From Cafeteria roenbergensis (taxonomy: Eukaryota > Sar > Bigyra > Bicosoecida > Cafeteriaceae), in contig VLTN01000046.1 in assembly GCA_008330645.1 (NCBI GenBank), positions 234,548-298,547 of the forward strand: 64,000 nucleotides of DNA, written 5' to 3'. The notes under the pieces are model-generated. The model was not told the origin of the DNA, ran no database searches, and was given only the letters and a program-made list of their open reading frames with translations. The position numbers and the translations under genes are program-made. Below are positions 1-64,000 of the stretch, in pieces (the stretch's first letter is position 1; each line of letters opens with the position of its first letter).

Positions 1-250
1 TCCGGGCTGGGTCTCGTCCACGACTTGCCAGCCCAGCTGAAGCAGCACCTCCTGCACCTTGGGCTTGCCACCCGGCACGCTTGGAAACGGAGTGAGCACG
101 AGCACCCGAGGCGCCCGAGGTCCCGCGGCCGGTGAAGGCGGCAGCGCTGCTCTGGCCGGCGGGGGCGGGACCGCCTCCGAGGCTGGCGCCAGAGCCGAGG
201 GCGCTGCGGCAGCGGCGGTGGCGCTCGCGCCGGACTGAAGCGCAGCCGCA

Positions 251-288
<38 letters not shown>

Positions 289-2396
289 GTGGTGCGGTTG
301 CTGCATGGCACTGCTGGTCATTTGTTGGGCAAGCGCCTGCGCTTGCATTTGCTGCCTGGCCTGGTGGAGCTCAAGGCGCCGCCGATGCTGCAGCGCAACG
401 ACCACCATCTCCGGAGTGACCCCCGGAGCGAGCGCGCCGGAGGACACAAGCTCGACGAGGTTGACGCCGAGGGCAGCCGCGGCAGCGACCAGTTCGGGTC
501 GGAGTCCGGCCTGCGGAGCCGCCGCGCCGCCCGTCACGGGCTGGCTGGCCATGGCGCGCTGCAGTTCAGGCCGCAACAGAGTGCGCGCTGCTGTCTCGAC
601 CGGTGGGGGCCCAGGCTGCCCCGTGGCTGAGCGGGTGCCGTCAGGGGGCGACGGTTGCCACTCGGCGCTCTGCTTTCACCTTGGAGGCTGTGTTGAGCAG
701 TGCGGTGAACGCCGGTCGCCACGGGGACACGGCGCGCGGCCGCCCACACAACCAATGGACGGCACGATGCGGCCGGGCGTGTTCGGAAAGCGCGCGCCCT
801 TTGAGTGCGGCGAGAAGCGGCCCACGAGTGTCGACAACGTGGTCTCAGCGCTTGGCTGGCCCGCGAGCACAATCGATTCCCTCACCCTGTGCGACAACCA
901 CACAGTCGCTCCTGCAGTTCCGCCCACCACTACGGCACACCGGGACCGCTCCAGGCAGTCGGGGGAGCGCCCGCGGAGGCCGCCGCTTGCTGCATCTGAT
1001 AGGCCCGCAGCGTCTGCGCCTGCCTCGCCTGCTGCGCTGCCATCGCGATGTGTGTCGCCATCTGCTGCCGCTGGGCCTCATGCTCCGCAGCCTCGTCGTC
1101 ACGGCCAGCAAGCTTGGCAGCGTGCGCGTTGGAGTACGCCACGTCGGCCGCATGGATGAGCTGCAACACGGTGGCGTGCACCTGGCCGGGCGCGACGCCG
1201 TGCATGGCCAGAATGGCGGCGTGGCCGCTGGGCACGGGCTGGGCGGTGGGCGGCATGGCTTGCGCAGCCGCCTGCTCCGGTGCGGCGTGCAGGTGCGCCG
1301 CGGCGCCGTGGCCCATGGTCGCTCCCAAGCCGTCCGCCGGCGGAGCGAGGCCGGCCCCAGGCTCCGCCCCGACGCCGTGGTGCGCGTGCGCAGGTCCTGG
1401 CGCAGACAGCCCGTAGGGGGGCTGCGCGGCGTGCGGCTGCGCGTGCTGTCCGAAACCGCGCCCCGCCGCGCCCGCGCCGGTGGGAGCCGAGGAGGCGGCG
1501 GCCGAGGCGGATGAGGCGGAGGAGGAGGAGGATCCGACCATGGAGGAAGCGTGCGAGGCACCGGCAGCCGCCGCTGACGGCGGGTGCGAGTGCGGCGCCG
1601 GTGGGTGCGCGGCAGCGTTCAGCGGGGACAGCCCCACAGCGTGCGTGCCGGCCGAGGGCGGGCCGGGAGACCGCATCGCCTCCATCTGCGGGGTGGGGGT
1701 TCCCGCGGCAGAGCCGGGGGCTGGCGTGCCTGGCTCTGCCTTGGCCCGTTTGGCCGGCTTCGGCTGCGCGCCGCTCGACGTCACCGCTGCGGCTGCGTCG
1801 CCATCAGCCGCAGCGTCGGCGTCTGCGGAGGTGGAGGCGCCGACGGAGGCGCCGTCCTTCTTCTTGCCCCGCCTGGCCGACGTGGCCCGCTTCCCCTTGG
1901 CCGCCGTCTTCTTTGCAGAGGCGGCGGCCGCAGCCGCGGAGGCCGCTGCCGCTGGCAGCGGGTCGGCCGACGCCACACCCCCCGCCACCGGAACCGTAGC
2001 GCCCGACAACACGTCCGACGCAGCGGAAGCCGTGAGCTGCGCGCGAAGGTCGCGCTCCAGGTTCTCCCACTGGCTCGAGGTGACGGCTACCCACGCAAGC
2101 TGCTCCGAGCTGTGCATCGCCGCGACCAGGCGCCGCCGCTCCGCGAGCAGGAAGTCCAGCGACCGCTCGTACACGCTGCGAGCAAGGAGGCCGACGCCCA
2201 GGGTCAACGGCTCGGAGAAATCGAGCTGTGATCCAGGCCAAAGGCAGCACCCCGCAGCGCACGCGATGCACGCGCGCGCAAGCGCCCCGCGCCGCCCAGC
2301 CCCACCGCACACTCACGCATTTTGTGCCCGCAGCGCCTCGACCTCGTCGAGCGCCTGGTGCAGGGCCTCTGCGAGCTCGGCGCTTGAAGCGCCGGT
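1..2396 (-). CDS. Ala/Gln-rich, probably nuclear protein (partial, at least three exons)
   Basis: Function not recognised. Three exons join in frame on the minus strand: 2396-2317, 2175-941 and 626-<1. The introns are 2316-2176 (GTGAGT...CGCAG) and 940-627 (GTGTGC...CTCAG, a weaker donor). About 647 residues are visible. The first visible exon and the start of the second form an amphipathic coiled-coil-like stretch (EALHQALDEVEALRAQNA, then ERSLDFLLAERRRL). Two basic clusters resemble nuclear localisation signals (KPAKRAKAEP and KGKRATSARRGKKK). Long alanine, proline and histidine-rich segments follow, then a Q-rich part with ten consecutive Gln codons near 250-282. The piece at the window edge, ending KPKVQEVLLQLGWQVVDETQ, looks more conserved and may begin a folded domain. 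The ATG-bearing first exon upstream of 2396 was not resolved and the C-terminus lies outside the window. A transcription or chromatin role is only an inference from composition. Confidence 0.6.
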
Positions 2397-3605
2397 CTGT
2401 GACAGCCACAACATTCAGCACGATAGCGAGCCCCCCCGCAGAGTCAGTGTGGCCAAGCCGCGCATCGCGCCAGGCACGCGGCTTCACGGCGCAGCAAGCG
2501 GGGGCAGTCGCGCCACGGAGCTGCCAGGCTGGCCGGCGCCCAGCGACGCGAGGCAGGCCCGTGGCCCAACAGCCCGGCGCGGCTCACGTCGAGAGCAGAC
2601 ATTGGCCCGGGGCCGTTCGCGCAGCCTCGCTGCGAGAGGCTCCAGCCGGGACACGGGCGCTCCTGGAGCAGGAAGCGCGATGGGCCGGACCTCAGCTGCC
2701 CTGCGGGCCCTCGGGTATCCTCGCGGATCCTCCAGCGCCGGTGGGGCGGCGCGCTTGCTGAGCATCTCTGCGCTTGCAGAGCCGGAGTTGGCTTGCAACT
2801 CGAACTGGCAACTCGAACAAGCAGTTCAGCACTGCCTCGCTTCAGGTCGCGCGGACTGCCGTTTCGTTGCGACGAAAGCACTCCCTGCGGCCGGCAGGAA
2901 TCCACACGAACTCGCTCACAGGGCCCTCGCGTGCGGCCGACGGCCGTGTCGGCCAACCGGCGAACGGCTGCAACGCCTGCTCCCCGATGCGGCGCCAGAG
3001 CGAAACGCAACGCATTGCGGCTGTGCGAGGCTCCTGCGCACGCCGCCCGAGCACACGGCGGCGCCCGAGCACTGACAGCTAGCCCTTGCACAGGCGATTG
3101 CGCCCTGCTGAGTCATGCAAGGGCAGTTGCGCGGGCACGCACACACACCCTGTGCGACCCGGCGGCTGCGGCGTCTGCGACAGCCACGCATCGAAGCTCC
3201 GCAAGCCTGCGATCGCCGAGCCACGGCCCCCATGCCCCCCCCCACCAGCGTTGGTTGTCACCTTGGCGGCGGAGGGACGAGGGGACGGCGACCATGGGGA
3301 GGATGTGTTGGCGTGTTGGCCCGTGGCTGTCGGAGCGCAACCTTGCGCCGGGCTCTGCGTTCGTCGCCCGGCGTCGCGCGCGCGCGCCCCGCCGAGTTGA
3401 GGGCACTGCGCAGCGAGCCCATAGTCGCAGCCGGAGTAAGAGGGGAGGCGCAGGGCGGCTCGCCGTTTCGGCCGGCTTCCGCGTCGCAGCCAGCAGAGCC
3501 GGGGATGCAGCGGCGACAGACGCGGTTGGAGCAGGCAGTTGCGGCGCGTTGCCAGGCGCGCGGTCGAGGCACCTTCCAACCCCCTCTCGGGCGCGGGAAG
3601 AAACG
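2397..3605. other. Intergenic region between divergent genes
   Basis: About 1.2 kb between the first resolved exon of the minus-strand Q-rich gene and the ATG of the PA-domain gene. It should hold the unresolved 5' exon(s) and promoter of the former and the promoter and 5' UTR of the latter. An acceptor-like TGTCACAG precedes the 2396 exon on the minus strand, so an intron begins here. Several open frames exist on both strands but none shows a recognisable protein. No TATA box, tRNA or repeat was seen. Confidence 0.5.
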
Positions 3606-5729
3606 ATGCGCATGGGAGCCCTTGGCCTGCTGGCGTGCGCAGCGGCGCTCGCTGGGACGTCGGCCACGCCGGTGCTGCCGCTCACGCCGGCCGAGCAGAA
3701 AGCCGCCTCTGGCGACGGCGCCAGTGGCGCCGCCCGGCGCCCCGGCATCCCGCTGGACCACAGCGAGCAGCCTTACGGGTTTATGTACCTGAAGGGCTCG
3801 CCCACCAAGTTCGAGGTGTTCCGCGCGAACTTCGGCGGCCTCCTCCCCTGCGGCTCTCGCCAGCTGGCGTGGATGCCCGACCAATTCGGCTGCGCCACGG
3901 TGCGCGAGCCCGTCGTGAGCGGCAGGTTCGCGGTCGCCGTCCGCGGGAACTGCACATTTGCGACCAAGGCCGCGTATGCCCAGAAGGCAGGAGCCCACGG
4001 CCTCATCGTGATCAACGATCAGCCCGGGCTGCTGCGCATGCCGCTGGGAAACCGTTCGATCAACGAGGACAACGCCATCTACTTGCCGTCGGTGATGGTC
4101 CGCCAGTCGTTCGCGGGTGTAATCGAGACTTTTTCGTCCTCCGGGCACAACCTCACGGCAGCGCTGCGCCCGTTTCGCGCCGATTGCATCCCGGACAAGG
4201 TCTACGTCCCCCACCAGCGAATCCGCCAGAAGAACGCGCCGTCGAGCCCGAAGCTGGTGGCCCAGGGCGTCAAGTCCCCGTTTGACATCCCCCCACCCGG
4301 GGAGACGAACTGGGAGCCCGTGGTGGCCACGGGAGGCATCCTCGCAGTGTCGGACGGCCGGGCCGAGCGCTCTGGCCGGGAGGGCCACATGAGCGTCGGC
4401 CCCGACGGGCATATCAAGAGCATCAGTTCCGGCCGTGCGATCCGCACCGAGTTCGCTCTGGCCGACTTTGGCGGGCCGCCCATCGGAGGCACCATGCGCC
4501 TCATGCTCGCAGACCCCATCGACGCCTGCTCCCCTCTCGTGGACCCCCACGGCATGCTGCGCGGCGCCGCCGTCATCGCCAGGCGCGGAACGTGCCCGAT
4601 GATCAACAAGGCCCGCGCTGCGCAGGCCGCTCAGGCGAACGTTCTCGTGCTCATCAACAACGACGAGACGGACAAGCTGAACGCCGAGCTCTTCCGGCTG
4701 GCCTCGGAGCTCCCGGGCTCCGCCGGCGCCTCGGGGAGCGACCTGGTCGATTCCACCGACGAGGTGGCGGCCGCCCTCAAGGCCGCCATCCCCGAGCCGG
4801 AGCGGCTCGGGCTGGTCCAGGCCGCGCCAGACGACGCCCCCGACGACATCCACATTGCGACCGTGATGGTCCCCGCAGAGAGCGGCGACAGGATCGAGAA
4901 GGTGCTCGCCGCCAACCGCGGCACCGCCTTCCTGTCCATCGACGCCTCCAAGGACATGCCCGTTGGCGAGAGCTGGAACGAGCTTCGCCGGCTAGCGCGC
5001 GAGTCCGGCGACTTCTGGCCCAAGGACGAGCGCGCCGTCACCCAGGAGATGGTGCGCATGGTGCGCCTGTGCGACCCCCGCTCGCTCACTGGCAGCGACG
5101 AGCGCATCCAAGCCCTCATCGGCCTTTCGATCGCGTCCGGTGCCGCCCACGGCAGGCAGCTGCTCGAGCTTCTTCACGAGGTCAACTTCCACCCTGATGG
5201 CAAGCCGATGGATCACTGGTCGGACTCGGCCTCCGTGGCGCCCACGCCCCGCCTCCACTCGTCTGAGCCGGCGTCCGCCTTCCTTCTCAACCGGCTGCCC
5301 GCGCACTCGGTAAACCTGCGCAACAGCGACTCCCTCGGTTGCACCGTGGAGGGCGGTCTCGCGCATGTTCGTGTGCCTGACGTGACCCCCGGGCAGAGCG
5401 TCGGCATCACTCTGACGCCCCGCGTCGTGGACCTGCTCAAGCACCAGGCCTGCCTTGAGAAGCTGCTCCTGCGCAACACCGCGGCGCTCGGCAACATGAT
5501 CGCGCTGATGCAGCGAGAGACGGAGGAGGCGGTGTACTCGGCTCAAGTCCACGCCCTGTTCCGCAGGTTCGGGTCGCCGTCTGGCGAACAGTCAACGAAC
5601 ATGGCGGACAGCTACGTCTCTGCTGCAGAGGCCATCATGCGCGCCATCAAGCCCAACGCCAACGCAACCGTGGCCACAGGAGCCGCCAAGAACGACGGCA
5701 CCGTGGGGAGCATGCTCCGCGGCGAGTAG
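3606..5729 (+). CDS. Secreted or lumenal protein with two protease-associated (PA) domains
   Basis: 707 residues. The open frame extends upstream to 2793, but ATG 3606 was chosen because it begins a clear signal peptide (MRMGALGLLACAAALAG) with a small-residue cleavage region around ATSATP. Two PA-like domains are visible. The first spans about residues 78-195 (LPCGS, CATV, then VAVRGNCTFATKAAYAQKAGA and LIVIND). The second spans about 300-428 (ACSPL, VIARRGTCPMINKARAAQAA and VLVLINND). PA domains usually occur as lids on proteases, vacuolar sorting receptors or PA-TM-RING ligases. Here no protease, RING or transmembrane segment follows, so the protein looks like a soluble PA-only factor of the secretory pathway. 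Asn115 (NCT) is a possible glycosylation site. The last 250 residues are helical and unrecognised. It converges with the CID-like gene, the ends being 186 bp apart. Confidence 0.85.
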   Translation: MRMGALGLLACAAALAGTSATPVLPLTPAEQKAASGDGASGAARRPGIPLDHSEQPYGFMYLKGSPTKFEVFRANFGGLLPCGSRQLAWMPDQFGCATVREPVVSGRFAVAVRGNCTFATKAAYAQKAGAHGLIVINDQPGLLRMPLGNRSINEDNAIYLPSVMVRQSFAGVIETFSSSGHNLTAALRPFRADCIPDKVYVPHQRIRQKNAPSSPKLVAQGVKSPFDIPPPGETNWEPVVATGGILAVSDGRAERSGREGHMSVGPDGHIKSISSGRAIRTEFALADFGGPPIGGTMRLMLADPIDACSPLVDPHGMLRGAAVIARRGTCPMINKARAAQAAQANVLVLINNDETDKLNAELFRLASELPGSAGASGSDLVDSTDEVAAALKAAIPEPERLGLVQAAPDDAPDDIHIATVMVPAESGDRIEKVLAANRGTAFLSIDASKDMPVGESWNELRRLARESGDFWPKDERAVTQEMVRMVRLCDPRSLTGSDERIQALIGLSIASGAAHGRQLLELLHEVNFHPDGKPMDHWSDSASVAPTPRLHSSEPASAFLLNRLPAHSVNLRNSDSLGCTVEGGLAHVRVPDVTPGQSVGITLTPRVVDLLKHQACLEKLLLRNTAALGNMIALMQRETEEAVYSAQVHALFRRFGSPSGEQSTNMADSYVSAAEAIMRAIKPNANATVATGAAKNDGTVGSMLRGE

Positions 5730-5915
5730 CTGCTCGAGTGCCCCGTGCGGGGCAGCGTGAGCGCGCGGAAAAGTGCGCGCGTGTGTGAGTGCATCAGTGA
5801 TTGTGTCTTCGCGGGCGTCTGTGCTGTGACCGCTGCTGTTGAAATTGTAACGCGCTGCCCAGCTTCCCAATCGGCGCGAGGCGCCACTCTCAAGAAGCAT
5901 CTTCGCGGCAAATGG

Positions 5916-8900
5916 CTAGCCTCGCCCCCGCTTGCCCTTGCGCTTGTTGCGCTGCCCCTTGGGGCGGCCGCGCTGACCGCTGCTGTGCGAGGCAGCCGGC
6001 GGCTGGCTGGGCTCGTCGGAAAAGTCGAAGATATGGCGCTCCTCCTCGACGGCAGCTGAGAGCGGAGCTCCCACGAGGCCCAGCGGCAGGCCTGCCCCGG
6101 TGACGTCCGCCGGCTGGACCAGCACAGGCGCCGACACAGTCGCAACTCGCTTGGTAGGGGGAGCCTGCGCCTCGGCGGTGCCAGCAGCAGACGCGTCCTG
6201 CCCGCGCCCCCGCTTGGGCTGCCTTGCCTGGCCGCTTGCAGCTGCCGCCCCGCCGCGCGCCTTGGCGAAAGAGATGGCTGGCTGCGGAACGTCCTTCGCG
6301 GGGCCCGGAGCCAGCGCTGCGGGCCGGAAGGACTTGGGCACTGGGGCCGGGGCGCGCGGGGCAGCTGCGGCCTTGGCGGGCCCGGCTGCGGCAGCACCTC
6401 CGTCAGTGGAGGGCCGTCGGCCCACAACGAAGGAGATGGTGGCAGGCAGAGCCGCGGCGGGCGGACCACCCTTGGCGGGCTCGAGGCCGCCCAAGGGCCC
6501 CAGAGCGAGGGAGGCTGGCTTCAGCGTTCCGCCGTTGCCCTCGGAGCGAGGCGCTGCCGACGCTGGCCGCGCCATCGCGGGCTCGCTCACGTCGCGGCCC
6601 GCTGGCTCGCGCGGCTCCTGCGCCCGGGCGGCGCGAGGGGGGCTGGCGGGGGCGACATTCGGGCCGGGGCCGGCCACGCGTGGCTCTGCCGCAGCTGAGG
6701 CTGGGTCGGCCGTGGCGGCTGAGCGACCTGCTCTGGAGGGTTCGCTGTCCGCGGCGCCTGCGTGCTTCCGCACGGGGCCGCTGCTGGCCTGGGCCGTGCC
6801 GTGCGTGCTGGAGAGCGACGCGCCGGCGCTCTCCGCTGCGCTGCTGGCCTGCTGCCTGCCGTGGCCGCTGGGAGAGGGCGCGCGCGCGTGGGCCGGAGGC
6901 GGGTCGTCCCGCTGGCGTGAGTAGCCGGACTCCGCACGCGGGCGCTCCGCAGCGTCGCGCCCGCGCGACTGCCAGCCCCCGTCTGAGCGGGAACGAGAAT
7001 CGCTGGGGCGCTCAGCGGCGTGAGCCGGGCGTCCGGCCTGGTTCGGCCAGGCGCCTAGCTGCGGCCCAGCCGTGCTTCGGTCTGCTTCCCCCCAGGCCTG
7101 GCGCCCCCCCCAAGCGCCGCCTGACGCATGCCAGTTGGCATGCTGACCGGACGACGCCTGCGCCCCTTGCCACGCGCCGTCGCGCGGCCGGCCCTGCGCC
7201 TGGGTCCCGGGCGGCCGGACGCGGACCGTCACCCCGGCGCCACGCGCCCTGTCGTATCCCGCCGAGCGAGCGCCCCCCCTGCTCTCGGCATGCTGGGCCG
7301 GTGGCCCGCCCCACGACGGAGCAGCGCGGTCGTAGCCGCCGTCCCTCGGCCCAGCAGCGCCCTGAGACCACGCTTGCCGGGGTGGCCCGCTCAACGAGTC
7401 CCTGCGGTCGAGGCTGCCTCCGCCCGTCGCGGCCTGCCACGCCCGTTGCGGGTGCCCGGAATCCCTTCGCTCTGCCGGCGCCCCGGCCCTCCCGCCGGTG
7501 TCGGGCCAGCTGCGAGAGTAGCCAGCGTCGCCAGCAGCCTGGGCCCGCGAGTAGCCAGCGTCGCCAGCAGCCTGGGCCCGCGAGTAGCCAGCGTCGCCAG
7601 CAGCCTGGGCCCGCGAGTAGCCAGCGTCGCCAGCAGCCTGGGCCCGCGAGTAGCCAGCGTCGCCAGGAGCCTGGGCCCGCGAGTAGCCAGCGTCGCCAGC
7701 AGCCTGGGCCCGCGAGTAGCCAGCGTCGCCAGCAGCCTGGGCCCGCGAGTAGCCAGCGTCGCCAGCAGCCTGGGCCCGCGAGTAGCCAGCGTCGCCAGCA
7801 GCCTGGGCCCGCGAGTAGCCAGCGTCGCCAGCAGCCTGGGCCCGCGAGTAGCCAGCGTCGCCAGCAGCCTGGGCCCGCGAGTAGCCAGCGTCGCCGCCGT
7901 GCCCTTCCCAGGTCTGCGCATCACGGACGCCGCTTGCGCTACGGCTCGTCGGCCGGTCGCGGTCGTAGCCCGCCCGCCGGTCGCCCGCGGCCTGGGTTGC
8001 TGCACCCGCTCGAGGCGCTGCCGAGCCCCTTGCGGTGCCCCCAGCAGCAGTGCCGGCAGTGGAAGCAGCGGCGGCGGCGGCGGCGTTGGGGGCCACCGAG
8101 GCGGCAGCACCCGTGCCACGGCTCAGCGCCGCGGCACCAGCGCCCCCGTCGTCGTCATCGTCGTCGTCGTCGTCGTCGTCGAGAGCTCCTTCCAGAAGCG
8201 CATCCTCGCCCAGAGCGCGTGACATAGCCAGGTGAGAAGCGGCGAGTTGCTCATCGCTCTTCTCGGCTGGCGCGGCCGAGGCTGCTGCAGCGGCATCGAC
8301 CAGGTCCTCCTCACGCCGCTTGTCCAAACCGTCCTCTGGCGCGTCGTCAAGGCGGGTTGGCTCCTCATGCGCGACCTCCTCCAGCGCCCCCTGTGCCGCC
8401 GACACGCCGTCCGGAACACCATCAGCACCAGCTGCAGCAGCGAGAGAGGCCGTGTGCTGGGTGTCAGCTGACTGGCCGTTGGCTGGCGGCAGGTCTCCAG
8501 TGTGACTCCCACGGCTGGTGGCAGCCGTCCGGGCCGTGGCTGCGACGCCTGTGGCTGCAGCTCCGCCGGAATGCGGGTCCACGGCCGAGGCTGCCGGCGC
8601 CGGCGGGGCGCGGTCGTACCCCGAGCGCGGGTCCACGGCCGAGGCTGCCGGCGCCGGCGGGGCGCGGTCGTACCCCGAGCGCGGGTCCACGGCCGAGGCT
8701 GCCGGCGCCGGCGGGGCGCGGTCGTACCCCGAGCGCGGGTCCACGGCCGAGGCTGCCGGCGCCGGCGGGGCGCGGTCGTACCCCGAGCGCGGGTCCACGG
8801 CCGAGGCTGCCGGCGCCGGCGGGGCGCGGTCGTACCCCGAGCGCGGGTCCACGGCCGAGGCTGCCGGCGGCTGGTGGTGGCCCCACGAGCTGTGGTGATG

Positions 8901-9698
8901 GGAGGACGCCCACTGTGCACCATGGGGTGCGGCGTGGTGGCTGTCTGCGCCACGCTGACCAGCGGGGCCCGCCCATGCTGCGGCGGGGGCCTGAGCGCCG
9001 GCGCGTGCCTGCCACTGCCCGCTCTGCCACGCGCTGCGGTGGGTGTCCTGCCCCGCGCTCCAGGCCGCTGGCTCGCGCTGCCGATCGTACCCTGCAGCGC
9101 TAGGGGCGCCCCACTGCGACTGCGCGGCGGGGCCGGCATGGTGGGGGGCGCCTTGGCCGCCCGCAGGCACTTGCTCGGCAGCTGCTGCCGGACTGGGGAG
9201 AGTGCCAGGGGCCTCGCTGGGCTCCATTGCAGCCGCTACAACGGCCGCCAGGAGGCCGAGCGAGGCCGGGGCGAGCACGCGGTCGGTGGTCCAAGACTGA
9301 ATGACCTTGGCCACCTTTGAGGACAGAGCTTCCGAGTCGGCCGCGGCCGATGCCGCTGCGCATACCACGCGCGCCAGCAGCGTCCGCCACTGCGAGACGT
9401 GGTCCCACGCCGACGCGTCGCTCGCCAAGGGCGGGGGAGGGGAGCTGGCTGCCTCGCTGAGCTCCAGCTCTGCGGGCGCGCCCTTGGCCGCCTGGTGGTC
9501 CCGTCTCGCCTTGGCGAGGACCGAGTGCATGGCCTGCAGCACTGCAATGGCAGCCTCCCCCTCGCTGGCTTCGGCATGCGCCACGAGGATGGCGCCGGCG
9601 GTGCGAAAGTCACCTGCAGCAAGCACCGCGTCCCGCAGATCGTGCACCCGGCCCTGCTCGGGCGTGAGGCGCCCGCAGGCGCGAACCACTGCCTCCAT
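5916..9698 (-). CDS. CID-like RNA-processing protein with tandem GY[S/D]R repeats
   Basis: 1,260 residues from ATG 9698; the frame extends upstream without a better start. Residues 1-135 resemble a CTD-interacting domain of the U2SURP/CHERP kind: LTPEQGRVHDLRDAVL, a helical middle, and VAKVIQSWTTDRVLAP matching the family's final helices. This assignment rests on pattern, not a search. The rest is disordered. Residues about 276-379 are 18-residue repeats (YDRAPPAPAASAVDPRSG, five to six copies). An acidic run of 11 Asp lies near residue 510. Residues about 600-728 hold eleven 11-residue repeats (DAGYSRAQAAG) plus a partial copy. Isolated GYDR/GYSR motifs recur outside both arrays. The C-terminus is basic (KGQRNKRKGKRGRG). 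Likely nuclear, acting with RNA polymerase II or the spliceosome. It is divergent from the V-ATPase gene across 215 bp. Confidence 0.75.
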   Translation of the reverse strand: MEAVVRACGRLTPEQGRVHDLRDAVLAAGDFRTAGAILVAHAEASEGEAAIAVLQAMHSVLAKARRDHQAAKGAPAELELSEAASSPPPPLASDASAWDHVSQWRTLLARVVCAAASAAADSEALSSKVAKVIQSWTTDRVLAPASLGLLAAVVAAAMEPSEAPGTLPSPAAAAEQVPAGGQGAPHHAGPAAQSQWGAPSAAGYDRQREPAAWSAGQDTHRSAWQSGQWQARAGAQAPAAAWAGPAGQRGADSHHAAPHGAQWASSHHHSSWGHHQPPAASAVDPRSGYDRAPPAPAASAVDPRSGYDRAPPAPAASAVDPRSGYDRAPPAPAASAVDPRSGYDRAPPAPAASAVDPRSGYDRAPPAPAASAVDPHSGGAAATGVAATARTAATSRGSHTGDLPPANGQSADTQHTASLAAAAGADGVPDGVSAAQGALEEVAHEEPTRLDDAPEDGLDKRREEDLVDAAAAASAAPAEKSDEQLAASHLAMSRALGEDALLEGALDDDDDDDDDDDGGAGAAALSRGTGAAASVAPNAAAAAAASTAGTAAGGTARGSAAPRAGAATQAAGDRRAGYDRDRPTSRSASGVRDAQTWEGHGGDAGYSRAQAAGDAGYSRAQAAGDAGYSRAQAAGDAGYSRAQAAGDAGYSRAQAAGDAGYSRAQAAGDAGYSRAQAPGDAGYSRAQAAGDAGYSRAQAAGDAGYSRAQAAGDAGYSRAQAAGDAGYSRSWPDTGGRAGAPAERRDSGHPQRAWQAATGGGSLDRRDSLSGPPRQAWSQGAAGPRDGGYDRAAPSWGGPPAQHAESRGGARSAGYDRARGAGVTVRVRPPGTQAQGRPRDGAWQGAQASSGQHANWHASGGAWGGRQAWGEADRSTAGPQLGAWPNQAGRPAHAAERPSDSRSRSDGGWQSRGRDAAERPRAESGYSRQRDDPPPAHARAPSPSGHGRQQASSAAESAGASLSSTHGTAQASSGPVRKHAGAADSEPSRAGRSAATADPASAAAEPRVAGPGPNVAPASPPRAARAQEPREPAGRDVSEPAMARPASAAPRSEGNGGTLKPASLALGPLGGLEPAKGGPPAAALPATISFVVGRRPSTDGGAAAAGPAKAAAAPRAPAPVPKSFRPAALAPGPAKDVPQPAISFAKARGGAAAASGQARQPKRGRGQDASAAGTAEAQAPPTKRVATVSAPVLVQPADVTGAGLPLGLVGAPLSAAVEEERHIFDFSDEPSQPPAASHSSGQRGRPKGQRNKRKGKRGRG
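7515..7894 (-). repeat. 33-bp tandem array coding DAGYSRAQAAG
   Basis: About 11.5 nearly identical 33-bp units inside the CID-like gene. One unit carries an Ala-to-Pro change (AQAPG near 7670). The period is a multiple of three and there are no spacers, so this is a coding minisatellite and not a CRISPR array. Confidence 0.95.
8573..8869 (-). repeat. 54-bp tandem array coding YDRAPPAPAASAVDPRSG
   Basis: Five and a half copies of a 54-bp unit in the same gene as the 33-bp array. The copies are almost identical at the DNA level; the N-terminal-most copy (DPHSG) is... at the far end and is the divergent one. Both arrays preserve a Tyr-(Asp/Ser)-Arg core at a fixed period. Confidence 0.95.
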
Positions 9699-9913
9699 GC
9701 GGCAGCTGCCCAGCCGCAGGGCCCAGGGGCGGGCGCACCGGGCGTGTGATCTGGGGAGCGGCGCCTGACGCGCGCGTGCGGGGCCAGGGCGGCGCTGCTG
9801 GTCGCCTCTCGCAAAGCCCGCGGTCTCTGCTGCTGCAAGTTTTGCTGGCAGAGGCGCTGCTTCAAGCAAGGAACCGCAAGCTGCCGCACCGGTGGCCGCA
9901 CGGGCGGGAGGCC
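9699..9913. promoter_or_regulatory. Divergent promoter region, CID-like gene and V-ATPase a
   Basis: 215 bp between the two opposed ATGs, so it must hold both transcription starts and 5' UTRs. It is GC-rich and no TATA box or other motif could be assigned. Placement is inferred from gene arrangement only. Confidence 0.5.
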
Positions 9914-12900
9914 ATGGCATCCAATGGCGACAGCTGGTTCCGGTCCTCCCCCATGGACTACGTGCAGATGTATATCCCGGCCGACGCCGCCGAGGACATC
10001 GTGCGCAAGCTGGGAGACGACCGAGAGGGGGTGATTCAGTTTGTCGACGTGAGCATTTGGCGGCGCGCAGCCAGTTGAAGGCGTACCAGCGCGCGCCCCC
10101 CCCCACCCCGTCGCCGCGCCGACTCGGCCGATGCTCGCGGCAGGTGCTTGGCTACGCCGAGGCTGCGGCGCTGGCCCATCGGTCGCCACGAGCCGCCTGC
10201 GAGCGCGCTGGTGCCGTCGCCTCCCGACCGTGCCCCGCAGCTCAACCACGGTGCGAGCGTCGCGAGCAGGGACCCTCTCCTCACCACCGCCATCCAAAAG
10301 TGCGACGAAGGCCTCGCGCTCGTCAACTTCCTGGGGAGGCAGCTCAGGGAGCACCTTGTGACGCCCGTGGTGAGCCGAAGGCGAGCAGGAACAGTGCACG
10401 CCTCCGCAGGTCGCGCTTGCGGGCACCTTGCACCCAAGCGAGCGCGCATTGGCCCGGGCACGTCGTGCTTGCTGTCCCGCCCTTTGCGAGCCCACGTTGT
10501 CCGGTGTCGGCGCCCTCTCCTGTGCGCGAGCCGCTGCGCCCCTGCAGGTGCCGACCGATGCCGAGTACGCCGCGTGGGAGCGCCGCCAGCTTGAGGACCG
10601 CATGCGCGAGTCGGAGCGGTACTCGGACGTGCTCGACCTGTGGAGCGCAACGCTGAAGCGGCTCGCATCGGAGCACCGCAAGCTTGAGGCGGCGGTGGAG
10701 CAGCAGCTGGTGCAGATTTCCCAGACGCAGTCCACCATCGAGCTGTGGGAGGTCGTGGCCAGGTACCACGGCCTTGACGCCACACGGCTGTCCGCGGAGG
10801 CCCTCTCGGAGGTCCGCACGCTGGTCGTGGAGGGCCCGCGCGCCGTGGCAGGGCCGGACGAGGTGGACCTGTCGATGCGCGGCGGCGCAGGCGCAGCGGC
10901 CGGCGCCATGGCCTCCGGCACAGGCGGCTCCGCCCGCATGTTCGTGGGGCTGATCGACCCCGTTCACGCCGGGCCCTTCGAGCGCATGCTCCGGAAGGTC
11001 AGTCGCCGCACCGTGGAGCCGAAGTTCCTCCCCGTCTCGCGCCCGCTCGTCGGCAGGCAGGGCGAGGAGGTGCAGCGGACGGCCTTCGTGGTGCCGCTGC
11101 TGGGCGAGGAGCTGCCGCGCCGGATCCTGGCCGTGATGGAGTCGTACGACACGTACCGCCTCGACGACAACGACGAGGTGGTGCGCTCCGCGGTGCTGCA
11201 CGGCGACCGCGCCGCCATCAAGGCCCACCTCAAGGACGCCCTCGCTGCCCGCACCTCCCAGCTGCAGCACCTGCTGCGCTGCCGCAGGGGCCTCAACCTG
11301 GAGGAGCAGGACCGCTGCGCCGACGTCGAGTTCTACCGGCGAGGCCTGCTGCGAAAGCGCGCCACCGCCTTCACCATCACCAAGTTCCGCGACAGCGCGG
11401 CGGGCGCGGCGGGGGCGGGGGGTGCGCACGAGGGGGCCGGCAGCTTCCTCCGCGCGGAGGGATGGGTGCTGCGCTCCAAGTCGGCAGAGCTGCGGGCCGA
11501 CCTCGCGTCCAAGAGCGGCTTCCTCGAGGTGGTGGACCCCGAGGTCGTGGACAGGCGCGGCCGCACGCCGCCAACGCACTTTCCTCTCAACGAGTTCATG
11601 GCCCCGTTCCAGTCCATCGTGGACACGTACAGCACGCCCCGCTACCAGGAGGTGAACCCCGCCATCTTCACCTCGGCAACGTTCCCCTTCCTCTTCGGAG
11701 TCATGTACGGCGACGTCGGCCACGCCTCCGTGCTCACCATCGCCTCCATCGCCATCGTGTTCAGCCGCGGCATCCCGTCCTGGCTGGCGCCGTGCTGCTG
11801 CTGCTGCCGCGGCCGGGGCGGCCCTCCCGCCAAGCGGGAGAAGGGCGGCGAGTTCGCCGAGACGCTGTGGTTCGCCCGGTACGTTCTCGTCCTCATGGGC
11901 CTCTTCGGCGTGTACATGGGCTTCCTCTACAACGACCTCTTCTCCATCGGCCTCTCCATCTTCGGCGAGACCGAGTACGTCATCCCCGCCGCCTCCAACA
12001 CCACTCGCGTCCGCAACGCGTTCCGGCCCGGGTCGGTCGACAGCGTCTACCCCTTCGGCTTCGACCCGGTGTGGCACGAGTCCTCCAACCAGCTCATGTA
12101 CTTCAACAGTCTCAAGATGAAGATGGCCATCATCATCGCCGTGGTCCACATGACCCTCGGCCTCGTCATCCGCATCATCAACGACTGGTTCAGCGCCCAG
12201 AACGCCCCGAGCCCCATGGCCCGCACCGTTGCCTTCTGGAAGATCTGGCTCGAGGACGTCCCCATGATCATCGTCCTCCACGGCCTCTTCGGCTACATGT
12301 CCTTCCTAATCTTCCTCAAGTGGTGCACCGACTGGTCCGCGCCCGGCGCGGGGCAGCCCGCCAGCCTGGTGGACACGATGATCGGCATGGTGCTCAGCCC
12401 CGGCACAATCAAGGACCCCCTGTACGAGAACCAGGCCCTCGTCCAAATCGTGCTCCTCCTCCTCGTTGTGGCCTTCGTGCCCGTGATCCTCTTCGGGAAG
12501 CCGTGCGTGGAGCGCTGCCTGCACCGGGCAGCAGCCAGCCGCGCCGGCCGCGACATCCACAGGCCGTCCCGAGGCGCCAAGACCTCGGCAGCTTCCCGCG
12601 CGGCCGCCTCAGCGCACGGCGAGGCCGGCCTGGCCCTCACCGACCACGCCGACTACCACAGCGACGCGGAGTCCGGCAGCCACGCGCCGCTCCACGCCTA
12701 CGGGGCGGCCGCCGAGCCGGCCCTGCCCGTGGCTGTCAACGGCGACGAGCACGCGCCGGCCGGCGGCCACGGCGGACACGAGTTCCGCTTCGGCGACGCG
12801 ATGGTCCACCAGGGCATCGAGACGATCGAGTTCGTGCTCAGCACGATCAGCCACACAGCGTCGTACCTGCGCCTGTGGGCGCTGTCCCTGGCGCACTCTC

Positions 12901-13160
12901 AGCTCTCCGAGGTGTTCTGGGACCGCGCCCTGCGCGCCACCATCGAGATGGAGCTGTCCCCCGCCATCGTGGTCGGGTTCGCCATCTGGGCCGGCGCCAC
13001 CATCGGCATCCTCTGCATGATGGACGTGCTGGAGTGCTACCTGCACGCGTTGCGGCTCCACTGGGTGGAGTTCAACACCAAGTTCTTCCGCGGCGAGGGC
13101 GAGAAGTTCCTGCCCCTCAGCTTCGCCACCATCATCGAGGAGGAGACGGCGTCAGATTGA
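9914..13160 (+). CDS. V-type proton ATPase subunit a (three exons)
   Basis: Membrane stator subunit that forms the proton half-channels of the V-ATPase Vo sector; it acidifies vacuoles, Golgi or endosomes. Exons 9914-10048, 10241-10369 and 10548-13160 join in phase 0 to give 958 residues, a little longer than the usual 800-850. Both introns begin GTGAGC and end GCAG. Exon 1 carries the family N-terminus (MDYVQMYIP ... GVIQFVD). Exon 3 carries the long cytosolic coiled-coil arm, then the membrane domain from about NEFMAPFQSIVDTY. Diagnostic segments are PFLFGVMYGDVGH, LMGLFGVYMGFLYNDLFS, and SYLRLWALSLAHSQLS with the essential proton-pathway arginine (Arg863 here). The C-terminus LHWVEFNTKFF is typical. 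A loop before the last helices (12530-12780) is expanded and rich in Ala, His and Gly. Confidence 0.97.
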
Positions 13161-13339
13161 CCGGCCGCCGCCGCGTTCGTTGCCTGTGTGGAGCTTCAGC
13201 AGCCGTCGTGCTGGTGTCCGATTGCGTTTGCTCGTGCTGCGCGGAAACCACCACAAGCCCGTCGAGCGGCCGAGGCCGCGGCTGCGCACACATCTCATAC
13301 ATATTGCGGGGCACGGCACCGCGCGTCACGCACCACGCG

Positions 13340-16300
13340 TCACGCCGCCTGCTGCTGCGGGTATTCTGCCGGGGGCAAGAGCCCGTTCCGGAAGAGGTAC
13401 ATGATTGCCTCGCTGAAGAGCTCCCTGTCCTCCACGAACCGCGCCATCGCCTTGGCGAAGGCCTTGGCCTCCTCCTCCGTGGCGAACTCGATGTCCAGGC
13501 TGCGCCGAATGCCCATCAGGCACACCCACCTGGGCGCGCGGGGGTCTGAAGCCTTGCTGCCGAGCACGGGCCCGTGCGCGCCGTGGTGCACCGACTGCAC
13601 CTCGCCGAAGCGCATCACGCGGTCGGGCGTGTCCTCAATGTCCACCGAGGGATCGATGGCCGGGTGGTCCACGGCGCGGGCCGCGACCGGTCCCCACCGC
13701 AGCACGATCTCGGCGTGGCGGGCGTCCACCCACACCACCCGCTCCTTGGGCCAGCCGCGGCGGCCGTGCTTCCGCACCGTGACGCCGTGGAACAGCAGCC
13801 GGAGTTGCTCCACATCGGCCGCATCGTCCTCCTCCTCCTCCTCCTCCTCCTCCTCCTCCTCCCCCTCGGCTTCGTCCTCCTCCCCGGCCTCCTCGCCCTC
13901 CCCGTCGCCGGCCGCTGGCTCCTCCTCCTCGCCCTCCTCGCTTGCCGTCCCCCCCACGCCCTCGCCAGCAGCTGCACCTGCAGCAGCAGCGGCGGCGTCG
14001 CCCTCACCCGACGCACCCGGCGAAGCCCCCTCTGGGCCGTCTTGGGAACGCGGTTCGCTTGGAAAGGCCCCCGCGTCCTCGGCTCCTGCCCCCGGGGGCG
14101 TGGAGCCCTCTGCCTCCTCTGGAATCGGCTCGAGGCCAGCAGCCTCGCGCACCCCATCCGTGCCCCGATCAGTAGGGGCAGGGGCAGACGCCTCGCTCGA
14201 CCGGAGGGCGCCCTGGTTCCCGTGGTCTGGAAGCGCGACGCCGTGCGGCGCTGGCAGCCCGGCGGCCTCGGGCAGCGCCGGCGACCGGGGGTCGTTGCTG
14301 CCGACAGGCGACTCCGCGGACGCGGTGTCCAGCACAACAGCAGCAGCGGTGGTGCGCGGGGAAGGCGACCGCTGCCTGGCCTCGGCGGGCCGGTGAGGCG
14401 GCTTGGCCGATCGCTGGCCGCGCGGGGCTGGCCTGGCAGCACCGGTCCCATCCCGCGCCCCGCTCGCCAGCGGCCGGTCGGTCGGCCCCGGCGGACCGGG
14501 CGATGCCTGGGGCTCGCGAGGTGCGGCAGCAGGGCCCACCAATGCAGCGGGTGCAGAGCTCGGCGGCTGGCCGAAACGGGCGTCGGGAGCAGCCGGCGCG
14601 GTCGAAGGCGGGATGGCACTGCTCCCCGCCGGGGCCGATGGATGCGAGGCAGGGGCTGCTGGCGCCACAGCCGTGGGGGAGGGGGGCCGAGGGCCACGCT
14701 GCCGGCGGCGATTGTGCGGCAGCCGCTGCTCCGCCTCGCGCTCCGCCTCTCGCTCCGCCTCGCGCCGCTGCTCCGCCTCTCGCTCCGCCTCGCGCCGCTG
14801 CTCCGCCTCGCGCCGCTGCTCCGCCTCGCGCCGCTGCTTCGCCTCGCGCTCCGCCTCGCGCCGCTGCTCCGCCTCGCGCCGCTGCTCCGCCTCGCGCTCC
14901 GCCTCGCGCCGCTGCTCCGCCTCTCGCTCCGCCTCGCGCCGCTGCTCCGCCTCTCGCTCCGCCTCGCGCCGCTGCTCCGCCTCGCGCCGCTGCTCCGCCT
15001 CGCGCCGCTGCTCCGCCTCGCGCTCCGCCTCGCGCCGCTGCTCCGCCTCGCGCTCCGCCTCGCGCCGCTGCTCCGCCTCTCGCTCCGCCTCGCGCCGCTG
15101 CTCCGCCTCGCGCCGCTGCTCCGCCTCGCGCTCCGCCTCGCGCCGCTGCTCCGCCTCTCGCTCCGCCTCGCGCCGCTGCTCCGCCTCGCGCTCCGCCTCG
15201 CGCCGCTGCTCCGCCTCGCGCCGCTGCTCCGCCTCTCGCTCCGCCTCAGTCGAGCTCGGTTTCTGCGGCGTCCAGTCCACTGTTGCTGCCGCAGGAGTGC
15301 CAGCGGCGAGAGGCAGCTCCAGCCGCAGTTGCCGTTCGTCGGAAGCAGAGCTTGCGCCGTCCGAGTCGCTCCCATCGCTCACTTCGATCACAGGAGACGA
15401 TGCTGGCAGGGCGCGCCGATTTGTCGGCGACCCCGTTGTGGCCAGCGGGGCGTCCTGCCGCACAGCGCCCCCAAGCACGGGGCCAGCGCCGCCGCGGTCG
15501 CCCTCCATCTGCGACCACGGCCCCGGCCGATGCCGCTGCACGCCAGTCCCAGGCAGGGCGGGCCCACGCTCTCCGCTCGCGGCGCGGTCCGCAGACTCGG
15601 CGGTGGACGACGAGGCGGACGAGCTCGACGGCGACGGGCTGGTGGCCCGCTCAAGGCTGCGGTGTCGCCTGCCGGAGCGCGAGCGGGAGCGTGACTGCGA
15701 CGCTCTCAGGCCGCGCTCGAGCTGCTCCGTGAGGGCCTGCAAGCGGTCCGTCACGCCGCTCAGGGCCACAGCCGCTCGCTCCAGGCTTTCCTCCCCTGGG
15801 CTGCGGCCGCGAGAGGCTGGCAAGACCCCCGCGTCTGGCGTGCTCGCAGCGGCACCGAGCGGGAGCGCCACGACAGGCAGCTGCTCGGCAACGACGGGGG
15901 GATGGCGGTGGTGGCTGCCGCCCCACTCCCTGCCGGGCCATTGGCCGCGCGCCGGGGTCCTCGACGGCGAGACGGGGCCCTGCCCAGCGTCCGGACCGAG
16001 GGACGCTCCTCGGTCGACGGACGGATCCAGCTCCAGCCGCCTCCGGGGCATCGACACGCTGGGGCCCCGGCCGGACGGCGGGGACAGCAGCGCAGCCACG
16101 GCCTGGTTCGTCTCCCCGAGCCGCTCGAGGTAGCGCGCCACTCGGGCCGAGCTTGGGCGCCACTCAATGGGTGGACTTGCGGAAGGCAACTGCGCTTCGG
16201 AGGGCGCCCCCCGCGACGGGCCGTCAACCGGCGCGGCCGAGGCCCCTGCCGGCGTCCAGGGATGCTCCCTGGGAGCCGGAGCCGCTTCGGATCGCGCGGG

Positions 16301-16453
16301 GGACTCTGGGGGTCGCAGCAGTTGAGGGTGCTTGCGAAGCAGCCGTTGCGTGAGCTCCTCCAGGTCGTCAATCACCCCGCGGCAGGCCACTGTGGGCGTT
16401 ATGGCAAAGCGGGACCGTGTGTCTGCCGCATGACCGGCCTCGGAGCTGGCCAT
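13340..16453 (-). CDS. Long charged-helix protein with C-terminal PH-like domain
   Basis: 1,037 residues from ATG 16453. Order of parts: a short N-terminal helical segment (VIDDLEELTQRLLRKHPQLL); disordered Pro/Ser/Arg sequence with RS-like patches (SQSRSRSRSGRRHRS); about 170 residues of near-perfect REAE/QRREAE repeats (15246-14731); more disordered Pro/Ala sequence; an acidic Glu run near 13850; then about 150 folded residues. These C-terminal residues have the pattern of a PLC-type pleckstrin-homology domain: LFHGVTVRKHGRRGW, RVVWVDARHAEIVLRWG, a basic-acidic loop, RSLDIEFATEEEAKAFAKAMARFV. A PH domain would bind phosphoinositides or a protein partner, and the rigid charged helix could act as a spacer. 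The opposite strand of this region is also open but reads low-complexity and was not annotated. Confidence 0.75.
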   Translation of the reverse strand: MASSEAGHAADTRSRFAITPTVACRGVIDDLEELTQRLLRKHPQLLRPPESPARSEAAPAPREHPWTPAGASAAPVDGPSRGAPSEAQLPSASPPIEWRPSSARVARYLERLGETNQAVAALLSPPSGRGPSVSMPRRRLELDPSVDRGASLGPDAGQGPVSPSRTPARGQWPGREWGGSHHRHPPVVAEQLPVVALPLGAAASTPDAGVLPASRGRSPGEESLERAAVALSGVTDRLQALTEQLERGLRASQSRSRSRSGRRHRSLERATSPSPSSSSASSSTAESADRAASGERGPALPGTGVQRHRPGPWSQMEGDRGGAGPVLGGAVRQDAPLATTGSPTNRRALPASSPVIEVSDGSDSDGASSASDERQLRLELPLAAGTPAAATVDWTPQKPSSTEAEREAEQRREAEQRREAEREAEQRREAEREAEQRREAEREAEQRREAEQRREAEREAEQRREAEREAEQRREAEREAEQRREAEQRREAEQRREAEREAEQRREAEREAEQRREAEREAEQRREAEQRREAEREAKQRREAEQRREAEQRREAEREAEQRREAEREAEREAEQRLPHNRRRQRGPRPPSPTAVAPAAPASHPSAPAGSSAIPPSTAPAAPDARFGQPPSSAPAALVGPAAAPREPQASPGPPGPTDRPLASGARDGTGAARPAPRGQRSAKPPHRPAEARQRSPSPRTTAAAVVLDTASAESPVGSNDPRSPALPEAAGLPAPHGVALPDHGNQGALRSSEASAPAPTDRGTDGVREAAGLEPIPEEAEGSTPPGAGAEDAGAFPSEPRSQDGPEGASPGASGEGDAAAAAAGAAAGEGVGGTASEEGEEEEPAAGDGEGEEAGEEDEAEGEEEEEEEEEEEDDAADVEQLRLLFHGVTVRKHGRRGWPKERVVWVDARHAEIVLRWGPVAARAVDHPAIDPSVDIEDTPDRVMRFGEVQSVHHGAHGPVLGSKASDPRAPRWVCLMGIRRSLDIEFATEEEAKAFAKAMARFVEDRELFSEAIMYLFRNGLLPPAEYPQQQAA
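14731..15246 (-). repeat. Degenerate 12/18-bp array coding an REAE/QRREAE single helix
   Basis: Alternating codon blocks encode REAE and QRREAE in varied order over about 170 residues. The alternation of Arg with Glu at i to i+3/i+4 spacing is what stable single alpha-helix (ER/K) segments show. Copy order varies, as expected from unequal exchange. Confidence 0.9.
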
Positions 16454-16595
16454 GAGGTCGGGGTGTCGGGCTCGGCGGCGTGCGGGACCAGCACCGCGCA
16501 GTCAGTCGGCGGCAGGGCGTGCATGTTTGACACCCGGCAAGCATTGCGCCGCTGCCAAAAGGGAAACCGTGTCCACAGTGGACCGGGAGGGCGAG
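16454..16595. promoter_or_regulatory. Short divergent promoter, PH-like gene and EndoG
   Basis: Only 142 bp separate the two ATGs. An in-frame open stretch runs upstream of the nuclease start to 16452, but it would overlap the opposite gene's start codon and lacks a targeting signal, so it is treated as 5' UTR. Confidence 0.45.
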
Positions 16596-18359
16596 ATGAG
16601 CGGCGCGGCTTCGCGCTTCGGGCCGCGCATAGCCATGGCTCTCGGACGTGTGGCCGCTGGTGCTGCGTTTGTCATGTCGGCGCGCTGCGCCGAGGCCGAG
16701 GCGCGCGAGCCTCGCACAGCCGAATCGAGAGTGACCGTCGCAGCCGATGGAGGGCTCGTCGGCGCAGCCGCCCAGCAGCTCGCAGGCCGGGACGGGAACT
16801 TTTCCGCTTGCGACATGGGCTGCCCCGTGGCAGACGCGACGGTGCGGGTCAACGGGGGCAGGCTGATCATGGGACTGGACTACCGCCTGCGCTCGAGCCG
16901 CTGGGTTGCCGAGCGCATCTCCAAGGCGTCTGCCGCCAAGGGGAACGGCGTGCACCGCCCGGGGGGATTTGTCGAAGAGGAATCCGCGCCCGGGAACCTG
17001 CGCGCGCGGCCGGACCACTACAAGCGGTCCGGGTTCACCCGCGGACACCTTGCACCGGCGATGAACCACCGCGACTCGCAGGGGGCCACGGAGGCGACGT
17101 TCAGCCTCGCAAACGTGTCCCCGCAGCTGGAGCGGTTCAACGCCGGGCGCTGGCTCCAGCTAGAGCTGTTCGCCAAGTCGCTGACGCACCTGTACGAGGA
17201 GGTGCTGGTGCTGACGGGGCCGCTGTTCCTCCCCGCGGCGCGCGGCAGAGGGGACGGGGTGCTGTGGCGGGGCGGCGACGAAGGGCGGCTGTCCGCCACC
17301 CCGCTGGGCGAGGGCCCCCAGGAGGGCCTCCTGGAGGTGCGCTACCCGGTGCTGGGCAACCCGCCAGACGCCGTGCCCGTGCCCACCCACTTCTTCAAGG
17401 TGGTCGTTGGCTTGCGGCCCCGGCGAAACGCCCCTTCGTCGGTACCGGGCCCCCACTGCGACCACGACACGGCCGTGGCCGCCTTCGTTCTGCCGCACGC
17501 CAGCGCGTGGCCCGCCGGCACGGAGCTGTCCCAGTTCGTGGTGTCGCTGCCCGCGCTCGAGCAGGTGATGGGGGGCCGCATCATGGCCGACGCGCTCTGC
17601 CCGGAGGCCAAGGCGGCGGTGGACGCGCAGGGGGAGGCGATCGGGCTCGGCCGCGGGCCCCGCATGGCGCGTTGGCTTGCAGCGAGGGAGGTGGCCAGGC
17701 GCGCGGCGGCCGGCGAGGAGGACGGCCCCGCAAAGCCGCGCACTCGCTCAGAGAGCTCGCAGCCGCGGCCGCAGGACGTGTTTGCAGGAGGCATCGCCCC
17801 GCCGCTGCCCGTCGGCTATCTGGCGTTGCGCGACTCAAACAAGGTTGCCGCCTCAGCGCCCGACCTGCCGAACCCGATGGCGGAGGGCGTCCTGTTCCCG
17901 CCCGGCGAGGAGCCCTTGGCGGGGACGACGCTGCGGAGGGCGGCGGCGTCAGCAGAGGCGAGCAAGCCCGACCCCGGCTCCGTGGGCCGCAACCCGGCCC
18001 GGTGGCGCCGGCGGCGGGCAAGGGCGGCCGACGCACCCGTCGACGCGTTCGAAGCGCTCGGCCAGGCGCTCGTGAAGCAGGCTGCTGCCGCTGGCGACGC
18101 GGTTCCGACCGACAACGCCGACGTGATGGTGGCGGCTGAGACGCTGCTGCAGCAGGCACCTGGTGCCGAGGCGGCGCGCCGTGCCGGTCGCGTGCTGCAT
18201 CTGTGCTCTGCGGTGGACTGCAGCACGCCCCCGCCAGTCTTCCGGCGCAAGCAAGACGGGCCGCGCTGGCGCGTGCGCTGGCGCAAGGCGGACGAGGACA
18301 ACTACGACAGGCGCTGGTTCGACGAGGCCATGGAGCGGGAACAGCGGCCGCTGCGGTGA
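16596..18359 (+). CDS. Mitochondrial EndoG/NUC1-type DNA/RNA non-specific nuclease with long C-terminal extension
   Basis: 587 residues from ATG 16596. The N-terminus (RIAMALGRVAAGAAFVMSAR) fits a mitochondrial signal-anchor as in EndoG. The beta-beta-alpha-metal nuclease core shows the family landmarks: GCPVADATVRVNGGRLIMGL, then SGFTRGHLAPAMNHRDSQ with the general-base His151 and Asn157, then FSLANVSPQ with the Mg-binding Asn173. The usual Asp before RGH (DRGH) is Thr here. Family members are about 300 residues. This one continues for roughly 280 more residues of Ala/Pro/Arg-rich, mostly disordered sequence ending in a basic-acidic tail (RWRVRWRKADEDNYDRRWF). The family cleaves DNA and RNA in mitochondria and during cell death or mitochondrial DNA turnover. 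No inhibitor gene is adjacent. It converges with the LRRC9-like gene (187 bp). Confidence 0.92.
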   Translation: MSGAASRFGPRIAMALGRVAAGAAFVMSARCAEAEAREPRTAESRVTVAADGGLVGAAAQQLAGRDGNFSACDMGCPVADATVRVNGGRLIMGLDYRLRSSRWVAERISKASAAKGNGVHRPGGFVEEESAPGNLRARPDHYKRSGFTRGHLAPAMNHRDSQGATEATFSLANVSPQLERFNAGRWLQLELFAKSLTHLYEEVLVLTGPLFLPAARGRGDGVLWRGGDEGRLSATPLGEGPQEGLLEVRYPVLGNPPDAVPVPTHFFKVVVGLRPRRNAPSSVPGPHCDHDTAVAAFVLPHASAWPAGTELSQFVVSLPALEQVMGGRIMADALCPEAKAAVDAQGEAIGLGRGPRMARWLAAREVARRAAAGEEDGPAKPRTRSESSQPRPQDVFAGGIAPPLPVGYLALRDSNKVAASAPDLPNPMAEGVLFPPGEEPLAGTTLRRAAASAEASKPDPGSVGRNPARWRRRRARAADAPVDAFEALGQALVKQAAAAGDAVPTDNADVMVAAETLLQQAPGAEAARRAGRVLHLCSAVDCSTPPPVFRRKQDGPRWRVRWRKADEDNYDRRWFDEAMEREQRPLR

Positions 18360-18546
18360 GGCGCGGCGGCTCGCATCGCTGCGCCATCGCGGCCGGTGCT
18401 GGGGCGGACTGCGCTTGCAGCGCGATCACGCGCAACATGAACTGTGTTGAATGTTTGACACACAAGCCGAAGCCACACGCGCACGCGAATGCACAGGCCC
18501 TTGCCGCTCCCTTCCGCCTCCCCCCGACCCAACCGGCGAGCTGCTC

Positions 18547-21500
18547 CTAGCGGTAGAGCCGCCCCTGTGCGTCGGCCGGAGCGCGGGGCGACCGGCCGGA
18601 CATCGTGACCACGCCAGACGCGCGTCCTCGCCGGGGCGCGCGCGGGTGCCTGACCGCCCCTGCCTGCACCTGCACCGACCCCGCCACGCCGCCCATGCGC
18701 GCGCCTGGCCGGCTGGGGAGGGCGCCGCCGTGGCGCCCCCTCGAGGCCCCGCCCCCTCCCGGGCCCCAGCGCGCCGCCCGGGCTTGTGCTGCCGCTGCTG
18801 TGCCCACGGCCCCGTCCCGCTGCCCCGGAAGCCCAAGGGCTGCCACGCTGACGGCCAGGCCCGCCACATCCCGCCCGCCGCCGGCCGCCGGCGGCCCCTG
18901 CCCAGACGGCCGCGCCCGCCCGCTGCCAGGAGCAGCCGCCCCCCCGCCCATGCGCGGCGATCCGGAGTCCCCCCTCCCCCGCCCAGGCGCTGCGGCGCCC
19001 GCTGCCGCCACCTCGCCCCCCTGGAGCAGCGACCCGAAGCTCACCGATGACATGCGCACCGGCACTCTGCCGGCCATGGCCGCGATCTCCGCGGGGCTTG
19101 GGGCCACAGCAAAGGCGCCCGCGCCGCCCGGGCCCTCGTTGAAAATTTCCGCCGCCATTCGCTTCTCCTCGTCCGTCGCCTCCCGCCCGTCCAGCCGCCG
19201 CAGCAGGTCCAGCGACCGCAGGACCGTGGGCCGGTAGAGCTGCTTCCGCGCCACAGGGTTGGACGTCAGCGTCAGGTCTACGAGGTACGGCAGAGCGGCG
19301 AGGTTCTCCACCTCGCGGATGTCGGACACCCTGTTTGAGGCCAGGTCCAGCAGCTGCAGCGTCTGGAGCACGGTCAGCGCGGCCAGCGTGCGGAGCGAGT
19401 TCTCGCGCAGCCGGAGCACGCGGAGGGCCGCCAGGCCCACGAGCGCGCCGTCGTCGATGCTGCGCAGGCGGTTCGCGTCGAGGTGCAGCTCCCTGAGCAG
19501 AGGGCAGGCCGGCATGCGGCGGATGCGACCCACGTCGTTCCGGGAGAGGCGCAGCGCCTTGAGCGCCGGGAGCAGGTGCACCCCCAGGTCCTCCACCGAC
19601 GACACGGCGTTGCTGGACAGGTCCAGCACCTCCACGCCGGAGAAGGCCCCGTCCGCGGGGTCTGCCGAGCCGGGGCCCGACGGGGCGGCGTCCGGGTCGT
19701 CCTGGATGGCGGGCAGGAGCGTGCTGATCTTGTTGGAGCCGAGGCGCAGCTCCTGGAGCGAGGGCAGGCCGCGGAGGCCGCGGAGGCCGTGCGCAGTGAG
19801 GAGGTTGCTGGAGAGGTTCATGCAGGCGAGGGAGCGGAAGCGGTGCGCGGGCAGGGGCTCGATGTCGCGGATCTTGCTGGAGGAGAGGTCCAGCTCCGTG
19901 ATGGACGGGAGTCGCTCGGCGGTCAGCTTTTCCTCCAAAAAGTCGAGCGTGAGCTTGCCGCTGTAGCGGTCCCTGGCGTCGGCGCTCTCCTCCGACGTGA
20001 TGCTGACGCCGTCCAGCACCTTGAGGCGCCGCAGCGTGTAGACGGAGAAGAGCCGGTAGCGCGAGGAGCCGCACAGCGGGTTGCCGCAGAGGTCCAGGAT
20101 GATCAGCTTGGGGAGGGAGCGCAGCTTGCGCACCTCCTTGACGGCCCTTACCTTGTTGTTGCCCGCGTACAGCTCCAGCAGGCTGTGCAGGCAGTCCAGG
20201 CCGTCGAGGGACGTCAGCTCGTTACTCTCCAGCGAGAGCTGCACCAGCTGCGTCAGGCACTCCAGCCCGCTGAGCGACGACAGGCAGTTGCTGCCCATGT
20301 CCAGGCGCTGCAGGGAGCCGGCGATGCCTGCAAAGGCGCTCGAGGCCCCCGCCGCCCCGGGCTCGCCATCGGCGCCGCGGGCGGCTGAGGCTTCCGCCGC
20401 GGGCGCAACGAGGAGGCTGCCGATGCGATTGTCCTCCACCACGAGCTCCTCCAGCTGCGGGAGGGAGAGGCCCTGCAGGCTGGCCAGCGACGACAGCAGG
20501 TTGCCCGAGGCGTCGAGCCGGCGCAGCCGCCCGCACCGGCGCAGGCCAGGCCCGTCGAGCGCCCGAAGCCCGCAGGCGCTGACGTCCACGGCGTCCACCG
20601 CCGCCCACCGCCCCGCCATCTCGGCAAGGTGCGGCGTGGCAGGGCTCGGCGGCGCCACGGCCCGCCCCCCCGGAGCGGCGCGGTGCCCCGGCGACGCCCC
20701 GCTCTGCCGGCTGCGGTCCCCTGCGCCGGAGAGCGGCGCCACGTCGCCCTCTGGCGCGAAGGACGTCGACACGGCGAGTGCCTCCGCCGCTTCCCGAGCG
20801 GCGGCCGCCCCCAGCATGTCGTCCAGCTCCGGCCACACGTGCTCGCCGAGCGGGTCGGTGGAGCGACGCATCACCAGCTCCGTCCCGGCCGCGCGCCCCT
20901 GGCCCTCCGGCCCCGACGCGTCGTGCGCCTCGCTGAGGCGGCACCCGTCCAGCACGCGCAGGCCCGGCAGAGCCGCAACAATGAGGCTGCGGTAGCGCGT
21001 GTGAGAGACACCGCCACCGGTGCCCGGGGTCACCGGCCGCCACGGGGTGCCCGTGAGCGCCACGCGCTCGGGCAGCTCGCCGGCGCCCCCCACGGCGGGC
21101 GGCCCCACGGGCAGCAGGCCAAGCAGGGCGAGCTCCCCCCTGCTCGACACGCCGCCGGACCACACGCCGTGCGCGGCGAGGCCCCTCGGCCGCTCCGCAT
21201 CCATGTGCCACATCGCGACCGGGTTGTACGCGAGCGAGACCTCCTCCAGCGCGGGACAGGCGCGCGAGAGGGCCTGCAGGTCGGACAGCGACGCCAGCCT
21301 GTTGTCGTGCAGCAGCAGCCGCTTGAGGCCCGGGCAGGCGGCCAGCGGGCAGGCGAAGAGCGACTGAGAGACGCGGCGCTGCCGGCCGCCGCCCCTTCGC
21401 GCCCGCTGGCTGCCAGCCGCGCCGCCGCCAGTCTTGGCCGCCGCCCTCGCCGCCCCCGCCGCGGCTGGAGCAGCGACTGCGTCCCCGCCAAAGGGCGCGA

Positions 21501-24500
21501 TTTGGCCGGCCGCGTCGTCGCCCGCCGGGCCGGCCTCCGGCTGCACGAGCAGGGAGTCGATGGCGTTGAAGGAGAGGTCGAGCGCCAGGAGCGACGGCAG
21601 CGACGCGAGCCCGGGCGCCAGGCCCGCAAGCGAGAAGAGGCCGCAGAAGGACAGGACGAGCTCCCTCACGCCGCGCAGCTGCCCGAGCGGCGGCAGCATG
21701 GACAGGGAGGCCGCCTCCGAGCCGTGGAGGTCCAGCACCCCCTCCCTCGCCAGCAGCTCCTGCCCGGACACGAGGCCGCCTGCGCCCACGCCCGAGGAGA
21801 GGTACTCCTCCAGCTCTGCCATCCCGCCGTGGCGCAGCTCTGCCCGTGGGCGGCAGGCTCGGGCCGCAGCCGCCTCCAGCGCCTCCGCCTGGGCCTCGCC
21901 GGCTCCCGAAAACGTCGCCCCGACGGCGCGGCACTGCTCCACAAAGCGCGCCAGCGGCCGCACAAGCGGCTTCAGGTCGGCCTCCTCCTGCGCCGACAGC
22001 CGCACCGCCGTGCCGCCCCCCGCCGTCTCCTCGTCCTCGCCGTCGTCCTCCCCGTCGCCGGCTCTCCCCGCCCTGCCCCCCAGGCTCACCTCCGCCAGCA
22101 GCGTCAGCTCCTCGCCCATCGTGCGCGATGAGGCCCCGGCCCCCGCGGCGCCGTGAGCCCCCTGGCCGTCGCCTCCGCCTCCGCCGCCCCCCCCGCCGGC
22201 GCCGCCTCCGCCTCCGCCTCCGCCGCCGCCATTGCCGCCGCCCGCCCGCCTTCCCTCGGCGCTCGTCCCCGCTCGTGTGCCCAGCGGGGGGGACCTCCCC
22301 CGGCCGCCCTCCGACTCCCACACGTAGTCGAACTCCACCACGTACTCGGGCAGCGCCAGCGCCGGGTCCAGCACCACCCACTGCCGCTGACGCGCGTCCT
22401 CGCCGCGAGCCGCCACCACAGAGTGCGGCATCGACCGCGCGTCGTCCGGGCTGGGAACGCGTTGCGCCCGCATCACGGACTGGGTCCGGCGAGGGCCCGG
22501 GCTGCGATGCGGCGATCCGGCCGCCACCGCAACGGGCGAGCGGTAGCCTCCGCCGTTGGGCGAGCCGGAGCCCGCGACGGCGCTCCCGGACCGCACCGGC
22601 GAGCGGGCAGAGCTCGGGGTGCGCGCCCCGCCAGGCGACGCCGCCGCCTGCGGCAGGGCCTGGCCGCAGAGGCGCACCGCGGCCGCCGCGTCCAGCCTGG
22701 CGCGCGCAGCATCGCCGTAATGGCCTCCGCCTCCTCCTCCTCCTTCCGCTGTTGTTCCGTCCCCGCCACCGCCACCGCCGGCGCCACCGCCTGCGCCTGC
22801 ACTCGCAGAGTGGCCGCCTCGCGAGCCGTCGCCGTCCTCGTCCCCGTCGCCGCCGTCGCCCACGCGCTCAAGCAGCTCTGCCGCCTCCGCCGCCACGGCA
22901 GCGCACTGCATACGCACGGCGTCCTGCGCAGATATGCACCGCCCCACGAACACCTTGCAAACCAGCAGCGCACAGCCTTGCACGGCTGGCGAGAGGAGGG
23001 CGGCGCCGGCCCCCCACCGGCCGCGCGGCTCCGAGGGCTGGGCTGAGGTCCACGTCGCCGGGTCCACGGGGTCGGGGAACCCGAGGGCGGCCTCCCGGGA
23101 GGGCGACGCCGGCTTGTCGGCCGAGAGCGGAGAGCCGCCGCCGCCCCCGCGCAGGCCCGCTGCCTCCTCGTCCGCCTGGGCCGAGCAGCTCGCCGCTGCC
23201 GCGGCCTCCGCCTCTGCGTCGGCCCCCGAGGCGAGCGGTGCGGACCGCGACCCCCCAAGCCACCAGGCCACCGCGTCGCGAGCGTCGCCGCGCCCCCGCA
23301 CCCGCGGCGACCGCTGCACCCCCGCAGCCTCAAGCACGGAGTCGGCGTTCCAGCCGCTCCCGCCGCCGCACGGCCCCCCCGCCCCCGAGGCCCCCGCGCC
23401 GCCATCTGCGCCGCTGCCGCCCGGGCTGCCACCGCCTCCAATCAGCCCGCTGCCGCCCCGGCCATTGCGCCCAGGCGCGGCCCCGTCGCCAGGGGCGCCG
23501 GAACCCGCCCCGCAAGCCCGGCGGAACACGTCGGCAGCGCCGCCTGCAGGCATGCTGGGGTCGGATGCGGGGTGGGCGCCGCCCCCGCCCCCGCCCCCGC
23601 TCTCGCCCACGCTCCTGCCATCCGCCTGCGCCTCTCCCCCCCCGTCAGTGCTGGAAGCCGCCAACGCCCCGCCGGCGCCAGTCGGGGCGCGGCTCCAACC
23701 CGCGCGACCGGCCGGCCGGCCTGCCGCCTCCAGCGTGCTCGCCACTGCCTCGGCCAGGCGCGGGAGGTCGGCAGCGGTGAGCGAGTTGGACAGCGGCACC
23801 CCCACAGACATGGCCGCGGCAAGCCGGTCGCCCCTGCCCTCGGCATCGGGCTCACAGCCGCGAGGGGTCGACGCCTCCTCGTCGCTGGAGGCCCCGTCCG
23901 CCGAGAGCCGGCCGCCCGACTGCGCGCCGGCGCGGCCGGCCGCGTCAGCTCCCAGCCCTGACGACAGCCCTGCAGCGGCGCAGGCCGCCGGGGAGAGCAG
24001 CGCCGGCCGCCCCTCAGCAAGCGCCCGGAGGAGCGACGCGCTGGCGCGAGCCCCGCCGCCCAGCCTGGCCGCCGCCGCCTCCACCGCCGCGCGCAGCGCC
24101 CCCCGGTGGCTGTCAGCCGGCGGCGCCTGCGAGGCGGCGAGGGGGCCCTGCTTGCCAAACCGCTTGTCCGCCGAGGCGAAGGAGGGCGCGTCGTCGGCGA
24201 AGTAGGGCGGCGGCAGCGGCGGCAGCGGGCACGGCGCGGTGGCCTCCCGCGGCCCGAAACCGTCCTCGGCGATCCGCTGGAGGGCCTCGGCGATCGCCCC
24301 CGGGGACCGCGTGGCCCCCCTGGAGCCCCGCCAGGGCAGCGCAAAGAACAGATACTCCAGCCCGCCGCGGCGGGACGCGGACCCGGCGGACGAGGCCCCT
24401 GCTCCGTCGCCGGCAGCCCCGTCAGCGCCCCCGGAGTGGGCCGCGCCGGCAGCCCCGCTCTTGCTGCGCCGGCGGGCGGAGCGCCGCCCCCCGGCAGAGC

Positions 24501-26070
24501 CCCCGTCCGGCGCGCCCGAGGCGCCCTGCTTGGCGCCCAGGGCGGAGGCCAGCTCCGGGTCCGCCGCCAGCACCCCTGCCATGCGCCTATCGAACTGCGC
24601 CCGCAGGTGCCGGTTGTGGATCTTGGTGACGCCCCGCACCTGCACGCCGGCCACGCCCACCGCCGCAAAGTCCCTCGCGTGGAAGCGCGAGAGCACCAGC
24701 TCTGCGCAGGACTTGTACCAGGCGTGCCGCGGGGAGCCGTCCTCCAGCCGGATGTTGCCGCCCGTGCTCAGCTCCAGCACGAGGCGCCGGGCCCTGGCGG
24801 AGGCGATGGCCGTGAGGGAGTCTCTCAGCGCCGACAGCTGCCAGCGCAGCGCGCGCTCGGCTAGCGCGCGCTCGGCGGCGGCCCACACGAGGCGGCAGAG
24901 GAGGCGCTCGAGCGCCAGGGCTCGCCCGTGCAGCCCCGCCAGGCCGGCGGCGCGGGCGGCCTGCAGCAGGGCGAGGGCCTGCGGCGGGGGCCCGCTGAGC
25001 CGCCCGGGGCCGTCGTGCAGCCCGTGGGACCCGCCGCCGCGGGGGCCGCCGGGGGTCGTCGGGCCCGGCGCCTCGTGGCCGACCGCCCGCGCGGCCAGGT
25101 CGGCTGCCTTCCGCGCCGCATCGGGCCCCGTCTCAGGCTGCGTGCGCAGGGCGATGGCCGCGTAGGCGAAGCGCAGGTCGCGGCGCACGTCCCGCAGCGC
25201 GCGGTGCAGCAGCCGCGCGCTGCCCCGCATCGCCCGCGCCCGCGACCGCAGGGCCACGCCCGCCCGCCGCACGACGTTGTGCGTGTTGCGCTTGAGCGTC
25301 TTGGTGCGCATGTTGTAGTACATCTGCTTCTTCGTGAAGGTGGCCTCCGCCGCCTGCTTGGCCGCGTCGTCCAGCACCACCGTGTCCAGCGCCTCCAGCC
25401 GCGGCAGCTGACACAGGCTGAACGTTCCGTAGTTGCATAGCGAGCACACGGGGTTGGCGCCCCAGTGCGGGTCGCTGAGCGCGAGCTCCCGCAGCGCGGG
25501 CAGCCGCGCTAGCTGCCTCAGCTCCCTGAAGTGCCCGATGCCGTTGTCGCTGACGTTGAGCCGCTGCAGCGACGACAGGCCGTCCAGCCAGCGGCCGACG
25601 TTGGTCAGCCGGTTCCTCGCCAGGCTCAGCTCCTCAAGGGCCGTTAGCCCCGCAAACGACTCGAGCGAATGGATGCGGTTGTTGTTGGCCCACAGCTTGC
25701 GCAGCCTGGGGTGCGTGCCGCTCGAGAACCCCTCAACGCCCTCGAGCTGGTTGCTGTCCACGACGAGCTCCTCGAGGCCGTCGCACAGCCGCAGCCCCTC
25801 CAGGGACGCGAGCCCGCAATCCACAATGAACGCCCTGCGTAGCGCCGGCAGGAAGCCAAAGTCCACGACCCCGCTGCCCAGCCCGATGGCCTGCACCAGG
25901 CTGATTTCCTGCAGCCCGCGCAACCTTGCGATGGACGGCGAGCGCACCGCCAAGGTCTGGAACAGGTCCACCCGAGTGACCGCGTCGCGCTCCTCCTTTG
26001 TTGCCCCGGGGGCGAGGCCCACAGACGCGAGAAGCTCCAGCTCGGACGCGCTGCAGTCGGATGCCGCCAT
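18547..26070 (-). CDS. LRRC9: LRRC9-like leucine-rich-repeat protein
   Basis: 2,507 residues in one exon from ATG 26070; an upstream Met at 26262 would add an Arg-rich leader and is less likely. N-terminal LRRs (residues about 30-210) run into the family-specific stretch DPHWGANPVCSLCNYGTF and then KQMYYNMRTKTLKRN near residue 249. Further matches to the LRRC9 family are YKSCAELVLSRFHARDFAAV with GVQVRGVTKIHNRHLR, and LDPALALPEYVVEFDYVWE near residue 1240. A second, longer LRR block fills roughly residues 1450-2300. The middle carries large Gly/Ser/Ala-rich insertions, so the protein is much longer than animal LRRC9 (about 1,450). The family is known mainly from ciliated organisms and is presumed axonemal. 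The C-terminal 200 residues are disordered. Family assignment is from remembered motif similarity, not a search. Confidence 0.88.
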   Translation of the reverse strand: MAASDCSASELELLASVGLAPGATKEERDAVTRVDLFQTLAVRSPSIARLRGLQEISLVQAIGLGSGVVDFGFLPALRRAFIVDCGLASLEGLRLCDGLEELVVDSNQLEGVEGFSSGTHPRLRKLWANNNRIHSLESFAGLTALEELSLARNRLTNVGRWLDGLSSLQRLNVSDNGIGHFRELRQLARLPALRELALSDPHWGANPVCSLCNYGTFSLCQLPRLEALDTVVLDDAAKQAAEATFTKKQMYYNMRTKTLKRNTHNVVRRAGVALRSRARAMRGSARLLHRALRDVRRDLRFAYAAIALRTQPETGPDAARKAADLAARAVGHEAPGPTTPGGPRGGGSHGLHDGPGRLSGPPPQALALLQAARAAGLAGLHGRALALERLLCRLVWAAAERALAERALRWQLSALRDSLTAIASARARRLVLELSTGGNIRLEDGSPRHAWYKSCAELVLSRFHARDFAAVGVAGVQVRGVTKIHNRHLRAQFDRRMAGVLAADPELASALGAKQGASGAPDGGSAGGRRSARRRSKSGAAGAAHSGGADGAAGDGAGASSAGSASRRGGLEYLFFALPWRGSRGATRSPGAIAEALQRIAEDGFGPREATAPCPLPPLPPPYFADDAPSFASADKRFGKQGPLAASQAPPADSHRGALRAAVEAAAARLGGGARASASLLRALAEGRPALLSPAACAAAGLSSGLGADAAGRAGAQSGGRLSADGASSDEEASTPRGCEPDAEGRGDRLAAAMSVGVPLSNSLTAADLPRLAEAVASTLEAAGRPAGRAGWSRAPTGAGGALAASSTDGGGEAQADGRSVGESGGGGGGGAHPASDPSMPAGGAADVFRRACGAGSGAPGDGAAPGRNGRGGSGLIGGGGSPGGSGADGGAGASGAGGPCGGGSGWNADSVLEAAGVQRSPRVRGRGDARDAVAWWLGGSRSAPLASGADAEAEAAAAASCSAQADEEAAGLRGGGGGSPLSADKPASPSREAALGFPDPVDPATWTSAQPSEPRGRWGAGAALLSPAVQGCALLVCKVFVGRCISAQDAVRMQCAAVAAEAAELLERVGDGGDGDEDGDGSRGGHSASAGAGGGAGGGGGGDGTTAEGGGGGGGHYGDAARARLDAAAAVRLCGQALPQAAASPGGARTPSSARSPVRSGSAVAGSGSPNGGGYRSPVAVAAGSPHRSPGPRRTQSVMRAQRVPSPDDARSMPHSVVAARGEDARQRQWVVLDPALALPEYVVEFDYVWESEGGRGRSPPLGTRAGTSAEGRRAGGGNGGGGGGGGGGAGGGGGGGGGDGQGAHGAAGAGASSRTMGEELTLLAEVSLGGRAGRAGDGEDDGEDEETAGGGTAVRLSAQEEADLKPLVRPLARFVEQCRAVGATFSGAGEAQAEALEAAAARACRPRAELRHGGMAELEEYLSSGVGAGGLVSGQELLAREGVLDLHGSEAASLSMLPPLGQLRGVRELVLSFCGLFSLAGLAPGLASLPSLLALDLSFNAIDSLLVQPEAGPAGDDAAGQIAPFGGDAVAAPAAAGAARAAAKTGGGAAGSQRARRGGGRQRRVSQSLFACPLAACPGLKRLLLHDNRLASLSDLQALSRACPALEEVSLAYNPVAMWHMDAERPRGLAAHGVWSGGVSSRGELALLGLLPVGPPAVGGAGELPERVALTGTPWRPVTPGTGGGVSHTRYRSLIVAALPGLRVLDGCRLSEAHDASGPEGQGRAAGTELVMRRSTDPLGEHVWPELDDMLGAAAAREAAEALAVSTSFAPEGDVAPLSGAGDRSRQSGASPGHRAAPGGRAVAPPSPATPHLAEMAGRWAAVDAVDVSACGLRALDGPGLRRCGRLRRLDASGNLLSSLASLQGLSLPQLEELVVEDNRIGSLLVAPAAEASAARGADGEPGAAGASSAFAGIAGSLQRLDMGSNCLSSLSGLECLTQLVQLSLESNELTSLDGLDCLHSLLELYAGNNKVRAVKEVRKLRSLPKLIILDLCGNPLCGSSRYRLFSVYTLRRLKVLDGVSITSEESADARDRYSGKLTLDFLEEKLTAERLPSITELDLSSSKIRDIEPLPAHRFRSLACMNLSSNLLTAHGLRGLRGLPSLQELRLGSNKISTLLPAIQDDPDAAPSGPGSADPADGAFSGVEVLDLSSNAVSSVEDLGVHLLPALKALRLSRNDVGRIRRMPACPLLRELHLDANRLRSIDDGALVGLAALRVLRLRENSLRTLAALTVLQTLQLLDLASNRVSDIREVENLAALPYLVDLTLTSNPVARKQLYRPTVLRSLDLLRRLDGREATDEEKRMAAEIFNEGPGGAGAFAVAPSPAEIAAMAGRVPVRMSSVSFGSLLQGGEVAAAGAAAPGRGRGDSGSPRMGGGAAAPGSGRARPSGQGPPAAGGGRDVAGLAVSVAALGLPGQRDGAVGTAAAAQARAARWGPGGGGASRGRHGGALPSRPGARMGGVAGSVQVQAGAVRHPRAPRRGRASGVVTMSGRSPRAPADAQGRLYR

Positions 26071-26372
26071 GGCGGCGAGCGCGCTGCGCCGGCGCTCGGC
26101 GCGGCAGGGGCGGCCGCCGTCGCTGGGTTGGCCACGCGGAGCACGACGGCTTGCTGTCGCGTGCTGTGCGGCGCCGGCCGGTCTGGCGACCGCGGCGGAA
26201 TGGCGTGGCGGTCGGGCGCCTGTCCGACCGCAATGTTTGCCCGCCACCGTTAGACCGATCAAGTTCGCTTGCCAAATCCAGGGCCTGGCAGAGCAGAGTT
26301 GCGGACACTGCCGCTACAACTCGCGGGCAAGCCCCGTTTCCTGCGGCACCCCGCTCGCGCGCCTCGCCCGGC
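26071..26372. promoter_or_regulatory. Divergent promoter region, LRRC9-like and COPI-associated genes
   Basis: 302 bp between opposed ATGs. It contains an open minus-strand frame that extends the LRRC9-like protein to 26262; that extension is Arg/Ala-rich and was judged untranslated. No promoter motif recognised. Confidence 0.4.
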
Positions 26373-27887
26373 ATGAGCGAGAACAACGTGTTCGCGGACC
26401 CCGACGCGCCCACCCCTGCGCCGGCCGCAGGTGGTACTCCTGCTCAGACCGCCCCGCCCCGCAGGTGAGCGCGTTCCCCCCTCCTGCCCGGCTGCGCGGA
26501 AAGGCTCTCGCCGCTCGCTGCCGCTGCCGCCCCGCGGCCGCCGCAAGTGGCCCAGGAGCCGGCCAGCGGGCAAGCTGGCGCGGCAATAGCGCACACCGGG
26601 ATCCGAGGCGCAGTCGCCGGCCGGCCCACGGCCAGCCGCGGCCTGTGGGCGGCCTGGGGACGCCCGCTCGTCGTCGCCTGGGACGCTCCCAGCGGCCCAA
26701 GTTGCCTTTGCTCGCGCAGTCGCCGTCGCTCGCCGCCGCCTCCCCCTCGCTCCCAGCTCATCTGCCGGTGCGCCCATGTTGGCTCTCTCTCTCTGTCTCT
26801 CTCTCCCCCATACTGCTGCCGCCGCAGGTCGCTCTCCCAGTGGTCTGACGGGTCCTTGCTGCGGTGCTTCCGCCTGCTGAATCTGATGAACGGAGTCCTG
26901 CTCATCACGGGCGCCATTCTGGTTTTCATCGCCGGGATCGTGACCCCGTCGTTTGCGTCTGTCACCGTGGCCGCGTACGAGTGGTTAGTCCCGGCTGCGG
27001 GCCCATTCCTGGCCCTCGGGAGCGCGGCCGACCGGCCGCCCCCCGCGCGAGGCGGTGTTGTCCCCTCCCCTCCGCACGCGCCGCCCGACCGCGCCACTGT
27101 GCCCTTGACCCGCTATGCGATTCTCGCAGCGCCTTCGGCCTGATGATGTTCTGCGTCGAGCTGAACATCGCCAACATCCAGCCCAAGCTGCGCGAGAACT
27201 GCGGATTCCTCTTTACCTTCCTCGGCCGCGCGCTCTTCGTCCTCTTGTGAGACGCCTGGCGCACACGCTCTCGCTCGCAGAGCCCCGTTGCGCCCCGGAG
27301 GCCCCGGCACCGGGCCGCGGTGTCCCTTCCCCCCCATCCCGGCATCTCGTGGCACCCTGGCCGCCTGTCCAGTGCGCCGCTGTCCTTGACCGCCCCCCCC
27401 TCCCTCCCCCCAACACGCACACACACGACCCCTCCCCTACGCCCCGACGCTCCCGCTCGCCCTCCTCGCTCGCAGCGCGGGCACCATCACCATCGCCATG
27501 GACTCGTGGATCTCCTGGATTGTGGGCGGCATCACGCTGGCCAATGCTGTGTTCAATGGCTACGCCATGTGCGTGCACCCTGCGTTCAAGAAGGGCGGCC
27601 GCTTCCACGCCCACGCCGACCCCTTCAAGGGAATGAGCACCGGCGAGCAGGAGGTGGCGGCGTACCTGCGCAAGAACCCCGACGTGGCGGTGCGCGTTGG
27701 CTCGACGGCGGCCAAGGTGGCCGCTTCCAACCCCGACCTGGCCAGGGACGCAATGCGCGGCGCCGCGGCCGCCTCGACGCCGGCTGGCGGGTCCAGCCCG
27801 CACCCGGCCGGCAAGGCCTCTGGCGCCGCGTCGCCCTCCCCGTTCTCCGGGTCGGCGGGCCACGACGACGAGAACCCGTTCTCTTGA
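26373..27887 (+). CDS. COPI-associated membrane protein (four exons)
   Basis: 258 residues from exons 26373-26464, 26828-26983, 27130-27246 and 27476-27887, all joined in phase 2. Donors are GTGAGC, GTTAGT and GTGAGA; each acceptor ends GCAG. The product has four predicted membrane helices: FRLLNLMNGVLLITGAILVF, a helix lost across the second junction around YEWCAFGLMMFCVELNI, FLFTFLGRALFVLLFAGTI, and ISWIVGGITLANAVFNGY. The core with NIQPKLRENCGFLFTFLGRA is characteristic of the COPI-associated protein family, small Golgi membrane proteins linked to vesicle coats. The cytosolic tail is Ala/Pro/Ser-rich and ends DENPFS, which contains an NPF tripeptide, a known EH-domain ligand. The first intron holds a long CT-rich tract before its acceptor. 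Confidence 0.9.
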
Positions 27888-28346
27888 AGCGCGCCCCGGC
27901 GCCACCGTCGCGCGAGCCCCCCGAAGCCCCCGACGTGCGTGTGAACGAGTGGCCGTACGTGTGTGTGTATCGCGCCGCGGCAACAGCGCCGCTGCGCTCT
28001 GCGCGCTCTCCGCCGGCGCGATTGGCCGCCCCTGCCCCACGCAAAGCAGCGCGCTGCACGCATGCACGCTGCGCAGGGGTAAGCGCCGCTCCACGCCGGT
28101 GGGGTGCGGCCCGCGCGACGGTGAGCTGCGAACCGTGCCCCTCGCAAGAGCTGGCTTCTGGGTCGCGCACGGCACCGCCCAATTTCGCCCGGCTCTGCGA
28201 CACGCTGCGCGGCGGCAGTGGAGCAAGGAGAAGCGGCCACCCCGCCCGCCCACGCGCGGCTGCAGCAGGCTCCGGGCCGGGCCAACCCGGGAGGAGCTTG
28301 GCGCTGGTTCGGGCGTCCCCTCCCGAGCGGGCCGGGGCTGAGGCCG
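27888..28346. other. Intergenic region upstream of the K+ channel
   Basis: 459 bp with a short GT-rich patch near 27955-27970 and otherwise GC-rich unique sequence. It holds the 3' UTR of the COPI-associated gene and the promoter of the channel. The channel frame is open back to 28218, but the only initiator there would be GTG. Confidence 0.5.
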
Positions 28347-30640
28347 ATGCGGGTGTCCCTGCGCGTGCGCAGCTGGCTGCGCCGCTCCCAGGCGGCAGTG
28401 CAGCGCCTCGTGGTGTACGGCAAGGCCCCCACGCCGTGCATGGGCATGCTCCGCGCGTTGTTCCTGCTGACGATCGTGCTGGCCGTGCTCGCGGCCTTCG
28501 TCGAGACCGTGGAGCCCTTCACGGTTGGCCTGGTGCAAATCGAGGCGAGCAACTCCTCTGCGTTTGTGGGCCTCGCTCCCGAGCTCTTCCCCGACCCGGG
28601 GGACTGGGGGTGCGAGGCCCAGCCCGCATCCATCATTGAGCTCATCCACGCTTCGGGCGCGGCGATGGGGTTCGTGATCGTGGCCGAGCTGGCCTACCTG
28701 GCGGTGTTCTCGCTCGAGATGGCGCTCGCCCTGTGGGCCGCTCGCCTCGAGGTGCACAATACGCGCCACACCCCGCGGCTCAAGCGCGCGCAGGTGCACG
28801 CTACGGCGATTCGGCGCGGGTGCAGCTGCATCCAGGTGCGGTGGTGGTGCTCGTCGCTGATGGTGCGCTCCTTCGGGGGATGCGGGGCGTGGCTGGCGTC
28901 GGCGTGTTGCCTCCCGTTTTCCCTTGAAAGCATCGCCAGGCAGGCCAAGACGGCCGCGCAGCTGCGCAAGTCCGACTCGAAGCTGCGTCGCAACGCCCGG
29001 ACGCGGTCGCGCCCCGAGGCGGGCGGCTCGGGCAGGCAAGCGGCGGACGGCGACGACGGCCCGCTCGCGCTGTCGCAAGGCGCGGGCTCGGCAGCCGCGG
29101 CTTCCCCGGCCACGTCAAGCCCAGCCAAGTCGCGCAGCCGCTCGCAGGCGGTGCCGCGCACAAGCGCGTCCACCGACGGCGCGGGCCTGGCCTGGACTGC
29201 GGGGGGGGGCGCCGGCGGGCGCCTTCAGCCCGGCCACGCGCTCGCCGGCAGCGGGAGCAGGTCGTCCGCAGGCGGGCGCCCGCCCTCCCCCGACCAGAGC
29301 AGCGGCGCATCGGCCCTGGGCGATCCGCCGCTGCCGTCGCTCGCTGGCGGCGCCCCCGCCGCAACCCCAGTGGCGCCCTGCGTGACAGCATCGCAAGCCC
29401 AGCTCATGCTAGCAGTGCACGCCGCCGTGCGGGGCGGCGTGCGCGCGCTTCAGGTGGACATGTCCGTCCGCCCAGTGCCCGCATCGGCCTGGCCCCGAGC
29501 CCGCCCCTGCTGCGTCTGCTGCGCCGCCGTGGCGGTGCCGGACGAGGGCACGGCCAGCGCCTTCCTCGGCCCCCGCGTCGTGCACGGCAGAGCCCACATG
29601 TGGAAGCCAGGCAGCGATGTGCTCGCCCTCTCCTCCGCGCGCAAGCGGCGCGAGCGAGCCATGGCGGAGGGAAAACTCGACGCGACCGGCGCCGCCGCCT
29701 CTGCCGCCGCCCCGGACGGCGGAGCGGAGGCGGAACAGCAGCAGCAGCCCCCCGTGGTGTCCCCGCTCCGCCAGGCGCAGGCAGGGCCGGGCGGCCCCAG
29801 GGGCAGCGTCGCGGCGTCCCGGCAGTCTGTGGCAGAGCCCGAGTCGCCCCCGCTGCCGTCGCCCGTGCCGTCGCACCGGTCCTCTGGCGAGGGCAGCGCG
29901 ACCGGCCTGCGATCCTTCCTGTTCCAGCTGGCCGCGTCCGGGTCCTCCATGCGCCGCGTGGTGTCCGTGACGGCCCTCAACAGGGCGCGGGTTCACGCGG
30001 GGGCAGTGCAGTTTGGGGAGGTGTTCGGCGACGACGCGGTGGCCACAATGGCATTCGCGGACGGCGTGGTGCCGGCGGCGCCCTCGCCGCGCGCGGCGGG
30101 GCCAGGCTTTTCGGCCACGCTCCCGGACTCTCCTCAGCGCCGGAAGACGATGCAGCCGCCGCAGCGTGGCGGGCCCGCGTCCGGAAGGATCGGGCTGCTG
30201 CAGCCATCGGACGACGACGAGGGCGAGGACGACAGCGAGCCGTCTGGGGACGGCCCCGGCGGCAGCGGAGCCGGCCGCCCAGGAGGCGCCGCCGGCCCGC
30301 CCCCCCGACGGCGCAAGCCGCCGCCCGCCCCGGCCCGCAAGCGCTCGAGCAGCGACTCCGGTCAGTCGGCCGACGGGCCCGCGAGGCGGCGCGCTGTTCG
30401 CATCGGATCCGTGCCCGAGGCCAAGCTCGGGGCAGCGTCAGGCGCGCCGATGTCCCCCATCCCCGAGGGCAGCGTCGGCGACACGGAGGCCGACGGCGCC
30501 TCCCGCCGCAGCATCGCAGCGCTGGGGCTGAGCGACAGGTCCTCGGCCGCGAACGGCTCCCCGCCGCCGGGCCCGCCACGCAGGGGGGCCGGCGGCGCCA
30601 GCCCTCAGTCGGCGGGGGCGCAGGGCGGCCACATCTGGCC

Positions 30641-30685
<45 letters not shown>

Positions 30686-33407
30686 GCATGACGTGGACGC
30701 GGGCGCCGGTGGCGGGGGGCCCCGGGAGCAGGCCGGCGAGGGCGGGCACCGTGGGGGCGGCCCCACCGCGCAGCCGCCTCCCGCCGAGGAGCAGGCCATC
30801 TGCACCATGTGCCTCCCCAGGGCGTGCTGCGTTTGGGTGCTCCGGATCGCCTGCTGCGAGCGCCTTGGTTCCAGGGGGGGCGTGCAGTCGAAAGCCATGC
30901 CAGCCTTCTCCCCAGTGCACGCGCTCGTGTCGGCCGGGTCGGAGGCGGCGGTCAGCTGGACGCTGTTCTCCGACCGCCCGGCGCTTCGGCTCGCCGCCCC
31001 AATCGTGGGGAATGAGCCCGCCCCGCAGCCGCTGCGGTCGCTGCTGGCGGCAGACGCGTCGGGGCTGGAGCCTCGCTCAGCCGACGGGCATGCGCCCAGG
31101 GGCAGCGCTGGCAGCGACTCCGCGGACCAGCTCTCGGCGGATTCGCCATTCGTCACTTCGCCCCTGCGCGGGGTGGCTCTGCCGCTGGGCCCGGCGGCCT
31201 CGCGCGCCAGCATCGGTGCCACGGCCTTGCTTCGGAGCTCTGCCCGCGAGGTGAACGCGACGGGGGCTGACAGCAAGCGCGCCAGCGCACGCCGCACTCA
31301 ACGGTACGACTCCTTCGCCGTGGAGCTGCGAAACCGCAGCAGCAGCAGCTCCACGCAGAGGCAGCCGCAGGAGCCCGGGCACGTCTTGGGCCGGCGCAGC
31401 AGAGCCGACAGCGACCTGATGGACGAGGTGTCGAGGCTGGAGGGAAGCCAGATGGGGGAGGGGCGGCGCGCGAGCAGCGCGGCGGGGGGCGCGCTGGGGG
31501 GGTTCCCGCGCGGGGCGCTGCCGGGGGAGGCGGGGACCAGCACCGTGATGGCGCTGGGGCGGTCGTTCGTGCTGCGCGGCCCGACGGGCGCTGCCGCGGA
31601 GGAGAGCGGCGCAACGGCGGGCTCCCGGCAGGCGGGCATGCACAGCGTGGAGATCATGCCCGAGTACCTGGACGTGCTGCCGGTGGACTGGTTCTGGACC
31701 CGCGTGTGGGCGCTGACGCGGCCGGAGCGCCTGCTGGACGCGCTGTTCCTCCTGCCCGTCGTGGTGTGGCTGGCCAGCGGCCTGAGCCCGCGGGTGATCG
31801 GGGCGTGCGTCACCGGCTTGAACTTTTGGCGCGTGCTCCGCGCGGCGCGGGTTGCCAAGGTGCTCCGCTACTACGGCGGGTTCAGGCTGCTGCTGGAGGC
31901 ATTCAGCCGAAAGTTCGACGCCCTGGCCACCAGCTGGCTGCTGTGCGCCTGCGGCGCCGTGCTGCTCGCGGGCCTCATATTCGTCGCTGAGTTCGGCAAG
32001 GACTCCGAATTCGACGAAATGGGAAGCGCAGTCTGGTGGTCCGTCATCACCCTGACCACGGTGAGGGGCCCGCGCCGCCCGTCCTGGGCCGCCCCGCGCA
32101 GCTTGCCGGTGTTCGCCCTGTGCTCGGCGGCCAGCGGGTCGGACTGCCTCGCGCCATCCCGGGCTGCGCCATGCCTGCCACGTTACAGCGCCTGACCGCC
32201 CCCGCGCCAGCCCGATCCACTCCGCGTCGGCCCGACCCGCTCCGCGCCAGCCCGATCCGCCCCGCGCCCGCCTGACCGCCGCCTTCCCTGCGCGCCCTCC
32301 CCGCCCGCATCCTCCCCGCAGGTTGGCTACGGCGACAAGCTCCCGGTGCAGGCGGCGGGCAAGCTGGTGGCGACGGTGGCCGCAATCGTGGGCATCGCCC
32401 TGTTCACGCTGCCGTCGTCCGCCCTGGCTGCCGGCTTCTCCGAGTACATGCTGGAGCGCAACGACGCGGCGGCGCTGGCCGTCCAGAAGCTCGTCGATGT
32501 GGTGCGGCGGCAGAAGCTTCGGCGGCCGTTCAAGCTGCTGCGGGCCAAGGCGGACCGCGTGCTGCTAGAGCTCATCCGCCGGAAGGAGGGGGACTACCCG
32601 CGGTACCTGAAGCGGAAGGCAGCGGTGCGGAAGCTGTTCGGCCACTGCGCCGGGGAGCAGGGGGAGGTGTTCATGGTGCTGGCGCAGGCCAAGAAGGTGG
32701 AGAAGCGCCTCCGATACGTGGCACAGGCCCACCTCACCCGGCACATTGCCGCCGGCCCGGGGAGCGGCATCCCGCCCCTGAACCTGTCGGCGGGCGCGGG
32801 AACCGCCGCCGCGTGGCCGGAGGAGGCCACCCTTACCGCCCTCCAGCGGTTCATCTCCAACCCCGCGGTGGTGCTCGCGCGCACGCACAGCTCCTTGACG
32901 CGCGCGGACAGCATCAGTAGCCTAGGGCTCTCCGCGACCCGCGGCGGCGGTGCAAGCGGCCCAAGCAGCTCCCTTGGAGTCCCGAGCCCGGTTCAAGCCG
33001 ACAGGCTGCCCCGGACAGTGGCCGGCCCCAGCTCCAGCTCCGGCAGGCCGCCCCCGCCCCCCGCCCGCGCGGCCAGCGACCGGCCCGCGGCGCCCCCTCG
33101 CGCTGCTGGCTTCATGCGCATGCCCGCCGCGCTCGACGAGGTGGCGGATGTGCTCGTCAGCTCGCCCGACGGCCGGCCGGACCGACCGGCCTCGATCCAC
33201 GCAACCGCCTCCGCGCGTGATCGGTCCGTGCGCGACCTTGTGAGGGCCGCGAGCGATGTCTGGAGCGTGCCGTCGCCCGAGGCCGTGGTGGACGCCGTTA
33301 CCTCGTCCGACAGCGACTGGACTGACGACGATGGCCGACGCAGCGACGACGGCGATGCGGGGTCCCCGCCCGCCCCGGGCAGCGACGACTCCGATCGGCC
33401 GGAGTGA
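28347..33407 (+). CDS. Voltage-gated K+ channel, KCNQ/Kv-like, with giant S2-S3 insertion (two exons)
   Basis: 1,599 residues. Exons 28347-32060 and 32322-33407 join in phase 0; the intron (GTGAGG...CGCAG) falls inside the selectivity filter, giving TLTT then VGYGD (Thr1238-Asp1243). S1 is near residues 34-55 (LRALFLLTIVLAVLAAF), S2 near 106-130, S3 near 1128-1150 (LLDALFLLPVVVWLASGL). S4 is near 1158-1180 (FWRVLRAARVAKVLRYYGGF, with three to four periodic positive charges), then S5, the pore helix (SAVWWSVITLTT) and S6 (VGIALFTLPSSALAAGF). The pore and S6 with the helix that follows look closest to KCNQ-type channels. Between S2 and S3 lie almost 1,000 mostly disordered residues with a 13-Gln run. 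A basic helical region and a Ser/Pro-rich tail follow S6. ATG 28347 is the first in-frame ATG before S1. Confidence 0.93.
30642..30680 (+). repeat. (CAG)13 coding polyglutamine
   Basis: Thirteen uninterrupted CAG codons inside the S2-S3 insertion of the K+ channel gene. Pure CAG tracts are prone to length change. Confidence 0.97.
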
Positions 33408-33887
33408 CCAGTTTAGAGCAGGCCGCGGCAACGGGGCAGTGTGTCGCGGGTGAGTGAGGGGGGGGGGGGTAGGGGGGCGGAGCGGATCGCGCGTCCGCTC
33501 TGCGGGCGCCGCGACGCCGCTGGCTGGCTTGTGAGCAACGAGGAGTCTGCGGATAGCGCGGCTCGGGTTTTGACTGAGCGATGGTTTGAAACAGAGAGAT
33601 TTGATGCGTAGCCATTGGCTGACGGCCCTTGCGTCGAAATGATCGATTGGCGACTCCGCTTGCGCTGTGCCGCGTCGCATGGGGCACCTCCGGGCTGCAG
33701 GCAGGTCTGAGTCCCGGCACTGGCTGGCCTCGCCCGCGCAAACAACAATGCCTGCCGCTCCGCCACCCCTCACTCCCCGCTTGCCACGCCCCCTCCCCCA
33801 TGTCTGTGCGGTCGTGATCTTGGCGTCCGTGGTCCCCTCTGGAGCCGGCTCGCCCCCACGCCGCCTCGGCTGGTGCTGCCGCCGGGA
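33408..33887. other. Convergent 3' intergenic region with G-rich tract
   Basis: 480 bp between the ends of the channel gene (+) and the RING-LON gene (-), longer than the other convergent gaps in the window. It contains a run of about 11 G followed by TA and six G near 33459-33478, which could form a quadruplex on the + strand. No gene recognised. Confidence 0.55.
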
Positions 33888-35862
33888 TCACGCCAGGTCG
33901 CCGTGGTTGGCCTCCCAGGCAGCTCTGTTGCCGGCCAGCAGCAGCACCACCACCAGCAGCAGGAGCGTGGACAAGGCGGCCAGCGGCCCCTGGGCTTGCG
34001 AAAAACCGCCCAGCAGGGTCGACTTGCGGCCCAGACGGGTCCGGGAGAGCATCCACAGGGCCCTTCCGGCCTCGACCCGGTCCAGCGGGTCGCAGTCGTC
34101 GCCAGAAGTCGCGCCTGCCGCCAGCACTGGCTGCGCTGCCGCTGCTGTCCCCGGCCCGTCACCGTGCGAGCCTGCGGCACCTGCTTCTCCGGCCTCCGGA
34201 GCGGCGTCGGCGGCGGCCGCGCGCGAGCCTGCGGCGATGGCTTCGGGCCCTGCGCCCCTGTCTCTCCGATGCCGAAGCGTGCCGCCGTCGCCCCCTGCCG
34301 CCGCGCCCCCAGCTGCTGCGCCCCCAGCCGCCGCGCCCCCAGCCGCCGCGCCCCCAGCTGCTGCGCCAGCTCTGCCCGCCCCTGGCGCCGCGTCTGCGGA
34401 CTTGTCGCTCTGCGCTGCGATGCGCAGCAGAAAATCGAGGAGGAGCTGCTGGCGCTCGGACAGCAGCTCCGTCTGCATCGCCCGCCTGCGCTCCTCCGCC
34501 GAGAGGTCGAGCAGAGCGCACAGGTAGAACGTCAGCGGGCCTGGCCGCAGCGGCGGCTGCCCGAAGTGGGCGTTGATGGGCAGAGCTGCGGCTCCCGCCT
34601 GCGCAACCAGCCGCGCCGCAAACCGGGCGAGGCGACTGCTGGCGTTGCTGCGAGAGCCGACAAGCGAGGAGTCGCCGCTGCCTCCGCCGTCCGCGGGAGC
34701 AGCCCCTCCGGCTGTCTCGTCCTTGTCGTGCACCGGCTCGCACCACACCAGGCAGAGCCCGCCCATGCCCTCCAGCTCCTCCACAGCAAGCCCAGACGCC
34801 GCGGCAGGCCCGTGCGCCGGTGCCACGCCGCTTGCAGCCGGCGGGCTTGCAGGGGAGGCGTGGGGCGCTGGGGTGCGCGCCCGCTCCGCCGCTGCCGGCG
34901 CTGGGGTGCGCACCTGCTCCGCCAGTCCTGCATCTGCGGCTGGCGCAGCAGCAGCAACCGCGTCAGTGGCTGATTCCTCTGCTGGTGCTGGTGCTGGTGC
35001 TCCGGCCGCGGGTGCTGCCGTGCGCGACGGTGTGGCGGCAGCAGGGCCTGCCGCCGCGGCAAGCCGGGCCAGGCGCTCGCTGCGAGAGAGCACCCTGTAG
35101 CGGCACTCCACCGCGGCCTTGACGTGCACGCGGCCGTCCGGCGTGCGGCGTGCGCTCTCGGCCCTCACCACCGCTCCCATGGCCGCGTCGCGGGTCGGCT
35201 GCACCGCGAACCGCCGCGCGGTCGTCCCCATCACCCGGTCGATCAGAGCCAGGTAGCGGGGCTCGAAGAAGACGAGGTCGATAGGAAAGCCTGGCGGGAA
35301 CACGTGCTCGGCGCCGGCTGCGTCAGGGGCTGGCTGGGCGGTCGGCGTGTTGCAGGCGATGAACGCAACCGGAAGGTCCAGCATCCCGGTCGCGGGAGCG
35401 GTCTCGCCGTCCTCCTCCGCCTCCTCCAGGCGTCGTTTGTAGGCTTCTGGGAAGCGGTGCTCCACGATGGAGGCCAGCGCGAAGTTGCGGGCGAGCTGGG
35501 TTGCGGGCGAAAAGAACGGGCTGCGGCACAGCGGGCACTCCCTCCTCGCGCCAAGCGCCCTGCGCGTCGCGAGACAAGAGACGAAGCTCGCCACTCGCAC
35601 AGCTAGCACGCGTATGCCTGATCAACGCTGGGCCGCTGCCCGTCTGCGGAGCTGATGCGGCACTCCCGGCCCCAGCGATGCGAGCTTTGAAATCGCGCAA
35701 CAGGAGCTGCGGCAGCCGCCAGCGCCCTCACATGACCAGCGGGGCCCTCGAAAACGAGTGGCCGCACGGCAGGGTGACCGGGTCGAAAAACAGGCGACGG
35801 GACAGCGGGCACAGCAGCTCGTCGAACACCTCCGCATCAGAGCCGCCGCAGGCAGCTGCCAT
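33888..35862 (-). CDS. Degenerate RING plus LON-domain protein with C-terminal membrane anchor
   Basis: 600 residues from exons 35862-35732 and 35559-33888, joined in phase 2 (donor GTGAGG, acceptor GCGCAG). The N-terminus has a RING/U-box outline: ELLCPLSRRLFFDPVTLPC, GHSFSRAPLV and ECPLCRSPF. Of the eight zinc ligands only about five remain (the second, fifth and sixth positions are Ser, Ser and Ala). A LON substrate-binding domain follows from about residue 103 (LDLPVAFIACN, FEPRYLALIDRVM, RFAVQP, CRYRVLS), is split by Ala/Pro-rich insertions, and resumes as helices near 386-431. The arrangement resembles LONRF E3 ligases, but no TPRs are present. A hydrophobic segment near residue 580 (LSTLLLLVVVLLLAGN) makes it a likely tail-anchored protein. 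Start is ATG 35862; no ATG lies further upstream in frame. Confidence 0.8.
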
Positions 35863-36092
35863 TCCGCCGCCGGCCCAGGTGGCGAGGGCGAGTGCGAAGA
35901 GGCTAGCCCCCCGAGTTGCGGCCAAGGAATGGGGTGTTGCGGCTGCGAGAGCGCGGCGGCGATGGCACGGTGACGTGTGCTGCAGCGAGTCGGGGCCGCC
36001 GGCAGATTTTGCGAATGTTTGGCAGGAATCCGACGCAAACTGGAGCTGCGGGCAATGCGTGCCCAGACATCGCCCACACGCTCACTGCGCCC

Positions 36093-36911
36093 CTACGGCC
36101 GCCCATTTGCACGCGCCAGCTCCCCCAGGGCGAGGGCCAGGTCCGCCCTGGTGCGCGCGACCTGCCCGCTGGTGTCGAAGGCGCTGCTTGATCGGCGCAA
36201 TCGCGCGCCGATGGACATTTGCGCGTCGATCCGACGTTCCGCCTCGTCGCGCGCGTGGCCGTCTCTGCCAAGGATGCGCTCCACTGCGCGCTCCCGGTCC
36301 ACAAAGGTGCTCCAGACGACGTCCGCAGCCGCGTCCCAGCCGGCCTCAAGCAGAACCGCGGCCTCCAGCACCACGATGGGGCGAGGCGCCTCCGCACGCA
36401 CAAGGCCAGCGCCCGCGAGGTCCACGTCTCCAGGCTCGGCAACCTCCCCCGCCGGCCCCGGCGACGCCGCCGAGATGGCCCGGGCCAAGGTCGACACCGC
36501 GGCTGGTCGGTCGCAGGCGTCGGGCGAATCTGCTGGCAGCCACACAGTGCCACCCGGAGGCGCCGCCGCCTCGCTCCCGTCCAGGTTGCGCCCCTCGCCG
36601 ACGTGCTCGATTGCGCTCGCCACCACATCCGCGATGCGCGGCCACACGATGCGCTCCAACCGCCTGCGCGCGTCTGGGCTGCCGAAGACGATTCCACCGA
36701 GGGCGCGCCTGTCGATTTCCCCAGCTGCGTCCACGACCCTACTGCCAAACTCCGCCACGATGCACGCATGCCCGGGAGTTCCCGCCTTGTACGCCAGGTG
36801 GGCCATTTTGTCCGCATCGATGCCGACGCAGCCTAGCGCCTCCAGCCAGCGCCGGGCAGCCGACTTGCCCGAACCGATGCCACCCGTCAAGCCAATCACG
36901 ATCCGCCCCAT
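36093..36911 (-). CDS. coaE: Dephospho-CoA kinase
   Basis: Catalyses the last step of coenzyme A synthesis, ATP-dependent phosphorylation of dephospho-CoA at the ribose 3' hydroxyl. 272 residues from ATG 36911. The P-loop GLTGGIGSGKS is at residues 7-17 and the family acid motif GIDAD at 30-34. Later blocks are typical too: VAEFGSRVVDAAGEIDRRAL, IVVLEAAVLLEAGW, and a lid-like DRERAVERILGRDG followed by EAERRIDAQM. About 60 residues rich in Pro/Ala/Asp are inserted between the RLERIVWPRI helix and the LEAAVLLEAG strand, making it longer than the bacterial enzyme (about 200). In animals the domain is fused to PPAT, here it stands alone. It is divergent from the LRR/IQ/WW gene. Confidence 0.95.
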   Translation of the reverse strand: MGRIVIGLTGGIGSGKSAARRWLEALGCVGIDADKMAHLAYKAGTPGHACIVAEFGSRVVDAAGEIDRRALGGIVFGSPDARRRLERIVWPRIADVVASAIEHVGEGRNLDGSEAAAPPGGTVWLPADSPDACDRPAAVSTLARAISAASPGPAGEVAEPGDVDLAGAGLVRAEAPRPIVVLEAAVLLEAGWDAAADVVWSTFVDRERAVERILGRDGHARDEAERRIDAQMSIGARLRRSSSAFDTSGQVARTRADLALALGELARANGRP

Positions 36912-37150
36912 GCGCCGCCGTCCCGCTGGGCCGGCTCGGAGGTGTGCCGGCAGCGGGGGAGGGGCGAGGCAAGTGCGGCAGAGCAATGCCAGCCGAGTCT
37001 GTTGCGGCCCAAGGCACTTGCCCCCCCCCACCACAGGCTGCAGCGCACCCCAAACCAGGCGAGGGGTTCAGCAGGGGCGGGCACTGCCACTCGCAGCTGC
37101 CTGGCGCCTGGCCCTGTTGCGGCCGCAGCGGCAACCCCTTGGGGGCCGGC
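36912..37150. promoter_or_regulatory. Divergent promoter region, coaE and LRR/IQ/WW gene
   Basis: 239 bp between opposed ATGs at 36911 and 37151. It includes a run of nine C at 37020-37028. No motif could be assigned to either promoter. Confidence 0.4.
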
Positions 37151-40100
37151 ATGCGGGGAGGCGAACGGGTCGGTCGACGGCCCAGGCGCGCAGCCGCTGG
37201 CGCGAGCGCGCAAGCCGGTACGCGGCTCGTTGTGCAAAAGGGCAGCATTCGCGGTGCGGATGGCCAGCTGGACGCGAGGGCGCTGCTCCTGGGACCGCCG
37301 GCGTCGTCCGAGCTCGAGCATCCTTTCCGGTTGCAGCGCAGGCCTGACGCTGGCGCGGCGGAGGGCTCTGGCGCGGACGGGCGGGCCAACCCCGGCGAAG
37401 GGTCGCCGCGCAGGTGAGCGGCAGCGGCAGCGCCCGCTAGCAACGGCGTCGCCTGCACCACTGGCTCCCGCGCCGCGACTGGGCGGAGGCCGGCGGGTGT
37501 GCCGTCCGCTCGCTCCGATTGCAGTGGCCGGCTGCAATCGTTCACTCTCGCCACCCTCCCCCACCCTTCCCCTCCTGCTAGCCCCTCCCCGAACGATGCA
37601 GGGCACTTCCTTCGTTTGTCAAGCACTTTCTGCGCGAGGTTCCCGGGGACGCGAGCGACGCGCGCGTCGATGGCGTCGCCTCGGCCAGGCCGCCGCTCGG
37701 CGCAAGCGCGTCCGCGCCCAAGCTGCCCCCCCTCGGGGGAAGGCCCCCGCCAGCGGGGTTCCGACAGCCCCTTCCCGACGGGCTGTCGTCTGCGGGCGGC
37801 TACGTCCCTCGCGCCGTGCTGGAGCGCGCCGACGCGGGAACCCTCCGGGGGCCGCTAGGCCCAGCGCTCGTTGCGAGGGAGCGCCTGACGCTCGCCGCGG
37901 GGCGCCCTCGGGCCCCCGGCAGCGGGCGCGCCAGCCACCGTGATCCGTCCCGCATCGGGTCGGGCCCTGCGGACAACGCGGCGGCCGTCGGCCTTGGCGG
38001 CAGCGGCGTTGGCGGCAGCGGCGTTGGCGGCAGCGGCGTTGGCGGCAGCCTGCCAACGCTGCCTCCGCTCCGTGCCCCGGGGGAGGGGACTGCCGCTGCT
38101 GCTGCCGCCGCCACCAAAAACAACAACCCCGGCGGCGGCGCGTGGCCGGGCGGCGCCTCGGCTGCCGCGGCCGACAGCGACGCCAAGTCAGACACAGGCC
38201 GCGCCGGGGCCTCCTCCGCCGGCGGGGCCTCCTCCGCCGAGGCCAGCCGGCTGGGCCTGACCGACGACGCCGACCTCTCCGAGATGCTCCGCGAGGGCGG
38301 GCGCGTCACGAACGGGACCGTCCAGGAGGTTTGCTCGGCTCTGCCAGGCCTCACGTCGCTCGGCCTGGCCGGCTGCGTGGAGGTGAGCGACGCGGGGATG
38401 TGGGCCATCGCGCGCGAGTCACCGGGGCTGAGCAAGCTGGTGCTGTCCGGCCTGCCCCTGCTGACGCACGTGGGGCTACGGTCCGTGTCGCTGCGGTGCC
38501 GGCAGCTGACGTGGCTGGACCTGTCGCGGTGCCCCGCCGTCGATGACATGGGGCTGCGGGTGGTGGCGTCGGGCCTGTGGGGCCTGCACACGCTGCACAT
38601 GCGCGACTGCGCGGCGGTGCACGACGGGGGCGTTGCGGAGCTGGCGCAGTGCTGCCGGCGCCTGACGGACGTGGACGTGTCCCGGTGTCCGATGCTCACT
38701 GACAAGGCCCTCCAAGCCATCGCCCGGTACTGCACGGAGGAGGGGGGCCTCCGGCGCTTCGCCTTCGCGTCGTCGCGGTTCTGCACCGACACGGGCTTTG
38801 TTGCGCTCGCCGCCGCCTCCCCCCTGCTCGAGGCGCTCAACCTCAGCAGCTGCGCCAAGCTCTCCGGGGGGGATGGCCTGGCCGCCTTTGCCGCCTCCTG
38901 CCCGCGCCTGCACACCCTCGCGCTCGACGGCTGCGAGGGCATTTCCTCAGCGCACATCGGGGCGGCGGTGAGGCAGCTGCCCCTCCTGCGGAACCTCTTC
39001 GTGGGACGCTGCCCGGGCATTCGCAAGCAGGGGTACGCGGCCATCGCGCGCCACGGCGAGGCCCTGGAGGTGCTGCGGATCGGCGGAACGCCCAGCTGCG
39101 ACGACGACGCCGTGGCGCTCATGGCCGACACGCGACCGCGCCCGCGTGCCAGCGGCGCCGACAGCGCCCGCAGCGGCGCGGAGGCCGCCGCTGCGGACCG
39201 CGGAGGCGCCTGCGGCGACGCCGAGCGGGGCAACGGGTCAGCGCTGCACCGGCTCGTAGACCTGGACCTCTCGGGCAGCGAGCGCCTCGGGAAGCGCGGC
39301 GTGCTGGCGCTGGTGCGAAGCTACCACGGCCTGCTCTCGCTGCGGCTGGACCGGTGCCGGCGCATCAAACGAGCCTTCGTGCTGCGCCTCGCCGAGGAGC
39401 TGCCGCTGGCCCGCCCGGGGGAGCGCTGGTTCGGCCTGGAGCCCGTGCCCGACGCGGCTGAGAGGGCGGCGATGATCGCTCGCCGCGAGCTCGAGTGGAC
39501 GTCGACGGACCGGCTCTGCCGGTGGTGGCGGGGCGCGTCGGCGGTGCTGGAGCTGCGGCGGAGGGCGGCGTGGCGCCGGGGCCTGGCCGCCGTGCTGGCG
39601 CTGCAAGCCCGGTCGCGCGGGGGGCTGGCCCGGGAGAGGGTGCGCCGGATGCGGCGGCGGCTTGCGGCCGAGGCGGCAGCGTCCGCGATCCAGCAGGCCT
39701 GGCGGGCGAGCGGGGCGCGGCGCGCGGCGGCCAGGCTGCGGGCGCTGGAGGCTCGCGAGCGGCACAGGCAGGGGGCCGCGGGGGCACTACAGCGCGTGTG
39801 GCGGGGCCACAGCAGCCGGCGCCGCACGGACACGATGCGGTCTGCGGCGGCCCTGAGGCAGGCGAGGGCGGCGCGCGCTGCCGCCCTCGCGGCGGAGGCG
39901 GCGGGTCTGATCCAGCGGTCCTGGAGGGCGACGCTGGCGCGGCGGGTGGCTGCCGAGCGCAGGGGGGAGGTGGAGCGGCTGCGGCTGCGGCGGCGCCTGC
40001 AGGAGGCTGCTGCGGCGACGGTGGTCCACGCCGCGAGGGCCTTTCTCGCCAGGCGGGAGCTGCAGCGGCGGCGGGCGGCGTGGCTTGAGCAGCTGCGCCG

Positions 40101-42396
40101 CGCTGCGGGCGCGCTCACGATCCAGTGCGCGTGGCGCCAGAGCGTCGCTCGGGCAGAGCTGCGGCGCCGGCTGGAGCTGCGGGAGCATGCCAGGCGCCAC
40201 CGCGCCGCCACCCTCATCCAGGCTGCCTGGCGCGGGCTGCGCGACCGGCACCTGGCCGCGGTGGTGCGTGCGTTTGCGCACCTGCGGGCGGCCGAGGCCG
40301 ACGCGGCGCTGCGCATCCAGTCGCAGTGGCGGCGGGTGCTGGCCCTGCAGCGGCGGGACGCCCTGCTGCGCGGACGAGCGATGCGGGCGGAGGAGGAGGC
40401 CGCGGCGGCGGATATTCAGCGGGTGTTCAGGGGCATGCGCGGCCGCGTGGTGGCCGCCGTGGCCCGCGAAGTGGTGAGGGTGGAGGCGGAGCGGCGGGAG
40501 CGGGCGGACGCCGAGGCGGCACTGGCTGCCGCGGCCAGGGGGGGGGGCGAGCCCGGGCGGGGCGGGGCGGGGGTCGGCCCTGCGGCCGTGACGGCGGCCG
40601 ACCTGGCCCGGCTGCGTGCCGAGGAGGCTGCGGTCTCGGCCCGGCGCGCGGATGCCGCCGAGGAGGCCGCGAACGTGCGGGCGCAGATGCGGTCCTGGGC
40701 GCGCGAGGCCGAGGAGCTGCGGCACCAGGGCACGGCGGAGGTGGACTCGGAGAAGCTCACGGGGACGAAGCAGCGCTACCGGGCGGACTGGCTGCGCACG
40801 CGGCTGGTGGAGGCCATGGACGGGCTGCAGCGGGAGCTGCGGCGGCTGGAGCAGGAGGACGAGGACGCGCAGGCGGCGCTCACGGCCGTGCAGCGGCGCG
40901 TCAGGGCCTGCGAGCGCGTGGTCGGGCCCACGCAGGAGGAGGCCGTCAGGACGGTGCTCATGGCGCGCAGGGCGGCCGCCAAAGCGGACCGGGAGCGGCG
41001 CCGGGCGGGGGCGTCGCGGGTGCAGGCGCTGTGGCGGGGCCACTGCGTCCGGGCAGCAGTCCGCCGGGGCGGCAACACATGGGCCGCGGTCTGGGACGCC
41101 GCGGCGAGCAGGGTTGTCTTCTTCAACGTGGTGACGCAGCGGTCGCGGCTGACCCGCCCAGCGGACTTTGACGTGTGGGGCGGGGCCATGCCCCCCGAGG
41201 CCGCCGGGGCACCCGCGCGGCAGGAGCCGGCGACGGCGGCGACGCAGACGGCAGCGGGGGACTGGGGCGCGGCGCATGGCGACGGTGGCTCGACGGCCGC
41301 GGAGGAGGGCGCTGCCACAGGAGGGCGGCCCGCGGACGGGACGGGCGAGGGCGAGACCCAGGGCGAGGGCGAGGACGTGGCGGCGGCGTTCGGGCTGCTG
41401 CGCTGTGCCGATGCCCCCGGTTGGTTCAGTGGCTGGGACGCGGAGAGCGGGGCTGCGTACTGGTGGAACTCCCAGACAGGGGACTACCGCTGGGAGGCGC
41501 CCTGGGCGGGCGGGGGCGCGGAGGACGCGCTGGCGTCGTCCTTTGGCGAGCACGGCGGCGAGCGTGTGGTCGGTCGCTCCGTCGCCGGCCGGCGCATTGG
41601 GAACAGCGCGTGGGTGGAGATGTACGACGCGGTGTCCAAAGCTGCCTACTACTTCAACGAGGCTACGGAGGAGAGCGCGTGGTCTCTGCCGCCCGGGGCC
41701 GTGGCCGAGTCTGCCTCGTCGTGGGCGGCGCCCCTCGGCAGCGGGGGCGAGCCGGGCGTCGGGGAGCACGTCGCGGGCGAGTCTGCCGCCGCCGACAGCG
41801 CCAGTGCCAGCCGCCCTGGGTCCTCCGCTGGAGGTGCGCAGGTCGGCGGCGAGGCTCTGCCGGGGGCGGGATCAGCCGCTGCAGAGGCGGCGGCGACCGA
41901 CGCGCACGGCGACGCCAGCGCCTTGCCTGCGCCGGAGCAGGCCGTGGCGGGGCGCGGACCGGGCGAGCTTGCCACCGCAGCAGGCGCTGCACTGGGGCCG
42001 GGAGCGGAGCGGGAGCGAGGTCCTGGCAGCGCTTCGTTCACGTGGCGGTCGCACTCCACGGTGGCTCCCGACGGCTTCGGCGCAGAGTTTGCCTCGCCTG
42101 TCCCGCCGCTCCTGGGGCTGCGGCTGCGCCAGGCGGACCGGGAGCGCGTCGACTTTGGACCGGAGCGGGGCACGATGGTGAGGTGGGTGCGGGACCGGCT
42201 AGCGCGCTCGGACTGGGTTGCTGCCCGGCGCGCCGCTGAGCAGCTAATCGTTCGCCAGCGAGCTGTCATCCAGGCAAGGCACGCCGAATCGGCTGCGCAG
42301 ATGCGCCTGGAGGCAGATGAGCGGCTGCTCCGCGAGAGGGAGGCAGAATCCATGCGCTGCCTGGAAATGCTCAGGGAGGACGTGGACGCGCATTGA
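37151..42396 (+). CDS. LRR, IQ-motif and WW-domain scaffold protein (two exons)
   Basis: 1,685 residues. The long second exon has no usable ATG upstream of its LRRs. Exon 37151-37413 (ATG 37151, donor CAG/GTGAGC) joins in phase 2 to 37602-42396 (acceptor GATGCAG after a pyrimidine-rich tract), which solves the start. A GGSGV repeat and Pro-rich leader precede AMN1/cysteine-containing LRRs (residues about 316-600; LTSLGLAGCVEVSDAGMWAI is typical). At least seven IQ-like calmodulin-binding motifs follow (about 750-1040, e.g. AASAIQQAWRASGARR, TLIQAAWRGLRDRHL), then a coiled coil, another IQ (VQALWRGHCVRAAVRRG) and two WW domains (GWFSGWDAESGAAYWWN ... YRWEAPW; WVEMYDAVSKAAYYFN ... SAWSLP). A coiled tail ends the protein. 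LRR plus IQ architecture is frequent in flagellar and cytoskeletal proteins, so such a role is plausible but inferred. Confidence 0.88.
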
Positions 42397-43054
42397 GCGA
42401 GGGCGGTTCAACCAGCCCGCAAGCATGCGAGGTTTCGACGATGTCAATCCGCCGGAATCGCGCTGCGGGACCACAGGAAGCTTGCCCCTGGCACGGTTGC
42501 GCTGTGTTGTTTTGCACGTACGGGTGAGTGTGACGCTTCCATGAATCCGAGAGGGTGAAGCCGCGAAGCAGGGCGGCTGCAAGCTTTCTACGGCGCGCTG
42601 GGGATTGGTGGCCGCTGTGACTTCCGTGTGCCCCACATCTGGGTCCGGGGAGAAGAAAACGAAAACACATGCCACTCGGGGCCTTTGGTGTGGCCGAGGC
42701 TGCAATCAACGGCGACCTGTGCCCGCGCGCCGCAGAATCGGCGCACAAACAAACAAACAAACAAACAATGGACTGCAACTCGAACTTGGCTGCCAGATTC
42801 GGACGGCAGAGTTGCCCGCGGGAGTTATATCTCGCTCCGGCCTGAAGCACTGCCACCTGCTTGGCTGCGCCACGAGTGCTGGCCGCCGGTGCCATCGCCT
42901 CCAGCTGGCATCTAGCGCAGTGGCGCGGGACGCCCTGCGGAGGCCGCGCCAAGCCGATCCTGGCTCAGGGGCAAGCGGGGGGAGGGAGAGTGGGGAATCG
43001 GCACACTGACCTCCGCGAGTTCAATTTGAGCAACCAGGCGGCCGCGCCGCGGAC
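42397..43054 (+). other. Intergenic region with an (AAAC) microsatellite
   Basis: 658 bp between two genes on the same strand. It is visibly less GC-rich than the neighbouring genes and holds six AAAC units at 42745-42768. Presumably it contains the 3' UTR of the LRR/IQ/WW gene and the promoter of the PX-VPS9 gene. No reading frame here resembles a known protein. Confidence 0.6.
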
Positions 43055-46000
43055 ATGGCCTACCCGGACTCCAACCCGCTGCGAGACATTGTGATTCGCG
43101 ATGCCCTCACCATCACGGACGAGACTGGGACGCACGCCGAGTACTGCGTGCAGGTGGCGCTGACGGGCCGCGAGTGGGAGGTCCGCCGCCGATACCGCCA
43201 GTTCCTCGCCCTGGACGAGAGGCTGCGCGCCAAGTACGCCCGCATCATGGAGCGCATCGTGTTTCCCCCGAAGCAGGTGTTTAGCGTGGCGCAGTCGGTG
43301 ATCCGCAGCAGGTGCCACGAGCTGCAGCGGTACTTGCTCAACACTGCGTCGGTCAGCGTCCCGGTGCAGATCGGGGCCCAGACCTCCCTGGTGCGCATGC
43401 GGGAGGTGGACGACTTCTTGGAGGTGGCCCAGCACCTGCACTGTCCGGTTGAGCCCGCCAATCCGCGCTTCTCGCGGCCTGCGGGCTCGGGCGCGGCGCG
43501 CCGTGCCGACGGCTTTGCCGCGGGCAGCGGCCCCGGCAGGGCCTCTGGCTCCGGCGGCGCCGCGCGCGGCTCCCGTCGGGAGTGGATGGGGCAGCATCTG
43601 CTGCCTGTGCATGGCGGCAAGCCCCGGTGGCGCTCCCGGCCGGGCGAGTCTGCCGCCGCCGGCCCCAGCGTGACCGACCTGGCTGCAACAGCGGCGCGGC
43701 ACGCCTTGGGCCAGGGCCGCAGCGCGTTCGAGGGGGCCACAGTCGCCGTGGTAGCGCACGCCGTTGGACGCCTGCTGCAGCCGGGCTGCGGGACGCGGGA
43801 GGAGAAGACGGTTGCGCGGTTCCTTGCGGAGTTCCGCTCCGCTCCCATGCAGGCGCCGGACGCGGCGCTCGCGTCGGTGAGGGAGTTTGTGGAGGACCTC
43901 GCGGCGTGGATGGCGCACCATCGCGCGGAGGACCTGTCGGTGGTGGTGCAGGACGCCAGGGCTGCGGCCGTGGCCGCGGCTCGCGGCGTGGGCGAGATGC
44001 CAGGCGGGGGCGGCGACAGCAGCGTCAGCCTGTCCGTTGCGGCGACGACAGGCAGGGCGCAGAAGCGAGCCGACGGCGCCGCTCCGACGCCCCCCATGCC
44101 CGTGCTGCGGCTGGACGCGGCGCCGGCGGGCGCCGACTCGGGCAGCGGCCCGCCCATGGCCGCCGCCGTCGGCGCCTCCAACGGGACGCCTCGCGGTGCG
44201 GCGGAGGGCAGCAGCATCGCGGAGCCAGAGGCCTCCGGCGAGCCGTCGCCCTCGGGCCGCGAGCCCATGCAGCTAGCCCCCCCCCAGACGCCTGCACGGC
44301 TGCGGCGCGTGGGAAGCGGCTCCTTCACGGACCTACGGCCCACGCCGACGCCCGGCAGCGGCTCTGAGAGCGTGGGAAAGCGCGAGCGGCCGTACCGGCT
44401 CTCGCACTCCGTGAGTGCGCGGCTGCACTCCCGAGGGGGGCGCCTGGCGATGGACGAGGACGACGACGTCTACGGCTGCGACGACGGCGAGGGCGGGGGG
44501 AGGGGCGGCGCCGGCTTCGGCTTGGGCGCCGGCGGGGCCGGGGCCGGGCCGGAGGATTCTCCATCGGAGGGCGACCTGCCGACTCCGCCCGCGAGCAGCG
44601 CCTCCTCTCGCGGCGGCGGCGGCGGCGGCCTCGGAGCGGACGCCGCTGACGGCGCCGATGCCGGCGACCCCGTTGAGCCGTGGCAGCTGCTCGACGACGA
44701 CGTGGACGAGGACACGCGACTGCTGCGGCGCGCAGCCCGCCGAGCGGTCGAGGCCGCCGTAGTGCTTCCGCTCGCGTCCGACCTGCTGTACCGCGCGCAG
44801 CAGTGCGCCGGGGCAGCGGACGCCATCTTCTCGGCGAGGCTCGCCGCTGTTCACGGCGCGATGGGCGGGCTCCGCCCCGACCAGTTCGGCGTGGGTCCCG
44901 AGGTGGAGCCGGCTGCTCGGCACTCGTCCGTGGGCGAGGCCGCGGCCCACCTCCTGGCCATGGAGCAGATGCCCACCCCGGCCCTCATGGCAGAGCGGCT
45001 GCTTCGCGCCGTCCGCTGCGTCTACACGGCGCTGGCGTCGCTCCGCCAGAGCGCTCCCGCCGGGCCCAGCGGGGCACCCGGCTCATTGGCGGCTCCCGGC
45101 CCCGGCGTGGCCGGCCACGTTGCCGCCTCCCCGGGGCAGCTCCCCAACCCGTCTGCCGCGGCCGGCAGCGACGGCGTCGGCGCCGACGACTTCCTCCCGC
45201 TCTTTCTGTGGAGCGTGGCCATCTCGGGCATGTCCCGCCCGGCCACGTGCGAGGCGTTCATCAAGGGGCTCACCCCCACTGTGGACCTGCGCGGAGAGCT
45301 CGCCTACTACTGCACCACGCTGGAGGGCGCGGTGTTTTACGTGTCCAAGCTCGAGGTTCGGTCGGACGCCTGCTCGCCCGCCGGCAGCGACGACTCCCCA
45401 GGCGCGCTGGCGGCGTCTGCCGCGGGCAACCCCGCCGCTGGGGGCGCCGGCGCCCAGCCCCCGCCGCTGAGCCCGCACCTGGCGCCTGGTTCTCCGGCCG
45501 GGGCCCCGTCCCCCGCCAGGTCGGCCAGCAGCTCCAGCGGGTGGGGCTGGTTCCGCGGCGGCGGCTCTGCCGCCAGCGCCCCCGGCGCCCGACCCAAGGC
45601 GGGCAGCGGAACGACCCCAGCCGCCCCCGAATCGGGAGGCTCGCCCTCCCAGCCCGTGTCGCTGTCAACGGCCAGGCCGTTCCGGTCGGTGCAGCTGCTG
45701 GACGGGGAGCTGGCGGCCGCTTCTGCCGGGTCGCCCCGCGACCACCGCCTCTCCATGGGAGCCGCTGCGGCGGCCGCTGCGGCCGGCCGCGAGCCGTGCC
45801 TCATCCCCGCCCGCGCCCTGCGCCACCCCGCGTTCCGAGCCATCAACGCCGTCGCCGCCGCGCACATTCTCGCCGAGGCAGCGTGGGAGGTTGTCTGCGA
45901 GCGCGCCGCAGCCGCGTCCAAGGCGGCGGAGGCAGCGGCCACTGGCGCGCCGGGCGCGGCTCCAGCGGCCGCCCTCGCGGGCACGGCCGCCCGGCTGACG

Positions 46001-46759
46001 CGCCGGGACATGGTGAGCGTGGGGCCGACCGCCGGCTGGATGTGGGTGCTGCACCCCGTGGCGCCGCCGCTGCCCGTCGCCGTGTCCACGGCAGCCATCG
46101 CCGCGGTGCCAGGCGGCGTGGACGCGCCCACCCGCGCCTCGGCAGCGTGCCTCCTCGCTCTGTCCTTCGCCCCGCTGCCGCCGCGGCCGGTTGCGGGGTG
46201 CTCCGCCAGCCTTCGCCCCTGGACCAGCGTCGAAACCCCTCGCGACAGCGACGCCCCGGCTGTGCGGCGCTCAGTGTCGACGGACGCGGCAAACGCGTCT
46301 GCAGCCGTGTCTGCGGCCGCAGGCGGTGCCTGGGCCTCGCTCTTCGCCCACGAGGCAGAGGCCGCCGGGACGGCCGGCTCCCGCGGCGCCGGCAGCGCAA
46401 AGGCCTCGACCGAACTGGTCGCAGAGGCGGTGTGGGCGCAGGCCGCCAGCGCCGCCTCTCGCGCGCGCCTCCCGGACCTCGTCCGCCGCGTGTTCATCGT
46501 TCGCCAGTCCGACGATAAGTGGTTCTTCCTGCCGCCGCAAGGGGAGACGGTCGAGGCCCGCGCAGCCGACGCCGCGGCTGCGTCTGCCTGGCCGCCGCTC
46601 AGCAAGCAGGTCTCGGCCTGGCGCTGGTCTGGCCCGTTCCCGTCGCTGCAGGCGTGTGTGGTCTGGTGCCAAACAACCTACGAGGGGGTCGGCAGTGCAG
46701 ACTTGAAGCGTCTGACAGCCGGCGCGCCGGGGCAGGCAGCGACACTGTCCAGGTCTTGA
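43055..46759 (+). CDS. PX and VPS9 domain protein, probable Rab5-family guanine nucleotide exchange factor
   Basis: 1,234 residues from ATG 43055, single exon. Residues 5-130 form a PX domain (VRRRYRQFLALDERLR with the phosphoinositide-binding RRY, then FPPKQVF and a long terminal helix). Residues about 560-775 fit a VPS9 domain. Its helical lead (DLLYRAQQCAGAADAIF, AERLLRAVRCVYTALASL) is followed by the signature ADDFLPLFLWSVAI ... GELAYYCTTLEGAVFYVSKLE. VPS9 domains activate Rab5-type GTPases, and PX binding to PI3P would place the protein on early endosomes. The middle and the region after VPS9 are Gly/Ser/Ala-rich. A further 150 residues near 850-1,050 (PCLIPARALRHPAFRAINAV, MVSVGPTAGWMWVLHPV) and the C-terminus (VFIVRQSDDKWFFLPP) look folded but were not identified. 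Confidence 0.87.
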   Translation: MAYPDSNPLRDIVIRDALTITDETGTHAEYCVQVALTGREWEVRRRYRQFLALDERLRAKYARIMERIVFPPKQVFSVAQSVIRSRCHELQRYLLNTASVSVPVQIGAQTSLVRMREVDDFLEVAQHLHCPVEPANPRFSRPAGSGAARRADGFAAGSGPGRASGSGGAARGSRREWMGQHLLPVHGGKPRWRSRPGESAAAGPSVTDLAATAARHALGQGRSAFEGATVAVVAHAVGRLLQPGCGTREEKTVARFLAEFRSAPMQAPDAALASVREFVEDLAAWMAHHRAEDLSVVVQDARAAAVAAARGVGEMPGGGGDSSVSLSVAATTGRAQKRADGAAPTPPMPVLRLDAAPAGADSGSGPPMAAAVGASNGTPRGAAEGSSIAEPEASGEPSPSGREPMQLAPPQTPARLRRVGSGSFTDLRPTPTPGSGSESVGKRERPYRLSHSVSARLHSRGGRLAMDEDDDVYGCDDGEGGGRGGAGFGLGAGGAGAGPEDSPSEGDLPTPPASSASSRGGGGGGLGADAADGADAGDPVEPWQLLDDDVDEDTRLLRRAARRAVEAAVVLPLASDLLYRAQQCAGAADAIFSARLAAVHGAMGGLRPDQFGVGPEVEPAARHSSVGEAAAHLLAMEQMPTPALMAERLLRAVRCVYTALASLRQSAPAGPSGAPGSLAAPGPGVAGHVAASPGQLPNPSAAAGSDGVGADDFLPLFLWSVAISGMSRPATCEAFIKGLTPTVDLRGELAYYCTTLEGAVFYVSKLEVRSDACSPAGSDDSPGALAASAAGNPAAGGAGAQPPPLSPHLAPGSPAGAPSPARSASSSSGWGWFRGGGSAASAPGARPKAGSGTTPAAPESGGSPSQPVSLSTARPFRSVQLLDGELAAASAGSPRDHRLSMGAAAAAAAAGREPCLIPARALRHPAFRAINAVAAAHILAEAAWEVVCERAAAASKAAEAAATGAPGAAPAAALAGTAARLTRRDMVSVGPTAGWMWVLHPVAPPLPVAVSTAAIAAVPGGVDAPTRASAACLLALSFAPLPPRPVAGCSASLRPWTSVETPRDSDAPAVRRSVSTDAANASAAVSAAAGGAWASLFAHEAEAAGTAGSRGAGSAKASTELVAEAVWAQAASAASRARLPDLVRRVFIVRQSDDKWFFLPPQGETVEARAADAAAASAWPPLSKQVSAWRWSGPFPSLQACVVWCQTTYEGVGSADLKRLTAGAPGQAATLSRS

Positions 46760-47143
46760 GTGAGTGGCCCAGAGAGACAGCGAGAGAATGAGAGAGCTCT
46801 CAAGCCGTTCGCGCCGCCTGTGCACTCGAACCCGTCCTTGGGGCGGCCACGCCCTGACCTGCACCGCGCTCGTGTGCAATGCGTGCGGAGAGGGGCGCGG
46901 ACTCGCGGCCGCGGCTAGCCCTCTCCCCTCGCACACAAACACACGCACACACGAGCATGTTCGCACGCATGCTCGCACGCACGCACGACCGCACATTCCA
47001 CCTCAAAGCATTCGTGCGTGGTGCCGGCGCGTGCGGCGGGCGTCGGCTCGCGTGGCTTGCGCGTCGTGGGGCACCGAGCTCTGCCGCAAACGCTCGGTTC
47101 GAATCGCCGCCGAAGCAGCACCCGCGCTGTGGGGAGAGGATGC
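46760..47143 (+). other. Intergenic region with GA- and CA-rich simple sequence
   Basis: 384 bp between the PX-VPS9 gene and the giant gene. A GA-rich patch lies at 46768-46800 and a CA/CG-rich patch at 46928-46995. The downstream frame is open to 47018, but with no ATG before 47144. Confidence 0.55.
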
Positions 47144-50100
47144 ATGAGGCCCTTGACTCGCAATGAAGTTTGGAAGCCGTGGCCTGCCGCTCCAGACGAC
47201 CCCTTGCGTCCCGTTGCCGTGGCTCCGCATGACTGGCGAGTCGTCAGGCTGCAGCAGCAATGTGCTGCCCGACGCTGCGCCGCTGCGCTGCCCTTTGCCG
47301 GCGGGCTCGAAGCTGCTAGACCTGGCGACGCCGCACCAACATCGGAGGCCCTGACTGGGGATCGCCGCCGGGGCCGCGGACGCCCCGGGCGAGCGGGCGA
47401 TGTGGTGGCGCCCGCCTCCGGACCTGCCCCAGGCTTTGCAGGCTTCCTGCGCATGCGCTCGCGGAGAGCTCTGGAAGAACTGCCAGCTTTTGTATCGGAG
47501 CGCTCCAAGGCGCGCCGGAGGAGCTGGTTTGTGTTCGCCGAGGACCAGGAGCCAGCGCCGCTGGCAGGAGGCGCGGGAAGCAAAGGCGCTCCCGACGCGC
47601 AGCCAAGGGTGCACGTGCCCACCCTCGTGGAAGCCGGGCTGGGCCGCAGGGAGCGCCGCGGATACCGACGCCAGCGGCGGCAGCTCCGAAGAGACGCAAC
47701 CCTTGCCCCCCGCGGAGCCCCGCTGGCTGTCGCTGTCGCCGACCCGCTCGCCTTCGGGTCGGCGGCGCCCCGCCGGAGGGCCGTCGTGCCCTCAAGCTCC
47801 GACGAGTCTGGTGGCGGGGAGGGGCCGCTGGCCAGGGGCGCCCCGGGCAGGCCGGCCGACGACTCGAGCGACAGCGGGGAGGCGGTGTGCAGCTCAGCCC
47901 TTGCGTTGTGGCTTCCCGGCCAGAGCGGGCTCGCGGCCCAGGCTGGGCGGGTGGACGGGCCGTCTGACGAAAGCGATACCAACCAAGACGGCGGGGGAGC
48001 TGCTGCCGGCGCGGGCGGACTGCTGAGCGCGTGGCAGGAGTTGAAGCGGCGCTCGCAGCCAGCGCTTGTGCGCACCGCGTCTCTCGATGGCATGGTCGGA
48101 CTGCTGGAGGCAAGCGCGCCGGTTGCGCAAGTTCGGGCCGAGTGGGAGCGGGGCGAGTGGGGCAGCGCGCGCGGCCGCGAGCAGCTCGCGTCTCTCGGGC
48201 CCCGGAACACTTCGCACCCGCTGCTCCACGCTGTGCACCGGCTCCACGTGCCTGCCTGCGAGTTCTTCCTTCTCGACCCGGCCGCCAGGCTCGACCCCGA
48301 CCTCCCGGGCAGCGTCCGCCCGTACCTCGGGGACCAGCTCTCGGCGGAGGACGGGGACGGACGGGGAGTGTCCCCGCGGGGCCTCTGCCAGCTGCTTCTC
48401 CTGCGAACCGCCACGGAGGGCCGGCGCAGCCGGTGGCAGGTTCGTCTGCGAGCGATCCAGGCGCTGCTTGCCTCTCGCGATGAGCAGGCAGCGGCGGAGC
48501 GCATCCCTGCCCAGCCAGCCGCGCCCGGTGGCCCCGCCCCAGTGGCTGCCCCGGCGGCAGCTACTGGTCCACCTACCGCTGAAGCGGTAGCCGCTCGCGC
48601 ATCCCCAGAGCCGACCCAGCCTGCTGCAGCGCCACTGGCGCCACTGACGGCGGCTGACCGGGCAGCCCTCGGCCGCGCCGAGTCCCTGTGCGAGCTGCTG
48701 GCAGACGCTGCCTCGAGCGGCGACTACTTGCGGCTGGACCAACTCGTGCGCGCCGCGCCGGTGGCTGCCATGCAGCAGGCGGTGTCTCCCGAAGGCGCAG
48801 GTGGCGCTGCTGAGTCGAGCAGCCCGCGCAGGCTGCCGCTGCACGAGGCTGTGCACCGGTGTCCGCTGTTTGCCTCGAAGGCAGCCATCGGCGCTGCCAA
48901 GACGGTGCTGGCTTTGGCCTCGGACAGTCTCGCCGGCGCCTCGGCGGCGCCAGTGGTGCCTGCAAGGTTGCTGCCCCCCGGTCCAGCGAGCATCGCGCTG
49001 CTCCTGTCAGTCGGCTTCTCCGCGAGCAGCCTGGGCAGGGTCCTGCCTTATGCCGGAGATGACTTGCTGGCCAGCGAGGTGCTGCACGTTTCGCCCTTGG
49101 ACGTCGCCAACCTGTGGCTGGGGCGCCATCGGCGGGCAGGGCGGGCGCGCGCCACGATGCTCCTCGCTGCCATGGTGCTCAAGCGCGAGGTCACTGTGCA
49201 GCTCGACGAGGTGCCTCGTGGCGCGGGGCCACTTGCCGCTCCGCCCCCTACGACGGGAGCGGACTCAGCCTCGCCTGAAGACGCGTCAGCCGGCTCGCAC
49301 GCTGGCACGGCTTCTCTCTACGCTTCCCGGACGGCGGAGTCGAGCGCTTTGCCAGCGGCAACACAGAGCGAAGCCCGGCCTCGGCGCAAGCCGCGCAAAG
49401 CTCCGCGGTGTGGCGCGCGCCTGTGGTCTCAAGCTGCTCGCGTCAGGCCTGCGACTGTTGAGCTCGAGGCCGAAGCGGTTGCGGGCTTGCGTGAAGCGCA
49501 GGCGGTCCGGAGGCAGCGCCGGGAGCGCGCGTTGGCGCGGCGCGCCTTGAGATGCGCAGACGACGACAGCGGGCCGCAGGACCCATGGCAAGCGTGGGAG
49601 GAAACGGCTCCAAATCCAAGGAAGCGCCGGGAACGGGGTGGCCGTGCCGCTCGCCAGCAGCGCTCGCGGGCCCGCGGCCCAGGGAGCCCAGGAACAGCCA
49701 GCGGGCGCGCTCCTCGCCGGCGTGCGCAGGGACGCCCGAGGCAAGACGCCTCAGGGGAGCCCGGCAGCGGCCAGGTGGCCCGCGCAGCGCCGTTGCAGCT
49801 GTCGAGCTCAGACACGCAGGACTCTTCCACGTCTGCTGACCAGGCCAGCAGCCGAGCAAGCAGCCTGCCGCGGGGCCCAGGGGTCGATGAGCTGGCCGAC
49901 GAGGACTTGATTAGCTCTGCCGACAGCGAAGAGGAGTGGCGAAGGCGGCGCCATCACGCGCGCCGGCTCTCCTCGGCTGCCTCTATGTTTCGCGAGGCTT
50001 CGCCGGTGCGTCGCGAATCGGAAGGTGACGAGTCTGGCGGAAGCGCTTCTCAGGGGTCCAGCTCCCAGGGTGGCTCCGGCGACGAGATGCCAGCAGCGTT

Positions 50101-53100
50101 GCTTTCCCGCAACCGCCCCGCATCAGACACGCGGGCGATCCCGCGCGCTCGACCCTCCGGCGCCGCTGACCCGAGCAGTGGCGGGGACGAAGCCGAGACG
50201 CCGAGCCCCAAGTGGCACTCCGTGCTGCCGCGCAGCAGCGCCCCTGCTTCACGCGCCTCGCAAGCCGGCGGTCGCCGCCAGGCGCCCTTGACCACGATCA
50301 CGCAGCGCGGGCGTGCAGGTCGCACGTCACAGCTCCCGCGGCTCGGAGGCTCCAGCCATTCCAGCGCTGATCGACCTCGGCGCCAGCGTGCAAAGCGAAG
50401 CCGGGACCGTCGCAGTCCCCGCGCGCCACCCGCTGGGCCCGCGACGCCTCTGGAGGCCGCAGTGCAAGCCGCAACAGCTTGGACTCAACGTGAAGGGCAG
50501 CTCGCATCGTCCAGCGTCGAAGTCGCGAGCGGCCTCACCCTGCTGCCGACGGGCTGCCAACGGCAGCGGCTTGGGTGGATCCCGACGAGCGTGGCCGCGC
50601 TGGCCAACGACCGAGGCGACGCACGCCTCCCTGGCACCGGGGCACGCAAGCTGCACGGGGGCGCAGCGCCATCGCGGGTCGGCCTGCTGGGGCCGAACAG
50701 GCGAAGGCCCGAGGCTTCGCTGCTTGGAGCGCTTTGCTGGGACAGACTCGGGCGGCGCCGGCGCTTCGGGGCTTCTCAGGTCGAGGCGGCGGAGGGACGG
50801 GCGCCAGTGGAAGTCTTCGGGGGCCATTCCGACCTTCCGGAGCTGACTGGGAGAGCAAGTGCTGCGCCGACGCCGCCAGTGCTCAGATCGGGTGCGAGCC
50901 GCGCGCAGAGACGCGTCAGAAGCCAGCTGCCGTCGTTTCGAGCAAAGCTGGCCCCGATGGAGGAAGCGTCACGCCTTTTGCCCCCCCCCCACCGCGTCCC
51001 CCGAGCGACTGGCTCTTGCACAGCCCTGCTGAGGTTTGCCACGGCGGCACAACGGCGCGCCGTCGCCTGCCAGTTGAGAGGAGTGCGCACAGCTCTGGTT
51101 GCAAGGGCGTGCTCGCGAGAAGCAGCATCGGCCAAGGCTTGGCTCCGTGCCGCATCAGCCTTGCGCTTTCGGTTGGCTGAGGCCGCAGCGGCAGCCTCTT
51201 GCATTGCGCTGCGATCCGCCTGCGCCGCGATCCGGACTTCGTGTCGGGACGCGATCGGCGAGTGCACGGCGCGGCTTTCGGAGGTACCTCGCTCCGGGTG
51301 CCTTGCCGTTGGCGCCGCAATGGACGCCTGCCGGCGTCTGAGCGGAATCTGGGATGCCGCCACAGACGGGCTGGCAGAGGCGACCTGCCTTTGCCTCTGG
51401 GACGTGGCAAGCATCCCACTTGCCCCGCAGCTGCTGCTGGCCGGAAGCGGAAGCGGAAGCGGAAGCGGAAGCGGATGTGGAAGCGGAAGCGGAAGCGGAA
51501 GCGGAAGCGGAAGCGGAAGCGGAAGCGGAAGCGGAAGCGGAAGCGCCCTCCCTGGCTCGCGTGGCCGAGCTGCAAGCCCAGGTGTTCCGTCGGTCTGCGG
51601 GCGTGCGTTGTTTCACCTGGCTGCCGCGGGCATTTGCGCTGTGCTGGGCTGCCTACAACGCATCGCTGCAGATGGGCGAGCGACCCACGCGCAAGCTGCC
51701 TCGCTCACGGATCGCGCCGGCGACGCAGTTCCGGCGCTGGTTGGCGTTGAGCAACTTGTCCGGGCTGCCTTCCAGCGCGCAGCAATTCAAGTTGCCGCGT
51801 GCCACGGAGCCGCAGCGTTTGGGGCAATGCGCTGTCGCTGGGACGCGCCGCAGAATTGGGGAGAGCCGGCGCTCGGACTGGTGTGGGCCGATTTGCTGGC
51901 AGCGAGCGACCCCCTCGCTGCGGCAGCCGTGGCACATGCCCTTGTGCCCCGTTCCCTTGCAACGAGCTCGCCACTTCCGTCGGCAAGGCACGATCGGACC
52001 AGCCTGGAGCTCGAGGTGGCTGCCTGGGCCCGACGGCAGCCCCTTGGAAGGCAAATCCAAGCTGCGGCTGGGTCAGCCCACGTGGTCTTCGTCAGCCACT
52101 TCGCGTCGTGTGCCCTTGCGGAGCTGGCCTCGTCAGGCGCTGTGCGCGCGCCGAGTAGGGCGCTTGCAATGGCGTCGGAGTTGCTGATGAGCAGCACCCT
52201 TCCGTGGCCGCGAGAAGTAGACTTCTGGCCCAAGTCTGTTGCTGGCTCTGTGCTCTGCATGCTGGCCACTGGAGAGCAAGAGCCGGCCTCCCCAGTCGAG
52301 AGCTGCAGCGTAGGGTGGCGGGTTGAGCTGCAATCGGCTGGCGAGGACTCAAGTCCGCTTGCTCGCGATGCGCCGCGCAGCCTGCTGTACGCTGGCCTTG
52401 CCACGTGGGGGAAGTATGCAGCGAGGGCCGGAAGGATTGCTGCCGGCCTGGCTCGTCTCGGGGAGCTGTCTAGCGCTCGCGCCGTGGCCTCAGCTGCAGT
52501 TGTTGCAAGCTGGCGAACGCTTGTGGCGTCTTGGCTCGGGAAGCCTACCCCGACAGCTGCCGGTGGCCATGCAGCCGCTGTTGCGAGCATAGCAGTGAAT
52601 GCGGCCGGGCCACGGCCGACAGCGAAAGAGCTGTGGCCCGCGCTTTCCTCTGTGCACAGAAGCGCTGCGGCTTGCGACCAGGATGAATCGTGCTTGGCTT
52701 CCACCGAGACGCTGCTGCAGGCGCTGGGCCTTGCGCGTTGGCCCCCGGGCCCTTGCGGCGGCTGCGGAGGACTGGTTGGTCTGGTTCGGAGCCTAAACTC
52801 CATGCTTCGAGCGGTGCTCACGAACGAGCACCTTCGCCGTGCTGCTGCAGATTCCCTGGCACGTTCTCTCTCACGGATGCTTGCAACTGGTTCCCTTGAA
52901 GTGTCAGATCGGTCGCCCTGGCGAACCGTCCAGTCGCCCGGGAGCGTAAGCTTCCGCATAATGGACACGCTTGACTGCTGGGGGGGAGGTGCGCGCCTCG
53001 AGCAGGCTGGCGAGAGCCTGCTTCACCCCACTGGCTTTGCTCTTGCTCTTTTCATGGTCTCCAGCGCTGCTCTCCCGGCCGAGCGACGGCGCGGTGTAGC

Positions 53101-55621
53101 AGGCTCGGGGGTGGCGGCGGGTCTTGTGCAGATGTCGCGTCGCCTTTGCAGGGGCAGTTCTCGAATGCTGCTTTGCCCAGCTGCGGAAGCTGCGTGGTGT
53201 GGCACGCTCTGTCGCATCGCCTTGGGTTCCCTGAGCCTCTTGAGCGAAGCTGGCGGAGCAGACACCACCCCAGCAACGGACAGTCTGCTCGAGCATGCTC
53301 GTGACCTGGCGTCCCAGATCCGGAACAGAGCCACTTCGGCAACAAGACAGGGGTGTCGAAGGGCAGCGGTGCTTGCCCAAGCTGGCGCTATCGCAGCAGC
53401 GCTTCGACGCCCGGCCCTGGCGGAGTCTGCAGCGTCTGAGCAGAAGGAGAGCATTCGCCTGTTTGACAGAGCGCCTCGCAGGGGACACGTGCAAGTGGTG
53501 GACGAAGCGTCAGCGGCCGCAGCACTCGCAGGTGCCGGACGCCAGGGTCAAGCAGATGCGGGAGCGCGGACCAGGCGCCGCCGCTCAGGCGCTGTGGCTG
53601 CATTTGTGGCAGCCGGCGCGATGCCGGCATCCCTTGCTGGTGACCAGGGCAGCCTTGCTCTTGCTGCCAGCATGGACGCTGCTGCGTGCGAGCAGGCTGG
53701 GGTGTCAGTGTTGGGCTCTGCCGGCGACGCGGTGGCGAGCACAGCGTTTGCGTCCGTGAGCGCGCTGGGAGCTCTCGCGTCGGCTGGCCTGGAACTGCTG
53801 AAGGGTGTTCACGTGCGTGCAATGCACGGTGAGGCGCGCGCTGCTGCGGCCGCAGCAACAGCGCAGTGGTGCCTCGTGGCTGCGGCGACTGCTGGTCCGG
53901 GCGCTGGCACTGACAGTCGCGGCGAAGGCGGCTCGGAGTGGGACGCAGGCACGCTGCCAGTGCAGGGAGAATCTGCGGGCGAGCGAGCTTCGGGAGAACG
54001 AGCTGAGGGCGAACGGGCTGCAGATGCTCGTCAAAAGCTGTCGGCGGAGGGCTTGCGCGCGAGCGTTGCCTGGCTCCGATCTCTGGAACTGTCCAGGAGG
54101 GCTCTGGGGCAAGGCCCTCTGCATGGGCACGCGGGGGCAGCTGCGCGGCAGCCCAAAGCCAGCGCTTTCGCTATTGCGGGGAGCCCAGATGGCGCAGAGC
54201 CTCTGGGCGCGGCAGTTGCCCTGGCGCTGCGGCAAGTGGTGTTCGCAACAGCCAGTGCAGCAATGGCTTCTCTCTGCCACACGTACGCCCTCGCATCGGC
54301 GGCAGTACCACTGGAGGATCAACCGGTGCCGCAGCCCCAGTCGGAGGCTGACCTTGACTCCAGCGGGACTGCTGCTGGGTCTGCTGACTTTGATGATGCC
54401 CTGGTGAGCCTGGTCATTGGCGAAGAGGAGACCCTCAGCTTGCGCTCGACGCGAGAGGCGGACACCATCGTGAGTGGCAGCTGCTGGGCAAACGCCGCTG
54501 TTGACAGTGGACTGGTTGAATGGGCAGCTGCCGAAGTCGGAATGTTCCTCGCCACAGAGTGCGACAATGGCCGAGTCGGCCTTGGTGGCAGTGCGGACTC
54601 GAACGGCGTCGAGAGCTGCCACGTGTTGCTTGCTCGAGCTGGCCGGCTTCGCGACCTTCACCTTCGGCCGGACCGGGCGGCCCAGGGCGGCCGTGCTTGG
54701 GCACGACTGCATGGCTCCCTGGAGGCGTTGCTGGCCGACGTGCAGCAACACGCCACGCAGCTTGGTGGTAGCGACGATCTGCTGGAAGAGTTCCGCGGGT
54801 CTTCGGCTGACATTGCGCTCGTCCTGCTCGCAGAAGCCGTGAGGTGGAGCGTGCTCTCGCACTTGTCCACATTGGGTGGCATTGCAGATGTGATGCTTGC
54901 TTGGGGCTCTGGAACCTCCTCACCTGGCGCAAGCTCGCCCTGCAAGCTGTGTGGAGCCATAGCAGAAGGCCTCCGGCGCTCCGCTGCGCCAAGTCGTGAA
55001 GCTGTCGCGGCGCGACTGCTTTTGGGTGGGGCCACCCTCGCCCTTGCATCAGCTGGCCTATCGTGCTCTGGCCTGGGCCTCGATGGGGCGCCGCAGGGCA
55101 TCATCGCCCCTGCGTTTCTGTCCAGCATCTGGGCCAAGCAGGCCTCGTCGGCTTGCCTCTCGCTTGCCTTTCAGCGGCAGGTCGCCGCTGCCGTCGTATG
55201 CATGTCGGCCGGGAAAGACCAGGCTGACGAGCAAAGCAGGAGGCTTGCCGCAAGAGGCCCGGTTGGCGAGCGCCTCGGCAATCGCGCAGGTGGTCGCTGG
55301 GGGGCTGACGGGTGGGCACGACGCTTGGTTATCGGGACATTCGGCTGGCCACCCGAGACAGGCCTGGCGCCCGAGCTTTCGCTTGCTCGTTTCTTGCTCG
55401 GCGCAGCAGGAACGGGCGACAGTGAACCAGGAGTTGCAGTGGCGATTGAGCGGTTTTGGGCCCATCTGAAGGCAACGCTGCCGGAGGCGGGATTCCTGGC
55501 GGCAAGCTTGTGGCTCGAGAGGCTTCTGGGCGAAGCAACATCGCCGGCTCTCCGACGGCTCCGCCAACGCATTGCTGGTGAAGTCTCGCCGAAGGCATCA
55601 GCATGTGCGTCCACGACATGA
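47144..55621 (+). CDS. Unrecognised giant protein, about 2,825 residues
   Basis: Single open frame of 8.5 kb from ATG 47144. I do not recognise the family. The first 150 residues are basic and disordered. Residues about 330-730 contain stretches with degenerate ankyrin-like phrasing (HPLLHAVHRLHVPACEFFLL; LPLHEAVHRCPLF; VSPLDVANLWLG). Residues about 800-1,240 are Ser/Arg/Pro-rich and probably disordered. From about residue 1,290 on, the sequence is Ala/Leu-rich helical with regularly placed Cys and Trp (CRLSGIWDAATDGLAEATCL; LCMLATGEQ), which suggests a long alpha-solenoid. It is interrupted by a pure Ser-Gly run at 51443-51544. No signal peptide or membrane segment stands out. G+C is visibly lower than in the genes to the left. 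The unbroken length over 8 kb and amino-acid texture support real coding, but exon edges could still be missed. Confidence 0.7.
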   Translation: MRPLTRNEVWKPWPAAPDDPLRPVAVAPHDWRVVRLQQQCAARRCAAALPFAGGLEAARPGDAAPTSEALTGDRRRGRGRPGRAGDVVAPASGPAPGFAGFLRMRSRRALEELPAFVSERSKARRRSWFVFAEDQEPAPLAGGAGSKGAPDAQPRVHVPTLVEAGLGRRERRGYRRQRRQLRRDATLAPRGAPLAVAVADPLAFGSAAPRRRAVVPSSSDESGGGEGPLARGAPGRPADDSSDSGEAVCSSALALWLPGQSGLAAQAGRVDGPSDESDTNQDGGGAAAGAGGLLSAWQELKRRSQPALVRTASLDGMVGLLEASAPVAQVRAEWERGEWGSARGREQLASLGPRNTSHPLLHAVHRLHVPACEFFLLDPAARLDPDLPGSVRPYLGDQLSAEDGDGRGVSPRGLCQLLLLRTATEGRRSRWQVRLRAIQALLASRDEQAAAERIPAQPAAPGGPAPVAAPAAATGPPTAEAVAARASPEPTQPAAAPLAPLTAADRAALGRAESLCELLADAASSGDYLRLDQLVRAAPVAAMQQAVSPEGAGGAAESSSPRRLPLHEAVHRCPLFASKAAIGAAKTVLALASDSLAGASAAPVVPARLLPPGPASIALLLSVGFSASSLGRVLPYAGDDLLASEVLHVSPLDVANLWLGRHRRAGRARATMLLAAMVLKREVTVQLDEVPRGAGPLAAPPPTTGADSASPEDASAGSHAGTASLYASRTAESSALPAATQSEARPRRKPRKAPRCGARLWSQAARVRPATVELEAEAVAGLREAQAVRRQRRERALARRALRCADDDSGPQDPWQAWEETAPNPRKRRERGGRAARQQRSRARGPGSPGTASGRAPRRRAQGRPRQDASGEPGSGQVARAAPLQLSSSDTQDSSTSADQASSRASSLPRGPGVDELADEDLISSADSEEEWRRRRHHARRLSSAASMFREASPVRRESEGDESGGSASQGSSSQGGSGDEMPAALLSRNRPASDTRAIPRARPSGAADPSSGGDEAETPSPKWHSVLPRSSAPASRASQAGGRRQAPLTTITQRGRAGRTSQLPRLGGSSHSSADRPRRQRAKRSRDRRSPRAPPAGPATPLEAAVQAATAWTQREGQLASSSVEVASGLTLLPTGCQRQRLGWIPTSVAALANDRGDARLPGTGARKLHGGAAPSRVGLLGPNRRRPEASLLGALCWDRLGRRRRFGASQVEAAEGRAPVEVFGGHSDLPELTGRASAAPTPPVLRSGASRAQRRVRSQLPSFRAKLAPMEEASRLLPPPHRVPRATGSCTALLRFATAAQRRAVACQLRGVRTALVARACSREAASAKAWLRAASALRFRLAEAAAAASCIALRSACAAIRTSCRDAIGECTARLSEVPRSGCLAVGAAMDACRRLSGIWDAATDGLAEATCLCLWDVASIPLAPQLLLAGSGSGSGSGSGCGSGSGSGSGSGSGSGSGSGSGSALPGSRGRAASPGVPSVCGRALFHLAAAGICAVLGCLQRIAADGRATHAQAASLTDRAGDAVPALVGVEQLVRAAFQRAAIQVAACHGAAAFGAMRCRWDAPQNWGEPALGLVWADLLAASDPLAAAAVAHALVPRSLATSSPLPSARHDRTSLELEVAAWARRQPLGRQIQAAAGSAHVVFVSHFASCALAELASSGAVRAPSRALAMASELLMSSTLPWPREVDFWPKSVAGSVLCMLATGEQEPASPVESCSVGWRVELQSAGEDSSPLARDAPRSLLYAGLATWGKYAARAGRIAAGLARLGELSSARAVASAAVVASWRTLVASWLGKPTPTAAGGHAAAVASIAVNAAGPRPTAKELWPALSSVHRSAAACDQDESCLASTETLLQALGLARWPPGPCGGCGGLVGLVRSLNSMLRAVLTNEHLRRAAADSLARSLSRMLATGSLEVSDRSPWRTVQSPGSVSFRIMDTLDCWGGGARLEQAGESLLHPTGFALALFMVSSAALPAERRRGVAGSGVAAGLVQMSRRLCRGSSRMLLCPAAEAAWCGTLCRIALGSLSLLSEAGGADTTPATDSLLEHARDLASQIRNRATSATRQGCRRAAVLAQAGAIAAALRRPALAESAASEQKESIRLFDRAPRRGHVQVVDEASAAAALAGAGRQGQADAGARTRRRRSGAVAAFVAAGAMPASLAGDQGSLALAASMDAAACEQAGVSVLGSAGDAVASTAFASVSALGALASAGLELLKGVHVRAMHGEARAAAAAATAQWCLVAAATAGPGAGTDSRGEGGSEWDAGTLPVQGESAGERASGERAEGERAADARQKLSAEGLRASVAWLRSLELSRRALGQGPLHGHAGAAARQPKASAFAIAGSPDGAEPLGAAVALALRQVVFATASAAMASLCHTYALASAAVPLEDQPVPQPQSEADLDSSGTAAGSADFDDALVSLVIGEEETLSLRSTREADTIVSGSCWANAAVDSGLVEWAAAEVGMFLATECDNGRVGLGGSADSNGVESCHVLLARAGRLRDLHLRPDRAAQGGRAWARLHGSLEALLADVQQHATQLGGSDDLLEEFRGSSADIALVLLAEAVRWSVLSHLSTLGGIADVMLAWGSGTSSPGASSPCKLCGAIAEGLRRSAAPSREAVAARLLLGGATLALASAGLSCSGLGLDGAPQGIIAPAFLSSIWAKQASSACLSLAFQRQVAAAVVCMSAGKDQADEQSRRLAARGPVGERLGNRAGGRWGADGWARRLVIGTFGWPPETGLAPELSLARFLLGAAGTGDSEPGVAVAIERFWAHLKATLPEAGFLAASLWLERLLGEATSPALRRLRQRIAGEVSPKASACASTT
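51443..51544 (+). repeat. (GGAAGC)n coding Ser-Gly repeats
   Basis: About 17 hexanucleotide units, one of them changed to give a Cys (GGATGTGG near 51473). The unit encodes Gly-Ser dipeptides in the giant gene. Because the period is 6 bp, length changes keep the frame. Confidence 0.95.
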
Positions 55622-56609
55622 TTGGTGTGTTCGGGGATGTGGCTTGGAGGAGGGGTCTGCCGGACCAACCGGCTGTCAGGCCGCCTCGATGCTGCACCGC
55701 CGTGCCTTGTTCGGCCTGTACCAGCTGGACCACACAGCCGCGCCACCGGACCTTCGTTGCCTGTGAATGTGCGGAACGCGAGGGCTGCCTCGCGAGGCGC
55801 ACATCAGCACTGCAAGCCGGCAGAGCGGCACGCGGACAGAGAGCGAGCCGGCTGTGGCCGCTGCAATATCACCATGGGCTTCGGCTGCGGCTGCTGAACC
55901 ATTGATTCTCGGGCGCGCTGTCGAGCGTGTCGTCTTTCTCGGTTTTCGTCATCAAGTGCGTGATTCTGCGGCCTTGCCGCCGTTTGCTTGTTTGCTTGTT
56001 TGGGGGGTGGGGCTCGCGTTTGGGGGCGTGAATGAACATCGTTGGGGGGGGGGGGGCGAAAAACTCGCGTCACCATACCACACACTCGATTCACAGACTC
56101 ACCAAACTCCAATCCAGCAACTCCATCACCGATGAATCTGCTTCCGTCGGGGGAGAACACGAGTGCCGGTGCGGGCCCCGGGCGGCGTCGGTCGCCGAGC
56201 CGGCAGAGCTAGTTCTTCAGCAGAGCTGCGGCGCGGTGATTGACAACCGTTTGAGCTGTAAACGGCGCATTGCGGTCTGAGGAGGCGTTCACACACCATC
56301 GATGCGCTCGTGCGCCCGCTTGGCTGATGCCTTCACCTTGCTGAGGTCGACCTGCAGACGCTCATTGCGCCACGCGGCATTGCGTCGCGCCCTCCCCACG
56401 CACGGCTTGGTTTTGGATGCGCCGAACAGCACAGGGCTGATCAAGCACAGCGTCGTTGTTTTGTTGGCAGTCGCAAGCGCCCAGGACCACGTTCTCGTGG
56501 CTCCGGCTCGCGCCGCCCCGAGTGACACCTGGCCCGGGTCCGCATTGAGGGCAGGAAAGACATGTGGGGTGCTAGCAAGGTCCATGCTCCTGGCCCACGC
56601 CTCCGGCAC
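55622..56609. other. Gene-poor interval with a retroelement fragment
   Basis: 988 bp between the giant gene and the mitochondrial-type coiled-coil gene. It holds a 105-bp retroelement 3' end (56033-56137). Two overlapping opposed frames of about 100 codons at 56289-56613 are unrecognised; the minus-strand one ends in a basic helix (NERLQVDLSKVKASAKRAHE) and could be a small gene or a leftover exon, but evidence is too thin to call it. Confidence 0.55.
56033..56137 (-). mobile_element. Solo 3' end of the RLE-type non-LTR retrotransposon
   Basis: Matches the 3' UTR of the two copies at the right end of the window from the terminal TGAACATCGTTGGGG through CCATCACCGATGAAT, then the similarity stops abruptly. 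The element is oriented on the minus strand, so only its last 105 bp were copied, a normal result of aborted target-primed reverse transcription. Its G/C homopolymer is 13 long against 8-9 in the other copies. No TTAGGG abuts this copy. Confidence 0.85.
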
Positions 56610-58472
56610 CTAGGCCAGCTTCTCCACCTGCTCCAGCAGCTTCTCGATCCTGAGGCGGAGGCCGGTGTCGAGCACGGCGCCGTCGGCACGCCTCGAGGGC
56701 TTCTTGGCGAGCCTCTCTGCCTCGACCTTCATGCGCCGCGCCCTCGGGAACTCCGAGAACGGCACGTCTCGGGGCCGCCGCCGGCCAAACCAGCTACCGG
56801 CAGGCATCCTGCTCTGCGCAACGGCGAACGCGAACGCGCCAAAGTCCCCGCCACGGGCGGCGACGTCGGGCTCCTCGCGGATGGTCGCGAGCTTGGCGGC
56901 CTGTTCGATGACGCGACTGGCAAGCGCCTCCGCCGCGCCCTCGTCCCCCTTGTTGACCGGACAGTGCTCCAAGGCCACAAAGAGGGCGCCCAGCACCCGC
57001 ACCATGCCGCGTGCCCTCAGCCAGGGACGGTCGCGCCCGGAGTCGAGGAAGGCCTCCGCGCATGCGACGACGTCCGACGCGTGCTTCACCAGGTCCATGT
57101 CCGAGTCGGTAAGCGCCCCCACGAAGAGCAGCATGCTGGGCACGGTCAGGCGCTTGCGCTCCAGGATGCGCTTCCAGTCCTCGCGCTTGGCATCGATGAG
57201 GCTGGTCATCGCGGCGCGAAACCGCTGGCGGCTCGACGTTTCGGGGACGTCTGTGCTGATCTCGCTTGCCGCGTCGGGATGGCCCGCGGAGACGGAAAGC
57301 GTGTGGTCGATGCTGCCCGTGGGCCCCGCCGTTTCGGAGGGGGCCAACCACGCAAGCGCCTTGTCTAGCTTCCTCACCGCGCCGGCGTCGCCCTCGGGGG
57401 TCTCAAGGTCGAACAAGGCCATGGCGTGGTTCGACAGCAGGCGTGCCTTGCGCGGCTCCGGTCCCGGCGCCCGGCTGGCATCCTCCAGCTTGCGCCCCAT
57501 GTCCTCATACACCTGCGTTGCTGCGACTTTGTCACCAAGCACGGCGTGCCAGTAGCTGCTCGCATCGGCAAGCCGGAGGTCGATGCGATGCGCGAGGTCG
57601 GGCTCCCACGTGCCCAGGACCTTGGCGTCAACGTGGGCGGCCCTGGCCCGGGCCTGCACCAGCCAGCTCCTTGCGGTGTTGACGTCGTCCTCGAACCGCA
57701 GCCGTCGCTCCGCCGCGGACCTCACGCCGCCGTCGATCGCCACAGCCTCCTCGTCGAGCGAATGCAGCACCGTCGACGCGGCGTAGTAGAGAGTCACAGC
57801 CCTCCACATGGCAAGCCTCTCATTGCGCAGCGGCGCGTCGAGGAGCGTACGCAGAGGCGGGTGCTTGCCGTCGCTCTGCTGCTCCCGCAGGGCCGCGGCA
57901 TGGGCGTCGCGCATCCGTTCCATCGACTCGAACGAGAGCGGCCTGGCGCTCCGGTAGTTGCTCCGCACGGCCTCAAAGTGGGCCTGCTCCGCAAAGGCGA
58001 ACGCGTCGGCGGCGCACTCGTGGACCTGGGCCGCGGTATGGCGCATCTTCTCGGCCCGAACCTGGGCCTTTGCATCGAGGTCGTCACGCCGCCATTTGGC
58101 AACCATCTTCTGCACCTCCGCCTGCTTCTCCTGCACCTCCGCCTGCTTCTTCTGCACCTCCGCCTGCTTCAGGCCGAGAAATGAAGCGGCAGCGATGCCA
58201 ACGATGGTCACACCGAGCACGGCCCAGCCGTCTGTCGAGAGCTTGCCTTGGTCCTGCGGCATTACACGTGGAGGACAACAACCCTCGAAGCAAGATGCGC
58301 CCCCACGGTGCCGCGGCGACTCGCGATCTCGGCTCACGTATGCCGTACCCGACGCTTTATCGGTCGCGAGCCGCCGCTGAATACCAGTCAGCGCGCGAGA
58401 GCCAGCTTCAGGTCGCGGCCGGAACCGAGGCCGCCGCAGACCCGCTGCCCGCCGGGCCGCTCTTGCCAGCAT
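56610..58472 (-). CDS. Mitochondrial-type coiled-coil and TPR-like protein
   Basis: 620 residues if ATG 58472 is used. That start gives an Arg/Ala-rich leader without acids and with a matrix-protease-like end (MLARAARRAAGLRRPRF ... GIQRRLATDK). A Met at 58619 would add 49 residues. A single hydrophobic segment (VLGVTIVGIAAASFLGL) is followed by a short coiled-coil made of three QAEVQKK-type heptads. A helical domain with TPR-like pairs fills the rest (RKARLLSNHAMALFDLETPE, VRKLDKALAWLAP). The family is not recognised. An inner-membrane protein facing matrix or intermembrane space is a reasonable inference. The tail is basic and ends in a helix (RLRIEKLLEQVEKLA). Confidence 0.7.
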   Translation of the reverse strand: MLARAARRAAGLRRPRFRPRPEAGSRALTGIQRRLATDKASGTAYVSRDRESPRHRGGASCFEGCCPPRVMPQDQGKLSTDGWAVLGVTIVGIAAASFLGLKQAEVQKKQAEVQEKQAEVQKMVAKWRRDDLDAKAQVRAEKMRHTAAQVHECAADAFAFAEQAHFEAVRSNYRSARPLSFESMERMRDAHAAALREQQSDGKHPPLRTLLDAPLRNERLAMWRAVTLYYAASTVLHSLDEEAVAIDGGVRSAAERRLRFEDDVNTARSWLVQARARAAHVDAKVLGTWEPDLAHRIDLRLADASSYWHAVLGDKVAATQVYEDMGRKLEDASRAPGPEPRKARLLSNHAMALFDLETPEGDAGAVRKLDKALAWLAPSETAGPTGSIDHTLSVSAGHPDAASEISTDVPETSSRQRFRAAMTSLIDAKREDWKRILERKRLTVPSMLLFVGALTDSDMDLVKHASDVVACAEAFLDSGRDRPWLRARGMVRVLGALFVALEHCPVNKGDEGAAEALASRVIEQAAKLATIREEPDVAARGGDFGAFAFAVAQSRMPAGSWFGRRRPRDVPFSEFPRARRMKVEAERLAKKPSRRADGAVLDTGLRLRIEKLLEQVEKLA

Positions 58473-58695
58473 CGTATCCTGCGGCACGTGCAGCCAGGAC
58501 ACCGCACGATGTGGGAGGGGGGTTGCACGCCCTCGTACGACTGCCGTGGCTCGCGGGGCAAAGTGGCACCATGGCAGTTGGCTCGCCCGCGCAGCGAGCC
58601 GCGAGGCCGCCCCGAGCATGTCAGAGGGGGCATCCCCGGCTGCGTCGCGGCCACCCCACTGCACGCCAAGGAACGGGAGGGTTGGCGCGCCCGCG

Positions 58696-58766
58696 CGTGG
58701 CGGCCGCGCCTCGTCAGGCAAGTTCGCCGTGGCGGCCACGCCTCGTCAGGCAAGGTCGCCGTGGCG
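58696..58766. repeat. 32-bp direct repeat, two copies plus a partial
   Basis: Units starting CGTGGCGGCC at 58696 and 58728 differ at two positions. A third partial unit begins at 58760. The repeat lies just upstream of the mitochondrial-type gene's start region and is not a multiple of three. Function unknown. Confidence 0.8.
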
Positions 58767-59453
58767 AAACAGTCGCCCAGGCGCCAAGCTTCAACTTTGT
58801 CTCCAGCACGCCCAGCGGCACCCGCCCGGCCGCGGCACGGCGCGTATCGGGACCAAAGGCTCGTTGGAAGCAGTCCTGGGGGCTCACGGTCGTTGGGTCT
58901 TGCTTCTTGGTCCTGAGTGCTGGCGCCTGCGGCACAATGGCAGTCGCCGAGCTCTGTCCTTGCTGTGCTGTCTTGTTTCTGGTTGGCAAATAGGAGGCGA
59001 GGATCGCCGATGCTGACCTAGTGGCTATAGATTCGGCTCGGCGGGGACCGCCAGGGTCGCCCGAGGGACGGGAGGGTGGGTCACACGAGTTCACGCACAC
59101 ACCACACGGGGCGCGCGCGCGAGACGGTACGGGGGGTCGGCCCGGGACGCCCACGTGGGCTTGAGCACCGGGTGCGCTCGCTTCTCGGAGGGCGCAAAAC
59201 GATTGACGATCGGCCAGGTGCAGCTCTGCCGTAGTAGGCAGAGCCACATGCGCTCGCAAGGTTTAGCGGTGGCGTTTCGACGCCAACCAAGCTGAACAGC
59301 AGCCCTAGATTTCGATCATTTCCAGAACGGCCAACTGTTCTGAAGCACCGGCACAGCATGGCGCTGGTGGCTGTGGGTCAGAGGGCACACCTCCTTCAGC
59401 GTTTCTGGCACAACCAAACAACGAGGCAAAGTTTCAAGACTGGTACGTTCATT

Positions 59454-59470
59454 CCCCCAACGATGTTCAT
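59454..59470 (+). repeat. 17-bp match to the retroelement 3' terminus, inverted
   Basis: The + strand reads CCCCCAACGATGTTCAT, the exact complement of the terminal sequence of the other three copies, so it is in opposite orientation. Nothing beyond these 17 bases matches. It may be an extremely short insertion or shared target sequence. Confidence 0.55.
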
Positions 59471-59732
59471 TTTTTCCACAGCCGCTTTGCCTCTTCCACG
59501 CAACGCGCAGGCACACGACAGCACCGGTGATGTGCCATCGACTGCTACGAGGACACATGGGAGAGCGAAGCAGCGCTTTGCCAAGACCTGGAGTGCTGAG
59601 GCTCTATCAGGTGGCAGAGCTCTGTGGAGTTTCCCTTGTGCCAATCAAATCTGAAGCGAAAAAGAGCGAGTCACACGCCTTGATCCCGACGCCTTGGTTC
59701 CGCCCCGTCAGTGCCTTTCCAGTCCCGAGCAG

Positions 59733-62048
59733 TCAAGCCACGGCGGATTCGCCGGACGGCACGCGCTCATGAGTCGAAACGGCCGCAGCACATGCACTTT
59801 CGCGAAACCAGCTTTGAACGCTCGTCCGCCAGGCAAGGAGCCGGGACCGCCGCTCCCATGTTGTGGGTGTCGTAAGCGCCTCGATGACGTCCGTGTGACC
59901 AGAGCGCTGCAGCATCGCGAGGCTTGCCGAGGTGGAGTCGCCAGACGACGGCGCGGGCGCGCCAGCTTCCCGCAGCAGCCGAACTGTCGCGGCGCTGTGG
60001 CACTGGAACGCCGCCACGTTAAGAGGTGACTTGCCTTGCAGGCCTGAGATGCACGGGTCCGCGCCGGCGGCGAGGAGGCGGCGCACGAGTCGGGTGTCTG
60101 GTCTGCGGCATGCAGCTACGAGTGGCGTCGCGCCGATGTCCGTCGTGGCCATGTTCACATCCGCCCCAGCCTCCACAAGCAGCCGCGCCACCGCGTCATG
60201 GCCATTCTGGCATGCCATGTAGAGAGGCGTCGCCCCAATGTCCGTTCTGGCCTTGTTCACATCCGCCCCAGCCTCCACAAGCAGCCGCACCACCGCGTCG
60301 TGGCCGTTCTGGCATGCCATGTACAGATGCGTCGCGCCGTCGCTCGTCATGGCCTGGTTCACATCCGCCCCAGCCTCCACAAGCAGCCGCGCCACCGCGT
60401 CGTGGCCGTTCTGGCATGCCATGAAAAGAGGCGTCGCGCCGTCGTCCGTCGTGGCCATGTTCACATCCGCCCCAGCCTCCACAAGCAGCCGCACCACCGC
60501 GCCGTGGCCGCTCTGGCATGCCATGAAAAGAGGCGTCGCGCCGTCGCTCGTTCTGTCCCTGTTCACATCCGCCCCAGCCTCCACAAGCAGCCGCGCCATC
60601 GCATCGTGGCCGTTTGCGCATGCGATGTAGAGAGGTGTCGCGCCGTCGTCCGTCGTGGCCTTGTTCACATCCGCCCCAGCCTCCACAAGCAGCCGCGCCA
60701 TCGCGTCGTGGCCGTTCGCACAAGCCATGTAGAGAGGCGTCGCGCCGTCGCTCGTCCTGGCCTGGTTCACATCCGCCCCAGCCTCCACAAGCAGCCGCGC
60801 TACTGCATCGTGGCCGCTCTGGCATGCGATGAAAAGAGGCGTCGCGGCGGTGCTAGTCCTGGCCTTGTTCACATCCGCCCCAGCCTCCACAAGCAGCCGC
60901 ACCGCTGCTTCGTGGCCGTTCGCGCATGCGATGAGCAGAGGAGTTGCGCCGTCGTCCGTCGTGGCCTTGTTCACATCCGCCCCAGCCTCCACAAGCAGCT
61001 GCACCTCCGCGTCGTGGCCGTTCGCACAAGCCATGTAGAGAGGCGTCGCGCCGTCGCTCGTCCTGGCCTGGTTCACATCCGCCCCAGCCTTCACAAGCAG
61101 CCGCGCTACCGCATCGTGGCCGCTCTGGCATGCCATGAAAAGAGGCGTCGCGCCGTCGCTCGTTCTGTCCCTGTTCACATCCGCCCCAGCCTCCACAAGC
61201 AGCCGCGCCATCGCGTCGTGGCCGTTCGCGCATGCCATGTAGAGAGGTGTCACGCCGTCGTCCGTCGTGGCCTTGTTCACATCCGCCCCAGCCTCCACAA
61301 GCAGCCGCGCCACCGCGTCGTGGCCGTTCGCGCATGCGATGTAGAGAGGCGTCACGCCGTCGTCCGTCGTGGCCTTGTTCACATCCGCCCCAGCCTCCAC
61401 AAGCAGCCGCACCGCTGCTTCGTGGCCGTTCGCGCATGCGATGAGCAGAGGAGTTGCGCCGTCGTCCGTCGTGGCTTGGTTCACATCCGCCCCAGCCTTC
61501 ACAAGCAGCCGCGCCACCGCATCGTGGCCGCTCTGGCATGCGATGAGCAGAGGCGTCGCGCCGTCGCTCGTTCTGTCCCTGTTCACATCCGCCCCAGCCT
61601 CCACAAGCAGCCGCGCCATCGCATCGTGGCCGTTCGCGCATGCGATGAACAGCGGCGTCGCGCCGATGTCCGTCCTGGCCTTGTTCACATCCGCCCCAGC
61701 CTCCACAAGCAGCCGCGCCACCGCGTCGTGGCCGTTCGCGCATGCGATGTAGAGAGGTGTCACGCCGTCGTCCGTCGTGGCCTTGTTCACATCCGCCCCA
61801 GCCTCCACAAGCAGCCGCGCCATCGCATCGTGGCCGTTCGCGCATGCAGAGAAGACAGGCGACCGGCCCACCTCGTCACAAAAGTTCTCAAGCCCTCGCC
61901 TTCGAGCAATGAGCGCTCTGACCCGCACAGCATCGCCGCTCCGCGCGGCCTCAAGCATTTCGCGGCCGAGTCCTGCGCCATCAAAGCAACGCAAGGCCGC
62001 CGAGCTTGCTTGCTGCCCCTGTCCTTGCCACGAGCAGCTCAACCTCAT
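59733..62048 (-). CDS. Ankyrin-repeat protein with near-identical 34-residue units
   Basis: 771 residues from ATG 62048; an alternative start is the Met of MLEAARSGDAVRVRALIAR, where the first ankyrin-like helix begins. About 17 internal units follow the pattern GADVN-x-A-x-T-x-DGATPLYIACANGHDAVARLLVEA, bounded by less regular first and last repeats. Units are 34 rather than the usual 33 residues, the extra residue being in the hairpin loop (TTDDG or RTSDG). Ankyrin arrays bind proteins; no catalytic domain, membrane anchor or localisation signal is attached. The C-terminus (LLAWRTSVQSWFRESACAAA) is unrecognised. DNA-level near-identity of units implies recent expansion or homogenisation. The opposite strand also reads open because of the repeat and was rejected. 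Confidence 0.88.
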   Translation of the reverse strand: MRLSCSWQGQGQQASSAALRCFDGAGLGREMLEAARSGDAVRVRALIARRRGLENFCDEVGRSPVFSACANGHDAMARLLVEAGADVNKATTDDGVTPLYIACANGHDAVARLLVEAGADVNKARTDIGATPLFIACANGHDAMARLLVEAGADVNRDRTSDGATPLLIACQSGHDAVARLLVKAGADVNQATTDDGATPLLIACANGHEAAVRLLVEAGADVNKATTDDGVTPLYIACANGHDAVARLLVEAGADVNKATTDDGVTPLYMACANGHDAMARLLVEAGADVNRDRTSDGATPLFMACQSGHDAVARLLVKAGADVNQARTSDGATPLYMACANGHDAEVQLLVEAGADVNKATTDDGATPLLIACANGHEAAVRLLVEAGADVNKARTSTAATPLFIACQSGHDAVARLLVEAGADVNQARTSDGATPLYMACANGHDAMARLLVEAGADVNKATTDDGATPLYIACANGHDAMARLLVEAGADVNRDRTSDGATPLFMACQSGHGAVVRLLVEAGADVNMATTDDGATPLFMACQNGHDAVARLLVEAGADVNQAMTSDGATHLYMACQNGHDAVVRLLVEAGADVNKARTDIGATPLYMACQNGHDAVARLLVEAGADVNMATTDIGATPLVAACRRPDTRLVRRLLAAGADPCISGLQGKSPLNVAAFQCHSAATVRLLREAGAPAPSSGDSTSASLAMLQRSGHTDVIEALTTPTTWERRSRLLAWRTSVQSWFRESACAAAVSTHERVPSGESAVA
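60119..61850 (-). repeat. 102-bp tandem array of ankyrin codons
   Basis: Seventeen units with a constant core (reverse complement of ACATCCGCCCCAGCC) spaced exactly 102 bp apart, e.g. at 60156, 60258 and 60360. Variation is confined to a few loop and surface codons that occur in mix-and-match combinations (NKA, NRD, NQA, NMA; ANG or QSG/QNG). Confidence 0.95.
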
Positions 62049-62408
62049 CGAATTGTGGCGTGTCCTGGACACAGAGCGCGCACGCGCGAGCCACGCCAAC
62101 AAACGCGGACGGCGATGGCATCGGCAGCCCAAAAGGCAAGAAAGCTTGCCGCCTCCCCTGCCAACGATCCCTGGGCACCGCTGCACGCCTCACTTGCCGG
62201 ACCTGCCATGCGCTCTGGCTTTCAAGGGGCAGGGTGCGGCGGGGACGCGCTCGCGCTGGACCTTCGTGTTCCGAGCTGTGAAGCAGTGGAAAGTTCCCGA
62301 CGAGGTTGGGTCCATATTTGTCCGCAGACGTAGATTCTGCCCCGGCAAGCCAGACGTGCAAATTGGCATCATCTTGACACTCCCTTGGGCCACGCGGTTA
62401 GGGTGAAG
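62049..62408. other. Promoter-side interval of the ankyrin gene, ending at a retroelement junction
   Basis: 360 bp between the ankyrin start and the retroelement 3' end. The ankyrin frame stays open to 62186 without ATG. It ends with GGTTAGGGT at 62396-62404, immediately before the element. No other gene recognised. Confidence 0.5.
62396..62404 (+). other. Telomere-like GGTTAGGGT at retroelement 3' junction
   Basis: Nine bases matching the TTAGGG telomere repeat, four bases outside the common element terminus ATGAACATCG. On the element's strand this reads as CCCTAA-type sequence directly after its 3' end. Confidence 0.6.
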
Positions 62409-63592
62409 ATGAACATCGTTGGGGGGGGGTCGAAAACTCGCGTCACCATACCACACACTCGATTCACAGACTCATCAAGAACCAATCCAGCAACTCCATC
62501 ACCGATGAGTCACAAACCGCGCCAAACCCACAATCCCAAGTCTCAAGTCCCAGATCCCTGCCATCACACTGCCTCGAGTCACCACACAGCCGCCCCTGCT
62601 CACCGCATACGCTCCACCTGCTGCCGCAGGTACTGCGTCTGCCCGATCAGCTGGGTCGCCAGTCCCTTGGCGATGACCTCGTTCAGCCTCGACAGCCAGC
62701 GGAAGGCCCAGCGCGCACGCTCCCTCGGCCGGTCGCCGAAGGCCGTGTCCGCCACCTTCTTGAGGAAGGCGAAGGCCGCCGGTCCCATGCGTCCCGTGGT
62801 CGTGACGACGAAGGGCACAATGGAGCTCAAGTTGTCCTTTGTAGCTGAGCTCTTCTTGCACTCCCCCATCTTGTCATTCTCACGGCGCTCGAGAAAGGCG
62901 TCAATGATGTGCAAGCCCTGCGTCACGTAGGACTTGCTCACCGCCGAGGTGATCTGCACGTCGACGAGACGGGTGGTCTCGAAGTCGACGTGCACCCGCA
63001 GGTCCGGTCGCTTGCGCGCGGCCTCGCTGGACCCCGGCTGGGACCCGAAGCGCGTCTGCCCGTCCTGCCAGCTGGAGGGCTCCACCACCGACTGTAGCCC
63101 CGCCGAGCGCACCGCCGCGTGCAGGACGTCACGAACGTCGTTGTGCGCCCGGATGGTGGAGCCCTTGCCGCAACGGCAGCGCGCCAGGTGGTGTGCCACG
63201 CCCGAGACCCCGCCGATGTGGACGGTGCCTCTCGCGGTGGTGTCCCGCTGCACGCACGCGCAGTTGATCGACACGCCGTCCGGCACCACGTGGTCGGCCT
63301 CGGAGGCTCCGATGCGGTAGCGGGTGACCACCGCGAACTCCTCGTCTGTGAGCCCGCGGGGTCCCATCATCGTGTTGCGGAGCCAGTAGTGCGTTCCCGG
63401 CACGCATGCCTCCCGGAACGCGACCAGGTCGCTCATGACGCGTAGCATGGCCGGGTCGTCGATGTTGGCGACACGCTTCTCCGGCGTGCCCTTGGCCAGC
63501 GCCTCAGCCCTGCAGCGCGCTGTGCAGGCCCTGCGCGCCTTGGCCAGACGGCGCAGGAAGACACACTCGTGCTTGATGCGCAGCATGTCGTC
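62409..63592 (-). mobile_element. 5'-truncated non-LTR retrotransposon, copy 1
   Basis: About 1.2 kb oriented on the minus strand: 3' UTR 62409-62599, then the C-terminal part of the element's protein (62600-63586). The left boundary is the shared terminus ATGAACATCG plus a G-run (nine G). The right boundary is where copy 2's terminus and its telomere-like junction begin. Reverse transcriptase is missing, as expected for a 5' truncation during target-primed reverse transcription. Confidence 0.85.
62600..63586 (-). pseudogene. C-terminal zinc-knuckle and restriction-enzyme-like endonuclease (RLE) part of a retrotransposon protein
   Basis: 328 codons open from a fortuitous Met 63586 to the native stop. 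A Cys/His cluster (INCACVQRD ... HHLARCRCGKGSTIRAHNDV) precedes the RLE signature RPD at about residue 194 followed by an acidic position in LVDVQITS, the arrangement of R2/NeSL-like non-LTR element C-termini. Further down, SSIVPFVVTTTGRMGPAAF matches a block often seen in algal and protist RLE elements. The domain nicks target DNA to start reverse transcription. Upstream fingers, palm and any N-terminal DNA-binding domain are absent, so the copy is dead although its remaining frame is intact. Assignment is by motif recognition. Confidence 0.8.
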
Positions 63593-63600
63593 TTAGGGTT
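63593..63600 (+). other. Telomere-like TTAGGGTT between the two element copies
   Basis: Eight bases matching the TTAGGG repeat, sitting between the 3' terminus of copy 2 and the truncated 5' edge of copy 1. It repeats the situation at the 3' end of copy 1. Confidence 0.6.
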
Positions 63601-63601
63601 G

Positions 63602-64000
63602 ATGAACATCGTTGGGGGGGGTCGAAAACTCGCGTAACCATACCACACACTCGATTCACAGACTCACCAATCACCAATCCAACAACTCCATCACCGATGA
63701 ATCACAAACCCCGCCAAACCCACAATCCCAAGTCTCAAGTCCCAGATCACTCCCATCACACTGCCACGAGTCGCCACTCAGCCGCCCCTGCTCACCGCAT
63801 GCGCTCCACCTGCTGTCGCAGGTACTGCGTCTGCCCGATCAGCTGGGTCGCCAGTCCCTTGGCGATGACCTCGTTCAGCCTCGACAGCCAGCGAAAGGCC
63901 CAGCGCGCACGCTCCCTCGGCCGGTCGCCGAAGGCCGTGTCCGCCACCTTCTTGAGGAAGGCGAAGGCCGCCGGTCCCATGCGTCCCGTGGTCGTGACGA
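63602..64000 (-). mobile_element. Non-LTR retrotransposon, copy 2 (runs off the window)
   Basis: Begins at the shared terminus ATGAACATCG with eight G, followed by a 3' UTR about 93% identical to copy 1 (12 substitutions and one indel over about 190 bp by eye), then coding sequence from 63792. Same orientation as copy 1, giving a head-to-tail tandem. Confidence 0.85.
63792..64000 (-). CDS. C-terminus of RLE-type retrotransposon protein, copy 2 (partial)
   Basis: The visible C-terminal residues are identical to copy 1, from the TTTGRMGPAAF block to the terminal QYLRQQVERMR. Three nucleotide differences were found over about 208 bases and all are synonymous. The N-terminal part lies beyond the window, so it is unknown whether this copy keeps its reverse transcriptase. 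Confidence 0.75.
   Translation of the reverse strand, partial: VTTTGRMGPAAFAFLKKVADTAFGDRPRERARWAFRWLSRLNEVIAKGLATQLIGQTQYLRQQVERMR

What the first reader, a model, noticed from the sequence alone, without database searches (positions are those of the whole stretch)
62396..63602. Retroelement 3' ends abut TTAGGG telomere-like sequence in both complete junctions
Both long copies of the RLE-type element end within a few bases of TTAGGG-type sequence (GGTTAGGGT at 62396 and TTAGGGTT at 63593), in the same orientation. Two explanations fit: the element targets telomeric or interstitial telomere repeats, or it carries a telomere-like 3' tail used for target priming. The solo end at 56033 lacks it, so the association is not absolute.
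Basis: partly seen in the sequence, partly recalled or inferred. Interest (0 to 1): 0.72.

Follow-up and report, generated by a model that had tools for sequence, protein, structure and literature searches.

The report
Retroelement that builds onto chromosome ends
A retroelement in an unidentified, very GC-rich eukaryote sits mostly at the ends of its contigs, nearly always pointing the same way, and appears to be copied straight onto exposed chromosome ends, with a scrap of telomere sequence caught at some of the joints.

Summary
The only two TTAGGG in the 64-kb window lie 8 and 6 nt from two of its three retroelement 3' ends. The window is the right end of a contig. Of the first 100 listed of 266 genomic 3' ends, 92 lie within 20 kb of a contig end, and 90 of those 92 have the 3' end inward. 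Only 14 of 121 distinct junctions carry a TTAGGG-rotation hexamer, all on the outward G strand, yet these hexamers top an unbiased 6-mer ranking. In 69 of 121 junctions the new copy sits on a truncated, same-oriented element; 1 sits on an opposite one. Of 55 copies with both ends in view, 45 are followed at once by the next element's 3' end and 1 by element interior. Two contig termini end in mixed TTAGG/TTAGGG tracts, one capping a truncated element. The 1823-aa protein has an RT and a restriction-like endonuclease motif and is under purifying selection. Best reading: an RLE non-LTR retrotransposon that attaches to exposed chromosome ends, sometimes trapping short telomerase-type additions; a new variant of a known kind. 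Whether telomerase exists was not settled.

The parts
62412..63592 (-). Element copy A: 3' end at 62412, 5'-truncated at element position 1183
   Evidence: 97% identical to element positions 1-1183 of the reference copy in L093
62396..62411 (+). Junction of copy A: GGTTAGGGTGAAGATG, telomere-like G-strand tract running into the letters GATG before the core
63605..64000 (-). Element copy B: 3' end at 63605, joined to the truncated 5' end of copy A and cut by the contig end
   Evidence: 96% identical to element positions 1-396; contig C46 ends at window 64000
63593..63604 (+). Spacer TTAGGGTTGATG between copies A and B; its TTAGGGTT is not element sequence at this place
62600..63592 (-). Open frame of copy A: C-terminal 330 aa of the element protein, with the endonuclease motifs
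63140..63262 (-). Endonuclease zinc-like motif and RHN-type motif: CX1C-X21-HX3C-X8-RAHN
   Evidence: regular-expression match, residues 111-151 of the window frame
62960..63010 (-). PD-(D/E)XK core RPD-X13-D
   Evidence: regular-expression match, residues 195-211 of the window frame
56035..56138 (-). Solo element 3' end (element positions 1-99), severely 5'-truncated, no TTAGGG at its junction
   Evidence: 89% identity to the element over 104 columns

Best explanation
This is a telomere-associated non-LTR retrotransposon with an RT and a restriction-like endonuclease (RLE). It is added to exposed chromosome ends: the 3'-OH of the outward-pointing G-rich strand primes reverse transcription from the 3' end of the element RNA (ending ...CCCCAACGATGTTCATTCA or a shortened form). 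New copies therefore have their 3' end toward the centromere and sit on whatever the end was, often an older element eroded from its 5' side. Shown: location at contig ends, polarity, head-to-tail nesting, rarity of resumed targets in the stretches held, extra TTAGG(G)-like nucleotides at eroded element ends, coding content and selection. Inferred: that contig ends are chromosome ends, priming by the chromosome 3' end, erosion, and telomerase as the source of the tracts.
For: 90 of 92 near-end copies, and 34 of 35 contig ends, are 3'-inward (first 100 of 266 sites). RT matches agree at 32 of 33 ends of contigs of 60 kb or more (25 of 92 matches on smaller contigs set aside). 41 of 126 termini of C1-C63 end inside the element with its 5' side outward, 1 inward. 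A dispersed repeat that breaks an assembly would leave both polarities. 69 of 121 junctions lie on a same-orientation truncated element. In 40 loci (some overlapping) 88 of 91 interior segments start at the element 3' end and 0 of 121 ordered pairs resume an interrupted neighbour; of 55 copies with both ends in view 45 are followed by the next element's 3' end within 60 nt. Of 22 spacers of 9 nt or more, 8 carry a TTAGGG-rotation hexamer; shuffled spacers gave mean 1.2, maximum 5 over 2000 shuffles. One terminus is element cut at position 307 followed by GGTTAGGTTAGGTTAG; another ends GGTTGGGTTAGGTTAGGGT. RVT_1 E 3.6e-21; RLE motif; pN/pS 0.09.
Against: 8 of 100 listed copies lie more than 20 kb from a contig end, and 2 of 92 near-end copies are reversed. 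One junction, of an interior copy on C6 (L050), sits on an oppositely oriented element fragment (84% over 67 bases; missed, found). One of the 55 copies is followed by element interior and 9 by other DNA. The loci used are 0.8-3.2 kb, so a target resumed beyond a longer inserted copy would be missed. The RLE motif is intact and the sampled protein region is under purifying selection, which pure end attachment would not need. True chromosome termini are not shown to be assembled: 84 of 126 termini end neither way. Some consecutive units of equal length are 94-98% alike (L017, L028, L048), which suggests duplication by recombination too.
Confidence: 0.72

Rival explanations
1. Endonuclease-targeted insertion into telomere repeats (as described for MoTeR, FoTeR, SART/TRAS): the RLE nicks TTAGG(G) tracts, the element inserts, and the distal tract stays beyond its truncated 5' end; the next copy inserts into that leftover.
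For: RLE motif intact; hexamers strongly enriched at junctions, G strand only; 'truncated element - short TTAGGG - next element' is also what this predicts.
Against: 47 of 69 nested joints have at most 8 nt between elements and none of these has a telomere hexamer; 107 of 121 junctions lack a hexamer; TTAGGGTTAGGG has 0 matches in the 36.3-Mb assembly, against 4 for the same letters read backwards. In FoTeRs the 3' ends are followed by multiple TAACCC copies, typically 3-7 (PMC12857005, section read).
Confidence: 0.2
2. The element RNA itself carries a telomere-like 3' tail, which templates the TTAGGG at the joint.
For: TTAGGG sits exactly between old end and new 3' end; GGTTGATG or GGTTGAATG precedes the core in 9 of 121 junctions.
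Against: Most junctions lack it; spacers range from 1 to 35 nt and vary in sequence; the same kind of tract ends two contigs with no element beyond it.
Confidence: 0.08
3. Array growth is mainly recombination (break-induced replication, tandem duplication) among subtelomeres, with little new retrotransposition.
For: Consecutive units of equal length that are 94-98% alike (four of 154 bp in L017; two of about 344 bp in L028; two of about 390 bp in L048) and identical 40-bp junctions at more than one place. BIR extends MoTeR arrays (PMC7367193, passages).
Against: 121 distinct junctions with many different truncation points, new units starting at the element 3' end in 88 of 91 cases, and pN/pS 0.09 point to many independent reverse-transcription events.
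Confidence: 0.15
4. Assembly artefact: a dispersed repeat that breaks contigs, with TTAGGG by chance.
For: 42 of 126 termini stop inside the element.
Against: A dispersed repeat would give both polarities at contig ends; the split is 34:1, 32:1 and 41:1. Nine contigs of 0.42-1.53 Mb carry it at both ends. TTAGGG rotations top the 6-mer ranking.
Confidence: 0.03

Closest known systems
GilM / GilT of Giardia (telomeric non-LTR elements)
   Same: Head-to-tail, one-directional arrays at chromosome ends; 5' truncations read as terminal erosion (PMC5537684, passages).
   Different: Reported between subtelomere and telomere repeats; placed in the CRE clade (PMC10088271, passages), which was not tested for this element; the original paper is not held.
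MoTeR (Magnaporthe/Pyricularia) and FoTeR (Fusarium)
   Same: RLE-type non-LTR elements at chromosome ends, the same kind of C-terminal endonuclease signature, upstream tandem repeats (PMC12857005, abstract and sections 3, 16, 18, 19 read; here 72 bp x 19).
   Different: FoTeR 3' ends are followed by several telomere repeats; here 14 of 121 junctions have even one hexamer. The CX1C-HX3C gap is 21 residues here against 7-8 quoted for SLACS/CRE and 6 for MoTeR/FoTeR.
HeT-A / TART / TAHRE of Drosophila
   Same: 3' (poly-A) end toward the centromere (PMC10088271, passages), stacked head to tail at the very end (PMC5537684, passages). That they attach to ends of any sequence is recalled.
   Different: RLE motif here, against an APE-type endonuclease there (recalled); telomere-like tracts are still present here.
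SART1 / TRAS1 of Bombyx
   Same: Telomere-linked non-LTR elements of a host with a TTAGG repeat.
   Different: They insert into TTAGG repeats (at least three needed by SART1; PMC7265360, passages) with an APE endonuclease (PMC5537684, passages).
Athena Penelope-like elements of bdelloid rotifers
   Same: Thought to attach to uncapped chromosome ends, with short telomere repeats at the 3' joint (PMC5537684, passages).
   Different: Those are endonuclease-deficient Penelope-like elements; this protein's best structure matches are R2 and LINE-1 and it has an RLE motif.

Membership tests
RLE-encoding non-LTR retrotransposon (R2/CRE-type architecture) | Reverse transcriptase of the non-LTR type | tested here: met
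   RVT_1 E 3.6e-21; best solved-structure matches are R2 and LINE-1 proteins, E about 1e-4
RLE-encoding non-LTR retrotransposon (R2/CRE-type architecture) | C-terminal CCHC + RHN + PD-(D/E)XK signature | tested here: met
   CX1C-X21-HX3C-X8-RAHN and RPD-X13-D, C-terminal to the RT; the X21 gap is longer than the published 6-8 and the motif reads RAHN, not RHN. No Pfam model matched this region and the predicted fold was too poor to use (pLDDT 41.9)
RLE-encoding non-LTR retrotransposon (R2/CRE-type architecture) | Placement in the CRE clade by RT phylogeny | not tested
   No reference CRE/GilM/MoTeR sequences were at hand
MoTeR/FoTeR | Confined to chromosome ends | tested here: met
   92 of the first 100 listed copies within 20 kb of a contig end, a zone of about 6.5% of the 28 contigs concerned; 8 of 100 are interior
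MoTeR/FoTeR | 3' end followed by multiple telomere repeats | tested here: not met
   14 of 121 junctions have a telomere hexamer within 40 bp
HeT-A/TART/TAHRE | Head-to-tail, 3' end toward the centromere, also on non-telomeric ends | tested here: met
   (69 same, 1 opposite; contig ends stand in for chromosome ends)
HeT-A/TART/TAHRE | APE-type endonuclease (TART) and gag (recalled) | tested here: not met
   RLE motif instead; RVT_1 is the only Pfam family above its cut-off
HeT-A/TART/TAHRE | Host lacks telomerase and telomere repeats | tested here: inconclusive
   TERT profiles PF12009 and PF21399: no match, but no control rang; telomere-like tracts exist
Athena-type Penelope-like elements | Penelope-like RT, no endonuclease | tested here: not met
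   Best structure matches R2 and LINE-1, and an RLE motif
GilM/GilT | Head-to-tail telomeric arrays with 5' truncation | tested here: met
GilM/GilT | Common descent with the Giardia elements | not tested
   no Giardia element sequence was at hand

The most novel reading that the evidence does not exclude
In this lineage an RLE retrotransposon is the main way chromosomes are lengthened: it extends eroded ends of any sequence, and telomerase is lost or reduced to sloppy, very short TTAGG/TTAGGG additions. That would be an independent parallel to Drosophila telomeres, built from an RLE element that kept its endonuclease.
Probability: 0.25. Interest if true: 0.85.

Novelty: new variant of a known kind. 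Interest (0 to 1): 0.6.

Why it matters
Telomeric retroelements in print mostly either insert into telomere repeats (SART/TRAS, MoTeR/FoTeR) or replace them (Drosophila). Here one genome seems to show intermediate steps side by side: eroded element ends, ends with a few telomere-like nucleotides, and ends extended directly by the element. That makes the question of how a retroelement can take over from telomerase testable, and it offers an endonuclease-bearing element that seems to work mostly on free ends.

Tried and rejected
Chance TTAGGG: rejected by the 6-mer ranking and the position control. Canonical telomere arrays in the assembly: TTAGGG x3 0, x2 0 (reversed control 4), three units with 0-3-nt gaps 0 (reversed control 1), GGTTAGGGTTAG 2 (reversed control 1). 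TTAGGTTAGG was not searched genome-wide (cap). A photosynthetic host (a haptophyte was my first guess): antenna profile PF00504 no match, with a cyanobacterial control positive. Identifying the host from 18S rRNA: the tool failed twice. Telomerase: PF12009 and PF21399 gave nothing, but no control genome held them, so this does not show absence. Relatives in viral contigs: 7 pattern matches, none confirmed. Structure of the endonuclease region: pLDDT 41.9, not used. NCBIfam gave only a group II intron RT match below its cut-off. Papers: nine searches of an open-licence library; their listings (titles and starts of abstracts) showed no description of this element, and PMC4700185 (passages) held nothing on protist or fungal cases. 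A first count of 0 opposite-orientation joints was corrected to 1 by a more sensitive search, which also showed four 20-25-base matches taken as chance.

Full report
What was checked. The window is the last 64 kb of contig C46 (298,547 bases) of a 36.3-Mb, 167-contig genome that is not named; the window has 72% GC. TTAGGG occurs in it exactly twice, at 62398-62403 and 63593-63598, both on the + strand. The element's conserved 3' core AACATCGTTGGGG begins at 62412 and 63605, and that of a third, TTAGGG-less copy at 56035. Read on the + strand each joint runs: older DNA, then (sometimes) TTAGGG-like letters, then a few letters ending in ATG, then the core. The element's coding strand is the minus strand, so the older DNA lies at the element's 3' side and the contig end at its 5' side.

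Genome-wide copies. The 15-mer AACATCGTTGGGGGG has 266 exact matches (151 + and 115 -; the pattern read backwards has none), of which the tool lists the first 100, on C1-C39. 92 of the 100 lie within 20 kb of a contig end, a zone that makes up about 6.5% of the 28 contigs concerned; 90 of the 92, and 34 of 35 contig ends, have the 3' end inward; nine contigs carry the element at both ends. A second probe, the RT domain, gave 92 matches: on contigs of at least 60 kb 32 of 33 ends agree in polarity, and 25 matches on smaller contigs were set aside. Of the 126 termini of C1-C63, 41 end inside the element with its 5' side outward and 1 with it inward; 84 do not end in the element, one of these being masked. 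A repeat that merely breaks assemblies would show both polarities, so these are most simply chromosome ends. Exceptions: 8 of 100 copies are interior, and two copies near the left end of C10 are reversed; C85's right end is reversed in the RT set.

Junctions. From the loci held at that point (L001-L100), 121 distinct 40-bp upstream sequences were collected, identical ones collapsed. The loci are the best matches, some contig ends, and the listed sites, not a random draw. 14 of 121 hold a TTAGGG-rotation hexamer on the G strand, 0 on the C strand. Against the window background, among 6-mers seen at least 5 times, the most enriched are GGGTTA, TTAGGG, GTTAGG, TTAGAT and GGTTAG. The signal is local: 14 of 120 at -40..-1, 1 of 120 at -80..-41, 4 of 120 at -120..-81. 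The association is real but not obligatory.

What the new copy sits on. In 69 of 121 junctions the upstream DNA is the same element, cut at many different positions and in the same orientation; 1 junction, of an interior copy on C6, sits on an oppositely oriented fragment. 47 of the 69 have at most 8 nt between the two elements. Of the 22 longer spacers 8 hold a telomere hexamer (shuffled spacers: mean 1.2, maximum 5 over 2000), e.g. TTAGGGTTGATG at window 63593. In 40 loci of 0.8-3.2 kb (some overlapping), 88 of 91 interior segments begin at the element 3' end and no later segment resumes an earlier, interrupted one (0 of 121 ordered pairs). Of 55 copies whose two ends both lie inside a locus, 45 are followed within 60 nt by the next element's 3' end, 9 by other DNA and 1 by element interior. 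Insertion into the middle of an array should have left resumed targets more often; a target resumed beyond a copy longer than the locus would be missed.

The telomere itself. TTAGGGTTAGGG, TTAGGG x3 and three TTAGGG with 0-3-nt gaps have no match in the assembly. But two termini finish exactly in telomere-like letters on the outward G strand: C7 left with GGTTGGGTTAGGTTAGGGT, and C57 left, where an element truncated at position 307 is followed by GGTTAGGTTAGGTTAG. I take the telomere repeat to be a mixed TTAGG/TTAGGG type and the short tracts in the joints to be the same product. This is inference: a contig can also stop by accident inside a joint.

The element. A copy on C28 (L093) carries an uninterrupted 1823-aa frame from a methionine codon with RVT_1 at residues 647-853 and, C-terminal to it, CX1C-X21-HX3C-X8-RAHN and RPD-X13-D, the signature type of restriction-like endonucleases as quoted in PMC12857005 (section read). 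No Pfam model covers that region. The 5' region has 19 copies of a 72-bp repeat. In 36 element segments (overlapping loci included) compared with that copy over the 3' part of the frame, pS is 0.044 and pN 0.0041, ratio 0.09, no stop codons, 9 segments with a frame-shifting indel. The protein has probably been under selection until recently. No structure of use was obtained.

Mechanism. Reverse transcription primed by the exposed 3' end of the outward strand accounts for polarity, head-to-tail stacking, truncated neighbours and the rarity of resumed targets. The letters before the core vary: TGAATG in 45 of 121, ATG in 94 of 121, as expected if priming starts at slightly different points of an RNA ending ...CGATGTTCATTCA. 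The role of the RLE is open: it may trim ends, or nick telomere tracts in some events. Recombination probably adds to array growth: consecutive units of equal length, 94-98% alike, occur in L017, L028 and L048.

Against known systems. It works like GilM/GilT and, in its stacking, like HeT-A; by architecture it resembles MoTeR/FoTeR. It fails the FoTeR feature that 3' ends carry several telomere repeats, and it differs from the Drosophila elements in its endonuclease and in the presence of telomere-like tracts. Clade membership was not tested. Telomerase was not found with two profiles, but no control rang, so absence is not shown.

Verdict. Observation confirmed; interpretation partly supported. 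The TTAGGG is a real telomere mark but most likely a by-product trapped at some joints. The main finding is that the window is very probably a chromosome end built from a one-directional retroelement array.

Noticed in passing
window 59736-62189 (-): Open frame of 818 aa made largely of ankyrin repeats (102-bp DNA period, about 17 copies) lies between the solo copy and copy A, about 2-4 kb from the contig end.
   Followed up: partly
L180 (C30:171700-171900): An interior CTAACCCTAACC stretch in GC-rich DNA, one of only two GGTTAGGGTTAG matches in the assembly.
   Followed up: no
L017, L028, L048: Consecutive element fragments of equal length, 94-98% alike (four, two and two units), probably tandem duplications by recombination.
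   Followed up: partly
L098 (right end of C1): The last 464 bases of the contig are 52% GC against 72% in the window and match neither the element nor a telomere repeat; origin unknown.
   Followed up: no
L171 (left end of C53), L206 (right end of C50), L142 (left end of C16): Contig ends of 25-30% GC in an assembly whose sampled window is 72% GC; possible foreign contigs or another repeat.
   Followed up: no
window 59030-59072; also L009, L064: A stretch (GATTCGGCTCGGCGGGGACCGCCAGGGTCGCCCGAGGGACGGG) that recurs, in part, beside element junctions on other contigs; perhaps a shared subtelomeric repeat.
   Followed up: no
L050 (C6:303307-303550): An interior copy whose 3' end joins an oppositely oriented element fragment; perhaps an old end-to-end event or an inversion.
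   Followed up: partly
L010, L023 (C107): Contig C107 (40 kb) carries several RT matches, all in one orientation, so it may be a piece of a long array.
   Followed up: no
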